A stretch of DNA of 64,000 bases from Synechococcus sp. CCY 0621 (lineage in GTDB: Bacteria; Cyanobacteriota; Cyanobacteriia; PCC-6307; Cyanobiaceae), in the NCBI RefSeq assembly GCF_019038465.1, contig NZ_JAFKRH010000025.1, forward strand, positions 1 to 64,000, read 5' to 3'. The notes under the pieces were generated by a model. That model saw only the letters and a program-made list of their open reading frames with translations, made no database searches and had not been told where the DNA came from. Both the position numbers and the translations under genes were made by a program. This document shows, piece after piece, positions 1 to 64,000 of the stretch (within the stretch, counting starts at the first letter, position 1; each line of letters begins with the position of its first letter).

Positions 1-491
1 ATGACCAAGGGAGCCTGGTCGGAGGTGGTGTCCCAGGCCTCGGCGCCGTCAGCGGTGCTGACGGCCAGCACGCTGCAGGCCCTGCAGCCGCAGCTGGGGC
101 CCATGGCAGCGGTGGTGGGTTTCGCCCCGGGCAGGGAATCGCTCAGAGCCTGATGGCTGTTCATCGCCAGATCTGGTATCGAGATGATGGCGACACCCTT
201 CTGGAAAACGGCCCCATCGCTGCTGGGCGCCAGATGGCTGGATTCCAGTGAGTCCCGAGTGGCTTCAGCGGGGGGAGGTTGTGAGGCCTTGGTGGTGGCC
301 AGAACAGCTGTGATCAGCGGGCTCGATGCCTCCGCTGCCGCTGCAGGGGCGTCGGTAAGAAGGGACAGGGTTGTATCGATGGAACGCTTCGCTGGGCTGG
401 AGAGCTCTGGGAAGAGGAAGGAAGGCGATTGTTGGCCCCCTGCCTGATTGGTGTAAGTCATGGCGAATCGAGGGAGAACAGAAGACGACAT
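1..491 (-). CDS. Partial unknown protein running off the left edge
   Basis: An open frame reads leftward from an ATG at 491-489 (a second ATG lies at 461-459) to the window edge without a stop, giving about 163 residues. The N-terminal two thirds is rich in Ala, Ser, Pro and Thr, with no membrane segment and no clear signal peptide. Near the edge comes a cysteine cluster, SCGCRAC, then an acidic stretch. N-terminal CGC-x-x-C clusters occur in some secreted cyanobacterial metallopeptidases, but that resemblance is only suggestive. No good ribosome binding site precedes either ATG. It lies on the same strand as the HpsJ/PEP-CTERM genes upstream and could belong to the same surface system. The function is not known. 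Confidence 0.45.
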   Translation of the reverse strand, partial: MSSSVLPRFAMTYTNQAGGQQSPSFLFPELSSPAKRSIDTTLSLLTDAPAAAAEASSPLITAVLATTKASQPPPAEATRDSLESSHLAPSSDGAVFQKGVAIISIPDLAMNSHQALSDSLPGAKPTTAAMGPSCGCRACSVLAVSTADGAEAWDTTSDQAPLV

Positions 492-1079
492 CCATCCGCG
501 CCGAGATCACCCAACTGTTGCCAGATGGAGATTCCAAGACGAGTTCAAAGTCATCGCGCCCAGAGCACTGGGGGGATTGACTTTGTTGCTGGGGGGGTGG
601 CGATGGAAGGGAACCTTTGCCACCGGAACGCATCATGGTTCTGCAGCAACCGTGCCGTCTTTGTGCTCAGGCCAATTCAGAAGGAGAGTTCTATGGCCGT
701 GGCTGAGCAAAGCCTTAGGTTTTCACCGGCAGTCCTGTGCGTTCGGGCTCAAGAATCTTTGTAATGGCGGCCAGACGGCCTGTCCCGGGCGATCCTGCGA
801 GGGCTGCTGCTGAGCAGTTTCAGACCCAGGAAAGGAACATCACAAGGGGGAGGTGGAGGGGCAAACCCAAGCTGTACCAAGGCTTCTCGCAAGATCTGGC
901 CGTGAAATTGTAACCCTTTGCAAAGCCTGTCCACGGGCTGAGGGTCAGCGCATCAACGGCCTAAGTGTCGTTAAGCATTTCAGTCGATCTGTGCCGCATC
1001 TGCAGCCGCAGTGTTTTGTGCATCTGACCGATGTCTTAGGGGGATGGTGCCATCCAGGACGCCGCCAGGCAAGGCCTCT
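492..1079. other. Gene-poor spacer, 588 bp
   Basis: No convincing gene is seen on either strand. Short open frames on both strands have no recognisable domain and unlikely composition. A minus-strand stretch near 700-790 reads like the tail of a protein (ends LPVKT then stop) but is closed by a stop just upstream, so it could be a remnant. The spacer separates the edge gene from the HpsJ-like gene that ends at 1080. Confidence 0.4.
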
Positions 1080-1973
1080 TCAGGGGGGAGGCGGAACGCC
1101 TGTTTCCGAGGTGTCGTCCTCTTCGGGCAGCAGCTGGGAGAGGTAGGCATCTTGCCTTGAGGACCCGGTCCGCCCGGGAAGGGACAGACCACTCAGGACC
1201 CCAGCCGCGGGGGGCGCCCCCCGTGGGCTTTGCAGACTGAGCCTGGTGTGCCACTCCACCAGCAAAGGGACGTCACTGCCTTTGCGTTGGGCACCCATGG
1301 CGAAGCCGATGGCCAGGGCGAGTGCGGACAACATCACCCGCAGGCTGTCCTTGAAGGCGGCCTCGATGGCCTGGGGGGCAGGGGCCTGAATCCTGGCCTC
1401 CACTTGCTCTCGCACCACTTTGAGCCGAGCCAGCATCGTGCGCTTGGTTTCCGGCAAGGTGTCCCCAAGGGTTTCGAACCGGATTCCCAGGCTGGGGGTC
1501 TGGATTGCCTGGAGGCGAGCCTGAAGGTTGTCGAGGCTGCTGGCCGAGGTGATGGTGTCCTGCAGCAGATCGAAGGTGCTGGTGGCGGCAGAAAGCTGGC
1601 GGGCGACATTGGCCCTGGCTGTCGCCACGCGCTGCCAGCCGGCATAGGCCTGCAGGGGAACGATGAGCAGGAAGCCGATGACGGCCACGATCGCCAGGCG
1701 GGCCACACCGTCGCGCCGCTTCTGCAGCGTTGGGTTCTCTGGGTCGAGATAGGCCGCCAGATGGAGCAGCCCGAGGGCGACCAGGGGGATGGTGGCCGAA
1801 TCCAGGCAGCTCGAGATGAAGCGCAGCTGCCAGGCGGTGTCCAGCAGGCGAATCGGAAGGACGCTGGCCAGCAGAGTGATGAGGTAGATCACGAACAACG
1901 CGATCGCCATGAAGGCCAGCCGATCGGCCAGGATGGCCGAATCAAACTCTCTGAATTCCTTGGTGCTGGCCAT
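1080..1973 (-). CDS. HpsJ-like membrane protein (copy 1)
   Basis: A 297-residue membrane protein of the HpsJ-like family, known from hormogonium polysaccharide loci and from exosortase/PEP-CTERM systems of cyanobacteria. It has three hydrophobic segments in the first 115 residues (about 22-42, 60-75 and 92-108), then a charged helical middle with regularly spaced leucines, then a fourth segment near 213-228 ending GAQRKG. The C-terminal tail is Pro/Ser/Gly-rich and poorly conserved. It shares the DRL-x-x-x-A-I start, the GLLHLAAYLDP motif and the VPLLVEW motif with the copies at 3187 and 5695. A decayed PEP-CTERM gene lies upstream on the same strand. The exact role of the family is unknown; the link to surface polysaccharide or protein sorting is inferred from family context. 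Confidence 0.75.
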   Translation of the reverse strand: MASTKEFREFDSAILADRLAFMAIALFVIYLITLLASVLPIRLLDTAWQLRFISSCLDSATIPLVALGLLHLAAYLDPENPTLQKRRDGVARLAIVAVIGFLLIVPLQAYAGWQRVATARANVARQLSAATSTFDLLQDTITSASSLDNLQARLQAIQTPSLGIRFETLGDTLPETKRTMLARLKVVREQVEARIQAPAPQAIEAAFKDSLRVMLSALALAIGFAMGAQRKGSDVPLLVEWHTRLSLQSPRGAPPAAGVLSGLSLPGRTGSSRQDAYLSQLLPEEDDTSETGVPPPP

Positions 1974-2359
1974 CAGGAATGCCCGGCTTGAACCCGGCCC
2001 ATTGGCTGGCCAGCGTGACTTTCAGCGTCGATGTCGATGGGATGGTTAGCGAGCGCCACGGAATCGTACGCATTCAGATCGCTGAACTTTCCCGCAGCAG
2101 CTTCATTTCCTGACAATGGATGTTGCCAGTCTTCCAACCGACCGGCCCTTCAATGTGTGACTGCTTATGACCAGGCACGGAGATGCGTCCGTGGTTGGTC
2201 ACCAACCAATAACTCAGGAGTGGCAGGCACTGCTATTGCAGAGGAAACAGGAAAGGAGTATTGATGTAAGCCAGATCACGCCGCTGAGGCGCGTTGCGGG
2301 GCTCCCTCGCTGAAGCAGGCCTGCGCAGGTCTTCATGTACCGATATTGGACTGGGAGTG
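1974..2359. other. Spacer upstream of HpsJ copy 1
   Basis: About 390 bp without a recognisable gene, between the degenerate PEP-CTERM tail and the first HpsJ-like gene. It would hold the promoter for that gene on the minus strand, but no clear -10/-35 pair was found. Part may be former 3' sequence of the pseudogene, because the frame carrying the decayed tail has no nearby stop. Confidence 0.35.
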
Positions 2360-3072
2360 AGGAGCACTGGATCCGCCGCCTTACCCTGTGGCTCCATACG
2401 AAGGCTGCCGCCCCCCACAGGACGGGCAGATGACTAGGAACTTCGTTTGTGTCACGTTCATCAGGAATCCGCCAGAAGGCTTCCCCGGTCTAGCTCTTCT
2501 CCACCACGTTCTGTTCTTTCATTGGCTTTCCTGACGTTCTGGAAGAGAAAGGCCATCTGGCCTTGCTCCAACGGTCGCCAGATTCGAACGAATGGAACAG
2601 GCTATAGAGATGCTCGACAATCTGGTCGGCTTTGGAGATATTGGTGTCGTTGGATTTCAGCGAAAACTGAACCTTCACGTTGGTCCCGCCAGCGATCCCT
2701 GTGCTGCCCAAGCCACTATGGCAACCACTGCGGTTGCACATGCGCGCGCAGAAATCAAAGTTGGCAAAGGGGGCGTAAGGGGCGGTGCGCAGATTGGAGA
2801 TATCCAGTGGCTCATTTGGATTGTCGCGAATACCATTGTTTGAGTTCCCGAATTCTCGCCCGTACCCAGAGGCAGGGGGCTGTCGTTCAGCAGGGAAATC
2901 GCTTCACTTCCATTGCCGCGCAAGGGCTCGTTGAAGGCGAATTCCACCAGGGTGCCGGAGGGGGCCCCAGAAGTCGAAGCCCATCTTGCCCTTGACGCCG
3001 GTGGTGTAGTCGCTCGTACCGGCGATGCCGCCAAGCACCAGGGGGTGTTCCTGACTGTGGCTCGTAGGAATG
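2360..3072 (-). pseudogene. Decayed PEP-CTERM protein gene
   Basis: Pieces of a PEP-CTERM protein like those at 4170 and 6932 can be read in order on the minus strand, but in different frames. Near 3000 comes TTGVKGKMGFDFWGP, matching TGVAGKMTFDF of the intact copy. Next is a stretch reading VEFAFNEP. In another frame come DISNLRTAPYAPFANFDFC and then NVKVQFSLKS, matching the FDFCF and AVSFKIQSS parts of the intact gene. At 2444-2370 is a degraded sorting tail, EVPSHLPVLWGAAAF then VWSHRVRRRI. No single frame connects these blocks and no start or signal peptide survives, so at least two frameshifts have occurred. Position and order match one member of a repeated PEP-CTERM/HpsJ cassette. Confidence 0.7.
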
Positions 3073-3186
3073 CTTGCTTCCGTCACTCTGCTGGAAGGTC
3101 TTTCACCCTGCTCAAGGTTTCTGCGCTGCAGTTCTGCTCCTGCCTCGGTGCCCCCCGGTGCTGTCCTCAGCGGGGCAGGCAGGCGC

Positions 3187-4032
3187 TCAGGGTGTGCGGG
3201 TGGGATCGTGCTCCGGCGAAGTGAGCTGGTCGTAATAGTCAACTTCAGCGACGCTGGGAACTCCACGCGGTGGGCGGCCTCTCGGGTTTTTCATGCTCCA
3301 GAGCGTGAGCAATTCCACGAGCAGCGGCACCTCCTGGTCGCGGCGCTGGGCGGCCATCGCGAAGGCAAGGGCATAAACCATGCTGGTACCCATTAGCCGC
3401 AGGGAGTTTCTGGCCAAGTCCTCGATGGCCTCGGGGGGCGGGGCATTGATTCTCGTCTTCACCTGCTCCTCGACTTCGTTGAGGCGGAGGTGCATTTGGC
3501 GCTTGGTTTCGGGCAATGGCAGGCCCAGGTCCTCAAAGCGGATACCCAGTTCCGGTGACTGAAGGGATCGCAGGCGCGCCTCGAGGTCATCGACGCTGGA
3601 GGCGGAGCTGATCGCTTCGCGGACCAGGGCAAAGTTCCTGTTGGCGCTCGTCAGCTGCGTCGTCACCCGGGCCTTGGCAGTGGCCACGGTGCTCCAGGAG
3701 GCCAAGACTTGTCCTGGGATCAGCAGCAGGAAGCCGATCACGGCCAGGATCGCCAAGCGGGCTAAGCGATCTCTGCGATCTGCCAGAGCGGAGTTGGCAG
3801 GATCCAGGTAAGCCGCCAGATGCAGCAACCCGAGGCCCACCAGGGGGATAGCGGCGGTATCGATCAGGGTCGAGATGGCCTTTCGTTGCCAGAGCGTGTC
3901 AAGTGTCTGGATCGGCAGCATGACTGCCAAGGCCGAGACGACGTACAGAACGAACAGAACGATCGCGATGATTCCAAGTCGATCTGCAAGGACTGAAGAT
4001 TGGAAATCTCTTAATTCTGTCTCGGGAGGCAT
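3187..4032 (-). CDS. HpsJ-like membrane protein (copy 2)
   Basis: A 281-residue paralogue of the proteins at 1080 and 5695. It has three N-terminal hydrophobic segments (about 20-42, 58-75 and 92-110), a soluble helical middle (about 115-210) and a fourth hydrophobic stretch near 213-228 ending in AMAAQRRD, followed by VPLLVELLTLWS and a short Pro/Arg-rich tail. GLGLLHLAAYLDP and PLPETKRQM are shared with copy 1. The start ATG at 4032 gives an N-terminus that aligns with copy 1. The PEP-CTERM gene ending at 4170 lies 137 bp upstream on the same strand, so the two could be co-transcribed. Family membership is fairly sure; biochemical function is not known. Confidence 0.77.
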   Translation of the reverse strand: MPPETELRDFQSSVLADRLGIIAIVLFVLYVVSALAVMLPIQTLDTLWQRKAISTLIDTAAIPLVGLGLLHLAAYLDPANSALADRRDRLARLAILAVIGFLLLIPGQVLASWSTVATAKARVTTQLTSANRNFALVREAISSASSVDDLEARLRSLQSPELGIRFEDLGLPLPETKRQMHLRLNEVEEQVKTRINAPPPEAIEDLARNSLRLMGTSMVYALAFAMAAQRRDQEVPLLVELLTLWSMKNPRGRPPRGVPSVAEVDYYDQLTSPEHDPTRTP

Positions 4033-4169
4033 GAACGAAATCTGGAAAATTCAATTAGACCACTGCAGCTGCGCAAGGCACCTGCATGGAAGTTGAACCT
4101 ATCAAGACCCTATCGGCATCCCTTGTCAATCCGAAAGTGCTGGATTGCGGCAAAGTGAAGCTGGGTGGC

Positions 4170-5030
4170 TCAGGACTCCAGGGAAGGCTGAGCGCGTGTG
4201 GCAGAGATGCGGTGGCGCAGCTTGCGGCTGTAGCCGAAAGCTGCGGCGGCACCGAAGAGAGGAAGCGGACCAGGAACGGCATCCCCGGGGGCAGGGCCAG
4301 GGCCGGTACAAATGCCGTTCTTACAGACAGTTTGTCCAACGACTTTATCACTGGTACTTCCGTTGAGGCTCCCCGTTATGGACTGCCAACGAGTGGCAAT
4401 TGGACATGGTTGGTTGTTTGAGCAGGAGTTCTGGGTGTTATATATATACTGCTGGAAATACTGAGATACGAGATTTGCGCTGGCGAGAGACGATTGAATC
4501 TTGAAGCTAACAGCGGTTTGGCCATTGGGAGGCTTCACGCCGACGTTCCCACTGCCGGCACCGTTGCAATTTTGAGAGCCAACGAAGCAGAAGTCAAAAG
4601 TTCCAACTCCGCCTAGATTTGCGTTCGAAGTGTAGGGAGTCAAGTCGAAGTATTGATCGGCAGTGGCAGTCCCGCCTGGTTCAACCTCAACGAAGGGAGA
4701 TTTCTTGGGATTATATGCTAAAAACTGGAATCCTCCGTCTGTGGTTGTGTCATCTGCTGTTGTTTGGGTTTGGGGTGGGAGGGAGATGGCGAATCCTGTG
4801 ATTACTCCGGTGGTACCACCCAAGGTAGGAGTGTTATTGAATATGCCGACTGCCATCTCATATTCGCCTGGCACGCTTTGCGACTTGGTAAAGTCAAAGG
4901 TCATTTTCCCGGCGACCCCAGTAGCGCCTAAGAAGTTCACATCAAATGCCAAGGCGGGCGCGCTACTTCCTAGGAGCCCTGCGAGGCACCCCGCGGCTAG
5001 GAACAGGTTGCGCTTGGCCAAGGCCGGCAT
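4170..5030 (-). CDS. PEP-CTERM exported protein (copy 1)
   Basis: A 286-residue secreted protein. Residues 1-28 form a signal peptide (basic start, hydrophobic core, cut near APALAF). The middle is Gly/Asn/Thr/Ser-rich with few charges, as in surface proteins, and carries paired cysteines in FDFCFVGSQNC and in the SCSNNQPC and VCKNGIC stretches. The C-terminus carries a proline spacer, the motif VPGPLPLFGAAAAFGYSRK and a basic tail. This is the cyanobacterial form of the PEP-CTERM sorting tail, which in known systems is cut and anchored by an exosortase. The paralogue at 6932 shares the layout and the TFDFCF motif. Attachment to the cell surface is inferred; the ligand or structural role is unknown. 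Confidence 0.8.
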   Translation of the reverse strand: MPALAKRNLFLAAGCLAGLLGSSAPALAFDVNFLGATGVAGKMTFDFTKSQSVPGEYEMAVGIFNNTPTLGGTTGVITGFAISLPPQTQTTADDTTTDGGFQFLAYNPKKSPFVEVEPGGTATADQYFDLTPYTSNANLGGVGTFDFCFVGSQNCNGAGSGNVGVKPPNGQTAVSFKIQSSLASANLVSQYFQQYIYNTQNSCSNNQPCPIATRWQSITGSLNGSTSDKVVGQTVCKNGICTGPGPAPGDAVPGPLPLFGAAAAFGYSRKLRHRISATRAQPSLES

Positions 5031-5053
5031 GACAAAGGGATGAATTTCCCTTC

Positions 5054-5084
5054 ACCCTAGCACAGGATTTCCAGAAAGGCTCAA
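5054..5084 (-). promoter_or_regulatory. Possible sigma-70 promoter of PEP-CTERM copy 1
   Basis: On the minus strand, TTGAGC (5084-5079) and TAGGGT (5059-5054) stand 19 bp apart, with a TG one base before the -10 element (TGC-TAGGGT). The start codon at 5030 lies 23 bp further on. The spacing is longer than ideal and the -10 is a weak match, so this is only a candidate. Confidence 0.25.
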
Positions 5085-5694
5085 GCCCCCCTTAGCCCGT
5101 CCTTAAGTTTCAGGGCTTCCGGGTTCCCTTGCCGTGGAGGCGTGGATTCCCATGAACTGATCTCTAGCTGTCGCTGGGATCAACCGTCCCGTCCCGGTTC
5201 TGGGCCCACGGCTCAGGGCTGTGCGCCCATAGAGCCTCCACCCCGGCTTCGCGTCGCTCGCAGCAAATCCGCTGCAGGAATGAATTCCGTTGGTTCGGGC
5301 GCCCTGACACGCCGGCTTGCCATGGCCGACCCATTCCCCACGATGGGAATGGACCCGAACCTGTGCCTGTTTCAAACGGCCTGTGGGCCTGTTGGCCTGC
5401 CGCTTGTGATTGCAGGGGCCTTTCCCTGCGCGGTGATCTGCGGGACAACGCTGACTGGCCAGGTGGAACTGGGCGATCCGGCGGCTTTCGACCGTCGGGC
5501 CAAGCTGGGACTTCCCAGCGGACCTGACCACCAGCGGATGAGCCCCCACTCGTTCAGCCGGGAGCCGTTGCTGGGGATCCTTAGGGGTTGGGCCGGCTTA
5601 GCGAGGTCCATGACGTTGGGCCAGGGGAAAGCTCTAGGTGCTGAGCCTGCCGGCGCGGGGCAGAATCACCAGGAAGCCCCGGCGTCACTCCCGT
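5085..5694. other. Unassigned spacer, 610 bp
   Basis: Between PEP-CTERM copy 1 and HpsJ copy 3. Open frames exist on both strands: a plus frame 5142-5777 running into the antisense of HpsJ, and minus frames 5103-5549 and 5372-5611. None has a family I recognise. The base composition is richer in GC than the flanking PEP-CTERM genes. The plus frame contains GPVGLPLVIAGAFPCAVI, which could be a chance hydrophobic run. The sequence is extra compared with the shorter spacer at the equivalent place before copy 2 (about 115 bp between 3072 and 3187), so it may be an insertion or a decayed gene. Confidence 0.35.
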
Positions 5695-6591
5695 TCAAGG
5701 CGCGGGATGTGGGCCTTCGTCATCCTGATGGGCCAGGGCTTCGAAGTAGTCCTCTTCGCGCTGGTTGGGGGATTTGAGGAACGTCCTCCCAGCGCTGCCC
5801 TGACCCGACCGGGCAGGCCGGCGTAGGAGCGAACCGAGCAAGCGGCCTGGCAGGGAAGGCCATTCCACCAGGAACGGCACAGGGCTGTTCTTTCGCTGGG
5901 CAAGGGCGGCGAAGGCGATGGCGAAGGCGATGGAAGAGACCATGACGCGGAAGGTCTCCCGCGTGATGCTTTCAGTGGTGGCGGGGTCAACGGGTGCGAA
6001 CCTCACCTTGAACTCACCTTCCGTTCTGTTCACCTGGGCCAGGAGCTGCTGTTTCAGTTGCGGAAGTGGGATGGCTGGAAATGGAGTGTCCCCCAACCGG
6101 ATCTGCAGATCAGGACGTTGGAGTGCCAGTAGACGTTTCTGAAGGTCTTCGGGACTGGTGGCCTTCTCGATGGCCTGACGAACCGCATCGGCCCGTTGGC
6201 TGGCGCTCTCTTGCTGTTGGTTGGAGACCGCGTTGGAGAGGCGATAGGTCTTCCAGACGGCATGGCCCTGGAGGGGAATGAGCAGCAGAAAGCCAAGGGC
6301 GGGCAGGATGGCCAACCGAGTCAGGGCCTGCCGCCGCCTCTGAAGTCGGAAGTCGCCAGGGCACAGGAAAGCGGCCAAATGAAGCAGAGCCAGGCCCAGC
6401 AGGGGAATGGGGGCTCCCTCCACGGCTAGCTTGATGCTGCTGAGTTGCCAGAGGGGATCGAGCAACCTGGGCGGCAGGATGAATGCCAGAACCGAGATCA
6501 GATAGACCGCAAACAGAGCCATGGCGACCAACGCCAGACGATCGGCGAAGATCGCCGCCTCAACATTTCTGCTTTGTGGGCTTTCAATCAT
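5695..6591 (-). CDS. HpsJ-like membrane protein (copy 3)
   Basis: A 298-residue third paralogue. The N-terminus has the same FADRLALVAMALFAVYLI pattern as the other copies; hydrophobic segments lie near 20-42, 60-76 and 92-108. A long polar helical region rich in Gln and Glu (about 115-205) could form a coiled coil. A fourth hydrophobic segment ends in AALAQRKN and is followed by VPFLVEWP. The tail has a basic Leu/Arg part and an acidic end. It is the most diverged copy (GLALLHLAAFL in place of GLLHLAAYL). The PEP-CTERM gene upstream at 6932 has its own terminator, so this gene probably has a separate promoter in the 340-bp spacer. Function unknown beyond the link with PEP-CTERM/exopolysaccharide loci. 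Confidence 0.76.
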   Translation of the reverse strand: MIESPQSRNVEAAIFADRLALVAMALFAVYLISVLAFILPPRLLDPLWQLSSIKLAVEGAPIPLLGLALLHLAAFLCPGDFRLQRRRQALTRLAILPALGFLLLIPLQGHAVWKTYRLSNAVSNQQQESASQRADAVRQAIEKATSPEDLQKRLLALQRPDLQIRLGDTPFPAIPLPQLKQQLLAQVNRTEGEFKVRFAPVDPATTESITRETFRVMVSSIAFAIAFAALAQRKNSPVPFLVEWPSLPGRLLGSLLRRPARSGQGSAGRTFLKSPNQREEDYFEALAHQDDEGPHPAP

Positions 6592-6931
6592 GGAGGCGAC
6601 GTTGAGAGGTCAGGTGATGAGCATTCGGCAGGTGTGAGTGAGAAGTCCAACCCCGTCGCCCAGTTGATAAGGTACGCCTTGGTACTACCTACTCTCGCCC
6701 TCTGATCCTGCCACGCGCTTGGCCTACTGACGAGCCATGATGCTCCGCAAGGGGATTTCTCCATCAAGCGATCAAGAACAACTGTGAGGTGATCCTCTGA
6801 GATGGTGACCTGCTTCCTTTCTCTCTGGAAGGGAAGCAAGAAACAAGCAAATGAAAAAGCCTGCTCAAATTGAGCAGGCCAAAAAATTAGAAATTGTTAG
6901 TGCGGAGTAAGTAGGATTTCAATGAGTTGGC
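6592..6931. other. Spacer between PEP-CTERM copy 2 and HpsJ copy 3
   Basis: A 340-bp AT-richer spacer. Its right end holds the terminator of the PEP-CTERM gene; the left part should hold the promoter of the HpsJ-like gene. No gene or further structure was recognised. Confidence 0.4.
6854..6880 (-). terminator. Rho-independent terminator after PEP-CTERM copy 2
   Basis: GCCTGCTC (6859-6866) pairs with GAGCAGGC (6872-6879); two more A-T pairs can close the loop, giving a strong 8-10 bp stem. Read on the minus strand, it is followed by TTTTT (6858-6854), as expected for an intrinsic terminator. It sits about 50 bp after the stop of the gene at 6932, so that gene is probably a single-gene transcript. 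Confidence 0.85.
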
Positions 6932-7729
6932 TCAGGAGATCAGGCTACTGGCTTGTAGGCGGCGACGAATTTTGCGGCTGTAGCCGAATGCAGCTGCGGC
7001 ACCGAAGAGGGGCAGAGGCCCTGGCACCTCATCCCCTGGTGCCGGCGGGGGGGGAGTGCAGTTGGGATCTGTGGGTGGGCAGACGTAACCAGGCACCTTA
7101 TCGCTGCCGCCATTGGGCCCAATGCCTTGCCAGCGAGTGGCCACTGCATAAGGCTGGGCACTCTGATTGTCAAGAATGAATTGCTTGATCAAGCCAGAAA
7201 CCGCCGTTGTGCTTCCGGCAGTTGAGGCAATCTTAAACTGCACTTTGCCAACGTCGGTCGGCTGCAATCCCGTCGTGCCGTTGCCTGCGCCGGCGCAATT
7301 AGCGCCAGAATCAATGAAGCAGAAATCGAATGTTCCCAGTGGAGGTAGATTGGTGCCTTCGCTAAGCGAAGCCATGTTATATGGAATATTTGGAGCCAGT
7401 GTTACATTACCGCCCGGGTTAGGTTGGACAATCTGAAGGAAGGGAGAAGCCAACGGATTGTAGGTTAAAAATCCGAAGCCATTACTGCTGGGCAGTGATA
7501 GTGCAAACCCGGTCAGTGCTGCTGAGCCCGGAGGGTCGGGGGTGGTATTGGTAACTTCCAAATCCATGTAATAGTCCGAGCCAGTGGCGGTGAAGTCGAA
7601 CTTCATGGTTGCAGTGACGCCAGTGGCTCCTGCAAAGTTCACTAGGAAGTCATCGGCTGCCAAGGCCGGGGCTGCCGCCAAGAGCGTGGTGACGGACCCT
7701 ATGGCTAAGAAGCGGTGAGAGACCTTCAC
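6932..7729 (-). CDS. PEP-CTERM exported protein (copy 2)
   Basis: A 265-residue secreted protein starting with GTG at 7729. Residues 1-24 form a signal peptide ending APALAAD. The mature part is poor in charge and rich in Gly, Asn, Thr and Pro, with paired cysteines in TFDFCFIDSGANC and in YVCPPTDPNC. A proline-rich spacer leads to the sorting tail VPGPLPLFGAAAAFGYSRK and a basic end. It shares the VNFAGATGV and KFDFTATGS blocks with copy 1, which reads VNFLGATGV and TFDFTKSQS, so the two arose by duplication. Surface display by an exosortase encoded elsewhere is inferred from the tail. A clear terminator follows the gene. Role and ligand unknown. Confidence 0.8.
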   Translation of the reverse strand: MKVSHRFLAIGSVTTLLAAAPALAADDFLVNFAGATGVTATMKFDFTATGSDYYMDLEVTNTTPDPPGSAALTGFALSLPSSNGFGFLTYNPLASPFLQIVQPNPGGNVTLAPNIPYNMASLSEGTNLPPLGTFDFCFIDSGANCAGAGNGTTGLQPTDVGKVQFKIASTAGSTTAVSGLIKQFILDNQSAQPYAVATRWQGIGPNGGSDKVPGYVCPPTDPNCTPPPPAPGDEVPGPLPLFGAAAAFGYSRKIRRRLQASSLIS

Positions 7730-7979
7730 GGGTAAAAATCGCCAGAACGTTAGATTTTTAGCATGCTGCCCTCACCAATTCCGGACATGGCGTCAAGAAA
7801 TTTAAGGAAAAAAGCAGCAGATCTGCATCCTTGCTTCATGCCCTTGCGTGCCGGTCGCTGGAAGGGTTCCTCAAGGCTGAAGCCATTCCGGGGTTCTGGC
7901 CCTGCAGGAGTCGGCAGGGCTTAACGATCCTGCCGACCCGTCCCCGAGGCTTAGCGGCTGCCAGGGATGTAGGCCATCC
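7730..7979. other. Upstream region of PEP-CTERM copy 2
   Basis: About 250 bp, AT-rich next to the gene (runs of T and A near 7750-7820 on the minus strand), so it probably holds the promoter. A TTGACG stands near 7785-7790 on the minus strand, but no matching -10 box was found at the right distance. No gene recognised. Confidence 0.35.
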
Positions 7980-8676
7980 CCTGGATCTTCAGCTCTTGGG
8001 CGCCTTACGTTCTTACGGTCCGAAGTTCTGCGGGCCAGCGGCGTTCTGGTCCTGGCTTCGTCAACCACGCAGTGGGGCCCGAGGTTCTGGCAACTGATGG
8101 CTGCTTCGGGCGGCTGGTTGGCCTCCGGCTTGGGGGTGCCGAGAGTGGCCGCTAGCACCGTCTCTGTGGTGGTGGATGTCTCCAGTCGGACGCTCGCCGA
8201 GGAGATCCATCTGCGCCCCAAGCGCATTGGCGACCTTACCCCGCAGGGCGATGGGACACCGGCCGCCATCCGCCTCTGTTCACCTCCTGAGGGTCTCCAT
8301 CGCCCACCGTCCCTGCTGGCAGGAGCGGCAGGCCCGCGTTTGTCGTCTGTTGAGTCCTTTGCCGGCAGCCAGCCAGTGCGCCCTGGCCCAGCAACGGAGT
8401 TGGCCGGCGATCGATGGCGTGCGGCTGTTCGGATCGACCCTCGACGGGATGTTCGGCCTTGCTGCCGATAGGGACCTTGCCATGGAAGGCTTGCGGAAGT
8501 TGGATCTGCTCCAGGCCATGGCGGAAACGGAATCCACGGCTGGCTAAATCCCCGTGGACCTGGCACGTCTGGAAAGCCTGCTGCCGCCCCAATGGCAGCA
8601 GTGGATCCAGGAACGGGGCAAGTGCCTGCTGCGACATCCGACGATCCTGGCAGGCTGCAACCGGATGATCCTCTGA
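7980..8676 (+). pseudogene. Decayed gene of unknown family
   Basis: Two protein-like stretches in different frames follow each other on the plus strand. The first (7980 to about 8260) contains SEVLRASGVLVLASSTTQW, then MAASGGWLASGLGVP and VVVDVSSRTLAEEI. The second (about 8270-8676) contains GSTLDGMFGLAADRDLAM, then an in-frame TAA at 8545-8547, then DLARLESLLPPQWQQWIQER and ILAGCNRMIL before a stop at 8674-8676. The blocks read like ordinary cyanobacterial protein, but a frameshift and an internal stop break them. I do not recognise the family. The alternative is chance open frames in GC-rich DNA. Confidence 0.4.
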
Positions 8677-8822
8677 GCCCCCTCCCCGCGGAGCGCTCGA
8701 AGCTGGACCGGCTGGCGGAGTGCTTGCGGGTCATCGAACGGCCCATGGATGCGTCTCCCCCCTCCCCGCTCCGCCGGGGAGGATGATCGACACCACGCCT
8801 GCCGTTTCAGCGGCTTCGCTCC

Positions 8823-10628
8823 ATGCTGCGCATCGCCCACGCCCTGAACAGCCAGCTGCTGGGGGCCCTGGAGAGCGCGTTCCCCGAGGCGTCTGCCTCC
8901 GCCCGTGTCGCTGGCGCGCCGCTGGATCCCCAGCTGGGGCCCGCCTCAAAGCCGGAGTTTGGTGATTTTCAGGCCAATGGCGCCCTGGCCCTGGCCCGGC
9001 CCCTGCGCCTGGCCCCCCGTGCGATTGCCTCAGCGATCGTCGCGCAGCTGGAGGCCGACCCCGCCGTCGCGGCTCTGTGCCTGCAGCCGCAGATCGCCGG
9101 CCCGGGCTTCATCAACCTCACCCTCCGGCCCGAGGTGCTGGCCGCCGAGGTGGCTCGCTGCCTGGCCGATCCCCGGCTGGGGGTGGAGGCCGTGGCCGGC
9201 GGCGGTGCCCCGGTGGTGGTGGATTTCTCCAGCCCCAACATCGCCAAGGAGATGCACGTGGGCCACCTGCGCTCCACGATCATCGGCGACGCCCTGGCCC
9301 GGGTGCTGGAGTTCCGCGGCCATGCGGTGCTGCGGCTCAACCACGTCGGCGACTGGGGCACCCAGTTCGGCATGCTCATCACCCACCTCAAGCAGGTGGC
9401 TCCCGAGGCCCTCGACACCGCCGACGCCGTCGACCTGGGCGACCTGGTGGCCTTCTACCGCCAGGCCAAGGCCCGCTTCGACAGCGACGAAACCTTCCAG
9501 GCCACCGCGCGCGAAGAAGTGGTGAAGCTGCAGAGCGGCGATCCGACCAGCCGCCGCGCCTGGCAACTGCTGTGCGACCAGTCGCGCCGCGAGTTTCAGC
9601 TCCTCTACGACCGCCTCGACATCCGCCTCGACGAGCGCGGTGAATCCTTCTACAACCCCTATCTGGAGGCGGTGGTGGCCGACCTGGACGCCGCAGGCCT
9701 GCTGGTGAGCGATGGCGGCGCCCAGTGTGTGTTTCTTGAGGCAGACGACGGCACGGCGAGCCAGGCGCCGCCGGTGATCGTGCGCAAGAGCGACGGCGGC
9801 TTCAACTACGCCACCACCGATCTGGCCGCCATCCGCTACCGCTTTGCCGCACCCCCCGCAGGCGATGGGGCCCGGCGCGTGATCTACGTCACCGACGCCG
9901 GCCAGGCCAGCCATTTCGCCGGGGTGTTCCAGGTGGCCCGCCGAGCCGATTGGATTCCTGAGGGCGGGCGGCTGGAGCACGTGCCCTTCGGCCTGGTGCA
10001 GGGGGAGGACGGCAAGAAGCTCAAGACCCGTTCCGGCGACACCGTGCGACTCAAGGAGCTGCTGGATGAGGCGGTGGAGCGCTGCGAGGCCGACCTGCGC
10101 CGCCGCCTGGCCGAGGAGCAACGCCAGGAGGACGGGGCCTTCATTGAGGAGGTCGCCACCACCGTGGGCCTGGCGGCGGTGAAGTACGCGGATCTGTCCA
10201 CCAACCGGATCACGAACTACCAGTTCAGCTTCGACCGCATGCTCGCCCTCAGCGGCAACACTGCTCCCTACCTTCTCTACGCGGTGGTGCGCATCGCTGG
10301 GATCGCGCGCAAAGGTGGTGCCGATGCCGCCGGCGCCGCATTCCCAGCGCCCCTGGTGTTCGTCGAACACCAGGAGTGGGCGCTGGCGCGCCAGCTGCTC
10401 CAGTTTGACGCCGTGATCCTGGAGGTGGAGCAGGAACTGCTGCCCAACCGGCTGTGCAGCTACCTCTTTGAACTCTCCCAGGTGTTCAACCGCTTCTACG
10501 ACCAGGTGCCCGTGCTCAAGGCCGAAGAGCCCGCCCGCGGATCGCGGCTGGCGCTCTGCCGCCTCACCGCCGACACCCTCAAGCTGGGCCTGGGCCTGCT
10601 GGGCATCCCTACCCTGGAGCGGATGTGA
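8823..10628 (+). CDS. argS: Arginyl-tRNA synthetase
   Basis: A class I aminoacyl-tRNA synthetase that attaches arginine to tRNA-Arg in the cytosol, using ATP. The 601-residue length is normal. An N-terminal Add1-type domain includes [10 protein letters not shown]. The HIGH-type signature appears as HVGHLRST at about residue 140, preceded by [15 protein letters not shown]. The KMSKS-equivalent region is the [15 protein letters not shown] stretch typical of ArgRS, and the anticodon-binding DALR domain ends the protein. The ATG start fits the family N-terminus. Base composition jumps to very GC-rich here compared with the region to the left. The last 20 bases overlap the convergent speG-like gene. 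Confidence 0.97.
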
Positions 10629-11175
10629 GGCTGGCTGATCTGGCGAGATAGTCGTCCTGGAGGATGTACATGCGTTTGACGTCGCGGTACTGGCCTTCGA
10701 TGAAGAACTCGTCCACCAAGTGGCCCTCTTCGACAAAGCCGCATTGCTGATAGAGGTGCAGCGCCTTGGCGTTGTCGACGGAAACGGAGAGGTAGATCTT
10801 GTGCAGGTTCAGGATCGTGAAGGAGTAGTCGAGGGCTTTGTGGATGCAGAAGCGTGCAAAGCCTTTGCCTTGGTGGGCAGGGGCGACGATGATCTGAAAC
10901 TCAGCGCGGCGATGAATGTAATCAATCTCGATCAGTTCCACCAGGCCGATCAGTTCCTTGTCCTTGTTCTCAACGACAAAGCGACGCTCGGCATTGTCGT
11001 GAATATGACGCATGTAGAGCTCTTCCAGTTCGTCGAACGACTCGTAGGGTTCCTCGAACCAGTAGGCCATCACGCTCCTGTTGTTCACCTGGTCGTGAAT
11101 GAATCGCAGGTCACCCCGCTCCAGGGCCCGCAGGGCCAGCTCCGTCCTCGCCACCGGATCTCCTAGGCAGGTCAT
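10609..11175 (-). CDS. speG: Spermidine N1-acetyltransferase-like (SpeG) GNAT
   Basis: A GNAT-fold acetyltransferase resembling bacterial SpeG, which transfers acetyl from acetyl-CoA to spermidine and relieves polyamine stress. The 188-residue protein starts at ATG 11175. It has the SpeG hallmarks [17 protein letters not shown] near the start, [17 protein letters not shown], the acetyl-CoA loop [14 protein letters not shown], and [14 protein letters not shown]-x-x-GQYRD near the end. The match extends over the whole length, which is unusual for a generic GNAT. GC content is visibly lower than in flanking argS and hisC, and the gene sits convergent to argS with a 20-nt overlap. Horizontal gain is therefore plausible. 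The substrate assignment comes from family likeness only. Confidence 0.85.
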
Positions 11176-11230
11176 CAAACGGTAGGGCTGCGCAGCAGGA
11201 TGGCTTCCGTAGCGATCCGACTCCGGCTCC

Positions 11231-12388
11231 GTGAGCAGCCCGACCCCAGGCCAGAGCCCGGCCGTTTCCCCAGGCCCCCTGGCCCGCCCCGAGGTGGAAA
11301 CCCTCACGGCCTACAGCGCCCCCCTGGAGGGTCGCCGGGGCCTGCTGCGGCTCGACTTCAACGAGAACACCATCGGGCCCAGCCCCCAGGTGGTGGAGGC
11401 GATCCGCGCCATCCCGGCCGATCACTACGCCATTTATCCCGAGTACGACGGCCTGCGGGAGGCGGTGGTGGCCTCGCTCGGTGGCCGGGGCCTCACGCCG
11501 GCCCACATCGGCCTGTTCAACGGCGTGGATGGAGCCATCCATGCCATCTTTCACGCCTTCGGCGCCCCTGGTGATCGCCTGCTCACCACCAGCCCCACCT
11601 TCGGCTACTACACGCCCTGCGCCCGCATGCAGGGCATGGCGATCGAGGCGATCCCTTACCGCCTACCGGATTTTGACTTCCCCTTCGAGGAGATCCGGGC
11701 AGCCCTGGGTGCGTCGGAATCAGGGCCTGGTGCCCCGCGGCTGCTGCTGCTCTGCAACCCCAACAACCCCACCGGCACCCGGCTGGCGCCCGAGCGGATT
11801 CTGGAGCTGGCGACAGCGGCGCCGGACACCCTGGTGGTGGTCGATGAGCTCTACGAGGCCTTCACCGGCGACAGCGTGCTGCCGCCGCTGCTGGCGGGCG
11901 GGGCGGCCGCCGACCCCTTCGCCGCAGTTCCCAACCTGCTGGTGCTGCGCTCCCTGGCCAAGACGGCCGGCCTGGCGGGTCTGCGCATCGGCTTCGCCAT
12001 CGGCGCGCCGGCGCTGGTGGAGCGGGTGGGCCGGGTCTGCGGCCCGTACGACATCAACAGCTTCGCGGTGACGGCGGCCCTGGCCGCCCTGGCCGACCAG
12101 GCCTATGTGGACGCCTATGTGGCCGAGGTGCTGCGGGCCCGCGACTGGCTCCTGGGCCAGCTGCAGCAGGCGGGGGTGCGCCACCACGCCGCCGGCGGCA
12201 ACTACCTGCTGCTCTGGCCCCGTCGCCCCGCAGCCGATGTGGAGGCCGACCTGCGCCAATCGGGCATCCTCGTGCGCTCGATGGCTGGCAAGCCGCTGAT
12301 CGACGGCTCCCTGCGGGTCAGCCTCGGCAGCTGCGAGCAGATGGGCCGCTTCTGGCAGGCCTTCCGCCGCATCGAGGGGCTGGGGTGA
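11231..12388 (+). CDS. hisC: Histidinol-phosphate aminotransferase
   Basis: A PLP-dependent fold-type I aminotransferase of the HisC type, which makes histidinol phosphate from imidazole-acetol phosphate and glutamate. It has 385 residues, starting at GTG 11231. Visible motifs are LDFNENTIGPSP near the start, NPNNPTGTRL, VVVDELYEAF, the PLP lysine within VLRSLAKTAGLAGLRIG, and RVSLGSCEQM near the end, which binds the substrate phosphate. Related enzymes for threonine-phosphate or aromatic amino acids share the fold, so another specificity is possible. It is divergent from the speG-like gene, with only 55 bp between. Confidence 0.85.
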   Translation: MSSPTPGQSPAVSPGPLARPEVETLTAYSAPLEGRRGLLRLDFNENTIGPSPQVVEAIRAIPADHYAIYPEYDGLREAVVASLGGRGLTPAHIGLFNGVDGAIHAIFHAFGAPGDRLLTTSPTFGYYTPCARMQGMAIEAIPYRLPDFDFPFEEIRAALGASESGPGAPRLLLLCNPNNPTGTRLAPERILELATAAPDTLVVVDELYEAFTGDSVLPPLLAGGAAADPFAAVPNLLVLRSLAKTAGLAGLRIGFAIGAPALVERVGRVCGPYDINSFAVTAALAALADQAYVDAYVAEVLRARDWLLGQLQQAGVRHHAAGGNYLLLWPRRPAADVEADLRQSGILVRSMAGKPLIDGSLRVSLGSCEQMGRFWQAFRRIEGLG

Positions 12389-12410
12389 GGTGCGAGCGCC
12401 GCAGCCGGGC

Positions 12411-13163
12411 TCAGCGCAACACCTCGACAATCATCCCGTCCCCCAGGGGCGGCACCAGGCTGATCGAGCGGCCACTGCGCCGCACCGTGGCGCCCGCCAT
12501 CGCCTTGAGGAACGGCTCCACCGACCCCTGATCACAGCCGGCCGGGGGCTTGCCGCTGTTGTACTGCACCGGAATCACCCGACGGGCCTGCAGCTCCCGC
12601 GCCACCTCGGCCGCTTCCTGGCCCGTGTAGACCTTGCCGCCGCCGCCCACGCCGATGATCAGCACGTCGGGGCGGCCCAGCAGCACGCGATCGGCGGGGC
12701 CCAGGCGGCCGGCGGTGCCGCCGAGGTGGGCGATGTCGAGGCCGCCCTGGCGCCAGCGCCAGAGGGTGGCGTTGCCGAACCGGCGGCCCCCCACCCGGTC
12801 GTGGGGGGCGGCGATGCCCTCGATCTGCAGCCCGGCCAGCCGGTAGGAGCCCGGCTTGACCAGGAACTTGCCGCTGGCCACCTGGGCGCCCTCATCCTTC
12901 AGCAGGCTGCTGGCCAGAATCACATCGGCGCTGACCCGCGGCTCGGGAAGGCCGGCGGCGCAACCCACGGCCTGGAAGGGGTTGAGCAGTACCCGGGCAC
13001 CGCCCCCCTGGATCATCAGGGCGCTGTGGCCCAGGCTGCTGATCGTGACACCGCCACCCTTCTGGGCCGTCGCCGGCAGCGGCAGGGTGAGTCCGGCCGC
13101 CAGGGCCAGACCCACCCCCAGGCGCAGGCCAGTGGTGGTGATCCTGCAGGTGGGATGAACCAT
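12411..13163 (-). CDS. Exported metallo-beta-lactamase-fold protein
   Basis: A 250-residue protein with a signal peptide (about residues 1-33, ending LPATAQ) followed by a beta-lactamase-like fold of the UlaG/L-ascorbate-lactonase type. It starts ISSLGHSALMIQGGGARVLLNP and contains APHDRVGG, DIAHLGGTAGRL and DVLIIGVGGGGKVY. The classic HxHxDH zinc motif is not seen, so metal binding may be lost or altered. The family occurs in most cyanobacteria as a hypothetical exported hydrolase. Convergent with hisC; on the same strand as trpG and dgkA, about 43 bp downstream of trpG. Substrate unknown. Confidence 0.7.
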   Translation of the reverse strand: MVHPTCRITTTGLRLGVGLALAAGLTLPLPATAQKGGGVTISSLGHSALMIQGGGARVLLNPFQAVGCAAGLPEPRVSADVILASSLLKDEGAQVASGKFLVKPGSYRLAGLQIEGIAAPHDRVGGRRFGNATLWRWRQGGLDIAHLGGTAGRLGPADRVLLGRPDVLIIGVGGGGKVYTGQEAAEVARELQARRVIPVQYNSGKPPAGCDQGSVEPFLKAMAGATVRRSGRSISLVPPLGDGMIVEVLR

Positions 13164-13206
13164 GGAATCGCATCTGGCCCCACCGGGCCCGTCTTGTGGC
13201 GCGAAA

Positions 13207-13803
13207 CTAGCAGTGGGAGGCCTGGCGCAGGAAATTGGCCAGCAGCTGGTGGCCGGCCTGGGTGAGCACGCTCTCCGGGTGGAACTGCACCCCCTGCAGG
13301 TGGCGATGCTGCCGGTGCTGCAACCCCATGATCGTGCCGTCCTCCAGCCAGGCGGTGATCTCCAGGCAGTCGGGCAGGCTGTCGCGCTCGGCGATCAGGC
13401 TGTGGTAGCGGGTGGCGGTGAGGGGCTCGGGCAGGCCTTCGAACACGCCCGCGCCCCGGTGGTGCACCGGTGAGGTCTTGCCGTGCATCAGCTCGCGGGC
13501 CCGCACCACCCGCCCCCCGAACACCTGGGCCAGACACTGGTGGCCCAGGCACACCCCCAGCACAGGCACGGTGGGGCCCAGGTCCCGCAGCACCTCCTGA
13601 CACACCCCGGCCTGGTCCGGATCGCCGGGGCCGGGAGAAATGAGGATCGCGGCCGGTGCCAGTGCCCGGATCTGCTCCAGGTTGAGGGCGTCGTTGCGTT
13701 CCACCCGCACCTCGGCGGCCAGGGGGTAGTCGGCGGCCAGTTCACCCAGGTACTGCACCAGGTTGAAGGTGAAGCTGTCGTAGTTGTCGAGAACCAGAAG
13801 CAT
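13207..13803 (-). CDS. trpG: Anthranilate / aminodeoxychorismate synthase amidotransferase subunit
   Basis: A class I glutamine amidotransferase of 198 residues that supplies ammonia to a chorismate-using partner, for tryptophan (TrpE) or folate (PabB). Start [19 protein letters not shown] is diagnostic. The nucleophilic cysteine lies in [11 protein letters not shown], the oxyanion region in [12 protein letters not shown], and the His-Glu pair in [11 protein letters not shown] near the C-terminus. Many bacteria use one such subunit for both pathways, so trpG versus pabA cannot be decided here. The partner is not in the window. It lies 9 bp downstream of dgkA on the same strand, so they probably share a transcript. 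Confidence 0.93.
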
Positions 13804-13812
13804 GGGGATGGT

Positions 13813-14280
13813 CTAGACGCCGAGGCGGATCATCAACGGGGGCACCAGCAGCAGCAGGGCGATCAGCAGTGAGGAGAGGGCGGCGACTAGCACGGCGGCG
13901 GCGGCGCAGTCCTTGGCGATGCGGGCCAGGGGGTGGAACTGGCGGCCGATGGCCAGATCCACCACCGCTTCGGTGGCGGTGTTGAGCAGCTCCAGCACCA
14001 GCACCGCCGCCACCGTCAGCACCAGCACGGCGAGGCGATCGGCGGCCAGCCGCAGCCACAGCCCCATGCCGAACACCAACAGGCCGGTGAAGACATGGAT
14101 GCGGAAGTTGCGCTGGCTGGCGAAGCCGTAGGCCAGGCCCTGGGCGGCATAGCGGAAGCTCGCCGGCAGGTCGCCGGCCACTTTCCACGCCCCCACCCGC
14201 AGACGCCTGCCGCGCCGATGCACGTCAGTGGTCACGTCCCGCAGGGCCGGCGGTTGTTCCTCGGGAACGAGCATCGGCAT
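13813..14280 (-). CDS. dgkA: Diacylglycerol kinase family membrane protein
   Basis: A 155-residue integral membrane protein of the prokaryotic DgkA/undecaprenol kinase family, which phosphorylates lipid alcohols with ATP at the inner membrane. A polar N-terminus of about 45 residues precedes the conserved core: SFRYAAQGLAYGFASQRNFRIH, several transmembrane helices, the catalytic ELLNTATEAVVDLA motif with its two acidic residues, and AKDCAAAAV. The C-terminal helix ends LLLLVPPLMI. The N-terminal extension is common in cyanobacterial members. It lies between ybeY and trpG on the same strand. Whether diacylglycerol or undecaprenol is the substrate cannot be told. Confidence 0.9.
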   Translation of the reverse strand: MPMLVPEEQPPALRDVTTDVHRRGRRLRVGAWKVAGDLPASFRYAAQGLAYGFASQRNFRIHVFTGLLVFGMGLWLRLAADRLAVLVLTVAAVLVLELLNTATEAVVDLAIGRQFHPLARIAKDCAAAAVLVAALSSLLIALLLLVPPLMIRLGV

Positions 14281-14342
14281 CGCACCGCCGTTGGAGGGAC
14301 AACCGGCACACTACCGCCGATGGACGCGGCGAACAGCCTCTG

Positions 14343-14897
14343 TCAGGACGGCGACGCCAGCAGCAGGGCCGTCTGCCGCGCCAGCATGGCTGTCAGGCTC
14401 TCCTCATCGGGGTGATCCCAGCCCAGCAGGTGCAACAGCCCGTGGCTGGCCAGGAACAGCAGCTCCTCCGCCAGGCCGTGGCCGGCGTCGTTGGCCTGCC
14501 GCTGGGCCGTCTCCAGGGAAATCACGATGTCGCCCAGCTCCAGCCAGTCCGGCTCCGCCCCCGCTGGAGCCGGCAGTGCCTCCTCCTGGGCGGCAAAGGC
14601 CAGCACGTCGGTGGGGCCGCTGTGCTGGCGCCAGGCCTGGTTGAGCTCCGCGATCGTGGCGTCGCCAGTGAGCTGCAGCCCCAGGCTGTAACCGGGTGCG
14701 CGCAGCTGGGCCGGCAGCTCTGGAGCCAGCTGGGCAAGCCAGGCACTGAGGTGGCTGCCCCAGAGGGTTTCGGCCAGGTCGGGATCCACCAGGGCGCTGC
14801 CGGCGGTGGCGCCGCAGCCGGGCCCGGGCTCCAGGCTGAAGGCCAGGTCGATCTCCGGCGCCGGTCCTGGCAAAGACGCTGCCCCTGCCGTGGTCAT
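14343..14897 (-). CDS. ybeY: Endoribonuclease YbeY (rRNA maturation)
   Basis: A single-domain zinc endoribonuclease for 16S rRNA 3' processing and ribosome quality control. The signature HGLLHLLGWDHPDEE gives the three zinc-binding histidines. The family blocks GDIVISLETAQRQA and NQAWRQHSGPTDVLAF are also present. The start at ATG 14897 overlaps the stop of the small upstream gene (ATGA), which fixes it; the frame remains open for 76 more codons upstream but that part is antisense-like and unlike YbeY. The 184-residue length is slightly long, because of an N-terminal extension seen in cyanobacteria. Operon partners are the 58-aa protein upstream and dgkA/trpG downstream. Confidence 0.93.
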   Translation of the reverse strand: MTTAGAASLPGPAPEIDLAFSLEPGPGCGATAGSALVDPDLAETLWGSHLSAWLAQLAPELPAQLRAPGYSLGLQLTGDATIAELNQAWRQHSGPTDVLAFAAQEEALPAPAGAEPDWLELGDIVISLETAQRQANDAGHGLAEELLFLASHGLLHLLGWDHPDEESLTAMLARQTALLLASPS

Positions 14898-15070
14898 CCG
14901 GGCAGGCTGGGACGCCCCAGCCAGGCAATCAGCACCAGGAAACCGCACAGCCCCACGGCGGTCAGGCCGAAGTGGAGCAGGCTCTGGCGCCCCTTGCGCA
15001 CCATGTTGCGCATGGCCAGCTTCACGAAGCTGGAGTTTTCCTGGCCTGGGGGCGTGGCGGGATCGGACAT
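14894..15070 (-). CDS. Small membrane protein, DUF3285 type
   Basis: A 58-residue protein with a polar start (MSDPATPPGQENSSFVKLAM), a basic patch RNMVRKGRQ, and one hydrophobic helix (GLTAVGLCGFLVLIAWLG). This matches the small DUF3285 proteins found throughout cyanobacteria beside ybeY and prfB. The ATG at 15070 is 24 bp from the prfB stop, and the TGA overlaps the ybeY ATG, so it is translationally coupled. A single-pass membrane protein is likely; function unknown. Confidence 0.85.
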   Translation of the reverse strand: MSDPATPPGQENSSFVKLAMRNMVRKGRQSLLHFGLTAVGLCGFLVLIAWLGRPSLPG

Positions 15071-15093
15071 GGGACGTCGCTGGCTCAGGGGGA

Positions 15094-16219
15094 TCAGGCG
15101 GCCGCGTCGGCGGCGATCTCCACACCCTGGCGCAGCAGCGACTGGATGAAGGGATCCAGATCCCCGTCCATCACCCCCTGCACGTCGGTCGTCTCCTGGG
15201 CGGTGCGCAGATCCTTCACCATCTGGTAAGGGTGGAACACATAGTTGCGGATCTGGTTGCCCCAGGCCGCCTCGACGATGTCGCCGCGGATGTCGGCGAT
15301 CTCGGCCGCCCGCTGCTCCTGGGCGATCACCAGCAGCTTGGCCATCAACAGGGCCATGGCCTTCTCCTTGTTCTGGAGCTGGGAGCGCTCCTGGGTGCAG
15401 CGCACCGCCAGGCCGGTGGGGATGTGCAGGATGCGCACGGCCGTCTCCACCTTGTTGACGTTCTGGCCGCCGGCGCCACCGGATCGGGAGGTGGTGACCT
15501 CCAGGTCCTTCTCGGGGATGTCGAGCTTGACGTCTTCATCGAGCTTGGGCATCACCTCCACACCGGCGAAGCTGGTCTGGCGCTTGTCGTTGGCATTGAA
15601 GGGCGAGATCCGCACCAGGCGGTGGGTGCCCTTTTCGTTGCGCAGGTAGCCGTAGGCATAGCGGCCGTCGATCTCGATCGTGCAGCTCTTGATGCCCGCC
15701 TCCTCCCCTTCGGAAAGCTCGTCCACGGTCACCTTCATGCCGTGGTCCTCGGCCCAGCGGGTGTACATCCGCATCAGCATCAGGGCCCAGTCCTGGGCGT
15801 CGGTGCCGCCGGCACCGGCATTGATCGAGATCACGGCGCCCTCCTTGTCATAGGGGCCGTTGAGCAGGCGCTCCAGCTCCCAGCGGTCGAGGTCGGCGCG
15901 CAGCGATTGCAGCGAGGTGTTCGACTCGGCCAGCAAGTCTTCGTCGGGTTCGAGGTCGTAGAGCTCGAGCGTGGCCTGGCCGTCGTTCACGATCCCCCGC
16001 CACGCCGAGAGTTGCTCCAGCTGGGCCTTGACGTCATCCAGCTGACGCATCTTCTTCTGCGCCGTGGCCTGGTCGTCCCAGAAGTCGGGCTGGGAGGCCA
16101 GCTGCTCCAGGTCCCGCTGGCGTGCTTTCAGGGCCGGTACGTCAAAGACAGTCCTGGGCATGGCCCAGGCGGTCGGTGAGCTCGGAGAGGTCGCGCTTGA
16201 AGTCGGTGAGATCCAGCAA
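15094..16219 (-). CDS. prfB: Peptide chain release factor 2, with programmed +1 frameshift
   Basis: RF2 ends translation at UGA and UAA. The main frame gives about 349 residues with the GGQ motif ([11 protein letters not shown]), which triggers peptide release, and the SPF recognition motif ([16 protein letters not shown]). The first 25 codons lie in another frame: from a likely TTG start at 16219 (the reading is [18 protein letters not shown]) to CTT at 16147-16145, followed by an in-frame TGA at 16144-16142. Skipping one base gives the continuous product ...[13 protein letters not shown], so this is the classic RF2 autoregulatory +1 shift, total about 374 residues. The TTG start is inferred from family N-termini; no strong ribosome binding site is seen. 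Confidence 0.95.
16141..16147 (-). promoter_or_regulatory. prfB programmed frameshift site CTTTGAC
   Basis: Minus-strand CTT-TGA-C at codon 25-26 of prfB, identical to the universal RF2 shift sequence. Low RF2 makes the ribosome pause at UGA and slip +1 on CUU, restoring RF2. A Shine-Dalgarno-like AGGA stands a few bases upstream but is further away and weaker than in E. coli. Confidence 0.93.
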
Positions 16220-16251
16220 GGGGAGGCGAATCCGGCGATGGTTCGACCCTA

Positions 16252-17262
16252 TCAGCGCCCCGCATCCGGCCGCCCCGGGTGCTGCGGGGACCGGGGCAGC
16301 CGGATCAGGGCGTCCGAGAGCAGCAGCAACCGACTGACGATCAGCAGCTGGTTCCGGGCGTCCTGGGGCGGCGGATCCGTTCCCGGCAGCGCCGCGCTCA
16401 GCTGCTCCTGGCAGCGGCGCAGGTCCGCCGCCGCGTCAGGGGCGTCCCGTCCCTGGATCAGCGCCTCGACTCGCGTCCTGCCGGCCCCCATCAGGCGCGG
16501 GATCAGCCCAGGCGGTACCCAGGCCACCGGGGCCTCCTCCTGGAGCAGCAGGCAGAGATCCCGCGCTGCGCTCATCACCGTGCTGCCGTGCTGCAGCTGA
16601 TGCTGGGCCCGCAGCACCGCCTCGTCCGGCTGGCCGTGGATCAGCGTCCGTTCCGCCGCCAGCTGGGGCAGCTGGCGGCGCAGCGCATTGCGGTGTTCCC
16701 GCAGGGACGCGAAGCGTTGTTCCGGTTCGGGAATGCCTGGCAGGCGCTCCAGGACGTGGGCCAGGTCGCGCAGCCAGCCGTCACAGGAGGCCTGCCAGGC
16801 GCTGGAGGACCGCTGGCTGACGATCTGCCGCGACACCACCACCCCCAGGATCACGCCAAGGATCGTCATCACCATTCGCCAGAACACGTAGTGCCACCAG
16901 GCGTCGCCGTGGTTCATCAGGCTGCCCGCCACCATGTGGCCCCCCACCACGAAGCCGCTGGTCAGGCCGGCGGCGAACCCGAACAGCCGCACCAGGGTCA
17001 GTCCCAGGAACACCCCGAGGGCGCTGGACAGGCCGCCCAGGATCCCCGCGCTGATGACCACGGCGAGCAGTCCCAGCAGGGTGCCGATGATCCTCTCCCG
17101 CCCGGCCAGCAAGCCGCCGCCGAGGTCGGTCTCGAGAATCGTGAGCACCCCCAGGGCCAGGAACAGCCCCTCCGGAAGCGCCAGATGGTTGCAGGCGGCC
17201 ACCACCAGCGCCATCACCGTCCCGTTGCGCACGATCACGGCCGATCGTCCGGGAGCTTTCAT
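16252..17262 (-). CDS. FUSC-family membrane protein (second of pair)
   Basis: A 336-residue protein. The first 150 residues hold about five or six transmembrane helices with the FUSC / aromatic acid exporter pattern (GLFLALGVLTILE, GRERIIGTLLGLL, LVRLFGFAAGL). The rest is soluble and Arg/Gln/Leu-rich with likely coiled coils. It starts inside the end of the upstream FUSC gene (ATGA overlap), so both form one operon and perhaps one heteromeric transporter. Families with this fold export aromatic acids or other small compounds; the substrate here is unknown. The prfB start lies about 32 bp after the stop. Confidence 0.7.
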   Translation of the reverse strand: MKAPGRSAVIVRNGTVMALVVAACNHLALPEGLFLALGVLTILETDLGGGLLAGRERIIGTLLGLLAVVISAGILGGLSSALGVFLGLTLVRLFGFAAGLTSGFVVGGHMVAGSLMNHGDAWWHYVFWRMVMTILGVILGVVVSRQIVSQRSSSAWQASCDGWLRDLAHVLERLPGIPEPEQRFASLREHRNALRRQLPQLAAERTLIHGQPDEAVLRAQHQLQHGSTVMSAARDLCLLLQEEAPVAWVPPGLIPRLMGAGRTRVEALIQGRDAPDAAADLRRCQEQLSAALPGTDPPPQDARNQLLIVSRLLLLSDALIRLPRSPQHPGRPDAGR

Positions 17263-18053
17263 GGAGGTGCCGCCTGGCTTCGCAACCGGAGCAGGGCCTC
17301 ATGGCAAGCGTCGGCGTCGATGGAGCGCAGCACGGCCGGCGCCCGAACCATGGCGACTGCGTGGCGCAGCGCCTGCTCAAGCGCCTCGTGCCGCTGCTGC
17401 ATGCCTTCATTCGCCAGTCGCTGGCCTTGGGGGCTTCGCAGCACGGTGCTGCGCACCGCGCAGTGGTTGCCGTAGGCGCTGATCAGCTCCTCCGCCCCGT
17501 CGTGGGACGTTCCAGCCAGCAGGGCATCGATCCGGCCCAGCAGAACGCGCTCGCTGTCCTCCAGGCGCTGCAGCGGTGAGCGGAACCAGAACAGGCGTTC
17601 GACGGCCATGCCCAGCAGCAGCCCCAGCAGGTGCCAGCCGGTCCTGTCGACGACGTACCAGCCCCCCATCCGCTCGTGGGCGGGAACCGCCAGGATCAGC
17701 ACGGTCATGATCACCGCGTTCATCAGCGTGGCCGGACTCAGCCCCAGCCGGCGCCCCAGCAGCTGGATGAGCACGTAGCCGATCCCGATGGCGAGCCAGT
17801 TGTGCAGGGCCAGGGTGAGCAGCACCACCACCGCGCCCCCGAACACGGTGCCCACGATCCGCGCCCAGGCCGCCTCCCGCGAGGCCTCCGGTGTGGGCAG
17901 CAGGCTGCGGGCGGCGCCGTAGACCACATAGAAGCCGTCGATCGCATTGACGTCCGGTCCGGCCGCCGCGTGGATGCCGGCCGCAAGGAAACCGGCGAAC
18001 CCCACCTGCAGGGCGTTGCGGATCTGCTGGGGCGAAGGAGGACGGGGGGGCAT
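17259..18053 (-). CDS. FUSC-family membrane protein (first of pair)
   Basis: A 264-residue membrane protein with about five transmembrane helices in the first 160 residues (QVGFAGFLAAGIHAA, GTVFGGAVVVLLTLAL, AVIMTVLILAVP, LLGLLLGMAVERL) and a helical soluble tail. The W-x-R-I-V-GT-x-x-G motif is typical of FUSC/YccS-like proteins. It overlaps the following FUSC gene by 4 nt. Longer relatives carry two FUSC halves in one chain, so this pair could be a split version. Transport function inferred, substrate unknown. Confidence 0.7.
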   Translation of the reverse strand: MPPRPPSPQQIRNALQVGFAGFLAAGIHAAAGPDVNAIDGFYVVYGAARSLLPTPEASREAAWARIVGTVFGGAVVVLLTLALHNWLAIGIGYVLIQLLGRRLGLSPATLMNAVIMTVLILAVPAHERMGGWYVVDRTGWHLLGLLLGMAVERLFWFRSPLQRLEDSERVLLGRIDALLAGTSHDGAEELISAYGNHCAVRSTVLRSPQGQRLANEGMQQRHEALEQALRHAVAMVRAPAVLRSIDADACHEALLRLRSQAAPP

Positions 18054-18201
18054 CGAGCCGGCGGACCACGCCCAGCCGGGGTATCAGGCCCCAGGATGCC
18101 GGGCCTGGGTCGATCGGCATGGGCAAAGGCCAGCGGCCCTTGTGCCACGAATGGATCCGGTGGTGCGTGGACGGTCCCCTTAAGCTGCGCGGCATCGCCT
18201 C

Positions 18202-18537
18202 ATGAGAGACCGGATGGAGATCCCAGGAGTCCCCCCAGAGCTGGTCGGGCAGGACACCCTGGAGGTGAAGCCACCCGCGAAAGTGGAGATCTACACCTGC
18301 CGTTTTTCGTCGGATTGCATCCGGGCCAAGGGTCTGCTGGACAGGCTCAGCGTCACCTACAACGAATTCATCATCGACGACGATGAAATCAACAAGGAAG
18401 TGATGATGAAGCGCTCGGGAGGTCGCACCAGCGTTCCCCAGATCTTCATCGACGGCATCGCCATCGGTGGCTACGCCGAGCTGCAGAAACTGAACGCTGG
18501 CGGTGAGCTGGCCGGCCTGCTGCGTCTGGCCCCGTGA
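18202..18537 (+). CDS. grxC: Glutaredoxin-3-like protein with altered active site
   Basis: A 111-residue (or 107 from the second ATG at 18214) thioredoxin-fold protein of the GrxC type. Glutaredoxins reduce disulfides using glutathione. Conserved features are [15 protein letters not shown], the TSVPQIF cis-proline loop, and GGYAEL which helps bind glutathione. The usual TWRFCPFCIRAK active site reads [12 protein letters not shown] here: the first catalytic cysteine is Ser and the proline is gone, while Trp has become Cys. The bases (TGC CGT TTT TCG TCG GAT TGC) leave no doubt. Normal dithiol chemistry is therefore unlikely, though a Cys-x5-Cys pair remains. The stop overlaps the gshB start (GTGA), linking it to glutathione. 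Confidence 0.85.
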
Positions 18538-19523
18538 CCGGGAATCGGGAGGCCCAGCTGTTCGTGGTCGATCCGATCACCCGCCTGCGGCCAGCCAAGG
18601 ATTCCAGTGTGGCCCTGATGCAGGCGGCGCAGCGGGCCGGTCTGGCGGTGTGGGCCTGCACCCAGGCGGATCTCTCCACCGCTGCGGCGGCCGATGGCGC
18701 CCATCGTCCCCGGGCCTGGGCCCAGCCGCTGCACCTGGCTGAGATGGCCGCCACGCCCGAGGGTTGGACCGTGCCGGACCCCTGGGTCGAGGCCGGTGAG
18801 CCCCGCGAGATGCCCCTGGATCACTTCCGCTGGATCTGGATGCGCAAGGATCCGCCCGTCGATGAGGCCTACCTTTACGCCACCCAGCTGCTGGAGATGG
18901 CCGAAGCGGTCGGGGTGCGCGTTCTGAACCGGCCGGCGGCCCTGCGGGCCTGGAACGAGAAGCTGGGTGCCCTGCGCTTCAGCCATCTGATGGCGCCCTC
19001 GATGGTGAGCGCCCGGGTGGAGCAGTTGGCTGCCTTCGCCGCAGGCCACGAGGAGGTGGTGCTCAAGCCCCTGGCGGGGCGGGCCGGCCAGGGGGTGGTG
19101 CGGGTCACGGCGGCGGCCCCCGGACTGAAGGCCTTGCTGGAGCTGGTCACCCTGCAGGAAACGTTGCCCGTGATGGTCCAGGCCTTTCTGCCGGGGGTCA
19201 GCGCCGGAGACAAGCGGATCCTGCTGGTGGATGGGGAGCCCCTGGGGGCCGTGAACCGGCTGCCCAAGGCGGGGGAGTTCCGCAGCAACCTGGCCCTGGG
19301 TGGAGCCCCCGTTGCGGCCGAACTGAGCGACACCGAGCAGCGCATCTGCGCCGAACTGGCGCCGGTGCTGCGGGCCGAGGGGCTGTTCTTCGTCGGCATT
19401 GATGTAATTGACGGCCGGCTCAGTGAGATCAACGTCACCAGCCCCACCGGCGTGCGGGAGGTGGAGTGGCTGGGGCGTCGTCCCCTCGCCGATCAGGTCA
19501 TCGAGCGCCTGCTGGTCAGCTGA
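18534..19523 (+). CDS. gshB: Glutathione synthetase
   Basis: An ATP-grasp enzyme joining gamma-glutamylcysteine and glycine to glutathione. It has 329 residues, starting at GTG 18534 that overlaps the glutaredoxin stop. Family markers: [16 protein letters not shown] near the start, [20 protein letters not shown], the NEKLGALRF segment, the ATP-binding [35 protein letters not shown], and the metal and substrate site [21 protein letters not shown]. The last 8 nt overlap the convergent menF. Adjacent glutaredoxin and gshB genes are common in cyanobacteria. Confidence 0.97.
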
Positions 19524-20940
19524 AGGCGGCGGCCAGCGGCAGGTTGAGCTGCTGTTGCAGGACCCCCAGCTTGAGGGCCACCTCCTGCAGCTCCCGCTCG
19601 GGGTGGGAGCCGCGCACCAGCCCCGCTCCGGCGGTCAGCTCCAGCTGCTGGCCCCGCAGGGTGCCGCTGCGGATGGCCACCCGCAGATCCGTGTCACCTT
19701 CGGTGTCGATCCAGCCGATCGGCGCGGCGTAGTGCCCCCGCTCGAACGGCTCAAGGCTGCGCAGCCAGGCCATCGCCTCCCGCCGGGGCAGGCCTGCCAC
19801 CGCGGGGGTGGGGTGCAGCACTTCCGCCAGGGTGAGCGGGGCCTGGCCCCGCAACGCGGCCGTGATCGGGGTGTGCAGATGCACCAGGGAGCCGTGGCGG
19901 GCCAGGCGCGGCCGCCGCGGCCGGCGTGGATCGAGGCCAGCCTTCTGCAACACGGCGGTGATCGTTTCCACCACAAGCTCATGCTCGTGGCGGTCCTTGC
20001 GCGACTGCAGCAGGTCGTCGGCCGGCTCCCCCAGGGGGGCCGTGCCGGCCAGGGCATCGCTGCGCAGCTGGCCCTGCCGCAGGGTAAGCAGCCGCTCTGG
20101 TGAGGCGCCCACCAGGGCTTCCCGCTCCGATCGCTGCCAGAGGAAGCGGCAGCTGCCGGGCTGGCTGCGGCGCAGGTGGGACAGCAGGCTGAGCGGATCC
20201 AGCGGCCCGTTCAGCACCAGCTGCTGGCGCACCGCCAGCACCAGCTTCTGCAGCTCGCCACCCTCCACCAGCTCCAGGGCCCGATCCAGGGCGGAGCGGT
20301 AGCCCGCCTGCCAGTGGGAGCCATGGGCGATGCCGACAGGGGCGCCCTGGCCGGTCCCGGGATGTCCGGCCCAGCCCAGGGCCTCCAGCCGCTGGCGGGT
20401 GTCCCAGAGTTCCTCGGCCACGCTGCGGGCCGTGACACCGCCGCCGAGGGCACGCTGCAGCCGCAGCCAGCAGTGGCGGCCCTGGCGGCTCAGCTGCCAG
20501 CTGGGCAGGACCGCCTGCACCCCCGCCGCGCCGGTGCCGGCGTGCAGGGGGCTCTCGAAGAAGGCGAAGGCCAGCAGCACCCGTGGCCGGGCCAGGGCAG
20601 GGCAGGGGCCCGGTTCCCGGGCCAGGCGATTCAGGCTCAGGCTGCTGAAGCGCTGGGCCAGCTCGAAGCGGCGCGGACCGCTCAGCTCCAGGCCGTTGCA
20701 TTGGCCGGCGGCGGCGATGCTGAGCCCCGGGGCGCCGTCCCAGAGGAAACGGAAGTCGCCGCTGCCGCCCAGGTGGGGCAAGGCCACAAGGGGGTCGAGG
20801 GCGGCCATCGGCAGGGCCAGGCTGAGCACTCCCTCCTCCTCCAGACGCCGGCTGGCGGCGGTGGCTGCCGAGAGCAGCGCGGAGAAGCTGGCAGGGGCCT
20901 GCACCAAGGGGCCGCGGGTCCGGGGCGGAAGGCTGCTCAA
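19516..20940 (-). CDS. menF: Isochorismate synthase
   Basis: Chorismate-binding enzyme converting chorismate to isochorismate, the first step toward phylloquinone (menaquinone-type pathway). Motifs: [29 protein letters not shown], the [10 protein letters not shown] region, and [17 protein letters not shown] near the C-terminus, plus the LVLAVRQQL segment. The start chosen is a TTG at 20940 (reading [10 protein letters not shown]); an ATG at 21003 would add 21 residues but would overlap the divergent menA start. The length is then about 474 residues, normal for the family. It lies back to back with menA. Confidence 0.92.
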
Positions 20941-20978
20941 ATGTATGGGCCTTTCCCCGCCCAACGCCCGCGGCCCCC

Positions 20979-21968
20979 ATGTCTGAGCCACAGGTCGTCG
21001 CAAGCCGTTACGCCGCGGGGGGCGTCGCCGCCTCTGAGGCCTCTTCTCGCGGCCGCCTCTGGCGTGCCGCCGTGAAATGGCCCATGTACGCCGTGGCGGT
21101 GATGCCGGTGCTGCTGGCGGCTGGCTGGCGGCTCGGCCAGGGGCTGGGCCTGCGGCCCGATCAGCTGCTGCTGTTTCTGCTGGCGGCGGTGCTGCTGCTG
21201 GCCTGGGAGAACCTTGCCAACGACGTCTTCGATGCCGACACCGGCGTCGATACCCACGGCAAGCCCCACTCGGTGGTCAACCTCACCGGCCGGCGCGACC
21301 GGGTGCTCGCTCTGGCCAACGGCTGTCTGGTGGTCGGGCTGGCCCTGATGGCCCTGGTGGCCCTGCGCAGCAGTGGCGTGGTGCTGCTGCTGGTGCTGCT
21401 CTGCTGCGGTCTGGGTTACCTCTACCAGGGGCCACCGTTCCGCCTCGGCTACCGCGGCCTGGGGGAACCCCTTTGCTGGCTGGCCTTCGGCCCCTGCGCC
21501 ACGGCTGCCGCCCTGCTGGCCCTGGCCCCGGCCGGGGAGGGCGCCGGCGTGGTGCCCTGGGGAGCAGCGCTGGTGCTGGGCAGCGGACCGGCGGTGGCTA
21601 CCTCCCTGGTGCTGTTCTGCTCCCATTTCCACCAGGTGGAGGAGGACGCCGCCCACGGCAAGCGCTCGCCGGTGGTGCGCCTCGGCAGCCAGCGGGCCGC
21701 GGCTCTGGTGCCCTGGTTCGTGGCCACGGCCCTGGCGCTGCAGTGGGCGCCTGTCCTGCTGGGCTGGTGGCCGCTCACGGCCCTGCTGGGGGCGATCGGC
21801 CTGCCGCCGGCCCGGGCCCTGATCCGGCTCCTCGGCGAGGAGCACCACCGGCCGGAGCGCCTCATCGGCAGCAAGTTCCTGGCCCTGCGCTTCCAGGCCC
21901 TCAACGGCCTGGGTCTGGCCGCTGGCCTGGCCCTCGGCCCCTGGCTGACGGCGCTGGCGGGCCGGTGA
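20979..21968 (+). CDS. menA: 1,4-dihydroxy-2-naphthoate phytyltransferase
   Basis: A UbiA-family membrane prenyltransferase adding a phytyl chain to 1,4-dihydroxy-2-naphthoate in phylloquinone synthesis for photosystem I. It has 329 residues and about eight or nine transmembrane helices. The first Asp-rich motif is NLANDVFDADTGVDTHGK; the second is HFHQVEEDAAHGKRSPV. Other blocks are YLYQGPPFRLGYRGLGE and KFLALRFQALNG. The divergent menF lies about 40 bp away, so promoters are close or shared. The stop overlaps the menC start. Confidence 0.95.
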   Translation: MSEPQVVASRYAAGGVAASEASSRGRLWRAAVKWPMYAVAVMPVLLAAGWRLGQGLGLRPDQLLLFLLAAVLLLAWENLANDVFDADTGVDTHGKPHSVVNLTGRRDRVLALANGCLVVGLALMALVALRSSGVVLLLVLLCCGLGYLYQGPPFRLGYRGLGEPLCWLAFGPCATAAALLALAPAGEGAGVVPWGAALVLGSGPAVATSLVLFCSHFHQVEEDAAHGKRSPVVRLGSQRAAALVPWFVATALALQWAPVLLGWWPLTALLGAIGLPPARALIRLLGEEHHRPERLIGSKFLALRFQALNGLGLAAGLALGPWLTALAGR

Positions 21969-22963
21969 GCGCCCCCGCGGACGGGGGGAGGCCCGAGGGC
22001 TGGCTGGCTCTGGAGACCAGGCCCTTCGCCTTCCGGCTGCCCCGGCCGCTGCAGACCTCCAGCGGTCGGCTGGAGGACAAACGGGGTTGGCTGCTGCGGC
22101 TGCAGGGCCCGGCCGGTGGCGTCGGCTGGGGGGAGGCGGCGCCGCTGGATTCCGGCGAGAGGCCGGCCGTGGCGGCGGCGCTGGAGGGGCTGGGCACCGC
22201 CTTGGAGCGGAGTGATCTGGAACGGAGGCTGCCGGCGCTGCCGCCCACCCTGGCCTTCGCCCTGGGGGCGGCCCTGGTGGAGAGCGACGGGATGGTGGGA
22301 GCGATGGCCGATGGCGGCTGGCTCGCCGCTCCACCATCGGCCTGGCTGCTGCCCGCCGGTGAGGCCATGCTCGCAGCCCTGGACCAACGGCATGCCAGCC
22401 CAGCGTCCGCGGCGCCCACCTTCAAGTGGAAGGTGGCGGCGGAGGCCGATGGGCTGGAACGCCAGTGGCTGGAGCTGCTGCTCGAGCGCCTGCCAGCCGA
22501 TGGGCGCCTGCGGCTGGATGCCAACGGCGGCTGGGACCGGGCCACCGCCGCCGCCTGGGCCGAGCGGCTGGGGCGGGAACCGCGGCTGGAGTGGCTGGAG
22601 CAGCCCCTGGCCGCCGGCGACCAGGAGGGCCTCGATCAGCTGGCCCAAAGGATTCCGGTGGCCCTGGATGAATCCCTGCGGCAGCGGCCGGAGCTGAGGA
22701 ATCACTGGGGTGGCTGGCAGGTGCGGCGCCCGTCCCAGGACGGCGATCCCCGGCCCCTGCTGGGGCAGTTGCTCCGGGGGGTGCCCAGGTTGATGCTCAG
22801 CACCGGCTTCGAGACCGGCATCGGCGCCCGCTGGACGGCCCACCTGGCGGCTCTGCAATGGCGAGGCCCGACGCCGGTGGCCCCCGGTCTGGCCCCGGAC
22901 TGGTCGCCCACCGGCCCCCTGTTCGACCGTGACCCGCAACGGGTCTGGGCGGCGGCGGCCTGA
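21965..22963 (+). CDS. menC: o-Succinylbenzoate synthase
   Basis: Enolase-superfamily enzyme that dehydrates SHCHC to o-succinylbenzoate. It has 332 residues, from GTG 21965 that overlaps the menA stop (GTGA). The catalytic lysine lies in FKWKVA, metal ligands in RLDANGGWD and LEWLEQPL, the third in VALDESL, and the end has LMLSTGFETGIGARW. The N-terminus (FAFRLPRPLQTSSGRLEDKRGW) fits the MenC capping domain. Overlaps show it is in one operon with menA and menE. Confidence 0.94.
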   Translation: MSAPADGGRPEGWLALETRPFAFRLPRPLQTSSGRLEDKRGWLLRLQGPAGGVGWGEAAPLDSGERPAVAAALEGLGTALERSDLERRLPALPPTLAFALGAALVESDGMVGAMADGGWLAAPPSAWLLPAGEAMLAALDQRHASPASAAPTFKWKVAAEADGLERQWLELLLERLPADGRLRLDANGGWDRATAAAWAERLGREPRLEWLEQPLAAGDQEGLDQLAQRIPVALDESLRQRPELRNHWGGWQVRRPSQDGDPRPLLGQLLRGVPRLMLSTGFETGIGARWTAHLAALQWRGPTPVAPGLAPDWSPTGPLFDRDPQRVWAAAA

Positions 22964-23008
22964 GCCCCTGGCGGGGGCCCTTAGCGTGGCGCTCCACGGA
23001 GACCCTGC

Positions 23009-24262
23009 GTGGCCGATCCCCCCTGGGCACCGCTGCTGCTGGAGCCCGCCCCGGCCGACCCGGAGGCGGCAATGTCCCAGCTGGAGCAGGCCTGGGGCCA
23101 ACAGCGCCTGGTGGCCTTGGCCGGGCCCGGGCAGCAGGGGGAGTTGGCCCAGGCCCTCGGAGGGGCCCCAGGGGAGCTGGCGGCGCTGGTCCGGTTCGGG
23201 GCGGCGGTGGTGCTGGGCAGCGGTGGCAGTGCCGGCGGGCGCCACTGGTGCCTGCAACCCCTGGGCCACCTGCAGGCTTCGGCCGAGGCCAGCGCCGGCT
23301 GGTTGGTGTCCCTGGGCCTGGAGCCATCCGCCTGCCTGCACCTCGACCCCCTGCCGCTGCACCACGTCAGCGGTCTGCTGCCGCTGGTGCGTGCCCGCCA
23401 TTGGGGGGGAGAGTGGCGCGGGCTGGCCCCGGCGCTGTTGCGCCGGCCGGACGAGCTGCGCCAGGCCTGCCCCCTGCCCCGGGATCGCCCGGTGCTGCTC
23501 TCGCTGGTGCCCACCCAGCTGGCCCGGTTGCTGGCCAGCCCCGAGGGCACGGCCTGGCTGGCCGGCTGCGCCGTGATCTGGGTCGGGGGGGCGGGCTTGC
23601 CGGCGCCGCTGGCCGCCGCCGCCCGCCGCGCCCGCCTGCCCCTGGCCCCCTGCTACGGCGCCACCGAAACCGCCGCCATGGTGTGTGCCTTGCCGCCGCA
23701 GCGCTTTCTGGCAGGGACCGCTGGCTGCGGTGAGCCCCTGGCCGACGTGGCCCTGCGCCTCGATGGCGCCACCGGGGCCGTGGAGGTGCGTTGCGGCCGC
23801 CTCAGCCCCGGCCGGCTGGTGGCGGGCCGGCTGCAGCCCCTGCCGCTGCAGCCGGGAGGCTGGTGGCGCAGCGGCGATGCCGGGCGGCTCGACGCCGAAG
23901 GACTGGCGGTGCTGGGCCGTCTGGATGGGGCCTTGCACAGCGGCGGCGAGACGGTCTTCCCGGAGCGGCTGGAGGAACGGCTGCAGGAGCAGGCGGCCCG
24001 CGCCGGGGCTGGTGTGGAGGCGTTGCTGCTGCTGGCCCGGCCTGACCCGGAATGGGGCGAGCACCTGGTGGCCCTGGTGCGGCCGCGGCAAGGGGGCGAC
24101 GGGGCGGCGCTGCTGGGGGTGCTGCGGGCCCTGACGGTCGCCTGGCCCCCCGCCGAGCGGCCGCGGCACTGGCAGCTCTGCCCGTCGCTGGCGCCCACCG
24201 CCGCCGGCAAATGGGAGCGGGGACGTTGGCAGCGGTGGCTGGACTCGCTAGAAGCCTTCTGA
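23009..24262 (+). CDS. menE: o-Succinylbenzoate-CoA ligase
   Basis: An adenylate-forming enzyme (ANL superfamily) activating o-succinylbenzoate to its CoA thioester. It has 417 residues, starting at GTG 23009, shorter than typical MenE (about 450) with a reduced N-terminal part, as in other picocyanobacteria. Motifs: VVLGSGGSAGG in the ATP loop position, LHHVSGLLPLVRA, APCYGATETAAMV (binding the adenylate), RSGDAGRLDAEGL, and GGETVFPERLEERL. The C-terminal lysine lies in PTAAGKWERGRW. It completes menA-menC-menE; the small membrane genes follow at once. Confidence 0.92.
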   Translation: MADPPWAPLLLEPAPADPEAAMSQLEQAWGQQRLVALAGPGQQGELAQALGGAPGELAALVRFGAAVVLGSGGSAGGRHWCLQPLGHLQASAEASAGWLVSLGLEPSACLHLDPLPLHHVSGLLPLVRARHWGGEWRGLAPALLRRPDELRQACPLPRDRPVLLSLVPTQLARLLASPEGTAWLAGCAVIWVGGAGLPAPLAAAARRARLPLAPCYGATETAAMVCALPPQRFLAGTAGCGEPLADVALRLDGATGAVEVRCGRLSPGRLVAGRLQPLPLQPGGWWRSGDAGRLDAEGLAVLGRLDGALHSGGETVFPERLEERLQEQAARAGAGVEALLLLARPDPEWGEHLVALVRPRQGGDGAALLGVLRALTVAWPPAERPRHWQLCPSLAPTAAGKWERGRWQRWLDSLEAF

Positions 24263-24277
24263 ACGGCACCTGCACCG

Positions 24278-24544
24278 ATGACCGACAGCCAACAGGTCGA
24301 GACCAGCAACAAGAAGCTGGCGGCAGGGTTGCTGGCCATCTTCCTGGGATCACTGGGTATCCACAAATTTGTACTGGGCTACAGCAAACCCGGGCTGATC
24401 ATGCTGCTGGTCACGGTGCTGACCTGTGGCTTCGGCGCCTCGGTGATGGGGATCATCGGGGTGATCGAAGGCGTCATCTACCTCACCAAGTCGACGGAGG
24501 AATTCCAGGCCCAGTACATCGACGCCACACGGGAGTGGTTCTGA
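24278..24544 (+). CDS. TM2-domain small membrane protein
   Basis: An 88-residue protein with two transmembrane helices and the TM2 pattern LAIFLGSLGIHKFVLGY followed by TVLTCGFGASVMGIIGVIEG. The polar N-terminus (about 14 residues) and the charged tail EFQAQYIDATREWF face the same side. TM2 proteins are widespread in bacteria and of uncertain function. It starts 15 bp after menE and is coupled to the next small gene. Confidence 0.8.
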   Translation: MTDSQQVETSNKKLAAGLLAIFLGSLGIHKFVLGYSKPGLIMLLVTVLTCGFGASVMGIIGVIEGVIYLTKSTEEFQAQYIDATREWF

Positions 24545-24717
24545 TGCCTGACCCCCGCCCACGGCTGGGCCTCGCCCTGCTGGTGGGAGGTGGGTTGCTC
24601 AGTTTCATGGCCCTCGGGAGCACTCCGCACGATGGCCTGCACCCTCTGGCCCTGTTCGCGGCTCTCCTGCCCCTGCAGTTGGCCGCCCTGGCCTGGGCCC
24701 TGCTGAACCGCCGCTAG
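24544..24717 (+). CDS. Small membrane protein, unknown
   Basis: A 57-residue open frame whose ATG (24544-24546) overlaps the TGA of the TM2 gene, so the two are coupled. It is made of two hydrophobic helices (LALLVGGGLLSFMALG and FAALLPLQLAALAWALL) with a short Thr-Pro-His-Asp loop and an Arg-Arg end. The overlap and the membrane profile support a real gene; the family is not recognised. Its stop overlaps the convergent menI by 4 nt. Confidence 0.6.
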   Translation: MPDPRPRLGLALLVGGGLLSFMALGSTPHDGLHPLALFAALLPLQLAALAWALLNRR

Positions 24718-25169
24718 GCGTCCGGTCTGCTGGCCGCCAGCCACAGCACGATGCAGTCCGGCAGGGCCGTCCGCTGCCGGTTGGCAGCGTCGATGGCCAC
24801 GTGCCGGGTCAGGCCGGTGGCGGCCTCCTGGCCGTCATGCAGGAAGCGGTAGCGGATCTCGAAGCTGCCGCCATCGCGCTGCAGGGGCCGCAGCGCGATG
24901 GCCAGAGGATCCCCGCAGGCCAGCGGCCGCCGGTAGTCGGCGCTGACATGCACGATCGGCAGCGCCACGGACGGCGTCCGGCCCGGCCCGGGGAAGAGGG
25001 CGCCGGAGGCCACACCGAACCGCTCCAGGCTTTCCTCGTAGGCCACGTGGCACCAGCGCAGCAGCTGGTGGAAGTGCATCACCCCGGCGGCGTCGGTGTC
25101 ACCGAAGCGCACCGTGCGGCAGAGCAGCAGCCAGTCCGCCGGCGTGCATGGTGGGTCGGCTGGGGACAT
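24714..25169 (-). CDS. menI: 1,4-dihydroxy-2-naphthoyl-CoA thioesterase (hotdog fold)
   Basis: A 4HBT-type hotdog thioesterase of about 151 residues that releases DHNA from DHNA-CoA for MenA. The catalytic segment is RTVRFGDTDAAGVMHFHQLL, with Asp at the position seen in the cyanobacterial enzyme (DTDAAGVV-type). VALPIVHVSADYRRPLACGD and GLTRHVAID are further family blocks. The start at ATG 25169 is preferred over 25187. The location right beside menF-A-C-E supports the pathway assignment, since hotdog enzymes are otherwise hard to assign by motif alone. Confidence 0.85.
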   Translation of the reverse strand: MSPADPPCTPADWLLLCRTVRFGDTDAAGVMHFHQLLRWCHVAYEESLERFGVASGALFPGPGRTPSVALPIVHVSADYRRPLACGDPLAIALRPLQRDGGSFEIRYRFLHDGQEAATGLTRHVAIDAANRQRTALPDCIVLWLAASRPDA

Positions 25170-25201
25170 CAACCTCCATAGCGACACGTGCCCTTGCCTC
25201 C

Positions 25202-25960
25202 ATGCTGGCGCCCCCGGCCCGTTGCTGGCCTCCCGGAACGCCCCTAGGTTCCGCGCAGTACGAAGCGCCCCCCTTGGCCGCCCCCATCGCCTACGAGCCG
25301 CCCACGATCTCCAAGGCCTGGGCTGCTTTTCTGGCCCACATCCCCACGATCCTGCTGATCTGGGTGGCCACGATCGTTCTGTCCGTCATCGGCGTTGTGG
25401 CCTCGCTGGCACTCACGGCCCTGGGCGTCGGCCTGTCCAGCAGCGGCGCCGGCAGTGATGCCGCTTCCGGAATAGCGGCGGTCCTCGGCAATCTGGTGCA
25501 GCTGCCCTTCACGGTCCTCTCCAACCTGGTGGGGGTGCTGTTCGTGGCCGTGCCGGCGATGTACTACGCCAGTGGCGAGATCATCGGCACCGAGCCTGCC
25601 CTGCGGGTGCTGATGCACCGGCCCGTGCGCTATCTCCTGGCCGGGGTGCTGTTCACGGTCGTGGCCGCGATCGGTTTCGTGCTCTGCATCCTGCCTGGCA
25701 TAGCCGTCACCCTGGTGATGCCCGTGTACGTCAACAAGGTATTTCTCACCGACAGCCCCATCCTGGACGCCTTCTCCTCCTCGTTCCAGGCCGTGTACGG
25801 CTCAGCCAAGGGCCGCACATTCGCCGGCATCGAACTGATCGCCTGGTTGCTGGTGCTGGTGGTGACGATCTTCACCTGCGGCCTGGGCTCCCTCGTGGCG
25901 GTGCCGGTGGCCACCTTCTACATCCAGAATGCCGCCTATCACCAGGGGGTGCTCAGCTGA
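25202..25960 (+). CDS. Multi-spanning membrane protein, unknown
   Basis: About 252 residues from ATG 25202 (the open frame begins earlier at 25148, overlapping menI antisense, so the start is uncertain). After a Pro-rich N-terminus there are about five or six transmembrane helices (IPTILLIWVATIVLSVIG, LSNLVGVLFVAVPAMYY, LLAGVLFTVVAAIGFVLC, IAWLLVLVVTIFTCGLG). The middle SSGAGSD part is flexible. The DAFSSSFQAVYGSAKG segment and the C-terminal YIQNAAYHQGVLS pattern resemble the protein at 30324, suggesting the same broad family of membrane proteins related to the DUF975 or GDPD-membrane type. The last 8 nt overlap the convergent desaturase gene. Function unknown. Confidence 0.65.
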   Translation: MLAPPARCWPPGTPLGSAQYEAPPLAAPIAYEPPTISKAWAAFLAHIPTILLIWVATIVLSVIGVVASLALTALGVGLSSSGAGSDAASGIAAVLGNLVQLPFTVLSNLVGVLFVAVPAMYYASGEIIGTEPALRVLMHRPVRYLLAGVLFTVVAAIGFVLCILPGIAVTLVMPVYVNKVFLTDSPILDAFSSSFQAVYGSAKGRTFAGIELIAWLLVLVVTIFTCGLGSLVAVPVATFYIQNAAYHQGVLS

Positions 25961-27122
25961 GGGGACAGGGCTGGATGATGGTGCCGCAGCTGCTGGAGAA
26001 GGTGGTGGCATCCAGATAGTGCCGGGGGGTCCGCCTCAGCAGCTGCCAGGCCTGGGGGGCGCTCAGCAGATTGAAGCGATCCGGGTAGTGCTCCAGCAGC
26101 AGGGCCCGCACCTGGGGATAATAGTCCGGGTTCATGCCCGGAAAGATGTGGTGCTCGGTGTGGAAGGAAAAATTGAAATGCAGAACGTCGAAGATGGCTG
26201 GCATCTTCAGGGAAATGCTGTTGATCAGGGGGTCGTTGGTGTCGGTGGCCTGGCAGGCCATGTGATTGGTGTAAATGTAGGCAATCACCACGCTGTAGCC
26301 GATCCAGATCGGCAGGAAGTACCCCAGTAGAAGGGGGACGGGGCGTAGGCCGATGAAGGCGATGATGGCCAGGTGGATCAGCACGATGGCGGCCAGTTCA
26401 AGGGCAATCTGGCGCCTCTCCCTGGGACTCACCTGAAAGGAGAACACCGGATAGCGCGTGGATCCGTTGTTGAACAGCAGCACCGATGTGATGTTTCGGA
26501 ACGCATGCACCCCCCAGGCCGAGGTCATCCCCACAGACAGCCAGAAGGGGTTCACTTCAACCGATGGCACGAACAGATTCTGGATCCACTTCCCCCAGCT
26601 CGCTGGCTGGCTGGCGTTGTAGTTGCGGTCGGGATCCTGCTCGGAATTGGTCTTGCCGTGATGTTCCCGGTTGTGGACGGCCTTCCAAAGCGTCGGGGGC
26701 ATCCATAGCAGGGCGAGGCCGAGCAACTGCAGCACCTGGCGCAGCAGGGGCTGGCGGATCACCTTGCTGTGCATCATGTCGTGGGTGCCGAACAGCATCA
26801 CCACCACGGCGTTGCCCATCACCAGGGCGAAGGGCAGAAAGAGAAGCAGACCCTGCCAATGGCTGGCCTGAAGCTGGCGGGCCATGGCCCAGCCCAGCAC
26901 CAGGATCGCTCCGTTGAGGCCAAGGACCAGAAGCGTCCCCCAGTCGGGGCTGAAGGCCGCGTCGGGCAGCAGGGGGCGGAGGCGTTTGGCGTAGTCGGGC
27001 TGGGCGATCAGAAGCTGAGCAGCGGCGGGTGCTGCAGGGCTTGACGAAACGGGCAAGGAATTCCGGGTGTGGACCGTGAGCAACGGGAGAGGTCCATTCG
27101 CTTCAAGCGTAGGTAGGCCCAC
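25953..27122 (-). CDS. Membrane fatty acid desaturase family protein
   Basis: A di-iron membrane desaturase of up to 389 residues. Three histidine boxes are present: HDMMH (about residue 114), HNREHH (about 150) and HTEHH near residue 325. Hydrophobic pairs surround them. The iron-binding pattern HDMMH...HNREHH...HTEHH fits the fatty-acid-desaturase/carotene-ketolase superfamily. Acting on membrane lipids is likely, but the regiospecificity is not readable from the sequence, and a beta-carotene or alkane substrate is possible. A later start (a GTG reading VHTRNSLPVSSS) is possible. Convergent with the membrane gene at 25202. Confidence 0.85.
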   Translation of the reverse strand: MGLPTLEANGPLPLLTVHTRNSLPVSSSPAAPAAAQLLIAQPDYAKRLRPLLPDAAFSPDWGTLLVLGLNGAILVLGWAMARQLQASHWQGLLLFLPFALVMGNAVVVMLFGTHDMMHSKVIRQPLLRQVLQLLGLALLWMPPTLWKAVHNREHHGKTNSEQDPDRNYNASQPASWGKWIQNLFVPSVEVNPFWLSVGMTSAWGVHAFRNITSVLLFNNGSTRYPVFSFQVSPRERRQIALELAAIVLIHLAIIAFIGLRPVPLLLGYFLPIWIGYSVVIAYIYTNHMACQATDTNDPLINSISLKMPAIFDVLHFNFSFHTEHHIFPGMNPDYYPQVRALLLEHYPDRFNLLSAPQAWQLLRRTPRHYLDATTFSSSCGTIIQPCPLS

Positions 27123-27170
27123 TGAATCGCCGTGGCGGCAGCGGGTTCGGTCGGGTGCGTCCCGGCTGGA

Positions 27171-27584
27171 TCAGGAGAGCGGAAAGGCCTGCAGGCCGAT
27201 GCCGTAGGTCAGACCCATCCGGCCGGCCCAGTAGAGCAGCAGCAGCAGGCCCATCACCGCCAGATGCCAGCCCCGCAGCACCCAGGGCACCAGCCGCCCG
27301 GTGCGCAGGGCCTGCAGCGACCAGACCACCAGGCCGGCCGCCACCACGGGCCCGAAGGCATGCAGGGCCACGGCGTCGCCGAAGCGACCCACCAGGCTCG
27401 CTGCCGTGGCCCGGGTGAGATAGCAGGTGGGGCAGGGGATGCCGGTGAGGGCCCGCAGCGGACAACTGAAGCCGGGCAGGCCCGGATGCAGCCCCTTCAG
27501 CACCAGCAGGCCGGTGGCCCCCAGCGGCAGGAGGGGGCCGCAGCGTTCCAGCCGGCGGATCCAGCGCCGGCTGGCCGTGCTCAC
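27171..27584 (-). CDS. DUF2752 membrane protein
   Basis: A 137-residue protein with about three transmembrane helices and the DUF2752 signature [17 protein letters not shown], in which two cysteines form a CPxC motif near a membrane face. Other helices are [14 protein letters not shown] and [13 protein letters not shown]. The start overlaps the ndhH stop by 4 nt (ATGA-like), so it is translated with ndhH. The family is common in cyanobacteria and actinobacteria; the function is not known and the cysteines suggest a redox or metal role only as a guess. Confidence 0.8.
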
Positions 27585-28765
27585 CGATCCACCGATCCCA
27601 TGATCACGTCGATCGAACCGAGGATGGCCATGATGTCAGCCACCTTGGCCCCCTTGAGGATGTGGGGAAGGATCTGCAGGTTGTTGAAATCGGCGGCGCG
27701 GATCTTCCAGCGCCAGGGGGTGACGTCGTTGTTGCCCATGATGAACACACCCAGTTCGCCCTTGCCCGATTCCACCCGGCAATAGAGCTCACCCTCGGGG
27801 ATCTTGAAGGTGGGAGCCACCTTCTTGGCGACGTACTGGTAGTCGAAGCCATACCATTCGCTTTTCTTGCCCTCGGCCATGCGGTGGGCCTCCAGATTCT
27901 CGGTGGGGCCGCCGGGAATCATGGTGATGGCCTGGCGCAGGATCTTCAGCGACTGGCGCATCTCCTCGATCCGCACCCGGTAGCGGGCGTAGCAGTCTCC
28001 CTCCTTCTCCCAGGCCACGGACCATTCGAAATCGTCGTAGCACTCATAGTGATCCACCTTGCGCAGATCCCAGGGCACGCCGGAGGCGCGCAGCATCGGA
28101 CCGGAGAGGCTCCAGTTGATCGCCTGCTCCTTGCCGATCACCCCGAGCCCTTCGATCCGCTTGCGGAAGATGGGGTTGTTGGTGATCAGTTTCTCGTATT
28201 CATCGATCTTGGGCCCGAACCAGTCGCAGAAGTCGGCGCACTTCTCCAGCCAGCCATAAGGCAGGTCGACGGCCACCCCGCCGATGCGGAAGTAGTTGTT
28301 GTTGATCAGCCGCTGGCCCGTGGCCGCCTCCCAGAGGTCGTAGATCATCTCCCGCTCCCGGAAGATGTAGAAGAAAGGCGTCTGGGCGCCCACGTCGGCC
28401 AGGAAGGGTCCAAGCCAGAGCAGGTGGTTGGCGATGCGGTTCAGCTCCAGCATCAGCACCCGGATGTAGCTGGCGCGCTTCGGCACCGGCACGTCGGCCA
28501 GCTTCTCCGGGGCATTCACCGTGATCGCCTCGTTGAACATGCCCGCCGCGTAGTCCCAGCGGCTCACGTAGGGCACGAACATCACGTTGGTGCGGTTCTC
28601 GGCGATCTTCTCCATGCCGCGGTGGAGGTAGCCGATCACCGGCTCGCAGTCGATCACGTCCTCGCCGTCGAGGGTCACCACCAGCCGCAGCACCCCGTGC
28701 ATCGACGGGTGGTGGGGGCCGAAATTGACCACCATCGGCTCGGTGCGGGTCTCGAGCTGGGTCAT
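27581..28765 (-). CDS. ndhH: NAD(P)H-quinone oxidoreductase subunit H
   Basis: The 49-kDa-type subunit of photosynthetic complex I (NDH-1), near the plastoquinone site in the thylakoid-side peripheral arm. It has 394 residues, as usual. Diagnostic parts: start [70 protein letters not shown], and the end [16 protein letters not shown]. Unlike the ndhA-I-G-E operon it stands apart, upstream of a DUF2752 gene. It diverges from rsmH with about 43 bp between. Confidence 0.98.
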
Positions 28766-28808
28766 GCCCTTCGCAAGGAACGGAGTGCCGGGATCTTAGG
28801 AAGGTCGC

Positions 28809-29708
28809 ATGGCCGTTTCGTTCGCCCATCTTCCGGTTCTGGCCGATCCGGTGCTGGAGGCCTTCGCCGGGTTGCCTGGACAACAAGCGGGAGCGGGTGA
28901 GGGGCCTGGGCTGCTGCTGGATTGCACCCTCGGCGGCGGCGGGCACAGCGCCCTGCTGCTGGCGGCCCACCCCCAGCTGCGCCTGATCGGCCTCGACCGG
29001 GACCCCGCCGCCCGGGCCGCGGCCGCCGAGCGGCTCGCCCCCTTCGGCGATCGGGCCGTGATCCAGGCCGCCAATTTCGCGGACTTCACCCCGCCCGCTC
29101 CCCTGGTGGGGGTGCTGGCCGATCTGGGCGTCAGCAGTCCCCAGCTGGATGAACCCACCCGGGGGTTCAGCTTCCGTGCCCCCGGCCCCCTGGACATGCG
29201 CATGGATCCCGACGGCGGCGAGACCGCGGCCGAACTGATCGACCGGCTGGAGGAGTCGGCCCTGGCGGATCTGATCCATGGCTACGGCGAGGAGCGCCTG
29301 TCGCGCCGCATCGCCCGGCGCCTGGTGGCCGAGCGCCCCTGGGCCGGCAGCGGTCGCACCACCGCCGACCTGGCCTATGCCGTGGCGGGTTGCTTTCCGC
29401 CCAAGGCACGCCACGGCCGGATCCACCCGGCCACCCGCACCTTCCAGGCCCTGCGGATCGCCGTCAACGACGAGCTGGGGGCCCTCGACCGCCTGCTGGC
29501 CGCAGCCCCCGGCTGGCTGGTGCCGGGGGGGCTGCTGGCGGTGATCAGCTTCCATTCCCTGGAGGACCGGCGCGTCAAGACGGCCTTCCTCAGCGATCCG
29601 CGCCTGGAACGGCTCAGCCGCAAACCCTTGGTGGCCAGCGAGGAGGAGGAGCAGGCCAATCCCCGCAGCCGCTCCGCCAAGCTGAGGGTGGCCCGCCGCG
29701 TGGCCTGA
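28809..29708 (+). CDS. rsmH: 16S rRNA (cytosine-1402 N4)-methyltransferase
   Basis: The MraW/RsmH methyltransferase, which modifies C1402 of 16S rRNA with SAM. 299 residues. N-terminal [13 protein letters not shown], then [17 protein letters not shown] (SAM motif I), [38 protein letters not shown] and [13 protein letters not shown]; the end has [21 protein letters not shown]. In many bacteria this gene heads the dcw cell-wall cluster; here the next gene is a DUF456 protein, so the cluster is not present. Confidence 0.97.
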
Positions 29709-29718
29709 GCCGCTTCCC

Positions 29719-30303
29719 ATGACCCCGGCCAGCCTGCCCAGCCTCGATCGTGTCGATGTGCTCTGGTGGATCGCCCTGCTGATCCAGGCCCTCGCCATCC
29801 CCGGCACCGTGCTGCCGGTGGCCCCCGGCCTCACCCTGCTGCCCCTGGGGGCGTTGCTGTGGTGCTGGGCCGTGGGCTGGTCCGCCGGCTGGCCGGCCCT
29901 GCTGCTGGCCGTGGTGCTGCTCGCCCTGGGCTGGGGGGCCGAGGCCCTGGGCCTGCTGCTTGGTCCGGCCCGATTGCAGGCCACTCGCTGGAGTTACGTG
30001 GGCGCCGGCCTGGGCCTGGTGGTGGGCCTGCTGGGGCTGCTGCCGGCCCTGCCGGTGGGTGGGCCCCTGCTCGGTGCCCTGGTGGGCCCCCTGCTCGGGG
30101 CCAGCCTTGGCGAGCTGCTCACCGCCCCGCCGTCCCTGGGCCCTCCTGGCCTGGGACGGTTGCGCCGCTCCCTGCTGGTGGGCCTGGCGGTGGTGGCCGG
30201 GATGCTGGTGAGTCGCGTGGCCCAGCTGTTGCTGGCCCTGGTGGGGCTGCTGGGGTTCGTGCTGCTCACCGCCGGCCCCTTCGCCACCCGCCTCGCCGGC
30301 TGA
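29719..30303 (+). CDS. DUF456 membrane protein
   Basis: A 194-residue multi-spanning membrane protein with five or six hydrophobic segments and many Gly-Leu motifs: LIQALAIPGTVLPVAPGL near the start, LGLVVGLLGLLPALPVGGPL in the middle, and ALVGLLGFVLLTAGPFATR at the end. The length and the PG-x-x-L-P near the first helix fit the DUF456 family. It begins 10 bp after rsmH, so it is probably co-transcribed. Function unknown; the Gly-rich helices suggest membrane packing, not catalysis. Confidence 0.75.
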   Translation: MTPASLPSLDRVDVLWWIALLIQALAIPGTVLPVAPGLTLLPLGALLWCWAVGWSAGWPALLLAVVLLALGWGAEALGLLLGPARLQATRWSYVGAGLGLVVGLLGLLPALPVGGPLLGALVGPLLGASLGELLTAPPSLGPPGLGRLRRSLLVGLAVVAGMLVSRVAQLLLALVGLLGFVLLTAGPFATRLAG

Positions 30304-30323
30304 TGGGCGCGGCGCAGAGGGCT

Positions 30324-31157
30324 TCAGCGGCTGGGGTGGGGCGGCAGGGGATCGGCGGCGCCGCTGGCCAGCACCAGCTGTCTGTAGGCGGCCGTGGCGA
30401 TGCAGACCACCAGGGGCCAGGCCACGAAGGCCCCCACCAGGCAGGCCAGCAGACCCAGCAGCATCAGCAGGCCCCCGATCAGGGTGAGCAGCAGCACCAT
30501 CAGCCAACTGGGGTCCACCAGGGTCCGCCCCCGCTGCAGGGCGGCGCGGGAGCCGGCCCGCTCGAACAGCACGATCTGGGTGAGGAAGCTCTGGTTGATC
30601 GCCAGATAGATCACGCCCAGCAGCAGCACCCCCAGAAGCAGGGCGAACACCACCGCCAGGCTCAGGCCCAGCACCTCCACGAGGGTGCGGCTGAACGGCA
30701 CCAGCTGGTCGGCATAGAAGCTGAGAAGTGCCAGGGGGCCGCCCACCAGCAGCAGCAGGCCGATCAGGGGCACGAGCACCACCGCCGCCAGCAGCAGCCA
30801 GGCCCGCAGCAGCCGCCCGAACACCTCGCCGTCCCAGCGCATCAACTGCCCCAGGGATGGGTGGCCGCCCTGGATGGCGCTGCCGGCGCCGCGCACCAGT
30901 CCGATGGCACACCAGAGGTTGAGCATCAGGTTTGCCGTCAGCCCGATCAGGTAGAGGATCCAGTCGAGGGGATTGCTGGAGGCCACGCCGCCGTTACTGA
31001 TCTGGCTCTGCAGGGGCTGGATCAGGAACTGGAGGGTGATCACCACCAGGGGAAAGCCCACGAAGGGGCCTGGGCTGCGGCTGAAGGCCCGCCAGCCCTC
31101 CTGGAGGGCATCACCGAAGTCGAGCCGGGGACCGTGCCGCCCGACGGGTGCGTGCAT
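30324..31157 (-). CDS. Multi-spanning membrane protein, unknown
   Basis: A 277-residue protein starting at ATG 31157. After a soluble start with FGDALQEGWRAFSRSPGPF there are about six transmembrane helices (IGLTANLMLNLWCAIGLV, LLLAAVVLVPLIGLLLLV, LAVVFALLLGVLLLGVIYL, LMVLLLTLIGGLLMLLG, VGAFVAWPLVVCIATAAY). The GW-x-x-F start, the FERAG-x-RAALQRG segment and the C-terminal ATAAYRQL recall the broad DUF975-like group and the gene at 25202. Function not recognised. It lies convergent to the DUF456 gene and just downstream of the cysteine desulfurase gene on the same strand. Confidence 0.65.
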   Translation of the reverse strand: MHAPVGRHGPRLDFGDALQEGWRAFSRSPGPFVGFPLVVITLQFLIQPLQSQISNGGVASSNPLDWILYLIGLTANLMLNLWCAIGLVRGAGSAIQGGHPSLGQLMRWDGEVFGRLLRAWLLLAAVVLVPLIGLLLLVGGPLALLSFYADQLVPFSRTLVEVLGLSLAVVFALLLGVLLLGVIYLAINQSFLTQIVLFERAGSRAALQRGRTLVDPSWLMVLLLTLIGGLLMLLGLLACLVGAFVAWPLVVCIATAAYRQLVLASGAADPLPPHPSR

Positions 31158-31183
31158 CAAGGCGAGGCCATAGACCCCGAAAG

Positions 31184-32326
31184 TTAGAGGGGCACTCGCA
31201 ACTCCGCCACGGCGTCGCGCATGGCGGCCACGGCGACATCGACGTCCGCCGCCGTGGTCCCTCGTCCCAGCCCGAAGCGGACTGTGGCGCCAGCGGCGCG
31301 GCGGTCGAGGCCGAGGGCGGCAAGCACGTGGGAGGGGCTGCCCTGGCTGCAGGCTGACCCGCTGCTCACAGCCACCTGGCGGCGCAGCTGCCGGTGCAGC
31401 CGGGTGCCGTCCACCCCTTCCACCGTGACACTCAGGCTGTGGGGCAGGGTGTGGAGCGGCTGGCCGTTGCGGCGCACCCCGCCGAGGGCCTCCAGCTCGT
31501 TCCAGAGGCGGTCGCGCAGGGCCCCGAGGCGTTCGGCCCGCTCCTGGCGGTCGGCCAGGGCCCCGGCGACGGCGGCACCGAGGCCGACGATCAGGGGCAC
31601 CGGCAGGGTGCCGCCCCGCAACCCGCCCTCCTGGCCGCCGCCGAGCTGCTGCGGGGCCAGGGGCACCCCTTCCCGGCGCAGCAGGGCGCCGACCCCCTTG
31701 GGGCCATAGAGCTTGTGGCCACTGAGGCTGAGCAGGTCGATGCCGAGCTCGGCCATGGCCAGGGGGATGTGGCCCACCGCCTGGGCGGCATCGCAGTGGA
31801 ACAGCACCCCCCGCTGGCGGCAGAGGGCGCCGATGTCGGCCAGGGGCTGGAGCACGCCGATCTCGTTGTTCGCCGCCATCACCGACAGCAGCAGGGTGTC
31901 GGGGCCCAGAGCCTGGGCCAGCCGCTCCGGGTCGAGCCGGCCATCGGCTCCCACTGGCAGCACGGTGAGCGGAAAGCCGTGGCGCTCCAGCCAGGCCAGC
32001 GGCTCCAGCACGGCCCGATGCTCGCTGGCCAGGGTCACCAGGCGGCGGCGGGGCTCCCCCCGCTCCAGAGCCGCCTCGGCCACCCCGCGCAGGGCCAGGT
32101 TGTTGGCTTCGGTGGCGCCGCTGGTGAAGATCACAGCGGCGCTGTCCACACCCAGCGCCCCGGCCACCCGCTTGCGGGCGATGTCCACCGCCGCGCCCGC
32201 TTCCAGGGCCGGTCGGTACAGGCGGCTGGAGGGATTGGCGGCGTTCTGCGTCCACCAGGGCGCCATGGCCGCCAGTACCGCCGGATCGCACGGGGTGCTC
32301 GCGTGGTGGTCGAGGTAGGTCAGCAT
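31184..32326 (-). CDS. Cysteine desulfurase (IscS/NifS type)
   Basis: A PLP enzyme of 380 residues that takes sulfur from cysteine for Fe-S clusters or other thio-cofactors. The start YLDHHASTPCDPAVLAAM, the FTSGATEANNLALRG block, VMAANNEIGVLQPL, the PLP lysine in SLSGHKLYGPKGVGALL, and the catalytic cysteine in SSGSACSQGSPSHVL are all present. The C-terminal part has VRFGLGRGTTAADVD, as in NifS/IscS-type enzymes. The close relative SufS has other motifs. iscU or nifU is not adjacent. It diverges from the hypothetical gene at 32333, with only 6 bp between the start codons. Confidence 0.93.
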   Translation of the reverse strand: MLTYLDHHASTPCDPAVLAAMAPWWTQNAANPSSRLYRPALEAGAAVDIARKRVAGALGVDSAAVIFTSGATEANNLALRGVAEAALERGEPRRRLVTLASEHRAVLEPLAWLERHGFPLTVLPVGADGRLDPERLAQALGPDTLLLSVMAANNEIGVLQPLADIGALCRQRGVLFHCDAAQAVGHIPLAMAELGIDLLSLSGHKLYGPKGVGALLRREGVPLAPQQLGGGQEGGLRGGTLPVPLIVGLGAAVAGALADRQERAERLGALRDRLWNELEALGGVRRNGQPLHTLPHSLSVTVEGVDGTRLHRQLRRQVAVSSGSACSQGSPSHVLAALGLDRRAAGATVRFGLGRGTTAADVDVAVAAMRDAVAELRVPL

Positions 32327-32332
32327 GGGGTC

Positions 32333-32926
32333 ATGCTGAACCGTTTCCGCTCCTCCGGTGCCTGCCCGCTGCGGCTGCGGCCTGTCCTCCCCATGGCCTC
32401 GCTGGCGGGGTTCACCCTGGCGGCGGCCTTTGTGACGGGGGCCCTTGTGACGGTGGCCTCCAGCCTGGTCCTGCCCCGGCCAGCCGCCGCCCAGGACGAC
32501 TCCCGCAGCAATGCCGAAAGCCGCCCGAAGGGCTTCAAGGTGCTGCTGGACCGGGTGACCCACCGGGGCCGGGAGGTGGTGGGCATCTACGGCCAGGTGA
32601 GTGAACCCAGCCAGCCGGGGATGTGGCGTGTGCAGGTGTGGGAGGAGCTCGACGACCGGGTCACCGTCGCCACCGACAAGATCGGCTGCAGCCCCACCAG
32701 CCCCCTGAGGATCACCGGCAGTGCGCGGCGGCTGGTCATCCGCGAGCTCAATCCCGGCGGCGTGATCACCCCCGCCAACCGCCTCGACCACCTGATGTGG
32801 TGGGCTGTCTGCGTGCCCGAGCAAGCCGGCAAGGACCCCGCCAGCCTCGGCCCCCTGGCCCGCCAGCTCGGCTACAGCGGCCGCTTGCCCGAACGGGAAC
32901 AGGTGGTGCTTGGTCCCGGTCGATAG
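32333..32926 (+). CDS. Exported hypothetical protein
   Basis: A 197-residue protein beginning at ATG 32333. Residues 15-48 form a signal peptide with a long hydrophobic core, cut near LPRPAAAQD. The mature part is about 150 residues and rich in Arg, Val and Asp, with blocks KVLLDRVTHRGREVVGIYGQ and VWEELDDRVTVATDKIGC. Two cysteines (KIGC and WWAVCVP) could form a disulfide. No family was recognised. It is divergent from the cysteine desulfurase and only 9 bp before the response regulator, so it may share its transcript. Confidence 0.65.
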   Translation: MLNRFRSSGACPLRLRPVLPMASLAGFTLAAAFVTGALVTVASSLVLPRPAAAQDDSRSNAESRPKGFKVLLDRVTHRGREVVGIYGQVSEPSQPGMWRVQVWEELDDRVTVATDKIGCSPTSPLRITGSARRLVIRELNPGGVITPANRLDHLMWWAVCVPEQAGKDPASLGPLARQLGYSGRLPEREQVVLGPGR

Positions 32927-32935
32927 ATTTCCCCC

Positions 32936-33733
32936 ATGAGCCAAGATCCTTCCGCCGCCGCTGGCCCCATCTCCGAGCCGTCCGGGGTGGAGGAGTCGCC
33001 TGAGGCCGCCAGCAGCACGCCGGTGCGGTTGCTGCTGGTCGACGATGAGCCCGGGCTGCGCACGGCGGTCAAGGCCTACCTGGAGGATGAGGGCTTCGCC
33101 GTGACCACCGCCAATGACGGCGAGGAAGGCTGGACCGCGGCCCAGGCCCAGATGCCCGATGTGGTGATCACCGACGTGATGATGCCCCGCTGCGACGGCT
33201 ACGGCCTGCTGAAGCGGCTGCGGGCCGATGAGCGGCTCGGGGGCACCCCGGTGATCTTCCTCACGGCCAAGGGCATGACGGCCGACCGCATCGCCGGCTT
33301 CCAGGCCGGCGCCGACGACTACATCCCCAAGCCGTTCGACCCGGACGAACTGGTGGCGCGGGTGCGCAACGTGGTGCGGCGCCAGGAGCGCCTGCTGGCG
33401 GAGGCGGCCCGCTTCGCCGATGCCGACATCGGCGCCATGGCCCGCCAGATCACGGAGATCCGCTCGATGCTGGGCGGCGGCGGCGGTTCGGGCACCGGCA
33501 GCGGCGGCAGCACCCGGAAGCCCGTCTCTGACGTCAAGCTTGACTTCACCCCCCGCGAGGCCAGCGTCCTGCAACTGGTGGCGGAAGGAATGATGAACAA
33601 GGAAATCGCCCGGCGGCTGGAAACATCGATCCGCAACGTCGAGAAGTACGTGAGCCGGCTGTTCATCAAGACCGGCACCGCCAGCCGCACCGAGCTGGTG
33701 CGCTTCGCCCTCGAGCATGGGCTGGTCGATTGA
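32936..33733 (+). CDS. LuxR-type response regulator (Ycf29-like)
   Basis: A two-domain DNA-binding response regulator of 265 residues. After about 28 disordered residues comes a receiver domain: acidic pocket in LLLVDDEPGLR, phosphorylated Asp in VVITDVMMPRCDGYGLL, Thr/Ser in IFLTAKGM and Lys in YIPKPFDPDELVARV. A Gly/Ser/Thr linker (about 180-200) leads to a LuxR HTH domain, LDFTPREASVLQLVAEGM followed by NKEIARRLETSIRNVEKYV. The layout resembles the Ycf29 group of cyanobacteria and red-algal plastids. The cognate kinase is not adjacent. The end overlaps the RluA-like gene by 17 nt. Target genes unknown. Confidence 0.9.
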   Translation: MSQDPSAAAGPISEPSGVEESPEAASSTPVRLLLVDDEPGLRTAVKAYLEDEGFAVTTANDGEEGWTAAQAQMPDVVITDVMMPRCDGYGLLKRLRADERLGGTPVIFLTAKGMTADRIAGFQAGADDYIPKPFDPDELVARVRNVVRRQERLLAEAARFADADIGAMARQITEIRSMLGGGGGSGTGSGGSTRKPVSDVKLDFTPREASVLQLVAEGMMNKEIARRLETSIRNVEKYVSRLFIKTGTASRTELVRFALEHGLVD

Positions 33734-34751
33734 GGCCCCCCACCTTCCACCGCTGAGCCTGCCGCCGGGCTGGCTGCCGGCCGAGCCCAACGACGGCTGG
33801 ACCTACCGCGACCGGATTCCCCCCTCCGGAGCCGGTCTGGGGGTGGTGGCCTTCTACGCGGAGCGCTATGGCCACTCCAGCCCGGCGGCATGGGAACGAC
33901 GCCTGGTGGCTGGTGAGATCAGCCGCAACGGCGAGATTCTGCGGGCCGACGTGACCCTCGCCGGCGGCGACCGGTTGCTCTGGCGGCGTCCCCCCTGGGC
34001 GGAGCCCGCCGTGCCGGCCCGCTGGGGGGTGATCCACGACGACGGCGATCTGCTGGTGATCGACAAGCCCAGCGGCCTGCCCGTGCTGCCGGCGGGCGGG
34101 TTCCTGGAGCACACTGTGCTGCGGCTGCTGGAGCGCCGCCACGGCGACGACCCCGCCGGCCTGCCGCGGCCGGTGCACCGCCTGGGGCGTTTCACCTCCG
34201 GTCTTCTGGTGTGCGCCCGCCGGCCGGCCACCCGCGCCTCGCTCAGCGCCCAGCTGCGGGAGAGCACGGGCTCGATGGTCAGTGGCGCCAGTGGCGGCGT
34301 CGGTGGCGTGGCGCCGCCCTGCCGCAAGCTCTACCGGGCCCTGCTGGTGCCGGGCCGGCTGGCCCTGGCGGCCGGCGACAGCCTGGCGATCACCACACCG
34401 ATCGGCCGGCGACCCCACCCACCGCTCGGGGAGATCTGGTGTGCGGCCGCGGCCGGCGATCCGGGCGCCCTGCCGGCCCGCAGCCGGCTCACCCTGCTGG
34501 AGAGTGGCAGCGAGGCCGATCTGGTCGAGGTGGCGATCCTCACCGGACGGCCCCATCAGATCCGCATCCACTGCGCCGCTCTCGGAGCGCCGCTGCGGGG
34601 GGATCCGCTGTATCTGGCGGGCGGCTGGGCCCGCCCCGGGGGCCTGCCGGGCGAAGGCGGCTACCGGCTCCAGGCCCGCTGGCTGCGGCTGCACCGTCCA
34701 GATGGGTCCGTCCTGGAGCTGCAGGCCCCTCCGGCGGAAGGCCTGGGCTGA
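33717..34751 (+). CDS. RluA-family pseudouridine synthase-like protein with altered catalytic motif
   Basis: A 344-residue protein of the RluA/RsuA fold: an S4-like start, then VIHDDGDLLVIDKPSGLPVLP, the region of the catalytic Asp, and the late blocks VEVAILTGRPHQIRIHCAALG and GDPLYLAGG. The usual catalytic motif HRLD-x-x-TSG reads VHRLGRFTSGLLVCAR here, so the catalytic Asp is Gly. A subgroup in cyanobacteria and plants with an HRLG or HRIG variant may exist, as I recall, so the change could be a family feature and not a defect. Enzyme activity should not be assumed. The ATG at 33717 overlaps the end of the response regulator. Confidence 0.8.
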   Translation: MGWSIEAPHLPPLSLPPGWLPAEPNDGWTYRDRIPPSGAGLGVVAFYAERYGHSSPAAWERRLVAGEISRNGEILRADVTLAGGDRLLWRRPPWAEPAVPARWGVIHDDGDLLVIDKPSGLPVLPAGGFLEHTVLRLLERRHGDDPAGLPRPVHRLGRFTSGLLVCARRPATRASLSAQLRESTGSMVSGASGGVGGVAPPCRKLYRALLVPGRLALAAGDSLAITTPIGRRPHPPLGEIWCAAAAGDPGALPARSRLTLLESGSEADLVEVAILTGRPHQIRIHCAALGAPLRGDPLYLAGGWARPGGLPGEGGYRLQARWLRLHRPDGSVLELQAPPAEGLG

Positions 34752-34939
34752 TCGACGCCGTGCCGTGCCGCTGGAAGGCTGGACTTCAGACCTGTGGAGC
34801 CGGTGCACGGCTGTTCGATGCTTCGCTTCAGGTCCTGTACAGGCTGTACAGAATCAGGAATGCCCATGGGCGATACCCATGGGGAAAGCCCGTCAGCCCA
34901 GCCCCTGCGTCACGATCTCCGGCGTGCCCCGGTCGCTGG
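34752..34939. other. Convergent spacer with inverted repeats
   Basis: A 188-bp spacer between the RluA-like gene and chlM, both ending into it. It contains the perfect inverted repeat CTGTACA-GGC-TGTACAG (34835-34851) and two palindromes around CCCATGGG (34862-34871 and 34876-34883). The arrangement could mark overlapping transcript ends or a protein-binding site. Confidence 0.4.
34835..34851. repeat. Perfect 17-bp inverted repeat
   Basis: CTGTACA, three bases GGC, then TGTACAG. The half-sites resemble TGTACA-type operator halves, including some LexA-like boxes, but the site lies between two convergent gene ends and not at a promoter. It could also fold as a weak hairpin in RNA. Confidence 0.5.
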
Positions 34940-35680
34940 TCAGGCCGGGTCGCGCTCGAAGGCGATCAGCCGGGAGAAGTAGAAGGGGGCCTGGTTGAGG
35001 CTGCGGTGGACGGGGCGGAAGCCGGCGCTGGCGGCCGCCGCCACGATCCCGTCTTCCCGCAGGGTGTAGGCGCGGGTGGTCTTGCTCGGTCCGGGGAACA
35101 GCTGACCGATCTGCTTGAGCACCGCCAGCAGCGGCGTGTAGGGGGCGAAGCTGACGATCAGCTGGCGTTCGGCCATCGCCGCCAGATGCCGCACCATCGC
35201 TTCGGCCGCGGCCTGGGGGTAGTGGATGAAGACGTCCAGGCAGATCACCGTGTCGTAGCGACCCTGGAGGCTCTCCAGGTCGGAGACGCTGAAGCTGAGC
35301 CGCTCGGAAGCCAGGCCGGCCTCGGCGGCGCGGCGACTGGCCTCGGCCACCATGGCCGCCGAGAGATCGCTGGCGGCGATCGAGCCGGCCCCGAGGGCCG
35401 CCAGGGGCAGGCTGAGGCTGCCGACGCCGCAGCCCGCATCGCAGAAGCTGCGGCTCGCGAGGTCGCCCTGCTGCTGCAACCACGCCAGCACGGCGTCCAC
35501 CGTCTTCTGGTGGCCGATGCGGATGTTGCGCTGGACCCGGTTCACCTCTTCGCTGTCGCTGTAGATGCGGTTCCAGCGTTCAAAGCCGGTGCTTTCGAAG
35601 TAGGCCTGCACCTCGGCCTTCTCGGCCTGCGTCTCAGCCTGTGCCTCGGCGGGCGCGGGGGGTTGCAGTTCCGGGGGCAT
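34940..35680 (-). CDS. chlM: Magnesium-protoporphyrin IX methyltransferase
   Basis: A SAM-dependent enzyme methylating the propionate of Mg-protoporphyrin IX, an early step of chlorophyll synthesis. 246 residues. N-terminal YFESTGFERWNRIYSDSEEVNRVQ is diagnostic; SAM motif I is CDAGCGVGSLSLPLA; then ICLDVFIHYPQ, SFAPYTPLL, and LFPGPSKTTRAYTLREDGI near the end. The first 20 or so residues are Ala/Gln/Pro-rich. It stands convergent to the RluA-like gene with an inverted-repeat spacer; nagA ends about 700 bp to the right in the same strand group. Confidence 0.97.
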   Translation of the reverse strand: MPPELQPPAPAEAQAETQAEKAEVQAYFESTGFERWNRIYSDSEEVNRVQRNIRIGHQKTVDAVLAWLQQQGDLASRSFCDAGCGVGSLSLPLAALGAGSIAASDLSAAMVAEASRRAAEAGLASERLSFSVSDLESLQGRYDTVICLDVFIHYPQAAAEAMVRHLAAMAERQLIVSFAPYTPLLAVLKQIGQLFPGPSKTTRAYTLREDGIVAAAASAGFRPVHRSLNQAPFYFSRLIAFERDPA

Positions 35681-35711
35681 GGGGCGCAGGGCCGTTCGGG
35701 TGGGCCGGATC

Positions 35712-36905
35712 CTAGGCAGGTGGGGCCTGGGGCACGGTTTCGGGGCGCCGCCAGTCCAGGCGCCCGTCGGCCGCCGTGCTCCAGCGCAGGGTGTCCGCCA
35801 GCGGCTGCCCCAGCAGCAGCTGCTCCAGCCGCCGCCGTTCCCCCAGCAGGCGCCGGGGGGCGAGGGTGGCCGCGGCGATCGAAGCGGCCACCTGGCCGCT
35901 CCAGCCGGCCAGCCGCCGCACCCCCTCCAGCAGCGGCAGGGTCACCCCGGCCAGGGTGCCGTCCTCCAAGCGGCAGCTGCCGTCCTGCACCAGCAGCAGC
36001 CGTTCGTCCCAGCGGTGGGTGCCGTCGGCCAGTCCGTAGGGGGCCAGGGCGTCGCTGACGATCACCACCTGGCGGGGCGCCAGCCGCTGCAGCAGCACCG
36101 CCATGGTGGGGTCCACGTGCACGCCGTCGGCGATCAGCCCCAGGGCCACCTCCCCCTGGCGCAGCGCGGCGCCGACGGGCCCCGGGGCGCGGTGGTGCAG
36201 CCCTGCCATAGCATTGAAGCTGTGGGTGAGCATCCCCACGCCCTGCGTGAAGGACTGGCTGGCCTGGGCCGCATCGGCGCCGCTGTGGCCCAGGCTGACC
36301 ACCACGCCGGCGGCCTGCAGCGCCGCAATCACCTCGGCGGCCCCCTCCAGCTCCGGGGCCAGCGTCACCAGGGCGACATCGGCCTCCGGGCCGCCCGCGA
36401 AGCCGGCGATCAGCCGCTCGAGGGCGGCCCGGCTGGGGGCCTGCAGGTGCTGGGCCGGGTGGGCGCCGCGCCGCTCCGGGGCGAGGAACGGCCCCTCCAG
36501 ATGGGCGCCCAGCAACCGGCAACGCCCTGGCCGGTGCCGGCGGCGGGCCTCGGCCAGCACCGCCAGGGCCTGGCGCAGGGCCTGCGGGTCGCAGGTCACC
36601 AGGGTGGGAGAGATGGCCTCCACCCCGTCCCTCCACAGCAGCTCCAGCAAGGCCTGCAGGCGGGGCAGATCGCTGGACGTGAGTTCGGGGAAGGCCAGGC
36701 CCAGGCCGCCGTTGATCTGCAGGTCGACCCCCCCCATGGACAGCCAGTCGCCGCCCCAGTCCTCGCCGGCGGCCCGGCTCCCCGGTGGCGTGGGCCGCAC
36801 CCGGGCGATCAGCCCTTCGCTGTCGACACCAACTCTCCAGCGCGCCTCTGTTTCGTTGCAGGCCAGGTCGTCGCCCGCCAGTCGCAGGTTGGTCAGCCAG
36901 CGCAT
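35712..36905 (-). CDS. nagA: N-acetylglucosamine-6-phosphate deacetylase family protein
   Basis: An amidohydrolase-fold protein of the NagA type that deacetylates GlcNAc-6-P in amino-sugar recycling. From ATG 36905 it has 397 residues (an in-frame ATG at 36935 would add 10). Markers are GGVDLQINGGLGLAFPE near the start, LLGAHLEGPFLAPERRGAHP, SLGHSGADAAQA, THSFNAMAGLHHRAPGPVG, LIADGVHVDPTMAVLL and VIVSDALAPYGLADG. The metal-site Glu is in HLEGPF and the histidines in HSGA and HSFNAM. It lies divergent from purE, with about 50 bp between. The metabolic link to other nag genes is not visible in the window. Confidence 0.88.
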   Translation of the reverse strand: MRWLTNLRLAGDDLACNETEARWRVGVDSEGLIARVRPTPPGSRAAGEDWGGDWLSMGGVDLQINGGLGLAFPELTSSDLPRLQALLELLWRDGVEAISPTLVTCDPQALRQALAVLAEARRRHRPGRCRLLGAHLEGPFLAPERRGAHPAQHLQAPSRAALERLIAGFAGGPEADVALVTLAPELEGAAEVIAALQAAGVVVSLGHSGADAAQASQSFTQGVGMLTHSFNAMAGLHHRAPGPVGAALRQGEVALGLIADGVHVDPTMAVLLQRLAPRQVVIVSDALAPYGLADGTHRWDERLLLVQDGSCRLEDGTLAGVTLPLLEGVRRLAGWSGQVAASIAAATLAPRRLLGERRRLEQLLLGQPLADTLRWSTAADGRLDWRRPETVPQAPPA

Positions 36906-36954
36906 CCGGGCAGCCACGGGACGGGACAATGCCATCCTCGCCGTCCCCCGCCCC

Positions 36955-37512
36955 ATGGATCCCGCTGCCCCAGCATCCGCGTCTGCCCCGCCGCCCCGGG
37001 TGGCGGTGGTGATGGGCAGCGATTCCGACCTGCCGACGCTGGAGCCGGCGGTGCGGATCCTGGAGCAGCTGGGGGTGGCCACCGAAGTGCGGGTGCTCTC
37101 GGCCCATCGCACCCCGCGGGAGATGGCGGCCTTCGCCGAGGCGGCCGCCTCCCGGGGCCTGCGGGTGATCATCGCCGGGGCGGGCGGCGCCGCCCACCTG
37201 CCCGGCATGGTGGCCGCCTTCTGCCTGCTGCCTGTCATTGGCGTGCCCGTGCGCAGCCAGGCCCTCTCCGGGGTGGATTCGCTGCATTCCATCGTGCAGA
37301 TGCCGGCGGGGATCCCGGTGGCGACGGTGGCCATCGGTGGCGGTCTCAACGCCGGTCTGCTGGCGGCCTCGATCCTGGCCATTGCCGATCCCGTGCTCGC
37401 GCAGGCCCTGGAGGCCTACCGCCGTGGTCTGCACGATCAGGTGGTGGCCAAGGATGGGCGCCTGCAGGCCCTCGGCAGCGCTGCCTACCTGGAGGGGATG
37501 GGCCAGGGATGA
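36955..37512 (+). CDS. purE: 5-(carboxyamino)imidazole ribonucleotide mutase
   Basis: The class I PurE mutase of purine synthesis, moving the carboxyl of N5-CAIR to C4. 185 residues. After a short Ala/Pro-rich start come VAVVMGSDSDLPTLEPA, VLSAHRTPREMA (active-site His), IIAGAGGAAHLPGM, PVRSQALSGVDSLHSIVQMP and PVATVAIGGGLNAGLLA. Its TGA overlaps an ATG of a 27-codon frame that itself runs into the start of the AI-2E transporter gene. Confidence 0.96.
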   Translation: MDPAAPASASAPPPRVAVVMGSDSDLPTLEPAVRILEQLGVATEVRVLSAHRTPREMAAFAEAAASRGLRVIIAGAGGAAHLPGMVAAFCLLPVIGVPVRSQALSGVDSLHSIVQMPAGIPVATVAIGGGLNAGLLAASILAIADPVLAQALEAYRRGLHDQVVAKDGRLQALGSAAYLEGMGQG

Positions 37513-37592
37513 AGCGCTGGCCGTTGCCGGCCCGGCAGGCCAAGCTGATGGGAGTTCATCGATCCACCGGGGGCGTGCCCGGCTCCCGCTGA
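37509..37592 (+). CDS. Possible coupled 27-aa small ORF
   Basis: MKRWPLPARQAKLMGVHRST and a Gly/Pro/Ser/Arg end, 27 residues in all. Its ATG overlaps the purE stop (ATGA) and its TGA overlaps the ATG of the next gene, as in a chain of coupled genes. The peptide is basic and has no clear domain. It may only serve to carry ribosomes from purE into the downstream gene, or be chance. Confidence 0.3.
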   Translation: MKRWPLPARQAKLMGVHRSTGGVPGSR

Positions 37593-38677
37593 TGCTTGAG
37601 CGGCTGGTGCTGCCCCCATGGCTGCGGTTCTCGCTGGCCCTGCCCCTGCTGGTGCTCAACCTGTGGGTGCTGCGCCAGTTGCTGGTGCCCCTGGCGCCGT
37701 TCCCGGCCCTGTTCCTGACGGCCGCCCTGCTGGCCTTCCTGCTCGACATCCCTAGCCGCTGGTTGATCCAGCGCGGTCTGCCCCGGCCGGTGGCGCTGCT
37801 GCTGGTGCTGGGGCTGAGCCTCTCGGTGGTGGTGCTGGCCGTCCTGGTGCTGGTCCCCCGCCTGGTGGAGCAGCTGGGTGACCTGGTGCTGGCCCTTCCC
37901 AGCTGGCTGGCCCAGGGGGAAACCCTGCTGGGGCAGCTGCAGAGCTGGGCCACCGAGCGGGGGCTGCCCACCGACTTCGGGGGCCTCAGCAGCGAACTGA
38001 TCACCCGCACCAGCAAGATTGCCTCCCAGCTCAGCCAGCAGGTGCTGGGGATCCTGGGGGCCACCGTCAGCATCACCGTCAACACGGTGATTGTCCTGGT
38101 GCTGGCGGTCTTTCTGCTGCTGGGCGGTGAGGGCATCGCCAAGGGGCTTGCCGAATGGCTGCCCCCTGGCACACGGTCTCTGGTTCTCAACACCCTGGAC
38201 CGCACCTTCCGGGGCTATTTCGCCGGCCAGGTGGTGCTGGCCCTGATCCTCAGCGGTGCCCAGAGCCTGGTGTTCACCCTGCTCGGGATCCCCTATGGGG
38301 TGCTGTTCGCCGTGGCGATCGGCTACACCACGCTGATTCCCTATGCCAGTGCCCTCACCATCGTGGGGGTGAGCGTGCTGCTGGCGCTCCAGGATCCACG
38401 CACCGGCCTGGAGGTGCTGGCCGTGGCGATCACCGTCGGCCAGGTGGTCGACCAGGTGATCCAGCCGCGGCTGATGGGGTCGATCGTGGGGCTGCAGCCG
38501 GCCTGGTTGCTGATCAGCCTGCCGATCGGCGCCCGGCTGGGGGGGCTGCTGGGGCTCGGCGAACTGCTGGGCCTGCTGCTGGCGGTGCCGGTGGCCAGCT
38601 GTGCCAAGACCTTCCTTGATGCCTGGGCCCTGCGTCTTCGCGCCGAACCGTTCAGGGTTCCGCCGGCGCCGGAATGA
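37592..38677 (+). CDS. AI-2E transporter family membrane protein
   Basis: A 361-residue member of the AI-2E/PerM/UPF0118 exporter family, with about eight hydrophobic segments. Typical blocks are the N-terminal helix pair ([12 protein letters not shown] and [23 protein letters not shown]), [14 protein letters not shown], the glycine-rich [12 protein letters not shown]-x-[48 protein letters not shown], and [19 protein letters not shown]. The role may be transport of signalling molecules or ions; the substrate is unknown. Its end overlaps the convergent cysC by 26 nt. Confidence 0.9.
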
Positions 38678-39278
38678 TGCCGCGCCGCTCCAGTTCGGCC
38701 ATCACCTGGGCCACCGAGTCGTCGAGGCTCTGCTCACCCGTGGCCACCCGCAGCTCGGGGGCCTCGGGGGCTTCGTAGGGGCTGGAGATGCCGGTGAATT
38801 CCTTGATCTCCCCAGCCCGGGCCTTGGCGTAGAGGCCTTTGGTGTCCCGTTGTTCGCAGACCTCCAGGTCGGCAGCGCAGTGGATCTCGAGGAAATCGCC
38901 CGCCTCAACCAGCTCGCGGGCCCGCTGGCGGTCGGCCTGGAAGGGGGAGACGAAGGCGGTGAGCACCACCACCCCGGCATCCAGAAACAATTTCGCCACC
39001 TCACCGATCCGGCGGATGTTCTCCTCCCGGTCGGCGTCGGAGAAGCCCAGATCGCTGCAGAGCCCGTGGCGCACGTTGTCGCCATCCAGCACGTAACAGG
39101 CCAACCCCTGCTCGAACAGGGCCGAATTCACCGCGTTGGCCAGGGTGCTCTTCCCCGCCCCCGAGAGGCCCGTGAACCAGAGGATGGCGCTGCGGTGGCC
39201 CCGTTGGTGGGCCCGGGCGGCGCGGGTCACGGTCGAGTGGTGCCAGACGATGTTGGTGGCCTTGGCAGGCGAGGTCAT
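38652..39278 (-). CDS. cysC: Adenylylsulfate kinase (APS kinase)
   Basis: Phosphorylates APS to PAPS with ATP, for sulfate assimilation and sulfotransfer. From ATG 39278 it has 208 residues; the longer start at 39314 looks non-native. P-loop [35 protein letters not shown] with its key Arg, [28 protein letters not shown], and [19 protein letters not shown] are all conserved. The C-terminus overlaps the AI-2E transporter gene convergently. It lies next to the SUI1 gene. Confidence 0.96.
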
Positions 39279-39320
39279 CTCGGACACGGAACGCACAGAA
39301 GCATCGGGGCGCATTCTCCC

Positions 39321-39647
39321 CTACCCCCCTGCCTGCTTCGGCCGGAACCCCTGTGCCTCCAGCTCAGCCAGGGTGAGGGCCACCTGGTCGCCCTGGAGTT
39401 CGATCACCCCGTCTTTGAGGGTGCCGCCGGTGCCGGCGCGGGTCTTGAGCCGCTGCAGCAAGGCGCGGGCTTCGACGTCTGGAACCTCCAGCCCCGTGAC
39501 CGCCGTGACCAGCTTGCCGCCCTTGCCCGCCTTGGTGCGCTGCACCCGCACCCGCTGCTGGGCCCTGGCCACGCCAGGGCCACCGGGGGACGCTGGCCGT
39601 TGCAGGCTCTCCGAGCTACTGAACTCCCTCCAACCGCCCTTAGCCAT
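39321..39647 (-). CDS. SUI1/YciH-family translation factor
   Basis: A 108-residue protein of the SUI1/eIF1-like family. A flexible, Ser/Gly-rich N-terminus is followed by RVRVQRTKAGKGGKLVTAVTG, then the SUI1 core LLQRLKTRAGTGGTLKDG and VIELQGDQVALTLAELEAQG. In bacteria these proteins modulate start-site selection. The family is widespread in cyanobacteria. Its start overlaps the PhyH gene end by 8 nt, so the two may be co-transcribed. Confidence 0.88.
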   Translation of the reverse strand: MAKGGWREFSSSESLQRPASPGGPGVARAQQRVRVQRTKAGKGGKLVTAVTGLEVPDVEARALLQRLKTRAGTGGTLKDGVIELQGDQVALTLAELEAQGFRPKQAGG

Positions 39648-40650
39648 GGGTGCGGCCCCCCCTGAAGAGCTGCTTCATGCGGCGGCCGGCGGCGGACACC
39701 AACCGGGACGGCAAGGATCTGGATCGCATCGTTTCAGGTAGAGACGGCGGTTCGGAGAAGTCGTAGCCCTCCCCGACGCGATGGCGGGCCATGGCCTTGT
39801 GATTCGCGGCGGCGGTGTAGTGGCAGACGTAGGAGCGGCGGGTGCGCGAAGGATCGGCCATGGCGGTACCGCCGTGAATCAGCGCCCCGTGCCAGATCAG
39901 CAGGTCGCCGCGCCTGGGCAGGTAGATGCTCGGTGTCCAGCCCTGCTGGTTGATCAAGGCGCTCAGGTAATGCCCATACCCTGCGGCTGTCTGAGGGTCG
40001 GTGTTGCGGCTGGCCAGAATTCCGCCCTGGTTCCAGTCGTAGAACTGATGCTCCGCCAGGAGATGGGAACCCTTGTAATACACAAGCGGCCCGGCCTGAT
40101 CGCTGATGTCTTCCAGGGGAATCCAGGCTGCGGCCAGATGGCCCAGCCGGTTGTGATGGTGCACATAGGAGAAGTCCTGGTGCAAGGATTGTTCGCTGCT
40201 TTTCCAGAAGGTGAGCGATTGAATCAGGGCCGGTGCCGATCCGAAGAGCTCATCGAGAAAAGCGATAATGGGCTTTGAGAAGGCAAGATCGCGGGCTGAA
40301 TCGAAGTAGCGATGCAGGTCATTGAGCTTGAGCCCAGGTCCTGCCTGGCGCAAATCTGTGATACCCAACTTTGGAAGATTGCGTAGAACCCTGGCTTCGT
40401 AGTGATCGGCATTGCCGTCAATGCCGATCAGGCCATACAGCAGGGAGGCCTGGGCCAGGCGCGGCAGGTCGTCCAAGTCGGCGTCCACCCGATCGAGCAG
40501 GACAGGGTCCATCACCTGCGGAAAGATGATCACACCGTCCCGGAGGAACTGAAGCACTTGCTCTGAATAAATCTGGCTCGCTACTTCGGGCTGCTGACGA
40601 TACAGCCGTTCCGCCAGTGTCAGGGTAGAGAGGTAGTGGCTGGGAAGCAT
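39640..40650 (-). CDS. Phytanoyl-CoA dioxygenase (PhyH) family protein
   Basis: A 336-residue protein from ATG 40650 (the frame remains open to 40713). It has the PhyH iron and 2-oxoglutarate core: HQDFSYVHHHN supplies His-x-Asp, LVYYKGSHLLAEH and LPRRGDLLIWHGALIHGG supply the second half, and the Arg-containing RTRRSYVCHYT tail fits 2-oxoglutarate binding. Members hydroxylate many substrates and some cyanobacterial ones modify natural products; substrate unknown. It is visibly less GC-rich in its N-terminal part than its neighbours. Its end overlaps the SUI1 gene start. Confidence 0.85.
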   Translation of the reverse strand: MLPSHYLSTLTLAERLYRQQPEVASQIYSEQVLQFLRDGVIIFPQVMDPVLLDRVDADLDDLPRLAQASLLYGLIGIDGNADHYEARVLRNLPKLGITDLRQAGPGLKLNDLHRYFDSARDLAFSKPIIAFLDELFGSAPALIQSLTFWKSSEQSLHQDFSYVHHHNRLGHLAAAWIPLEDISDQAGPLVYYKGSHLLAEHQFYDWNQGGILASRNTDPQTAAGYGHYLSALINQQGWTPSIYLPRRGDLLIWHGALIHGGTAMADPSRTRRSYVCHYTAAANHKAMARHRVGEGYDFSEPPSLPETMRSRSLPSRLVSAAGRRMKQLFRGGRTHG

Positions 40651-40789
40651 CTCTGGCGTTCGTTTGGGGCTGGGCCGTCTCACCAGGTGATGCCCACGGT
40701 TCTGAGCTGGCACTCCGGAATCCGCGGAGCCGTCCCAGCCGTGCCGGGTGGTGCCTCCCTACTCTGAATCATCCCCTTCAGTACCTCCG

Positions 40790-42049
<1,260 letters not shown>

Positions 42050-42079
42050 GTTTCCCGCCCCGCTCGCCAGGCTGTGGCC

Positions 42080-42865
42080 TCAGAGCGGATCCTGCTCCCA
42101 GGGGAAACGGGGCAGCTTGTTGAGGCCCTCCTGCATGTGGCGGGCCCACACATCCATGGTGTGCTGGATCTCCGGGGCCTCCTTTTCGAGTTTGAGGTGG
42201 CGGCCCACCTTGAATTCGTCACGGCGCACTAGGGCGATCTCGAAGGGTGGCCCCACGGTGAGATTGGAGCGGCGGGTCACGATCTCTGACACCAGGCAGA
42301 GGCGCGCCGCATCCTCCAGGGAGAGGTCCGGTCTGCCGATGTAATCGAGGGGAGGCTTGCCGTACTTGGTTTCGCCGATCTGCAGGAAGGGGGTGTCGGC
42401 GGTGGCCATGATCGCGTTGCCCTGGGGATACACCATGTAGAGCCCGTGGGGCTGGCCGGCGATCTGGCCGCCCAGGATGAAGCTGGCCTCGCCGCTGGCA
42501 CCCGCCTGGCGCAGGTTGGGATTGAACTCCTTCTGGACCATCACATTGAGGCGGCCGATGTAATCGGCCACCTCAAACAGATAACGGGCGGTGAGCATGC
42601 TCGGTCCGGCCGGGGGGTCGTCCTGGCGGCTCCACTGGGGACTGGGACCGGCTCCGTGGTTCTCGATGTCGCGGCGGATGCGATTGAGCACGGCCTGGGT
42701 GGTGCCCAGATTGCCGGCTGCCATCAGCACGAACAGCCGATCCGGAGCCGGCGCCAGCACATGCATCTTGCTGTAGCTGGAGATGTAATCGACGCCTGCG
42801 TTGGTGCGGGAGTCGGAGGCGAACACCAGGCCGCTCTGGAGCAGAAAACCGAGGCAATAGGTCAT
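42080..42865 (-). CDS. Anbu peptidase (proteasome-like beta subunit ancestor)
   Basis: A 261-residue Ntn-hydrolase of the Anbu (ancestral beta-subunit) group, a proteasome/HslV relative that forms helical assemblies. The start MTYCLGFLLQSGLVFASDSR leaves Thr2 as the catalytic nucleophile after Met removal; then NAGVDYISSYSKMHVL, LFVLMAAGNLGTTQAVL, SFILGGQIAGQPHGLYMVYP, and DLSLEDAARLCLVSEIV. The ATG at 42865 overlaps the hrcA stop (TGATG), so it is coupled to hrcA. The usual anbu partners (transglutaminase and ATP-grasp type genes) are absent here. Substrates unknown. Confidence 0.92.
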   Translation of the reverse strand: MTYCLGFLLQSGLVFASDSRTNAGVDYISSYSKMHVLAPAPDRLFVLMAAGNLGTTQAVLNRIRRDIENHGAGPSPQWSRQDDPPAGPSMLTARYLFEVADYIGRLNVMVQKEFNPNLRQAGASGEASFILGGQIAGQPHGLYMVYPQGNAIMATADTPFLQIGETKYGKPPLDYIGRPDLSLEDAARLCLVSEIVTRRSNLTVGPPFEIALVRRDEFKVGRHLKLEKEAPEIQHTMDVWARHMQEGLNKLPRFPWEQDPL

Positions 42866-43875
42866 CAGCTGAGCAGCCTCTCCAGGATCGAGGCCACCGA
42901 CTGGACCGCTGCGCGGGCGGTGGCGTAGGCCATGCGCATCGGCCCCACCAGTGCCACCTGGCCGCGGCCGCCGTGGCCCGTGCGGTAGGTGGCCTGGACC
43001 ACCGAGCACTGGCCGAGGGCGGCGTGGGGGTGTTCTGTGCCGATCCAGATCGCGTCGCTGGCGATGGCGGCAGGGTCGCCGGTGAGCCCCAGCAGGGTGC
43101 GGGGGCCATGCTCCACCAGCTGCACCACCGGAAGGAGGGTGGAGCTGTGGCTGAATTCCGGCTGGGCCAGCAGACCCCCCAGGCCGGCCGCGACAACGGC
43201 GTCGAGCTCCTCGCTGCGGATGCGGCTGTGGCTGTCGAGGGCCTGGCGCAGCAGGCCGCCGCTGCGGCGCAGTTCTGCCGGCAGTCGCTCCCAGGGGATG
43301 CGCCCGTCGCCGTTGGCGCGGAGCTGTTGGTTGCTCCAGCGCTCCAGGATCGGCAGCTCCTCCTCCAGCCCGGCCCCAAGACGCAGATTCAGGCTGGTGC
43401 TGAAGTCCGGTCCCTGGACGAGGAACACCAGGAGGCGGTCGCCGCTGGGCACCAGCCGCACCGCCTGCAACAGAGGACTGGGGCGCTGGGGTCGGGTGAT
43501 CAGGCTGAGCAGGCCGGTGAGGTCGGCCAGGCGGCGGGCCAGGTGCAGCAGCAGATCATCCAGGGCGGCCCACTGCAGACTGATTCCGGCCAGCTCCCGA
43601 TCCAGCTGCAGGGCGGCGGCGCCCGGGGCCGGCAACAACTGATCGACGTAGAGGCGGTAGCCCCGCTGGCTGGGGATCCGGCCGGCGGAGGTGTGGGGCT
43701 GGGTCAGCAGGCCGCGTTGTTCCAGGGCCCCCATGGCCGTGCGCACGGTGGCGGGGCTGGCGGGCAGCCCGAAGCGACGCACCAGCGTGCTGCTGCCCAC
43801 GGGCTCGACGGTGTCCACGTAGTGCCGCACCGTGGCCCGGAGGACCTCCTGTTGTCGGCGCGGCAGCGTGTCCAA
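42865..43875 (-). CDS. hrcA: Heat-inducible transcription repressor HrcA
   Basis: A repressor of groE and dnaK operons that binds CIRCE elements. 336 residues: a winged-helix start, LPRRQQEVLRATVRHYVDT then VEPVGSSTLVRRFGLPASP and LTQPHTSAGRIPSQRGYRLY, and a GAF-like C-terminal domain with the GLGGLLAQPEFSHSS and LIGTEHPH-type regions (here WIGTEHPHAALGQCSVV). A CIRCE site was not found near this gene, consistent with control of genes elsewhere. The anbu gene is coupled at the 3' end. Confidence 0.95.
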   Translation of the reverse strand: MDTLPRRQQEVLRATVRHYVDTVEPVGSSTLVRRFGLPASPATVRTAMGALEQRGLLTQPHTSAGRIPSQRGYRLYVDQLLPAPGAAALQLDRELAGISLQWAALDDLLLHLARRLADLTGLLSLITRPQRPSPLLQAVRLVPSGDRLLVFLVQGPDFSTSLNLRLGAGLEEELPILERWSNQQLRANGDGRIPWERLPAELRRSGGLLRQALDSHSRIRSEELDAVVAAGLGGLLAQPEFSHSSTLLPVVQLVEHGPRTLLGLTGDPAAIASDAIWIGTEHPHAALGQCSVVQATYRTGHGGRGQVALVGPMRMAYATARAAVQSVASILERLLS

Positions 43876-43954
43876 GGACGGTGGGGAAACAGCAAAGAAA
43901 AGAGATCATTAATCCTAGGTATGCGGAGTGCCTCCCCAGGCCCGGCACGGGGGC

Positions 43955-44317
43955 TCAGTAACGGGGAACCTGGGGATCCACCTCCCGGCTCCAGGCGTCG
44001 ATGCCCCCCTTCAGGTTCCAGACCTCCCCAAAGCCCTGTTCCTGGATAAGCCAGCAGCCGAAGTCCCAGCTGCGGATGCCGGCATGGCAGAGCACCACCA
44101 ACGGCTCCTGCCGGTCGAGCATGGTCTCCAGTCGTGGCAGCCACTCCCGGTGGCGGCTCAGGGGCAGATGCAGCACCTCAAGCGGCAACCTGGCCAGGGC
44201 CAGTTCTCCGTCCTCGCGCACATCCACGATCCGGAGCGGCTCGCCGGCCTCGAGGCGCCGTTGCAGCTCCGCGGCGGTGAGCGTCCGGGGGGTCCCCGGG
44301 CGGGTCGTCTCGTCCAT
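43955..44317 (-). CDS. Rhodanese-like sulfurtransferase domain protein
   Basis: A single rhodanese domain of about 120 residues from ATG 44317. It reads LTAAELQRRLEAGEPLRIVDVRE at the start, then LVVLCHAGIRSWDFGCWLIQ with the active-site Cys in CHAGIRS, and VWNLKGGIDAWSREVDP. The domain carries sulfur as a cysteine persulfide. The specific role is unknown; relatives join thio-cofactor synthesis or redox signalling. It is on the hrcA/anbu strand, 79 bp upstream of hrcA, and divergent from the DUF3352 gene. Confidence 0.88.
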   Translation of the reverse strand: MDETTRPGTPRTLTAAELQRRLEAGEPLRIVDVREDGELALARLPLEVLHLPLSRHREWLPRLETMLDRQEPLVVLCHAGIRSWDFGCWLIQEQGFGEVWNLKGGIDAWSREVDPQVPRY

Positions 44318-44372
44318 GGCGGGCGTCGGAGGGGGGGGTGGCGTCAGGATGGTCCCATCCTGCTGAGTACGC

Positions 44373-45983
44373 ATGAAGGCCCGCCCATTCCTGGCGGTGC
44401 TGCTGGCCCTGGTGCTGGTGGTGTTCGGACTGGGGCTCGGTGGCTGGTGGCTGGTGTGGCAGCGCAGTGCCCTGCGGTTGCAGCGCCTGCCGCTCGTGGT
44501 GCCGCGTGCTGCCCAGTTCGTGCCTCGGGATGCTCCCCTCAGCTTCCATTTGTTCAGCGACGGCGACCAGCCCCTGGACTACGCCCGTGCCGTCGCCCCG
44601 CCCCGCCAGCGGCGCCAGGCGGCGGCCGCGGTCGGCCGGCTGCGCGACGGGGCCTTCGCCGCGGCGGGTCTTGACTACGAAGCGGAACTGCGCTCCTGGC
44701 TGGCGGCACCCGTGGGCCTGGCCCTGTTCGAGGCGGACGCCGGCGCCGCCGCAGGGGGCTCAAAGGGCGGCTGGCTGCTGGCCCTGGGCAGCCGCGATGA
44801 TGACGGCGCCCGCCAGTTTCTGCAGCGCTTCTGGCAGACCCGCAGCCTGGCGGGCACGGATCTCCAGATCAGCACCTACCGGGGTATGGGTCTGATCAGC
44901 GGCCGGGGGGCCCTGCTGGGCCGCACACCGATGCCGCTGGCCACGGCTCTGGTGGATGACGACCTTGTCCTGATCGCCTCGGGGCGGGGTGTGCTGGAGC
45001 AGGCGCTGGATGTGTCCCAGATCCCTGAGCTCAATCAGGCCGGCCAGGCGTCCTTCCAGGAGGGTCTGCGGCGACTCGGCACCGGCGCTGCCCTGCTCCA
45101 GGCTTCCCCCGGCGCCCTGGAGCGCTGGCTGGGGCTGCCGCTGCCCGCCCCTGCCGACCAGCGGCCCGGTGGGCTGCTGCTGGCCCTGCGACCCGACGGT
45201 CAAAGCCTGCGGCTGTCCGCCCTGCTCGGCCTGCCGGCGGAGATCGCCCTGCCGGAGATCGGCGCCGACGCAGGCCTGGGCCAGGCCCTGCTGGCCGCCC
45301 TGCAGCGTCCCGCCGCCAGCCTCGCCCTGGTGCAGGATCCCGCCACCCTGGCCACGATCCCGTTGCTGCAGCCGCTGCTTGAGCGCCTGGTGGGGGCGGC
45401 GGATGCCGCGGGTCCGGTGCCCGCGCTGGTCGTTGGTTCCGACGGGGGACCGCTGCTGGCCGCCGCCAGCGGCAATCGCTGGTTGCTGGGTACGGCGGCG
45501 GACCGGCCGGAGCCCTCGGTGCTGGAGGCGGCCCTGGCGGCCGATGGCCTGATCGCCGCCCCCCTCGAGGTCGACGGCCACCCGCTGCTGGCCTGGACCC
45601 GGCTGCAGGCCAGCCCGGGCCGCCGCGACGGCAGGTCGGAGCAGTTGCAGGCGCCCCTGCTGGGCTGGCGCTGGCAGCGGGGCGACCAGGCCTGGTGGGG
45701 GGAGTCGCTCGGCCAGCTGGAGAGTCTGGATGGGCCGCAAAAAGGGGGGGCTGGCCGTCTGCAGGGGCAGTTGGCGGCGCTTGCGGTTCCGGAGGCGTCC
45801 CTGCAATGGGCCCTGGATGGTCCGCGGGCCCGTGACCTGCTGGCGGCCTGGAGGCCCTGGCAACGCCTCACCGCCCTTGCCGGGGGGCCGCTCAGTGAGC
45901 CGATCAGCGGCCTGGCCCTGGCGCTGGAGGGAGAGCCCGGTCTCCTGGCGGTGGAAGCGCGCCTCGACTTCGGAGCCGCCTGA
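44373..45983 (+). CDS. DUF3352 membrane-anchored protein
   Basis: A 536-residue protein with one N-terminal hydrophobic anchor (residues 6-30) and a large Ala/Leu/Gly-rich soluble part (PLSFHLFSDGDQPLDYARAV near the start, then FLQRFWQTRSLAGTDLQ, ALVDDDLVLIASGRGVLEQAL and AELDVSQIPELNQAG-type blocks). This is the DUF3352 pattern of cyanobacteria. Function unknown; anchoring to the outer face of the inner membrane is likely. It is followed 3 bp later by sixA, so they are co-transcribed. Confidence 0.85.
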   Translation: MKARPFLAVLLALVLVVFGLGLGGWWLVWQRSALRLQRLPLVVPRAAQFVPRDAPLSFHLFSDGDQPLDYARAVAPPRQRRQAAAAVGRLRDGAFAAAGLDYEAELRSWLAAPVGLALFEADAGAAAGGSKGGWLLALGSRDDDGARQFLQRFWQTRSLAGTDLQISTYRGMGLISGRGALLGRTPMPLATALVDDDLVLIASGRGVLEQALDVSQIPELNQAGQASFQEGLRRLGTGAALLQASPGALERWLGLPLPAPADQRPGGLLLALRPDGQSLRLSALLGLPAEIALPEIGADAGLGQALLAALQRPAASLALVQDPATLATIPLLQPLLERLVGAADAAGPVPALVVGSDGGPLLAAASGNRWLLGTAADRPEPSVLEAALAADGLIAAPLEVDGHPLLAWTRLQASPGRRDGRSEQLQAPLLGWRWQRGDQAWWGESLGQLESLDGPQKGGAGRLQGQLAALAVPEASLQWALDGPRARDLLAAWRPWQRLTALAGGPLSEPISGLALALEGEPGLLAVEARLDFGAA

Positions 45984-45985
45984 CC

Positions 45986-46510
45986 ATGGCACCACCCGTC
46001 TGGGAGCTGCTCCTGCTGCGCCACGGCATCGCCGAGGAGCGCAGCCCTGCCAGGGTCGATGCCAGGCGGGAGCTCACCGCCGCTGGCCGCTCCCGCACCC
46101 AGGCGGTGCTGGAGCGGGCCGTCCAACTGGGTCTGCGGGCCGATCGCCTCTTCTCCAGTCCCCTGGCCCGGGCCTGGCAAACCGCCGAGATCGCCCGGAT
46201 GGTGGGCCTGGCCCCCGCCCTTGAGCTGGCCCAGATCCTGGAGCCCGGCGGGGATCCCCTGCCCCTGCTGCCGGCCTGGTTCAGCCAGGGCGATGAAGCG
46301 CCATCCTGCCGGCTGCTTCTGGTGGGCCATGAGCCGGATCTGGGGCTGCTGGCGTCCCGCCTGCTCGGGGCGCCCCCCGGTGCCATCGCCTTGCGCAAGG
46401 CGGGTCTGGCCCTGCTGCGCCTCCCCGTGGTGGAAGCCGGCGGTTCGCTGGCCGGCACGGCCCGCCTGGAGTGGTTGGTCCGCCCCGGGCTCTGGCTGCC
46501 CCGCCCCTGA
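45986..46510 (+). CDS. sixA: SixA-type phosphohistidine phosphatase
   Basis: A histidine-phosphatase (phosphoglycerate mutase) fold protein of 174 residues. The start LLLLRHGIAEERSPARVDARRELTAAGRSRT gives the RHG motif; RADRLFSSPLARAWQTAEI and LLVGHEPDLGLLASRLL (second catalytic His) fit SixA. The role is dephosphorylation of histidine-phosphorylated proteins. It begins 3 bp after DUF3352 and ends 69 bp before gltA. Confidence 0.9.
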   Translation: MAPPVWELLLLRHGIAEERSPARVDARRELTAAGRSRTQAVLERAVQLGLRADRLFSSPLARAWQTAEIARMVGLAPALELAQILEPGGDPLPLLPAWFSQGDEAPSCRLLLVGHEPDLGLLASRLLGAPPGAIALRKAGLALLRLPVVEAGGSLAGTARLEWLVRPGLWLPRP

Positions 46511-46578
46511 GCCGGCAGCGGGCGCTACGCCAGGTGCCGGTTCCTGCGCCTAAGTTCATCCCATCCACAGGAAGCGGC

Positions 46579-47790
46579 ATGGCGGCGGCGAGCACCCCAG
46601 AGGCGAGCGACCCTCAGGGCACCCCTCCCTTGCCGTCGGCGCCGGCACCCCCCACCTTCCGCCCCGGGCTCGAGGGGGTGCCGGCCACCCAGTCCGCCAT
46701 CTGCGACATCGAGGGGCAACGGGGACTGCTCACCTACCGGGGCTACCCGATCGAGCAGCTCGCCAGCCACAGCAGCTTCCTCGAAACCGCCTATCTGCTG
46801 ATCTGGGGCGAGTTGCCGACGATCTTCCAGCTGCGTGAATTCGAGCAGGAGGTGCAGATGCACCGGCGGCTCAGCTTCCGCATCCGCGACATGATGAAGT
46901 GCTTTCCGGCCACCGGCCATCCGATGGATGCCCTGCAGGCCAGTGCGGCGTCCCTGGGGCTCTTCTATTCACGGCGTGCTCTGTACGACCCCCAGTACAT
47001 CGTCGATGCGGTGGTGCGGCTGATTGCCAAGATCCCCACGATGGTGGCGGCGTTCCAGCTGATCCGGAAGGGGCAGGATCCGATCCAGCCCCGGGACGAC
47101 CTGGCCTATTCGGCCAACTTTCTCTACATGCTCACGGAGCGGGAGCCCGATCCCCTGGCGGCGCGGATCTTCGATGCCTGCCTGATCCTGCACGCCGAGC
47201 ACAGCCTCAACGCCAGCACCTTCAGTGCCCGGGTCACCGCCAGTACTCTCACCGACCCCTACGCCGTGGTCGCCTCTGCCGTGGGCACCCTGGCCGGTCC
47301 CCTGCATGGCGGCGCCAACGAGGACGTGCTCGACATGCTCGACCAGATCGGCAGCATCGACCAGGTGGAGCCCTGGCTCGACCGGGCCATCGCCCAGAAG
47401 CAGAAGATCATGGGCTTCGGCCATCGCGAGTACCGCGTCAAAGACCCCCGGGCCGTGATCCTGCAGGGCCTGGCCGAGGAGCTCTTCCAGCGCTTTGGCC
47501 ACGACGCCATGTACGACGTGGCCCTCAAGCTCGAGGAGGTTGCGGAGCGGCGGCTCGGGCCGAAGGGCATCTTCCCCAACGTCGACTTCTATTCCGGGCT
47601 GGTTTACCGAAAGCTCGGTATTCCCCGCGACCTGTTCACCCCCATCTTTGCCATCGCCCGTACGGCAGGATGGCTGGCCCACTGGAAGGAACAACTGGGT
47701 GCCAACCGCATCTACCGTCCCTCGCAGATCTACACCGGTCCCGTTGAACGGGGCTGGTTGCCCCTGGAAAGCCGTCCGGTTCCTGGCTGA
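46579..47790 (+). CDS. gltA: Citrate synthase
   Basis: Condenses acetyl-CoA and oxaloacetate in the open TCA cycle of cyanobacteria. From ATG 46579 it has 403 residues. Motifs: FRPGLEGVPATQSAICDIEG, GLLTYRGYPIEQLA, ILHAEHSLNASTFSARV, GPLHGGANEDVLDML with the active-site His, MGFGHREYRVKDPRA (second active-site His), and FYSGLVYRKLGIPRDLFTPIFAI near the catalytic Asp. The first 30 residues are a Pro-rich, variable extension. A further ATG-frame at 46471 is not used here. Confidence 0.95.
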   Translation: MAAASTPEASDPQGTPPLPSAPAPPTFRPGLEGVPATQSAICDIEGQRGLLTYRGYPIEQLASHSSFLETAYLLIWGELPTIFQLREFEQEVQMHRRLSFRIRDMMKCFPATGHPMDALQASAASLGLFYSRRALYDPQYIVDAVVRLIAKIPTMVAAFQLIRKGQDPIQPRDDLAYSANFLYMLTEREPDPLAARIFDACLILHAEHSLNASTFSARVTASTLTDPYAVVASAVGTLAGPLHGGANEDVLDMLDQIGSIDQVEPWLDRAIAQKQKIMGFGHREYRVKDPRAVILQGLAEELFQRFGHDAMYDVALKLEEVAERRLGPKGIFPNVDFYSGLVYRKLGIPRDLFTPIFAIARTAGWLAHWKEQLGANRIYRPSQIYTGPVERGWLPLESRPVPG

Positions 47791-47829
47791 CCCCGTTTCC
47801 ACCTAGGTTCCCCCCACCGGAGTTCTCTG

Positions 47830-48981
47830 ATGCTGTCCACTGGCCTGCTGGGTGCCGCCGTCGCTCCCCCTGGTCTCGATCTCCAGTCGAGCTTCATCGA
47901 CCTGGCCCAGGCCATGGGCCTCACCGCCGGTGCCGCCCGCCTGCTCTGGTTGCCGCTGCCGATGGTGCTGGTGCTGGTGGGGGCCGTGGTCGGCGTCCTT
48001 GTGAGTGTCTGGCTGGAGCGGAAGATCTCCGCGGCGGTGCAGCAGCGCATCGGGCCCGAATATGCCGGCGCCCTGGGCGTGCTTCAGCCCCTGGCCGACG
48101 GCCTCAAGCTGGTGTTCAAGGAGGACATCATCCCCGCCAGAGCCGACTCCGTGCTCTTCAGCCTCGGCCCGGTGCTGGTGGTGGTGCCGGTGATCCTGTC
48201 CTGGCTGGTGGTGCCGTTCGGCCAGAACCTGCTGATCAGCAACGTGGGGGTGGGCATCTTCCTGTGGATCGCCCTGAGCAGCATCCAGCCGATCGGCCTG
48301 CTGATGAGCGGCTACTCCAGCAACAACAAGTACTCCCTGCTCGGGGGCCTGCGGGCGGCGGCCCAGTCGATCAGCTACGAGATCCCCCTGGCCCTGGCGG
48401 TGCTGGCCGTGGTGATGATGAGCAACTCCCTCAGCACTGTCGACATCGTTGCCCAGCAGACCGGAGCTGGCATCCTGAGCTGGAACATCTGGCGCCAGCC
48501 TGTCGGCTTCGTGATCTTCTGGATCTGCGCCCTGGCGGAGTGCGAGCGCCTTCCCTTCGACCTGCCGGAGGCCGAGGAGGAACTGGTGGCCGGCTACCAG
48601 ACGGAGTACTCCGGTATGAAGTTCGCCCTGTTCTATCTGGGCAGCTACATCAACCTGGTGCTGTCGGCCCTGCTGGTGTCAGTGCTCTACCTGGGCGGCT
48701 GGAGCTTCCCTGTGCCCGTCGAGTGGATCACCGGCTGGCTCGGGGTCTCCCCCGATGCCCCCCTGGTCCAGGTGATCACCGGTTCGATCGGCATCGTCAG
48801 CACGATCCTGAAGGCCTACCTGCTGGTGTTCTTCGCGATCCTGCTGCGCTGGACCACCCCACGGGTGCGGATCGACCAACTGCTCGATCTGGGCTGGAAG
48901 TTCCTGCTGCCGATCGCCCTGGTCAACCTCCTGGTCACCGCCGGCCTCAAGCTGGCCTTCCCCGTCGCCTTCGGCGGCTGA
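47830..48981 (+). CDS. ndhA: NAD(P)H-quinone oxidoreductase subunit A/1 (NdhA)
   Basis: The membrane subunit of NDH-1 next to the Q-channel. 383 residues with about eight transmembrane helices: [104 protein letters not shown] and [12 protein letters not shown] are all strongly conserved. It heads the ndhA-I-G-E operon, with about 79 bp before ndhI. The N-terminal 30 residues are less conserved. Confidence 0.98.
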
Positions 48982-49060
48982 TCCGGTCGCGCCGATACCA
49001 ACGGCGCTGCGCCCCTAGGGCCATCATGGTCCCCATCCCGTAACCCCCTCGCCCCCAGCC

Positions 49061-49693
49061 ATGTTCGGGTTTCTCAAACAAGTCGGTGACTACACCCGGG
49101 AGGCGGTGAGCGCGGCCCAGACCATGACCCAGGGTCTGGCGGTCACCTTCGACCACCTGCGCCGGCGCCCGATCACGGTGCAGTACCCCTACGAGAAGTT
49201 GATCCCCTCCGAGCGTTACCGGGGCCGGATCCACTACGAACTCGACAAGTGCATCTCCTGCGAGGTGTGTGTGCGGGTGTGCCCCATCAACCTGCCGGTG
49301 GTGGATTGGGTGATGAACAAGGCCACCAAGAAGAAGGAGCTGCGCAACTACTCGATCGATTTCGGGGTGTGCATCTTCTGCGGCAACTGTGTGGAGTACT
49401 GCCCCACCAACTGCCTCTCCATGACCGAGGAGTACGAGCTGGCGGCCTTTGACCGCCACAGCCTCAACTACGACAACGTCGCCCTTGGCCGCCTGCCCAC
49501 CAGCGTCACTTCCGATCCGGCGGTGTTTGCCCTGCGGGAGCTGGCCTACCTTCCCAAGGGCGCCCTGGACCCCCATGGGGTGCCCGCCAGCGAGCCCCGT
49601 GCGGGCCAGCTGCCTTCCCAGGTGCTGGAATCCCTCCAGAAGGAGCCAGCCCCCAGCGGCGGCGCCCCTTCCGACAGCACCGGAGAGTCCTGA
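49061..49693 (+). CDS. ndhI: NAD(P)H-quinone oxidoreductase subunit I
   Basis: The ferredoxin-like peripheral-arm subunit carrying two 4Fe-4S clusters. 210 residues. The cluster motifs are [16 protein letters not shown] and [15 protein letters not shown], which gives the eight cysteines. N-terminal [19 protein letters not shown]-type sequence and [21 protein letters not shown] before the first motif fit cyanobacterial NdhI. The C-terminal 50 residues are Pro/Ala/Ser-rich and disordered. The stop shares one base with the ndhG start. Confidence 0.98.
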
Positions 49694-50319
49694 TGTCGAT
49701 CGCCTCCACCACCCAGCAGATCTGCTTCCTCGTGCTCTCGGCCACCACCGTGGTCGGCTCGCTCGGCGTGGTCCTGCTGCCCAACATCGTCTACTCCGCC
49801 TTCCTGCTGGGCGGTGTCTTTCTTTCGGTTGCCGGGCTGTATCTGCTGCTCAACGCCAGCTTCGTCGCGGCGGCCCAGATCCTCGTCTATGTGGGCGCGG
49901 TCAATGTGCTGATCCTGTTCGCGATCATGCTCGTCAACAAGCAGGAAACCCTCGCCGCGATCCCTGGGCTGCTGGTGCGTCGGCTTCTTTCGGGGGCCGT
50001 CTGCGCCGGCCTTTTCGCCCTGCTGCTGCGGGTGGCCTTCACCACCACCTGGGCGCTGCCGGGCCCGACGCCCGTCGGCGAAGAGGCCACCATTCGCATT
50101 GGCGAGCACCTGTTCACCGATTACCTGCTGCCGTTTGAGCTGGCCTCGGTGCTGCTGCTGATGGCGATGATCGGGGCCATCGTGCTGGCTCGCCGCGACG
50201 TCTTCAGCACCGACGTGATCACCGGTGAGCCGGCCGATCAGGGACTGATCGAAAAGGACCGCACGCCCCTGCTGATCGAGAAATCCGCCCCCGCGCCCAC
50301 CCTCCTTTCCAAGCCATGA
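49693..50319 (+). CDS. ndhG: NAD(P)H-quinone oxidoreductase subunit 6 (NdhG)
   Basis: Membrane subunit of NDH-1 with five transmembrane helices. 208 residues. The stretch [24 protein letters not shown] followed by [21 protein letters not shown] is diagnostic for NdhG/NuoJ. The C-terminal part ([21 protein letters not shown]) precedes the last helix with IVLARRDVF. Start overlaps the ndhI stop; the end overlaps ndhE (ATGA). Confidence 0.97.
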
Positions 50320-50645
50320 GCACCGACCTCGCCTCTCCGATTCCGCTCGAGGCCTTTCTCTCGGTCGCGGCCATGTTGTTCTGCGTCGGCGTCTGGGGGT
50401 TGATCAACAGCCGCAACGCCGTGCGGGTGCTGATGAGCATCGAGTTGATGCTGAACGCCGTCAACATCAACCTGATGGCCTTCTCCAACTACCTCGATGG
50501 CCAGCTGATCCGCGGCCAGGTGTTCGCTATCTTCGTGATCACCGTGGCGGCAGCTGAAGCGGCCGTCGGCCTGGCCATCCTGCTGTCGCTCTATCGCAAC
50601 AGGGAAACAGTGGACATGGAGCGGTTCAACCTGCTGCGCTGGTAG
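50316..50645 (+). CDS. ndhE: NAD(P)H-quinone oxidoreductase subunit 4L (NdhE)
   Basis: A small NDH-1 membrane subunit of 109 residues with three transmembrane helices. [20 protein letters not shown] starts the protein; [33 protein letters not shown], and [21 protein letters not shown] contain the conserved glutamates (IELMLN and AAEAAVG) of NuoK/NdhE. The C-terminus ends [17 protein letters not shown]. Start overlaps the ndhG stop; it closes the ndhA-I-G-E group. Confidence 0.98.
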
Positions 50646-50672
50646 CCGTGCACGTCTCATGCCATCCGGCCC

Positions 50673-51662
50673 ATGCAGCTTGAGCGGGTCTGGCTGATCC
50701 TTCGCAAGGGCAGTCAGGCGGCCCAGCGACAGGCCCGACGCTGTGCCCAGGACCTGCGCTCCCAGGGTGTCATCGTCACCACCGCCGTCAGCGGCCTGGG
50801 CTTGAATCCCTTCCCTGGCCTGCTGGCCACCGAGAGCGATCTTCCCGACCTGGCCATTGTCCTCGGTGGCGATGGCACGGTCCTGGCGGCGGCTCGCCAC
50901 CTGGCCAGCTTTGCTGTGCCGGTGCTCAGCTTCAACGTCGGCGGTCACCTGGGCTTCCTCACCCATGAACGGCGCCTGCTGCGGTTGCGGGGCGAGGCCA
51001 ACGGGGAAGCCGGCAGCCACGACCCCGACGACACCCTCTGGCAACGCCTGCGGGACGACCGCTTCGCGATCGAGAAGCGCATGATGCTGGAAGCCCGGAT
51101 CGATCGTGGCGACGGTGTGCCCCTGGAGGGAGACGTCCCCGCAGACGGCGAGCTGAACGGGGTCGGCGATGGACCCCATGGCGCCCTCAACGATTTCTAC
51201 TTCCGTCCGTACCTCGATGAGCTTTCTCCCACCTGCATGTTGGAGCTGGAGATCGACGGGGAGGTGGTGGACCAGTACCGGGGCGACGGCCTGATCATCG
51301 CCACCCCCACGGGCTCCACCGGCTACGCGATGGCCGCCGGTGGACCGATCCTGCATCCGGGCATTGAAGCGATCGTGGTCACACCGATCTGCCCGATGAG
51401 TCTCTCCAGCCGGGCGGTGGTGGTCCCTCCCGGTTCGCGGCTGTCGGTCTGGCCCCTGGGGGAGACCAGCCGTCGGGTCAAGCTCTGGAAGGACGGAGCC
51501 CATGCCACCGTGCTCGAACCGGGCGATCGCTGCGTCCTGCAGCGGGGGCGCCACCCCGTGCTGATGCTCCAGTTGGAGCAGAGCCCCTCGTACTACAGCA
51601 CCCTCACCCACAAGCTCCACTGGGCCGGCAGCCTCACCGCTGGTGAACCGTCCCGCAACTGA
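50673..51662 (+). CDS. nadK: NAD kinase
   Basis: Phosphorylates NAD to NADP, an input for the photosynthetic NADP pool. 329 residues. The NAD-kinase glycine motif [19 protein letters not shown] (with GGDG), [18 protein letters not shown], the NE/D region [20 protein letters not shown]-like block, [21 protein letters not shown] (kinase signature), and [16 protein letters not shown] are present. There is a small insertion ([13 protein letters not shown]). It follows ndhE 27 bp away, an arrangement common in cyanobacteria. Confidence 0.96.
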
Positions 51663-51694
51663 ACAGCTCCGCTCCGCCCTGCCACCCCCTCCCC

Positions 51695-52249
51695 ATGGCC
51701 CTGGAAATCGAGCGTCGCTTCCTCGTCAGCGGCGACCAATGGCGCTCCCATGCCCACCGGGCCAGGGCCATCCGCCAGGCTTATCTCTCAACCGGTAACG
51801 GGGAGCTCACCCTGCGGGTGCGGCTGGCCAGGGCCCCTGATGGTGCCATGGAGGCGTTTCTCACCCTCAAGCTGCCGGCCGCCGACGCGGTGGCGGCGTC
51901 AGCCTCCGCCGGTCAGGCCCTGACACGGCAGGAGTACGAGTACCCGATTCCGGCCATCGATGCTGAGGCCCTGTTGGAGCAATCCGTCCATCAGGTGAGC
52001 AAGACGCGGTACGGCCTGGATCTGCCCGGTGGCGACTGGGTGCTGGATGTGTTCGAGGCCGACAATGCCCCCCTGGTGGTGGCGGAGGTGGAACTGGAGC
52101 GGGCCGATCAGGCGGTGGCCGTTCCCGCCTGGTGCTCCAGGGAGATCACGGGGCGCCGCGACCTCAGCAATGCGGCCCTGGCGCACCGTCCGCTGGTGGC
52201 GTGGCCGGTGGCCGAACGGGAGTCTCTCCTGCTGCCCCGCAGTGGCTGA
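51695..52249 (+). CDS. CYTH-domain (triphosphate-binding) protein
   Basis: A 184-residue CYTH-fold protein. EIERRFLVSGDQWRS gives the EIERKFLV-type start, with the two Glu positions for metal. Other CYTH blocks are RAIRQAYLSTGNGELTLRVRL, AFLTLKLPA, and VDVFEADNAPLVVAEVELE-like sequence near the end. The fold binds triphosphates and metal; most bacterial members are inorganic triphosphatases, some are adenylate cyclases. It is 32 bp after nadK, perhaps in the same transcript, and convergent with the PedR-like gene. Confidence 0.88.
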   Translation: MALEIERRFLVSGDQWRSHAHRARAIRQAYLSTGNGELTLRVRLARAPDGAMEAFLTLKLPAADAVAASASAGQALTRQEYEYPIPAIDAEALLEQSVHQVSKTRYGLDLPGGDWVLDVFEADNAPLVVAEVELERADQAVAVPAWCSREITGRRDLSNAALAHRPLVAWPVAERESLLLPRSG

Positions 52250-52251
52250 GC

Positions 52252-52569
52252 TCAGCTGGGCCTGGAAGGATCGACATGGGGCAGGGCGCAGCAGTTGAAG
52301 CCGTCGCGGCAGATCTTGCCGTGGTCCATGGCCCAGTTCAGCAGGGCCACCCGGTTCTTGGCGCCGGTCTTGGTGAAGATGTTGCTGACGTGGTTGTCGA
52401 CGGTGCGCTTGCTGATGGTCAGCTGGCCAGCGATCTCCAGGTTGGTGAGGCCCGTGGCCACCAGCTCGATGATCTCGAGTTCCCTCTCTGATAACTCGCT
52501 GCGTAGATGAACCATGGGCCGCTCCGGGGACGGGGGCATCGATGGTGCCGGGGGCTTGCGCTCAGCCAT
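52252..52569 (-). CDS. Small LuxR-type regulator, PedR-like
   Basis: About 105 residues from ATG 52569. A short variable N-terminus is followed by a LuxR HTH domain: LSERELEIIELVATGLTNLE, IAGQLTISKRTVDNHVSNIF, TKTGAKNRVALLNWAM. After it come ICRDGFNCC and a Pro/Arg tail. Stand-alone LuxR proteins with cysteines near the end in cyanobacteria include PedR, a redox-responsive regulator linked to photosynthetic electron transport. Two adjacent cysteines here (DGFNCC) fit that picture, but the assignment is by likeness. Divergent from metF. Confidence 0.75.
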   Translation of the reverse strand: MAERKPPAPSMPPSPERPMVHLRSELSERELEIIELVATGLTNLEIAGQLTISKRTVDNHVSNIFTKTGAKNRVALLNWAMDHGKICRDGFNCCALPHVDPSRPS

Positions 52570-52612
52570 CGGCTCCTCGGCGGTTGATATCACTCTAGGC
52601 AGCGGCTGATCC

Positions 52613-53572
52613 ATGATGCCCCTGTCATGGAGATGGCCGTTGCAGCTACGAGAGGCCCTGGCGGACGGCCGCTTCGCCGTCACGGCGGAAGTGACTCCGC
52701 CCCGAGGGGGCGACGCCGGTCGCACCCTTGAGGCTGCGGCGGCGCTGCGGGGCCTGGTGCAGGCGGTCAATGTCACCGACGGCAGCCGGGCGGTGATGCG
52801 GATGAGCAGCCTGGCGATGTGCCGCCTGCTGCTGGAGGCCGGCATCGAGCCCGTGCTGCAGATGACCTGCCGCGACCGCAATCGCATCGCCCTCCAGGCT
52901 GACCTGCTCGGCGCCCACGCCCTCGGCATCCGCAACCTGCTCTGCCTCACCGGTGACCCGGTGCGAGCTGGGGATCAGCCTGGGGTCCGGGCGGTGAATG
53001 AACTGGAAGCGGTGAGGCTGCTGCAGCTCGTGCGGGCCCTCAATGCCGGCGAGGATCCGGTGAAGGGGGAGTTGCCGGATGGTGCCACGGCGCTCTTCCC
53101 CGGCGCCGCCGCCGATCCCCAGTCCCCCAGCTGGAGCGGACTGTGCTCCAGGGTCCGGCGCAAGCAGGAGGCCGGAGCCCGCTTCCTCCAGACCCAGATG
53201 GTGATGGACACCGCCTGCCTGCGCCGCTTTGTGGAGGAGATCACCGCCCCACTCGGGCTGCCGGTGCTGGCTGGGGTGTTTCTGCTCAAGTCGGCCCGCA
53301 ACGCCGAGTTCATCAACCGTGTGGTGCCCGGGGCCCGCATCCCCCAGTCCCTGATCGAGCGCCTCGCCGGTGCCGCAGACCCGGCGGCGGAAGGTGTGGC
53401 GATCGCCGCTGAACAGGTAGCGGCCTACCGCTCCATCGCCCAGGGGGTGCACCTGATGGCGATCAAGGCCGAGCACCGCATCCCCCAGATCCTGCGATTG
53501 GCGGGCCTAGGGGGTGCCGCTGGCGGCGAGGTCGGTGCCGAGCAGCTCGGCCATGGCCTTCTGCTGCGGTGA
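52613..53572 (+). CDS. metF: 5,10-Methylenetetrahydrofolate reductase family
   Basis: A TIM-barrel enzyme reducing methylene-THF to methyl-THF for methionine synthesis. 319 residues. FAVTAEVTPPRGGDAGRTLE carries the catalytic Glu; AVNVTDGSRAVMRMSS, QMTCRDRNRIALQADLLGA, NLLCLTGDPVRAGDQPG, and FLQTQMVMDTACLRRFVEE follow. It lacks the later C-terminal extension of eukaryotic forms, as in bacteria. Its 3' end overlaps the convergent nucleotidyltransferase gene by 66 nt. Confidence 0.93.
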   Translation: MMPLSWRWPLQLREALADGRFAVTAEVTPPRGGDAGRTLEAAAALRGLVQAVNVTDGSRAVMRMSSLAMCRLLLEAGIEPVLQMTCRDRNRIALQADLLGAHALGIRNLLCLTGDPVRAGDQPGVRAVNELEAVRLLQLVRALNAGEDPVKGELPDGATALFPGAAADPQSPSWSGLCSRVRRKQEAGARFLQTQMVMDTACLRRFVEEITAPLGLPVLAGVFLLKSARNAEFINRVVPGARIPQSLIERLAGAADPAAEGVAIAAEQVAAYRSIAQGVHLMAIKAEHRIPQILRLAGLGGAAGGEVGAEQLGHGLLLR

Positions 53573-54688
53573 AGGGGTGCCCACGTCCTGGCGGCGGGAA
53601 TCTGTAATCAACCAGTCGAGAGCAGCTTCCTGCAGATCGAAATGGTCCCCGTTGCGATCGACGCAATAGCGGCCATAGACCAGCTTCTCGACGAGCTGGA
53701 CGCCGGCACCGATGCGGGAATAATCAAAGATGATCGAGTTGTCGATCGTGGCGCCTTCACAGATGTGGCAGCTCGGCCCGATCATGGCCGGCCCGATGAT
53801 GGTCACACCGTTCTCGATGCGGGTCATGCCACCCACGAAGATCGGCCCCTCAACGTGGATCTTGTCCCAGTCGGCCGCCACGTTCAGGCCCGCGTAGATC
53901 CCTGGACGTACTTCCTTGCCAGGAATCTGCACCTGGCGAACATGCCCCTGCAGCACGCTGCGGATCGCCTGCCAGTAATCCGGCACCTTGCCGATGTCGA
54001 CCCATTCGAATTCCATGGGCAGGGCATAGAAGGGGGCCCCGGACTCCACCAGCCTGGGGAACAGATCGGCGGCGATGTCGAACGGTTCGCCGCTGGGGAT
54101 GAAGTCGAGGACGGCTGGTTCGAAGATGTAGATGCCGGTGTTGATCATGTCGCTGGCGGCCTCCTCAACCGACGGCTTCTCCTGGAAGGAGAGCACCCGG
54201 CCGGCTTCATCCGTCACCACCACCCCATAGCTGCTCACCTGATCGCGGGGCACCCGCTTGGTGATCAAGCTGGCCATGGCCCCCTTCTCGCGATGGCGCC
54301 GTACGGCTTCTGTGAGGTCGAGATCGATCAGGGCATCGCCGCAGAGCACCACGAAGGTGTCGTCGAAGAAGGGCTGGAAGTCCTGGATTTTCTTCAGCCC
54401 TCCGGCCGAACCCATCGCTTCACCGATCAGCTCACCATCGCTGATGCGTCCCTCGAAGCTGTAGGCGATCTGGACATCGAAGCGCTGCCCATCACGGAAG
54501 TAGTTCTCGATCTCCTCCGACAGGTGGGAGACGTTGACCATGATTTCGTTGAAGCCGTGCTCCCGGAGCAACTCGAGCAGAAACTCCATCACGGGTTTCT
54601 GCAGGATCGGAATCATCGGCTTGGGGGTGGTGTGCGTGATCGGCCGCACCCGAGTTCCCTTGCCTGCCGCCAGGATCATCGCCTTCAT
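53507..54688 (-). CDS. Sugar-phosphate nucleotidyltransferase (mannose-1-P guanylyltransferase-like)
   Basis: A two-domain enzyme of 393 residues. Residues 1-240 form the nucleotidyltransferase fold: MKAMILAAGKGTRVRPITHTTPKPMIPI start with the pyrophosphorylase consensus, then EAMGSAGGLKKIQDF, VLCGDALIDLDL, and FQEKPSVEEAASDMINTGIYIF. Residues 250-393 form a left-handed beta-helix, seen as repeating V-x-x-G hexads (EGPIFVGGMTRIENGVTIIGP). The reaction joins an NTP to a sugar-1-phosphate. GDP-mannose and ADP-glucose-type enzymes share these traits, so the sugar is uncertain. The 3' end overlaps metF by 66 nt. Confidence 0.9.
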   Translation of the reverse strand: MKAMILAAGKGTRVRPITHTTPKPMIPILQKPVMEFLLELLREHGFNEIMVNVSHLSEEIENYFRDGQRFDVQIAYSFEGRISDGELIGEAMGSAGGLKKIQDFQPFFDDTFVVLCGDALIDLDLTEAVRRHREKGAMASLITKRVPRDQVSSYGVVVTDEAGRVLSFQEKPSVEEAASDMINTGIYIFEPAVLDFIPSGEPFDIAADLFPRLVESGAPFYALPMEFEWVDIGKVPDYWQAIRSVLQGHVRQVQIPGKEVRPGIYAGLNVAADWDKIHVEGPIFVGGMTRIENGVTIIGPAMIGPSCHICEGATIDNSIIFDYSRIGAGVQLVEKLVYGRYCVDRNGDHFDLQEAALDWLITDSRRQDVGTPSPQQKAMAELLGTDLAASGTP

Positions 54689-54735
54689 CGGCGTCGTTTC
54701 ATGTCGGAGGTGATAAGGCAGCCTAAGGAGAAAAC

Positions 54736-55626
54736 TCAGGCTGCCACTGCCTCCAGAGCCGGCCCCCTATCTGACCCCTGCCCGGGCAGTCGCGGCAGGC
54801 TCAGCGTTTCGGCCCTGTCCTCGCACCGGCGACGCAGGCTGAGCGGACCGTAAAGGCCGCCGGCCTGCTCCAGTTCCACCTTGCCCTGGGAGGAGAGGAA
54901 CAGCAGGGCCCAGAACACCCCGACCCTGTCCTGGTCCAGGTCCTCGTCGGCCGGCGCGCTGGCGACGGCCTCCGCCCAGGCGCTCACCAGGGCATCGAAG
55001 GCCACCCATTCGAGGCTTTGGGCGGTGGGCGACCACTGCAGCAGGAAGCGGCTGAGGGCGGCGGTGGTTTCCGGCAGCTTCTCGCGGTGGGCCAGGGAGG
55101 CCACCTGGGCGATCGCGGCCCGTTCGCTGTAGCGGCGCGCCCGGGGCCTGTGGCGGCCTTCCCCTCCGTCCTGCTCGAGCCGCTCGGCGATGTCCTCGAG
55201 CTGCCGGATCAGTTCCCCCAGGGTGACGGGGCGTTGCAGGGGCGGGGGCGCCACCGGACGGCGGTGCAGGTGCCGCTCCGGCCGGCGGGGCAGGGACAGG
55301 GCTCCGGGGTCCCACCCTTCGTCGTCCTCGGCGGAGAAGGGATCCTCCAGCAGGGGCTCGGGCGGAAAGGTGGCCGATTCCAGCAGCTCCGCCTTGAGTC
55401 CCACCAGCACCGAGGCCGCCAGGAACGCCTCGCTGGATTCGGCCAGATCCCGTTCGTAGCTGCCGCCCTGAGGGTCCAGCCGCCTGGGCCGTTCGATGCG
55501 TTGGCGCAACTGGTCGAGGAAGCCGTCGACGACGGCGATCACATCCACGTCCCACGGGTCGATGTCGCCTCGCTCGGCCGCGTCCTGGAGCAACCGGATG
55601 GCGAGTCTGGCGCCCGCTTCTGCCAC
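54736..55626 (-). CDS. scpA: Segregation and condensation protein A
   Basis: The kleisin subunit of the SMC-ScpAB condensin, bridging SMC heads in chromosome segregation. 296 residues, starting at GTG 55626. The N-terminal block AIRLLQDAAERGDIDPWDVDVIAVVD is the ScpA signature; SEAFLAASVLVGLKAELLESA follows. The middle is Pro/Arg-rich and poorly conserved; the C-terminal winged helix includes RVGVFWALLFLSSQGKVELEQ. scpB is not in the window. Confidence 0.92.
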   Translation of the reverse strand: MAEAGARLAIRLLQDAAERGDIDPWDVDVIAVVDGFLDQLRQRIERPRRLDPQGGSYERDLAESSEAFLAASVLVGLKAELLESATFPPEPLLEDPFSAEDDEGWDPGALSLPRRPERHLHRRPVAPPPLQRPVTLGELIRQLEDIAERLEQDGGEGRHRPRARRYSERAAIAQVASLAHREKLPETTAALSRFLLQWSPTAQSLEWVAFDALVSAWAEAVASAPADEDLDQDRVGVFWALLFLSSQGKVELEQAGGLYGPLSLRRRCEDRAETLSLPRLPGQGSDRGPALEAVAA

Positions 55627-55723
55627 GCGCGATGTCCTGCTCGGGGGGCCTTTCCAGGCGCAAGCTACCGGCTATGGCCGAAAGGCACCAGTCACGATGG
55701 TCACCGAACTGGTCCCATGGGGC

Positions 55724-56113
55724 TCAGTCGGCGGCCAGGGTGAGGCTGTCTTCGCCCGCCTCACGGGCCGGAGCCGAACTCTCCCCAGCCGCCGGCAACA
55801 GGCCGAGCTGGGCGTCGACGGTGGCCCGGTAACGGCGCAGATCGTTCTCCAGTTCGCTGATCCGCACCTGCTGGGCCTCGACATCGCCGCTGCTCTGCAG
55901 AGTTTCCACCTTGCGCACCACCCCGCTCCAGACGGCGTAGATCCAGGCGGCGGTGGCGCCGATGCCGCCCACCAGCAGCAGCAGGGCCGCCAATGGCAGG
56001 GTGGTGCTCACCCCCGGCAGGAAATGCACCGTGGTGGCCGTGGTGTTCTCCAGGGTGAACATCACCGTGGCCAAGCCGAAGCTGAAGATCAGAAGGAAGT
56101 TGATCTGCCGCAT
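55724..56113 (-). CDS. LapA/DUF1049-family membrane protein
   Basis: A protein of 129 residues from ATG 56113. Two transmembrane helices (NFLLIFSFGLATVMFTLENT and LPLAALLLLVGGIGATAAWIY) are followed by a coiled-coil (ELENDLRRYRATVDAQLG) and an acidic tail. This is the LapA arrangement, which in other bacteria is tied to lipopolysaccharide assembly. The role in cyanobacteria is not known. It lies between scpA and ndhD on the same strand. Confidence 0.82.
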   Translation of the reverse strand: MRQINFLLIFSFGLATVMFTLENTTATTVHFLPGVSTTLPLAALLLLVGGIGATAAWIYAVWSGVVRKVETLQSSGDVEAQQVRISELENDLRRYRATVDAQLGLLPAAGESSAPAREAGEDSLTLAAD

Positions 56114-56228
56114 GGAGAGCCTCGCTGTGCGATGGAGGAGCGTAGGCATCTTCTCCGCAGGACACGACCATCACCTGGGACCTGCGCAGCGTTTCGTAAC
56201 CGGCCCCCTGCGCTGAGGGGGCCAGGGG

Positions 56229-57830
56229 TCAACCCAGGGCCGGGGCGTGCAGCAGGGCCGGTGGCAGGCTGCCGAAGGCCCCGGTCGCCATCACCGCCGG
56301 AACGGGGGCACGCCCAAGCTTCACCAGGGCAACGGACTCCCGCTCGACCAGGGCCTCGATGGCGGCGCGGTAGCTGTCGGTGACCAGGCGCGGGTAGAGG
56401 CCGATGCCGATGATCGGCACCAGCAGGCAGGAGATGACATAGATCTCCCGGGGTTCGGCGTCGACCAGGTGGGTGTGGGAGGCCAACTCGGGATTCTCCT
56501 TGCCGAAGAAGATCTCCCGCAGCATCGAGAGCAGGTAGATGGGGGTGAGGATCACGCCGATCGCCGCCAGAACGGCGATCACGATGCGGAAGCTGAGGCT
56601 GTAGGCCTCACTGGTGGCGAAGCCCACGAACACCATCAGCTCCGACACGAAGCCACTCATGCCCGGCAGGGCGAGGGAGGCCAGGGAGCAGACGGTCCAG
56701 AGGGCGAACATCTTGCGCATCTTCTGACCCACGCCGCCCATTTCGTCGAGCTGGAGCGTGTGGGTCCGGTCGTAGGTGGCGCCCACCAGGAAGAAGAGGC
56801 TGGCGCCGATCAGGCCATGGCTGATCATCTGGAGCATGGCGCCACTGGTGCCCAGGGCGCTGAAGCTGCCGATGCCGATCAGCACGAAGCCCATGTGGCT
56901 GATCGAGCTGTAGGCGATCTTGCGCTTGAGGTTGCGCTGGGCGAAGGAGGTGAGGGCGGCGTAGATGATGTTGACCACCCCCAGAATCACCAGCAGGGGG
57001 GCGAACTGGGCGTGGGCCTCCGGCAGCAGCTGCACGTTGAAGCGCAGCAGCGCATAGCCACCCATCTTCAGCAGGATCCCCGCCAGGAGCATGTGCACCG
57101 GGGCGGTGGCCTCACCGTGGGCATCGGGGAGCCAGGTGTGCAGCGGCACCACCGGCAGCTTGACGCCGAAGGCGATCAGCAGGGCGGCGTAGCAAAGCAC
57201 CTGGAAGCCGGTGCCGAATTCCTTGGCCGCCAGCACCGTGTACTCGAAGCTGGGGGCACCGCCGCCGTAGAAGGCCATCGCCAGGCCCGCCAGGAGGATG
57301 AACAGGGAGCTGCCGGCCGTGTACAGGATGAACTTGGTGGCGGCGTACTGGCGCTTCTTGCCGCCCCAGATGGCCAGGAGCAGGTACACCGGCAGCAGTT
57401 CCAGCTCCCAGGCCAGGAAGAACAGCAGCATGTCCTGCACGGCGAACACGGCGATCTGGCCGCCGTCCATGGCCAGGAGCAGGAAGTAGAAGAGCTTCGG
57501 CTTGAAGGTCACCGGCCAGGCGGCCAGACAGGCCAGGGAGGTGATGAAGCTGGTGAGCAGGATCAGCGGCATGGAAATTCCATCCGCCCCCACCGACCAG
57601 GCCAGCCCGAGATCGGGAAGCCACTGCACCCGCTCCACCAGCTGCAGGCCGGGATCGGCGGGGTCATAGCCGCGCAGGTAGGCCGCCACGGTCACCAGGA
57701 AGGTGGTGAGGGCGACGCCGAGGGCGTACCAGCGGACCTGCTTGCCATCGCCCTTGTCGGGTACGAAGGGGATCAGCAGAGCGGCGCCGATCGGGAACAG
57801 AATCGCGGTGCTCAGCCAGGGAAAGGGCAC
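56229..57830 (-). CDS. ndhD: NAD(P)H-quinone oxidoreductase subunit 4 (NdhD)
   Basis: A proton-pumping antiporter-like subunit of NDH-1. From GTG 57830 (reading [19 protein letters not shown]) it has about 533 residues and 14 transmembrane helices. Typical blocks are [77 protein letters not shown], and [14 protein letters not shown]-type sequence (here [15 protein letters not shown]). The lysine residues in these helices form the proton path. It sits 87 bp downstream of ndhF, the same order as in other cyanobacteria. Confidence 0.96.
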
Positions 57831-57917
57831 AGAACGGTGCTGTCCATCTGGCCGGAGTGTAGAAATCCCGGCCTCCGCAACACCCACCGCATGGGCGTTG
57901 TCACACACAGATGGGGC

Positions 57918-59930
57918 TCAGCCGAAGGCGCTGAACAGGAGCACCAGGCCGATGACCCCGCCGAACACGATCAGGGCATAGAACTGGACGCGGCCGGTCT
58001 CGAAGTACTTCAGGCCCTCGCCGCTGCCCAGGGTGAGCAGGCCGGTCAGGTTGACCACCCCATCCACCACCTTGGAGTCGACGTCGAGCACCTGGCGGGC
58101 CAGCCGGCGGCTGCCCTGCACGAACAGCTTCTCGTTGATGGCATCGAGATACCACTTGTTGGCCAGGAACCGGTTGATCGCCGGGAAGCGCCCCGCCACG
58201 GCGGTGCCGAGATCGATGCGGTGCAGGGCGTAGGCGAGCACCGCCAGGCCGATGCCGAGGCTGGAGATGGCCACCGAAGCGCCCGCCAGGGGCAGGAACT
58301 CCCCCCAGCTGAACTCCTTGGCCACCTCGGCGGCTTCGACGGGATTGACGAGGTTGCCGAAGCGGCTGTTCCAGGGGGTGCCGAGCAGGCCGATCAGCAC
58401 CGACGGCACCGCCAGCACCACCAGGGGGGCCGCCATCTGCCAGCCCGACTCGTGGGGATGGCTGGCGTGGGCGTGGTGGTCGTCGTCGGCGGATCCGCCG
58501 GAGGGCTGGCCGGCGGCGCTCAGCAGCTGGGCGCGGATGCCGGCGTCCTGGCCGCGGAAGGAGCCCTCAAACGTGAGGAAATAGAGGCGGAACATGTAGA
58601 AGGCGGTCATCCCGGCGGTCAGGAAGCCCATGGCCCAGAGCAGCGGGAAGCTGTTGAAGGCCTGGCCGAGGATCTCGTCCTTGCTCCAGAAGCCCGCCAG
58701 GGGAGGTATGCCGCTGATCGCGATGCAGCCGATCAGGAAGGTGGCGGAGGTGATCGGCATGTGCTTGCGGAGGCCGCCCATCAGGCGCATGTCCTGGGCC
58801 AGCACGGGCTCGTGGCCCACCACCTCTTCCATGGCATGGATCACCGAGCCGGAGCCGAGGAACAGCATCGCCTTGAAGAAGGCATGGGTGACGAGGTGGA
58901 ACATGCCCGCCACGGGGGCCCCGCATCCCATGGCCAGCATCATGTAACCCAGCTGGGAAACGGTGCTGTAGGCCAGTCCCTTCTTCAGATCCATCTGGGT
59001 GAGGGCGATGGTGGCCCCCAGAAACAACGTGATGGTGCCGATCACGGCGATCACCAGCTGCACCTGGGGGAAGGGCTCGTAGACCGGCTGCAGGCGGGCC
59101 ACCAGGAAGACGCCGGCCGCAACCATGGTGGCCGCATGGATCAGGGCCGAAATCGGGGTGGGGCCCTCCATGGCATCGGGCAGCCACACGTGCAGGGGGA
59201 ACTGGGCCGACTTGGCCATCGGGCCCATGAACACCAGCAGACAGAGCAGCACGGCCACCCCGGTGGGCAGGCCACCGCCAGCGACGGCTGCCGAAAGCCG
59301 TTCACCGATCTCCTCGAAGCCGAAGCTGCCGGTGGCCCAGAACAGGCCCAGGATCCCCAGCAGCAGGCCGAAGTCGCCCACCCGGTTGACCACGAAGGCC
59401 TTCTGGGCGGCGTTGGCGGCGGCGTCCCGGTCGTACCAGAAGCCCACCAGCAGGTAGGAGCACATGCCCACCAGCTCCCAGAACACGTAGATCTCGAGCA
59501 GGTTGGGGCTGATCACAAGCCCTAGCATCGAGCTGCTGAACAGGGCCAGATAGGTGAAGAAACGGACATAGCCCTTGTCGTGGGCCATGTAGCCATCGGA
59601 ATAGACCATCACCAGCAGGGCGATGGTGGTGACCAGCGACAGCATCACCGCCCCGAGGGCGTCGACGCGGAAGCCCATTTGCAGATGGAAGCTGCCGGCG
59701 CCGGCCCAGTCGAACAGCACTTCGGTGGCGCCCGCCCCTGCCAGTTGCTCGGCCAGGATGGCGAAGCTGAGCACGGCGGCCATGCCCACGCTGGTGATCA
59801 GGAGCAGGGCCACCGGCTTGCGCAGGCGGTTGACGGTGCGATTGAAGGTGATCAGCCCCAGGCCAGTGAGGCAGGCCCCCAGCAGCGGGAGCACTGGTAT
59901 CAGCCAGGCAAGTTCGGAAGCGGAGGGCAT
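57918..59930 (-). CDS. ndhF: NAD(P)H-quinone oxidoreductase subunit 5 (NdhF)
   Basis: The largest membrane antiporter-like subunit of NDH-1. From ATG 59930 it has 670 residues. MPSASELAWLIPVLPLLGACL starts it; SDGYMAHDKGYVRFFTYLALF, YVFWELVGMCSYLLVGFWYDR, FPLHVWLPDAMEGPTPISALI, HAATMVAAGVFLVARL, KKGLAYSTVSQLGYMMLAMG and HAFFKAMLFLGSGSVIH are diagnostic. Residues near 480-510 form a His-rich loop (DDDHHAHASHPHESG). The C-terminal half carries the lateral helix typical of NdhF. Which NDH-1 form (respiratory or CO2-uptake) it serves cannot be told from sequence alone, though the ndhD-ndhF pair here resembles the NDH-1L type. Confidence 0.97.
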   Translation of the reverse strand: MPSASELAWLIPVLPLLGACLTGLGLITFNRTVNRLRKPVALLLITSVGMAAVLSFAILAEQLAGAGATEVLFDWAGAGSFHLQMGFRVDALGAVMLSLVTTIALLVMVYSDGYMAHDKGYVRFFTYLALFSSSMLGLVISPNLLEIYVFWELVGMCSYLLVGFWYDRDAAANAAQKAFVVNRVGDFGLLLGILGLFWATGSFGFEEIGERLSAAVAGGGLPTGVAVLLCLLVFMGPMAKSAQFPLHVWLPDAMEGPTPISALIHAATMVAAGVFLVARLQPVYEPFPQVQLVIAVIGTITLFLGATIALTQMDLKKGLAYSTVSQLGYMMLAMGCGAPVAGMFHLVTHAFFKAMLFLGSGSVIHAMEEVVGHEPVLAQDMRLMGGLRKHMPITSATFLIGCIAISGIPPLAGFWSKDEILGQAFNSFPLLWAMGFLTAGMTAFYMFRLYFLTFEGSFRGQDAGIRAQLLSAAGQPSGGSADDDHHAHASHPHESGWQMAAPLVVLAVPSVLIGLLGTPWNSRFGNLVNPVEAAEVAKEFSWGEFLPLAGASVAISSLGIGLAVLAYALHRIDLGTAVAGRFPAINRFLANKWYLDAINEKLFVQGSRRLARQVLDVDSKVVDGVVNLTGLLTLGSGEGLKYFETGRVQFYALIVFGGVIGLVLLFSAFG

Positions 59931-60027
59931 CCTGGAGGCTCTGTTGGGGCGAGTGTAGGCAGGCCCACCGGAATGCCCCCGCCTCTGTGGGGGCGTGCCC
60001 ATCGACCCTGGCTGGCCGGCAGCAGCT

Positions 60028-60780
60028 TCAGCCCAGCCAGTGGGCCAGGGCGGTGCGCGAGAACGTGGTGGCGCCCAGGCCGATCCAGCGGTGGGCCCAC
60101 CAGAACACGCCGATGGCGATGGCGATCCCCAGCTGGGAGGGCCGCAGGAATTCCGCCGCCACCAGCGTCTGGCGGCCGTCCAGCACGGCGGCGAAGGGCA
60201 GCACCGACGTGGAGGCCCGCAGCTCCTCGAAGGCGGCGCCGAAGCGGTTGCGCAGGCGCCGGTCCCCGTTCCAGACGGCGAACAGGTGGTGGCCGATCAG
60301 TCCCACGCAGGCCACCAGGGTGAAGCTGGTGCCGATCCAGAGCAGGTGGGTGGCGCACCACAGCACCTGGCCCACCGCCTGGGGATGGCGGCTCACCCGG
60401 ATGATTCCGGTGGCGTAGAGGCGCACCTGGGGCTTCAGCACGGCGGGGATCTCCAGCAGGTTGTAGGTGGCCGGATACAGAAACAGAAAGCTGATGGCCG
60501 TGCCGGTCCAGACCACCGGCACCACCCAGGGCTGGTCCTGCAGGTTCCAGAGCCTGACCCCGTCGTAGCGATGGGCCAGGAAGTAGCCCACCACCACCAC
60601 CGCCGAGGGGATGCTGAGGCCGGCGAACAGCAGGCGCCAGAGCCGGGCCCCGATCCGCTCCTCCCCCCAGACCCTCAGGGAGGCCCCACCGCTGTGGATC
60701 AGGGCGAAGAGGACCAGCAGGGCCAGCATGACCACGCTGCTGTGCTGGGGTCCCGCCGTCAGCAGGGGAAGCGAGGCCAT
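60028..60780 (-). CDS. NnrU-family membrane protein (Z-ISO relative)
   Basis: A 250-residue membrane protein of the NnrU family, related to plant 15-cis-zeta-carotene isomerase (Z-ISO). It has about six transmembrane helices (VVMLALLVLFALIHSGG, LLFAGLSIPSAVVVVGYFL, VVWTGTAISFLFLYPATY, VLWCATHLLWIGTSFTLV). The conserved RHPQAVGQVLWC and HHLFAVWNGDRRLR segments carry the histidines that bind haem in Z-ISO. The gene is 2.3 kb from crtP. Either an isomerase in carotene synthesis or another redox membrane role is possible; the family placement is firmer than the function. Confidence 0.75.
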   Translation of the reverse strand: MASLPLLTAGPQHSSVVMLALLVLFALIHSGGASLRVWGEERIGARLWRLLFAGLSIPSAVVVVGYFLAHRYDGVRLWNLQDQPWVVPVVWTGTAISFLFLYPATYNLLEIPAVLKPQVRLYATGIIRVSRHPQAVGQVLWCATHLLWIGTSFTLVACVGLIGHHLFAVWNGDRRLRNRFGAAFEELRASTSVLPFAAVLDGRQTLVAAEFLRPSQLGIAIAIGVFWWAHRWIGLGATTFSRTALAHWLG

Positions 60781-60899
60781 GGGGATGCGGCGTCCTGGAG
60801 CGGATGTGACAGGCCGATTCTTGCCACCGGGCGAGCCCCCTAGAGTTCCGCACGGCCTGCCGGCTCCGGCGAACGGTCCCCCCGCGGCCTCCCCGACCC

Positions 60900-61901
60900 A
60901 TGGCAGATCTGCCTTTCACCCTCGACCAGCTCCGCATCCTGCGGGCCATCGCCAGTGAGGGCAGCTTCAAGAAGGCGGCCGACAGCCTTTACGTCACCCA
61001 GCCGGCGGTGAGCCTGCAGATCCAGAACCTGGAAAAGCAGCTGGATGTGTCCCTGTTCGACCGTGGCGGCCGCAAGGCCCAGCTCACCGAAGCCGGCCAC
61101 CTGCTGCTCAGCTACTGCGACCGGATCCTGAGCCAGTGCCAGGAGGCCTGCCGCGCCCTCGACGACCTCCACAACCTGCGCGGCGGCTCCCTGGTGGTGG
61201 GGGCGAGCCAGACGACGGGCACCTACCTGATGCCCCGCATGATCGGCCTGTTCCGCCAGAAGTATCCGGACGTGGCGGTCCAGCTCCAGGTGCACAGCAC
61301 CCGCCGCACCGGCTGGAGCGTGGCCAATGGCCAGATTGACCTGGCGATCATCGGCGGCGAACTGCCGGCGGATCTCAACGACCTGCTGCAGGTGGTGCCC
61401 TACGCCAACGACGAACTGGCCCTGGTGCTGCCCCCCAAGCACCCGCTCTCCCGCCTGCCCGAGCTCACCAAGGACGACCTCTACCGCCTCGGCTTCGTCT
61501 GTCTCGACGCCCAGTCCACCACCCGCAAGATGGTCGACCAGTTGCTGAGCCGCTCCAAGCTCGACGTGCAGCGGCTCAAGATCGAGATGGAGCTGAACTC
61601 CTTCGAGGCCATCAAGAACGCCGTCCAGGCGGGGCTGGGGGCGGCGTTCCTGCCGGTGGTGTCGATCGAGCGGGAGCTGGCCGCCGGCACCCTGCACCGG
61701 CCCCAGGTGGCCGACCTGATGGTGCGGCGCCAGCTGAAGCTGATCACCCACCCGGCCCGTTACTGCTCGAGGGCCGCCGACGCCTTCCGTCGCGAGGTGC
61801 TGCCGGTGTTCGCCAGCCCGGACAGCCCCCTGCGCCAGGTGCAGGCCACAGCGGGGGTGGCCGAGCGCAACGGGCTCAGAACTGATCGGCCTCCGGTGTG
61901 A
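60900..61901 (+). CDS. rbcR: RbcR/CcmR-type LysR regulator
   Basis: A LysR-type regulator of 333 residues. [40 protein letters not shown] is the HTH start found in the RbcR/Ycf30 group of cyanobacteria and plastids. The effector domain contains [38 protein letters not shown] and [20 protein letters not shown]. Such regulators control Rubisco or carbon-uptake genes in response to 2-phosphoglycolate or NADP. It diverges from the NnrU gene, with ndhF and ndhD just beyond. Its end overlaps DUF3172 convergently by 26 nt. Confidence 0.92.
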
Positions 61902-62607
61902 TGCCGACGGCGTCATCGGCGGCGCCGGCGACCCCCCGGGTCTGGAACTTGTTGCCGGAAATATCCGTCTGGTAGACGCAGCGCACGACAGGTTTGTCGC
62001 GCACCGAGCCGATGTAGGCGAAGGTGTTCATGCGTTGCTTGCACTGGCGCATCTGCTCGGCGGTCACCGCCCCTTCCTTCTGCAGCACCGACCAGTTCTC
62101 CCGGCGGATGACGCAGCCGGGCTGGAGCGTGGGCTGGGTCACGAAGCTGCTGCTGGGGTTCATCGTGGTGTACAGCTCGATGTCCATCACGAAGGCGCTG
62201 GCGCCCCACTGCTTGCAGAACTCGGGGTCGGGAACCGCCATGTCGAGCTGCTGGGCGCTGGCGATGTTGCCCTGGTTGCCCTGGGTGGTGCTGGTCACGG
62301 CGCTGCCGATGCCGATGCCCACCACCAGCACCCCCGCCAGCACTGCCACGGTGGCCACGTTCAGCTGAATGTTGGGGCCGCCGCCGCTCGGTGGACCGCC
62401 GCCGTTGCCGGAGGGAGGACGGCCGCCACCGCCGCCGGTGCTGCCCCGTCGGCCCTGGGTCCCGCGTGGGTCGTCCCGGCGGCCGGAGCCCGTGGAAAAG
62501 CGGTCGGGGCGCTCGTCATAGCGATCGGCGCGGGGGTCGTAGCGGTCGGGGCGGGAGGCGTAACCGCCCGGCTCGGGCCGGCCACTGCTGCTGCGGGAGC
62601 GGGTCAC
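61876..62607 (-). CDS. DUF3172 membrane-anchored protein
   Basis: A 243-residue protein. A long Arg/Asp/Gly/Ser-rich N-terminal arm (about residues 1-75) is followed by one transmembrane helix ([21 protein letters not shown]) and a soluble domain with conserved cysteines: [27 protein letters not shown], and [17 protein letters not shown]. The cyanobacterial DUF3172 family has this layout. It lies 4 nt overlapped with ndhM (ATGA) on the same strand, so it is coupled to it. Function unknown. Confidence 0.87.
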
Positions 62608-62951
62608 AGCATTTCCGGGCTGCGGGGCAGGCCCATGGAGTAATTGAGCACCCGGGCCTCAGGGTTGTAGCTCAGTTCACCGGCCTGGAGCATCTGCCGG
62701 ACCAGTCCCTCCAGTTCGGAGCCGATGCGGCGCAGGCTGTAGTCGCTGAGCTCCTGGCCGGCCTGGGCCGCCACCAGCTGCCTGAACTGGCCACGGACCT
62801 TCTCCAGGGCCGCTTCGTCCCAGAGGAACTCGTTGTCAGGGTCGATGTCGAGGGTCAGCTGATCAGGGTCGGGAATGAGATCGTCGTTCTCAACCCGCGC
62901 CGTGAACAGACGGATGTGGCGGGTGGTGGACTTGAGCAGCGTCTCGACCAT
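62604..62951 (-). CDS. ndhM: NAD(P)H-quinone oxidoreductase subunit M
   Basis: A small peripheral subunit found only in cyanobacteria and chloroplasts. From ATG 62951 it has 115 residues; an in-frame ATG at 62996 is unlikely. [62 protein letters not shown] and [20 protein letters not shown] are diagnostic NdhM blocks. The end overlaps DUF3172. It is divergent from crtP, about 165 bp away, a frequent arrangement in these cyanobacteria. Confidence 0.96.
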
Positions 62952-63021
62952 GGGCTGGACCTCGGGGCGGGGGATGCGGGAAAGGGGGGTCGGCACCCGT
63001 TGAGTGCTCCGTTGACTTTAG

Positions 63022-64000
<979 letters not shown>

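Follow-up and report, generated by a model that had tools for sequence, protein, structure and literature searches.

In the PEP-CTERM/EpsH system (Haft et al. 2006, PMC1569441), many fast-evolving paralogues are exported by Sec and end in a C-terminal motif, a membrane helix and a basic cluster, and in all these respects they resemble the proteins described here; unlike the present case, the part of that account available to us describes no membrane protein dedicated to each substrate. A paper on cyanoexosortase B of Nostoc punctiforme (PMC12188702) ties a cyanobacterial exosortase to several PEP-CTERM proteins, as here, and finds it to be required for surface adhesion; its main text does not contain the word HpsJ. 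The HpsJ of the hormogonium polysaccharide locus is Npun_F0077, as a table row in PMC10581220 gives it, and it has the family NF038305 in common with the proteins described below. In the cyanoexosortase A (CrtA) system (HpsJ_like_A NF050013, PFE-CTERM NF050011), a CTERM substrate, an HpsJ-like protein and an exosortase share a neighbourhood (locus L255). The CrtA system has one HpsJ beside the exosortase, whereas here HpsJ is multiplied, lies away from the main exosortase locus, and adjoins substrates with a VPGPLP tail. Among the open-licence literature matches listed, titles and abstract openings do not describe a pairing of HpsJ with PEP-CTERM.

The window is a stretch of 64,000 nucleotides from Synechococcus sp. 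CCY 0621. The preliminary description named five intact reading frames near one end of it, and all five are present at exactly those coordinates and on that strand, in the order, beside argS, PEP-CTERM/HpsJ, PEP-CTERM/HpsJ, broken PEP-CTERM/HpsJ (Table 1). The flanking gene is one we take, from its sequence, to be argS.

Table 1. Features of the PEP-CTERM/HpsJ array and its flank, in window coordinates.
Feature	Position	Strand	Evidence
HpsJ-like membrane protein, type C, 297 aa, retained without cargo	1080..1973	-	NF038305 62.4 bits; type-C clade
Broken PEP-CTERM gene, type C (pseudogene)	2355..3029	-	tblastn with relatives' type-C proteins; internal TAG
HpsJ-like membrane protein, type B, 281 aa	3187..4032	-	NF038305 57.3 bits; type-B clade; predicted structure
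PEP-CTERM protein beside type-B HpsJ, 286 aa	4170..5030	-	ORF; tail; PEP-cistern 28.1 bits; alignment
HpsJ-like membrane protein, type A, 298 aa	5695..6591	-	NF038305 63.0 bits; HpsJ_like_A 84.8; type-A clade
Terminator-like hairpin and T run, 10-pair stem, between PEP-CTERM and HpsJ genes	6858..6880	-	
PEP-CTERM protein adjoining argS, neighbour of type-A HpsJ, 265 aa	6932..7729	-	ORF; VPGPLP tail; PEP-cistern 47.2 bits
Presumed argS, conserved flank marking the array locus	8823..10628	+	first 140 residues beside array in relatives

The type-A and type-C HpsJ proteins pass the NCBIfam HpsJ family model NF038305 (cut-off 60), and the type-B protein, which is 53% and 40% identical to the other two, falls slightly under it. 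HpsJ_like_A is the best-scoring subfamily for all three (64.8, 72.5 and 84.8 bits), though below its cut-off of 140, and the HpsJ equivalog NF050014 (cut-off 260) scores them far lower still (32.4-50.7 bits). Both intact PEP-CTERM proteins (the cargoes) terminate in VPGPLPLFGAAAAFGYSRK[LI]R.R, the PEP-CTERM signature of motif, helix and basic cluster, with tails of the form VPGPLP-helix-SRKLRRR and an N-terminal signal peptide as judged by eye. They are 50% identical to each other, and by alignment the array cargoes are all homologous. The only NCBIfam model listed for the two is PEP-cistern (NF033947, cut-off 60), with sub-threshold scores. Pfam gives zero matches above cut-off for the window proteins. 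In a structure search of the PDB, nothing reaches E 0.001 against the predicted model of the type-B HpsJ (pLDDT 87) or against that of a PEP-CTERM protein (pLDDT 61), in which a helix is predicted with low confidence at residues 244-262. Of ten further PEP-CTERM proteins in this genome, nine have no Pfam match at E 0.05 and the tenth is a GDSL lipase; one dispersed cargo is an amidase. Apparent HpsJ fusions in three genomes, with an open frame of 550 aa in G006, 590 aa in G044 and 885 aa in G003, were rejected because their N-terminal parts resemble a wrong-frame reading of high-GC sequence.

With the first 140 argS residues as a marker, an array next to argS recurs in 9 of 11 other genomes of the genus. 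These arrays hold up to four cassette types in one order. PEP-CTERM/HpsJ cassettes thus form a set that spans the genus, and the window contains one of its variable loci. The pairing, which the preliminary description had seen repeated in the window, is found in related genomes far above chance within the genus. The counts use twelve genomes, of the 42 or more that the genus has. In these the curated HpsJ model has 104 non-core matches, of which 98 are no more than 2.6 kb from a PEP-CTERM signal of the VPGPLP type, while 0 of the 12 core copies are as close to one. We also used an HpsJ profile of our own, built solely from paired copies, with the curated model as the check on it. Its 114 matches merge into 110, at least 104 of which lie within 2.6 kb of one of the 150 signals listed (the best 150 of 164), where random placement would give about 2.7; the 110 take in fragments, copies that share a single signal, and the type-C HpsJ of the window, whose nearest intact signal is that of the next cassette. 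HpsJ and PEP-CTERM counts per genome increase together (rho 0.78, n=12), with 6-13 HpsJ-family matches in each of the 12 genomes and 5-17 in each of nine genomes, core copy counted in both.

The association has bounds. Among the best 150 of 164 signals, 53 have no HpsJ nearby, and HpsJ is therefore not required beside every cargo. In a wider named set, a PEP-CTERM ORF lies within 2 kb of just 54 of 87 HpsJ ORFs (27 of the 33 unpaired ones were checked for other cargo by crude rules) and an exosortase is found at 1 of 79 HpsJ loci, so that the rule holds for part of the group.

Shared history by itself could produce such adjacency, if an ancestral cargo/HpsJ pair had been copied and spread as a block with no functional meaning in being neighbours. 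Local duplication, as the preliminary description proposed, did take place: the three array HpsJ copies of this genome and two of G023 form one clade (98/96). This single clade, together with the homology of the array cargoes and the apparent replacement of certain array cassettes as blocks, fits a purely historical origin, and kinship among dispersed cargoes may lie beyond the reach of BLAST. We nevertheless consider that origin unlikely as the whole explanation. The PEP-CTERM gene lies upstream of HpsJ on the same strand in 72 cases and on the opposite strand in 19, and downstream on the opposite strand in 9 and on the same strand in 4; adjacency thus outlasts rearrangement. Also against pure history, there is an enzyme among the cargoes, a toxin-antitoxin-like pair that lies between partners has cost neither gene, and a genome of another genus (G137) has three PEP-CTERM/HpsJ pairs as well.

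The third cassette of the window bears out the claim that one cargo gene has decayed while its HpsJ persisted. Type-C proteins of five relatives align along the broken gene in one frame at 45-53% identity, and a further piece matches relatives at 72-74% in a different frame. Apart from the internal stop, tblastn finds no counterpart at the broken gene for the N-terminal ~37 residues seen in the relatives, and the sorting tail has degenerated to VPSHLP...SHRVRRR. The neighbouring type-C HpsJ has a dN/dS of 0.23 against the copy in genome G004, where a type-C cargo ORF was likewise not found. Judged by these substitution rates, HpsJ remains constrained where its cargo gene has gone.

The preliminary description also suggested that every HpsJ may have an exported partner of its own to which it is matched, and here strict matching is not supported. 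Inside the array, HpsJ and cargo branch in parallel in types C and D, and in type A in every genome except this one; type B, whose cargoes form no resolved clade, does so only in part, and the type A of this genome does not. There, the cargo beside the type-A HpsJ branches with the cargo beside the type-B HpsJ and not with other type-A cargoes (98/96), a placement with an AU p of 0.034 that involves long branches. The comparison of pairs started from 105 HpsJ ORFs of at least 200 aa; a PEP-CTERM ORF lay close to 93 of them, which left 86 one-to-one pairs. Several patterns would suit an HpsJ that recognises its neighbour alone: the matching trees of types C and D; a within-genome correlation of HpsJ and cargo similarity when array pairs are included (rho 0.16, 1 of 400 shuffles equally high); partners that stay together across genomes, with best hits in agreement in 381 of 420 comparisons (eight shuffles give 39-53 of 353-369); and divergence that covaries over 52 non-independent orthologous pairs (rho 0.76). 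Linkage and local duplication, however, produce all of these patterns too. Outside the array the similarity of HpsJ paralogues and that of their cargoes are uncorrelated (rho 0.00, 215 of 400 shuffles equally high), with a weak trend for the last HpsJ membrane helix alone (rho 0.07, 35 of 400). In three of four cases the close dispersed HpsJ copies of one genome have cargoes without BLAST similarity; the exception is G003, with related cargoes. Two HpsJ copies with 82% identical periplasmic parts adjoin an amidase and an unrelated 275-aa protein. Add to this the constraint on the orphan HpsJ and the cargo from another lineage beside the type-A HpsJ of this genome, and a cargo-specific partnership looks distinctly improbable. 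Across genomes cargo and HpsJ remain together, though the cargo may differ or vanish while HpsJ persists. Separately, a comparison of HpsJ with the sorting tail gives no support for the one tracking the other: rho is 0.02-0.08 when the whole protein or its first membrane part is used, and negative with the periplasmic part.

The preliminary description proposed a search for a cyanoexosortase elsewhere in this genome, and there is one, but it is interrupted. The single gene, at C10 (match 168118-168813, ORF to 168987), reaches 99.7 bits against CrtA (cut-off 150) over the part that ends at an in-frame TAG, ahead of the last conserved His motif, and it is the sole stop-bearing one among 42 matches in 40 genomes. 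By eye, it lies amid genes resembling polysaccharide export. No HpsJ lies within 1.5 kb of the main exosortase locus of this genus (0 of 21 loci). Second-copy loci were examined in a chosen subset of 20 of the regions listed, 4 from G137 and 16 from others. In other genera of the family HpsJ is directly upstream of an exosortase gene at 12 of 16 such loci; the gene families were checked at three of the 12, and one is ordered PEP-CTERM/HpsJ/exosortase. G004 retains an HpsJ-exosortase operon. Among 15 out-of-family genomes, five have HpsJ and an exosortase at most 1 kb apart (one HpsJ match is weak, 46 bits) and three have HpsJ without an exosortase match; a CTERM protein, HpsJ and an exosortase are consecutive in two out-of-family genomes, the second tail being judged by eye. 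In the HpsJ tree a 96/92 branch separates the paired copies (a side of 29 rows) from the core copies, and the exosortase-linked copies of G004, L293 and L302 fall on the paired side. Since ten of the copies from exosortase operons group in a clade to which the paired copies do not belong, and L302, the copy of the trio, sits on a long branch, it is not proven that the paired copies descend from an operon copy.

That the HpsJ-like proteins are polysaccharide-assembly factors, as HpsJ was named in Nostoc, with each cassette tethering one polysaccharide type, is a reading we hold to be very doubtful. It could draw on the NCBIfam name of NF050014, hormogonium polysaccharide biosynthesis protein HpsJ, and on the apparent polysaccharide-export genes around the exosortase of this genome. 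Yet the consistent neighbours of HpsJ are a cargo or an exosortase, and by eye no sugar-polymer genes were recognised in positions 1-9000.

The reading we prefer, with a probability of a little under one half, is that the HpsJ-like protein may serve the exosortase pathway as a generic accessory, one that this genus has multiplied and set beside its cargoes. The absence of parallel divergence outside the array, the amidase cargo and the constrained orphan HpsJ argue for a generic helper. The cargo would be exported by Sec, after which its C-terminal helix would anchor it in the inner membrane. The membrane helix of the HpsJ-like protein is predicted to continue as a long periplasmic helix; at low dose the protein might hold or present the membrane-tethered cargo to the cyanoexosortase, and might also aid its hand-off to the surface or to polysaccharide. 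Against this accessory model, the cassettes of this genome stay open despite the stop in its single exosortase gene. Of 62 same-strand pairs, 30 carry a terminator-like hairpin no more than 120 nt past the stop codon of the cargo gene, as compared with 1 of 62 after HpsJ, 1 of 62 on the reverse strand and 0.95 on average in shuffles; the remaining arrangements have it in 5 of 24. Such a hairpin could allow abundant cargo with little HpsJ helper.

In this genus the accessory would have departed the exosortase operon, multiplied and settled beside cargoes, where cargo and helper could be duplicated, exchanged or acquired as one piece. Exchange as a unit is suggested because dS between this genome and G004 is low for three dispersed HpsJ (0.06-0.10) and for type C (0.13) and high for the array types A (0.80) and B (1.12). 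Taken to its full extent, this would mean that an exosortase accessory changed sides, was copied onto substrates, and now forms dosage-controlled cargo-plus-helper cassettes swapped between strains, for instance at argS, which we offer as possible though on the unlikely side.

If the accessory reading is true, a helper that stands with the cargo in one genus and with the enzyme in sister genera probably acts at their contact. HpsJ, named after a polysaccharide locus, would become a testable part of a sorting pathway, and the cassettes could account for the swapping of surface proteins among picocyanobacterial strains.

The minus strand of the window at 1080-7729 carries three pairs of a PEP-CTERM gene (the cargo) and an HpsJ-like gene, in the order and with the one decayed PEP-CTERM gene that the preliminary description had read from the sequence. 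The features are collected in the table. The NCBIfam family NF038305 has a cut-off of 60 bits; the best-scoring subfamily for these HpsJ-like proteins is HpsJ_like_A ('cyanoexosortase A-associated'), well under its cut-off of 140. The C-termini of the two intact PEP-CTERM proteins read VPGPLPLFGAAAAFGYSRK[LI]R.R. No gene was recognised in the ~1.1 kb that separates argS from the first cassette (7730-8822), and this stretch may be decayed coding sequence; the single ORF tested from it has no Pfam match.

Features of the cassette array and the cyanoexosortase gene of the same genome
Feature	Position	Strand	Remark
PEP-CTERM gene, first in transcription order	6932-7729	-	
Terminator-like hairpin with T run	6858-6880	-	between PEP-CTERM 6932-7729 and HpsJ 5695-6591
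HpsJ-like gene, type A	5695-6591	-	NF038305, 63.0 bits
PEP-CTERM gene, second	4170-5030	-	
HpsJ-like gene, type B	3187-4032	-	NF038305, 57.3 bits
Broken PEP-CTERM gene	about 2355-3029	-	
HpsJ-like gene, type C	1080-1973	-	NF038305, 62.4 bits
Interrupted cyanoexosortase gene	G000:C10:168118-168987 (L044)	-	in-frame TAG

The array is one of many such pairings in the genus. In 12 of its genomes, 104 of the 110 merged HpsJ matches to our own profile have a listed PEP-CTERM tail within 2.6 kb, a count that takes in fragments and copies with shared neighbours, against about 2.7 expected for random HpsJ placement. The tail is upstream on the same strand in 72 of the 104, upstream on the opposite strand in 19, and downstream in the others (9 opposite strand, 4 same strand). 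Under a stricter assignment, 86 one-to-one pairs are left from the 105 HpsJ ORFs that reach 200 aa. Because our profile was built from paired copies, we counted again with the curated family, which has 116 matches in the same 12 genomes. The 12 strongest, one per genome at 102-114 bits, we name core copies; their open frame is 216 aa in 8/12, and none of the 12 has a listed PEP-CTERM tail within 2.6 kb. The host's own core copy is a solitary 216-aa HpsJ (L043:6960-7607; G000:C15:146959-147609). Among the non-core curated matches 98/104 have a listed tail at a distance of 2.6 kb or less, which bears out the repeated pairing expected in related genomes. Seen from the other side, HpsJ is near 97 of the 150 PEP-CTERM tails listed. 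In a wider named set of 79 loci, a PEP-CTERM ORF lies within 2 kb of only 54/87 HpsJ ORFs and an exosortase is found in one locus; for 27 of the 33 HpsJ ORFs left unpaired, a crude inspection finds no convincing other cargo. The host genome itself has 11 HpsJ-family matches; at an E-value cut-off of 1e-6 it has 16 PEP-CTERM tails. One of its PEP-CTERM proteins, a GDSL lipase (L038:5985-7151; G000:C10:49981-51150), has no HpsJ assigned to it in the 12-genome count. At another locus (L030; G000:C31:153331-154129), genes for a GNAT acetyltransferase and a TacA-type antitoxin (PF08681, 61 bits; Pfam run on the host copies only) lie on the opposite strand and separate a PEP-CTERM gene from its HpsJ; the arrangement is similar in G003 (C25), and the GNAT gene also occurs in G013 (C11).

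Of the 11 other genomes read, 9 also have argS beside the array. HpsJ and PEP-CTERM trees (10 genomes) define four cassette types, which run A, D, B, C counted from argS wherever present; the host holds A, B and C. The proposed parallel branching of the two families is found for types C and D, and for type A except in the host; the type-B cargoes do not form a resolved clade. The host HpsJ at 5695 is of type A, yet its neighbour 6932 branches with 4170 (98/96). With long branches in play, holding cargo 6932 with the type-A cargoes is rejected (AU p 0.034), and holding both host cargoes with type B is not (AU p 0.09).

HpsJ outlives its cargo gene. The type-C HpsJ is kept in the host, where the cargo gene is broken, and in G004, where no cargo ORF is found; a type-B HpsJ is kept in G006 and G013, with its own cargo ORF found in neither. 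Between the two cargo-less type-C copies dN/dS is 0.23 over 281 codons, similar to the 0.15-0.21 of paired type-C copies, in agreement with the earlier reading that one pair decayed while its HpsJ remained. Between host and G004, dS is 0.06-0.10 for three HpsJ genes dispersed outside the array and 0.13 for type C, against 0.80 for type A and 1.12 for type B, whose cargo divergence is near saturation; argS has a pS of 0.22 over 140 codons. On this divergence pattern we read the A-B block as probably replaced by a divergent allele.

The preliminary description also suggested that each HpsJ may be matched to its own partner, which the data do not support. Orthologous partners stay together in 381/420 best-hit comparisons (39-53 of 353-369 in eight shuffles), an agreement that linkage alone would give. 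The informative comparison is HpsJ against cargo similarity among paralogues of one genome: rho is 0.16 with array pairs included (1/400 shuffles as high) and 0.00 with them left out (215/400). Four pairs of close dispersed HpsJ copies are seen, each pair within a single genome (normalised score 0.55-0.74). Their cargoes have no BLAST similarity in three (G000, G013, G044) and are related in the fourth (G003, 0.24). In G013, one cargo is an amidase (PF01425, 236 bits) and the other HpsJ, 82% identical in its periplasmic part, has a different, 275-aa cargo; HpsJ thus does not simply follow the exported domain of its cargo. The amidase is a 572-aa PEP-CTERM protein (L182:826-2541; G013:C2:149483-151201), 39 nt from its HpsJ gene.

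A terminator-like hairpin (7-12 pairs, at most one mismatch, then a T run, any intergenic gap accepted) lies within 120 nt past the PEP-CTERM stop in 30 of the 62 same-strand pairs with cargo upstream, compared with 1/62 on the reverse strand, 0.95 on average in shuffles, 1/62 in the 120 nt past HpsJ, and 5/24 in other pair arrangements. In the window, by the same rule, the other two cassettes have no hairpin or lack the cargo, and such sites show no excess in the region overall (7 vs 9.2 in shuffles). The hairpin may lower HpsJ relative to cargo, a putative dosage role, or may simply end the cargo transcript.

In a survey of 121 genomes of the family, 15 of them without a match, nine genomes of the genus have 5-17 HpsJ-family matches each, and other genera listed have 0-5. 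The exception, G137, has 10, of which three were seen in pairs with PEP-CTERM genes, a possible second expansion. At 12 of 16 second-copy loci chosen by hand from other genera, an exosortase gene lies directly downstream of HpsJ, mostly touching or overlapping it if the longest ORFs are used; at one of the 12 the order is PEP-CTERM/HpsJ/exosortase. Of the remaining loci, one has PEP-CTERM genes on both sides of HpsJ and three have neither. NCBIfam confirms both exosortase (TIGR04178, above cut-off) and HpsJ at the three loci checked. Outside the family, 5/15 genomes have an HpsJ at most 1 kb from an exosortase, one of these HpsJ being a weak match (46 bits); one locus, L255, reads PFE-CTERM protein, HpsJ_like_A (201.5 bits, above cut-off), exosortase. 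In the host's genus, no HpsJ lies within 1.5 kb of the main exosortase locus (0/21 loci), and G004 has a second locus in which HpsJ and exosortase overlap. In a midpoint-rooted tree of 50 HpsJ proteins, one side of a 96/92 branch (29 rows) holds the paired copies, the exosortase-linked copies of G004, L293 and L302, the G137 copies and two unpaired copies of another genus; the opposite side holds the core copies and ten other exosortase-operon copies. The AU test does not reject a single origin for the paired copies of the genus (p 0.18). The direction in which HpsJ would have moved between exosortase and cargo is thus, like the order of events, one that we can only infer.

The model predicted for HpsJ (pLDDT 87) consists almost wholly of helices. 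With membrane limits set by eye, a membrane part is followed by a 63-residue helix (81-143) that exits the membrane, then by a return helix (173-196) and finally by another membrane helix (200-227); no solved structure resembling the model was found. Since HpsJ adjoins the cargo in one genus and the enzyme in others, we propose that it may be a membrane accessory, presumably in contact with the tethered PEP-CTERM cargo, that would hold or present it for the exosortase. The host's only cyanoexosortase gene is interrupted by an in-frame TAG shortly ahead of its final conserved His motif, the one stop among 42 matches in 40 genomes; the copies of its relatives are uninterrupted. The stop may be a sequencing error; if it is real, the cargo would remain uncleaved in this strain.
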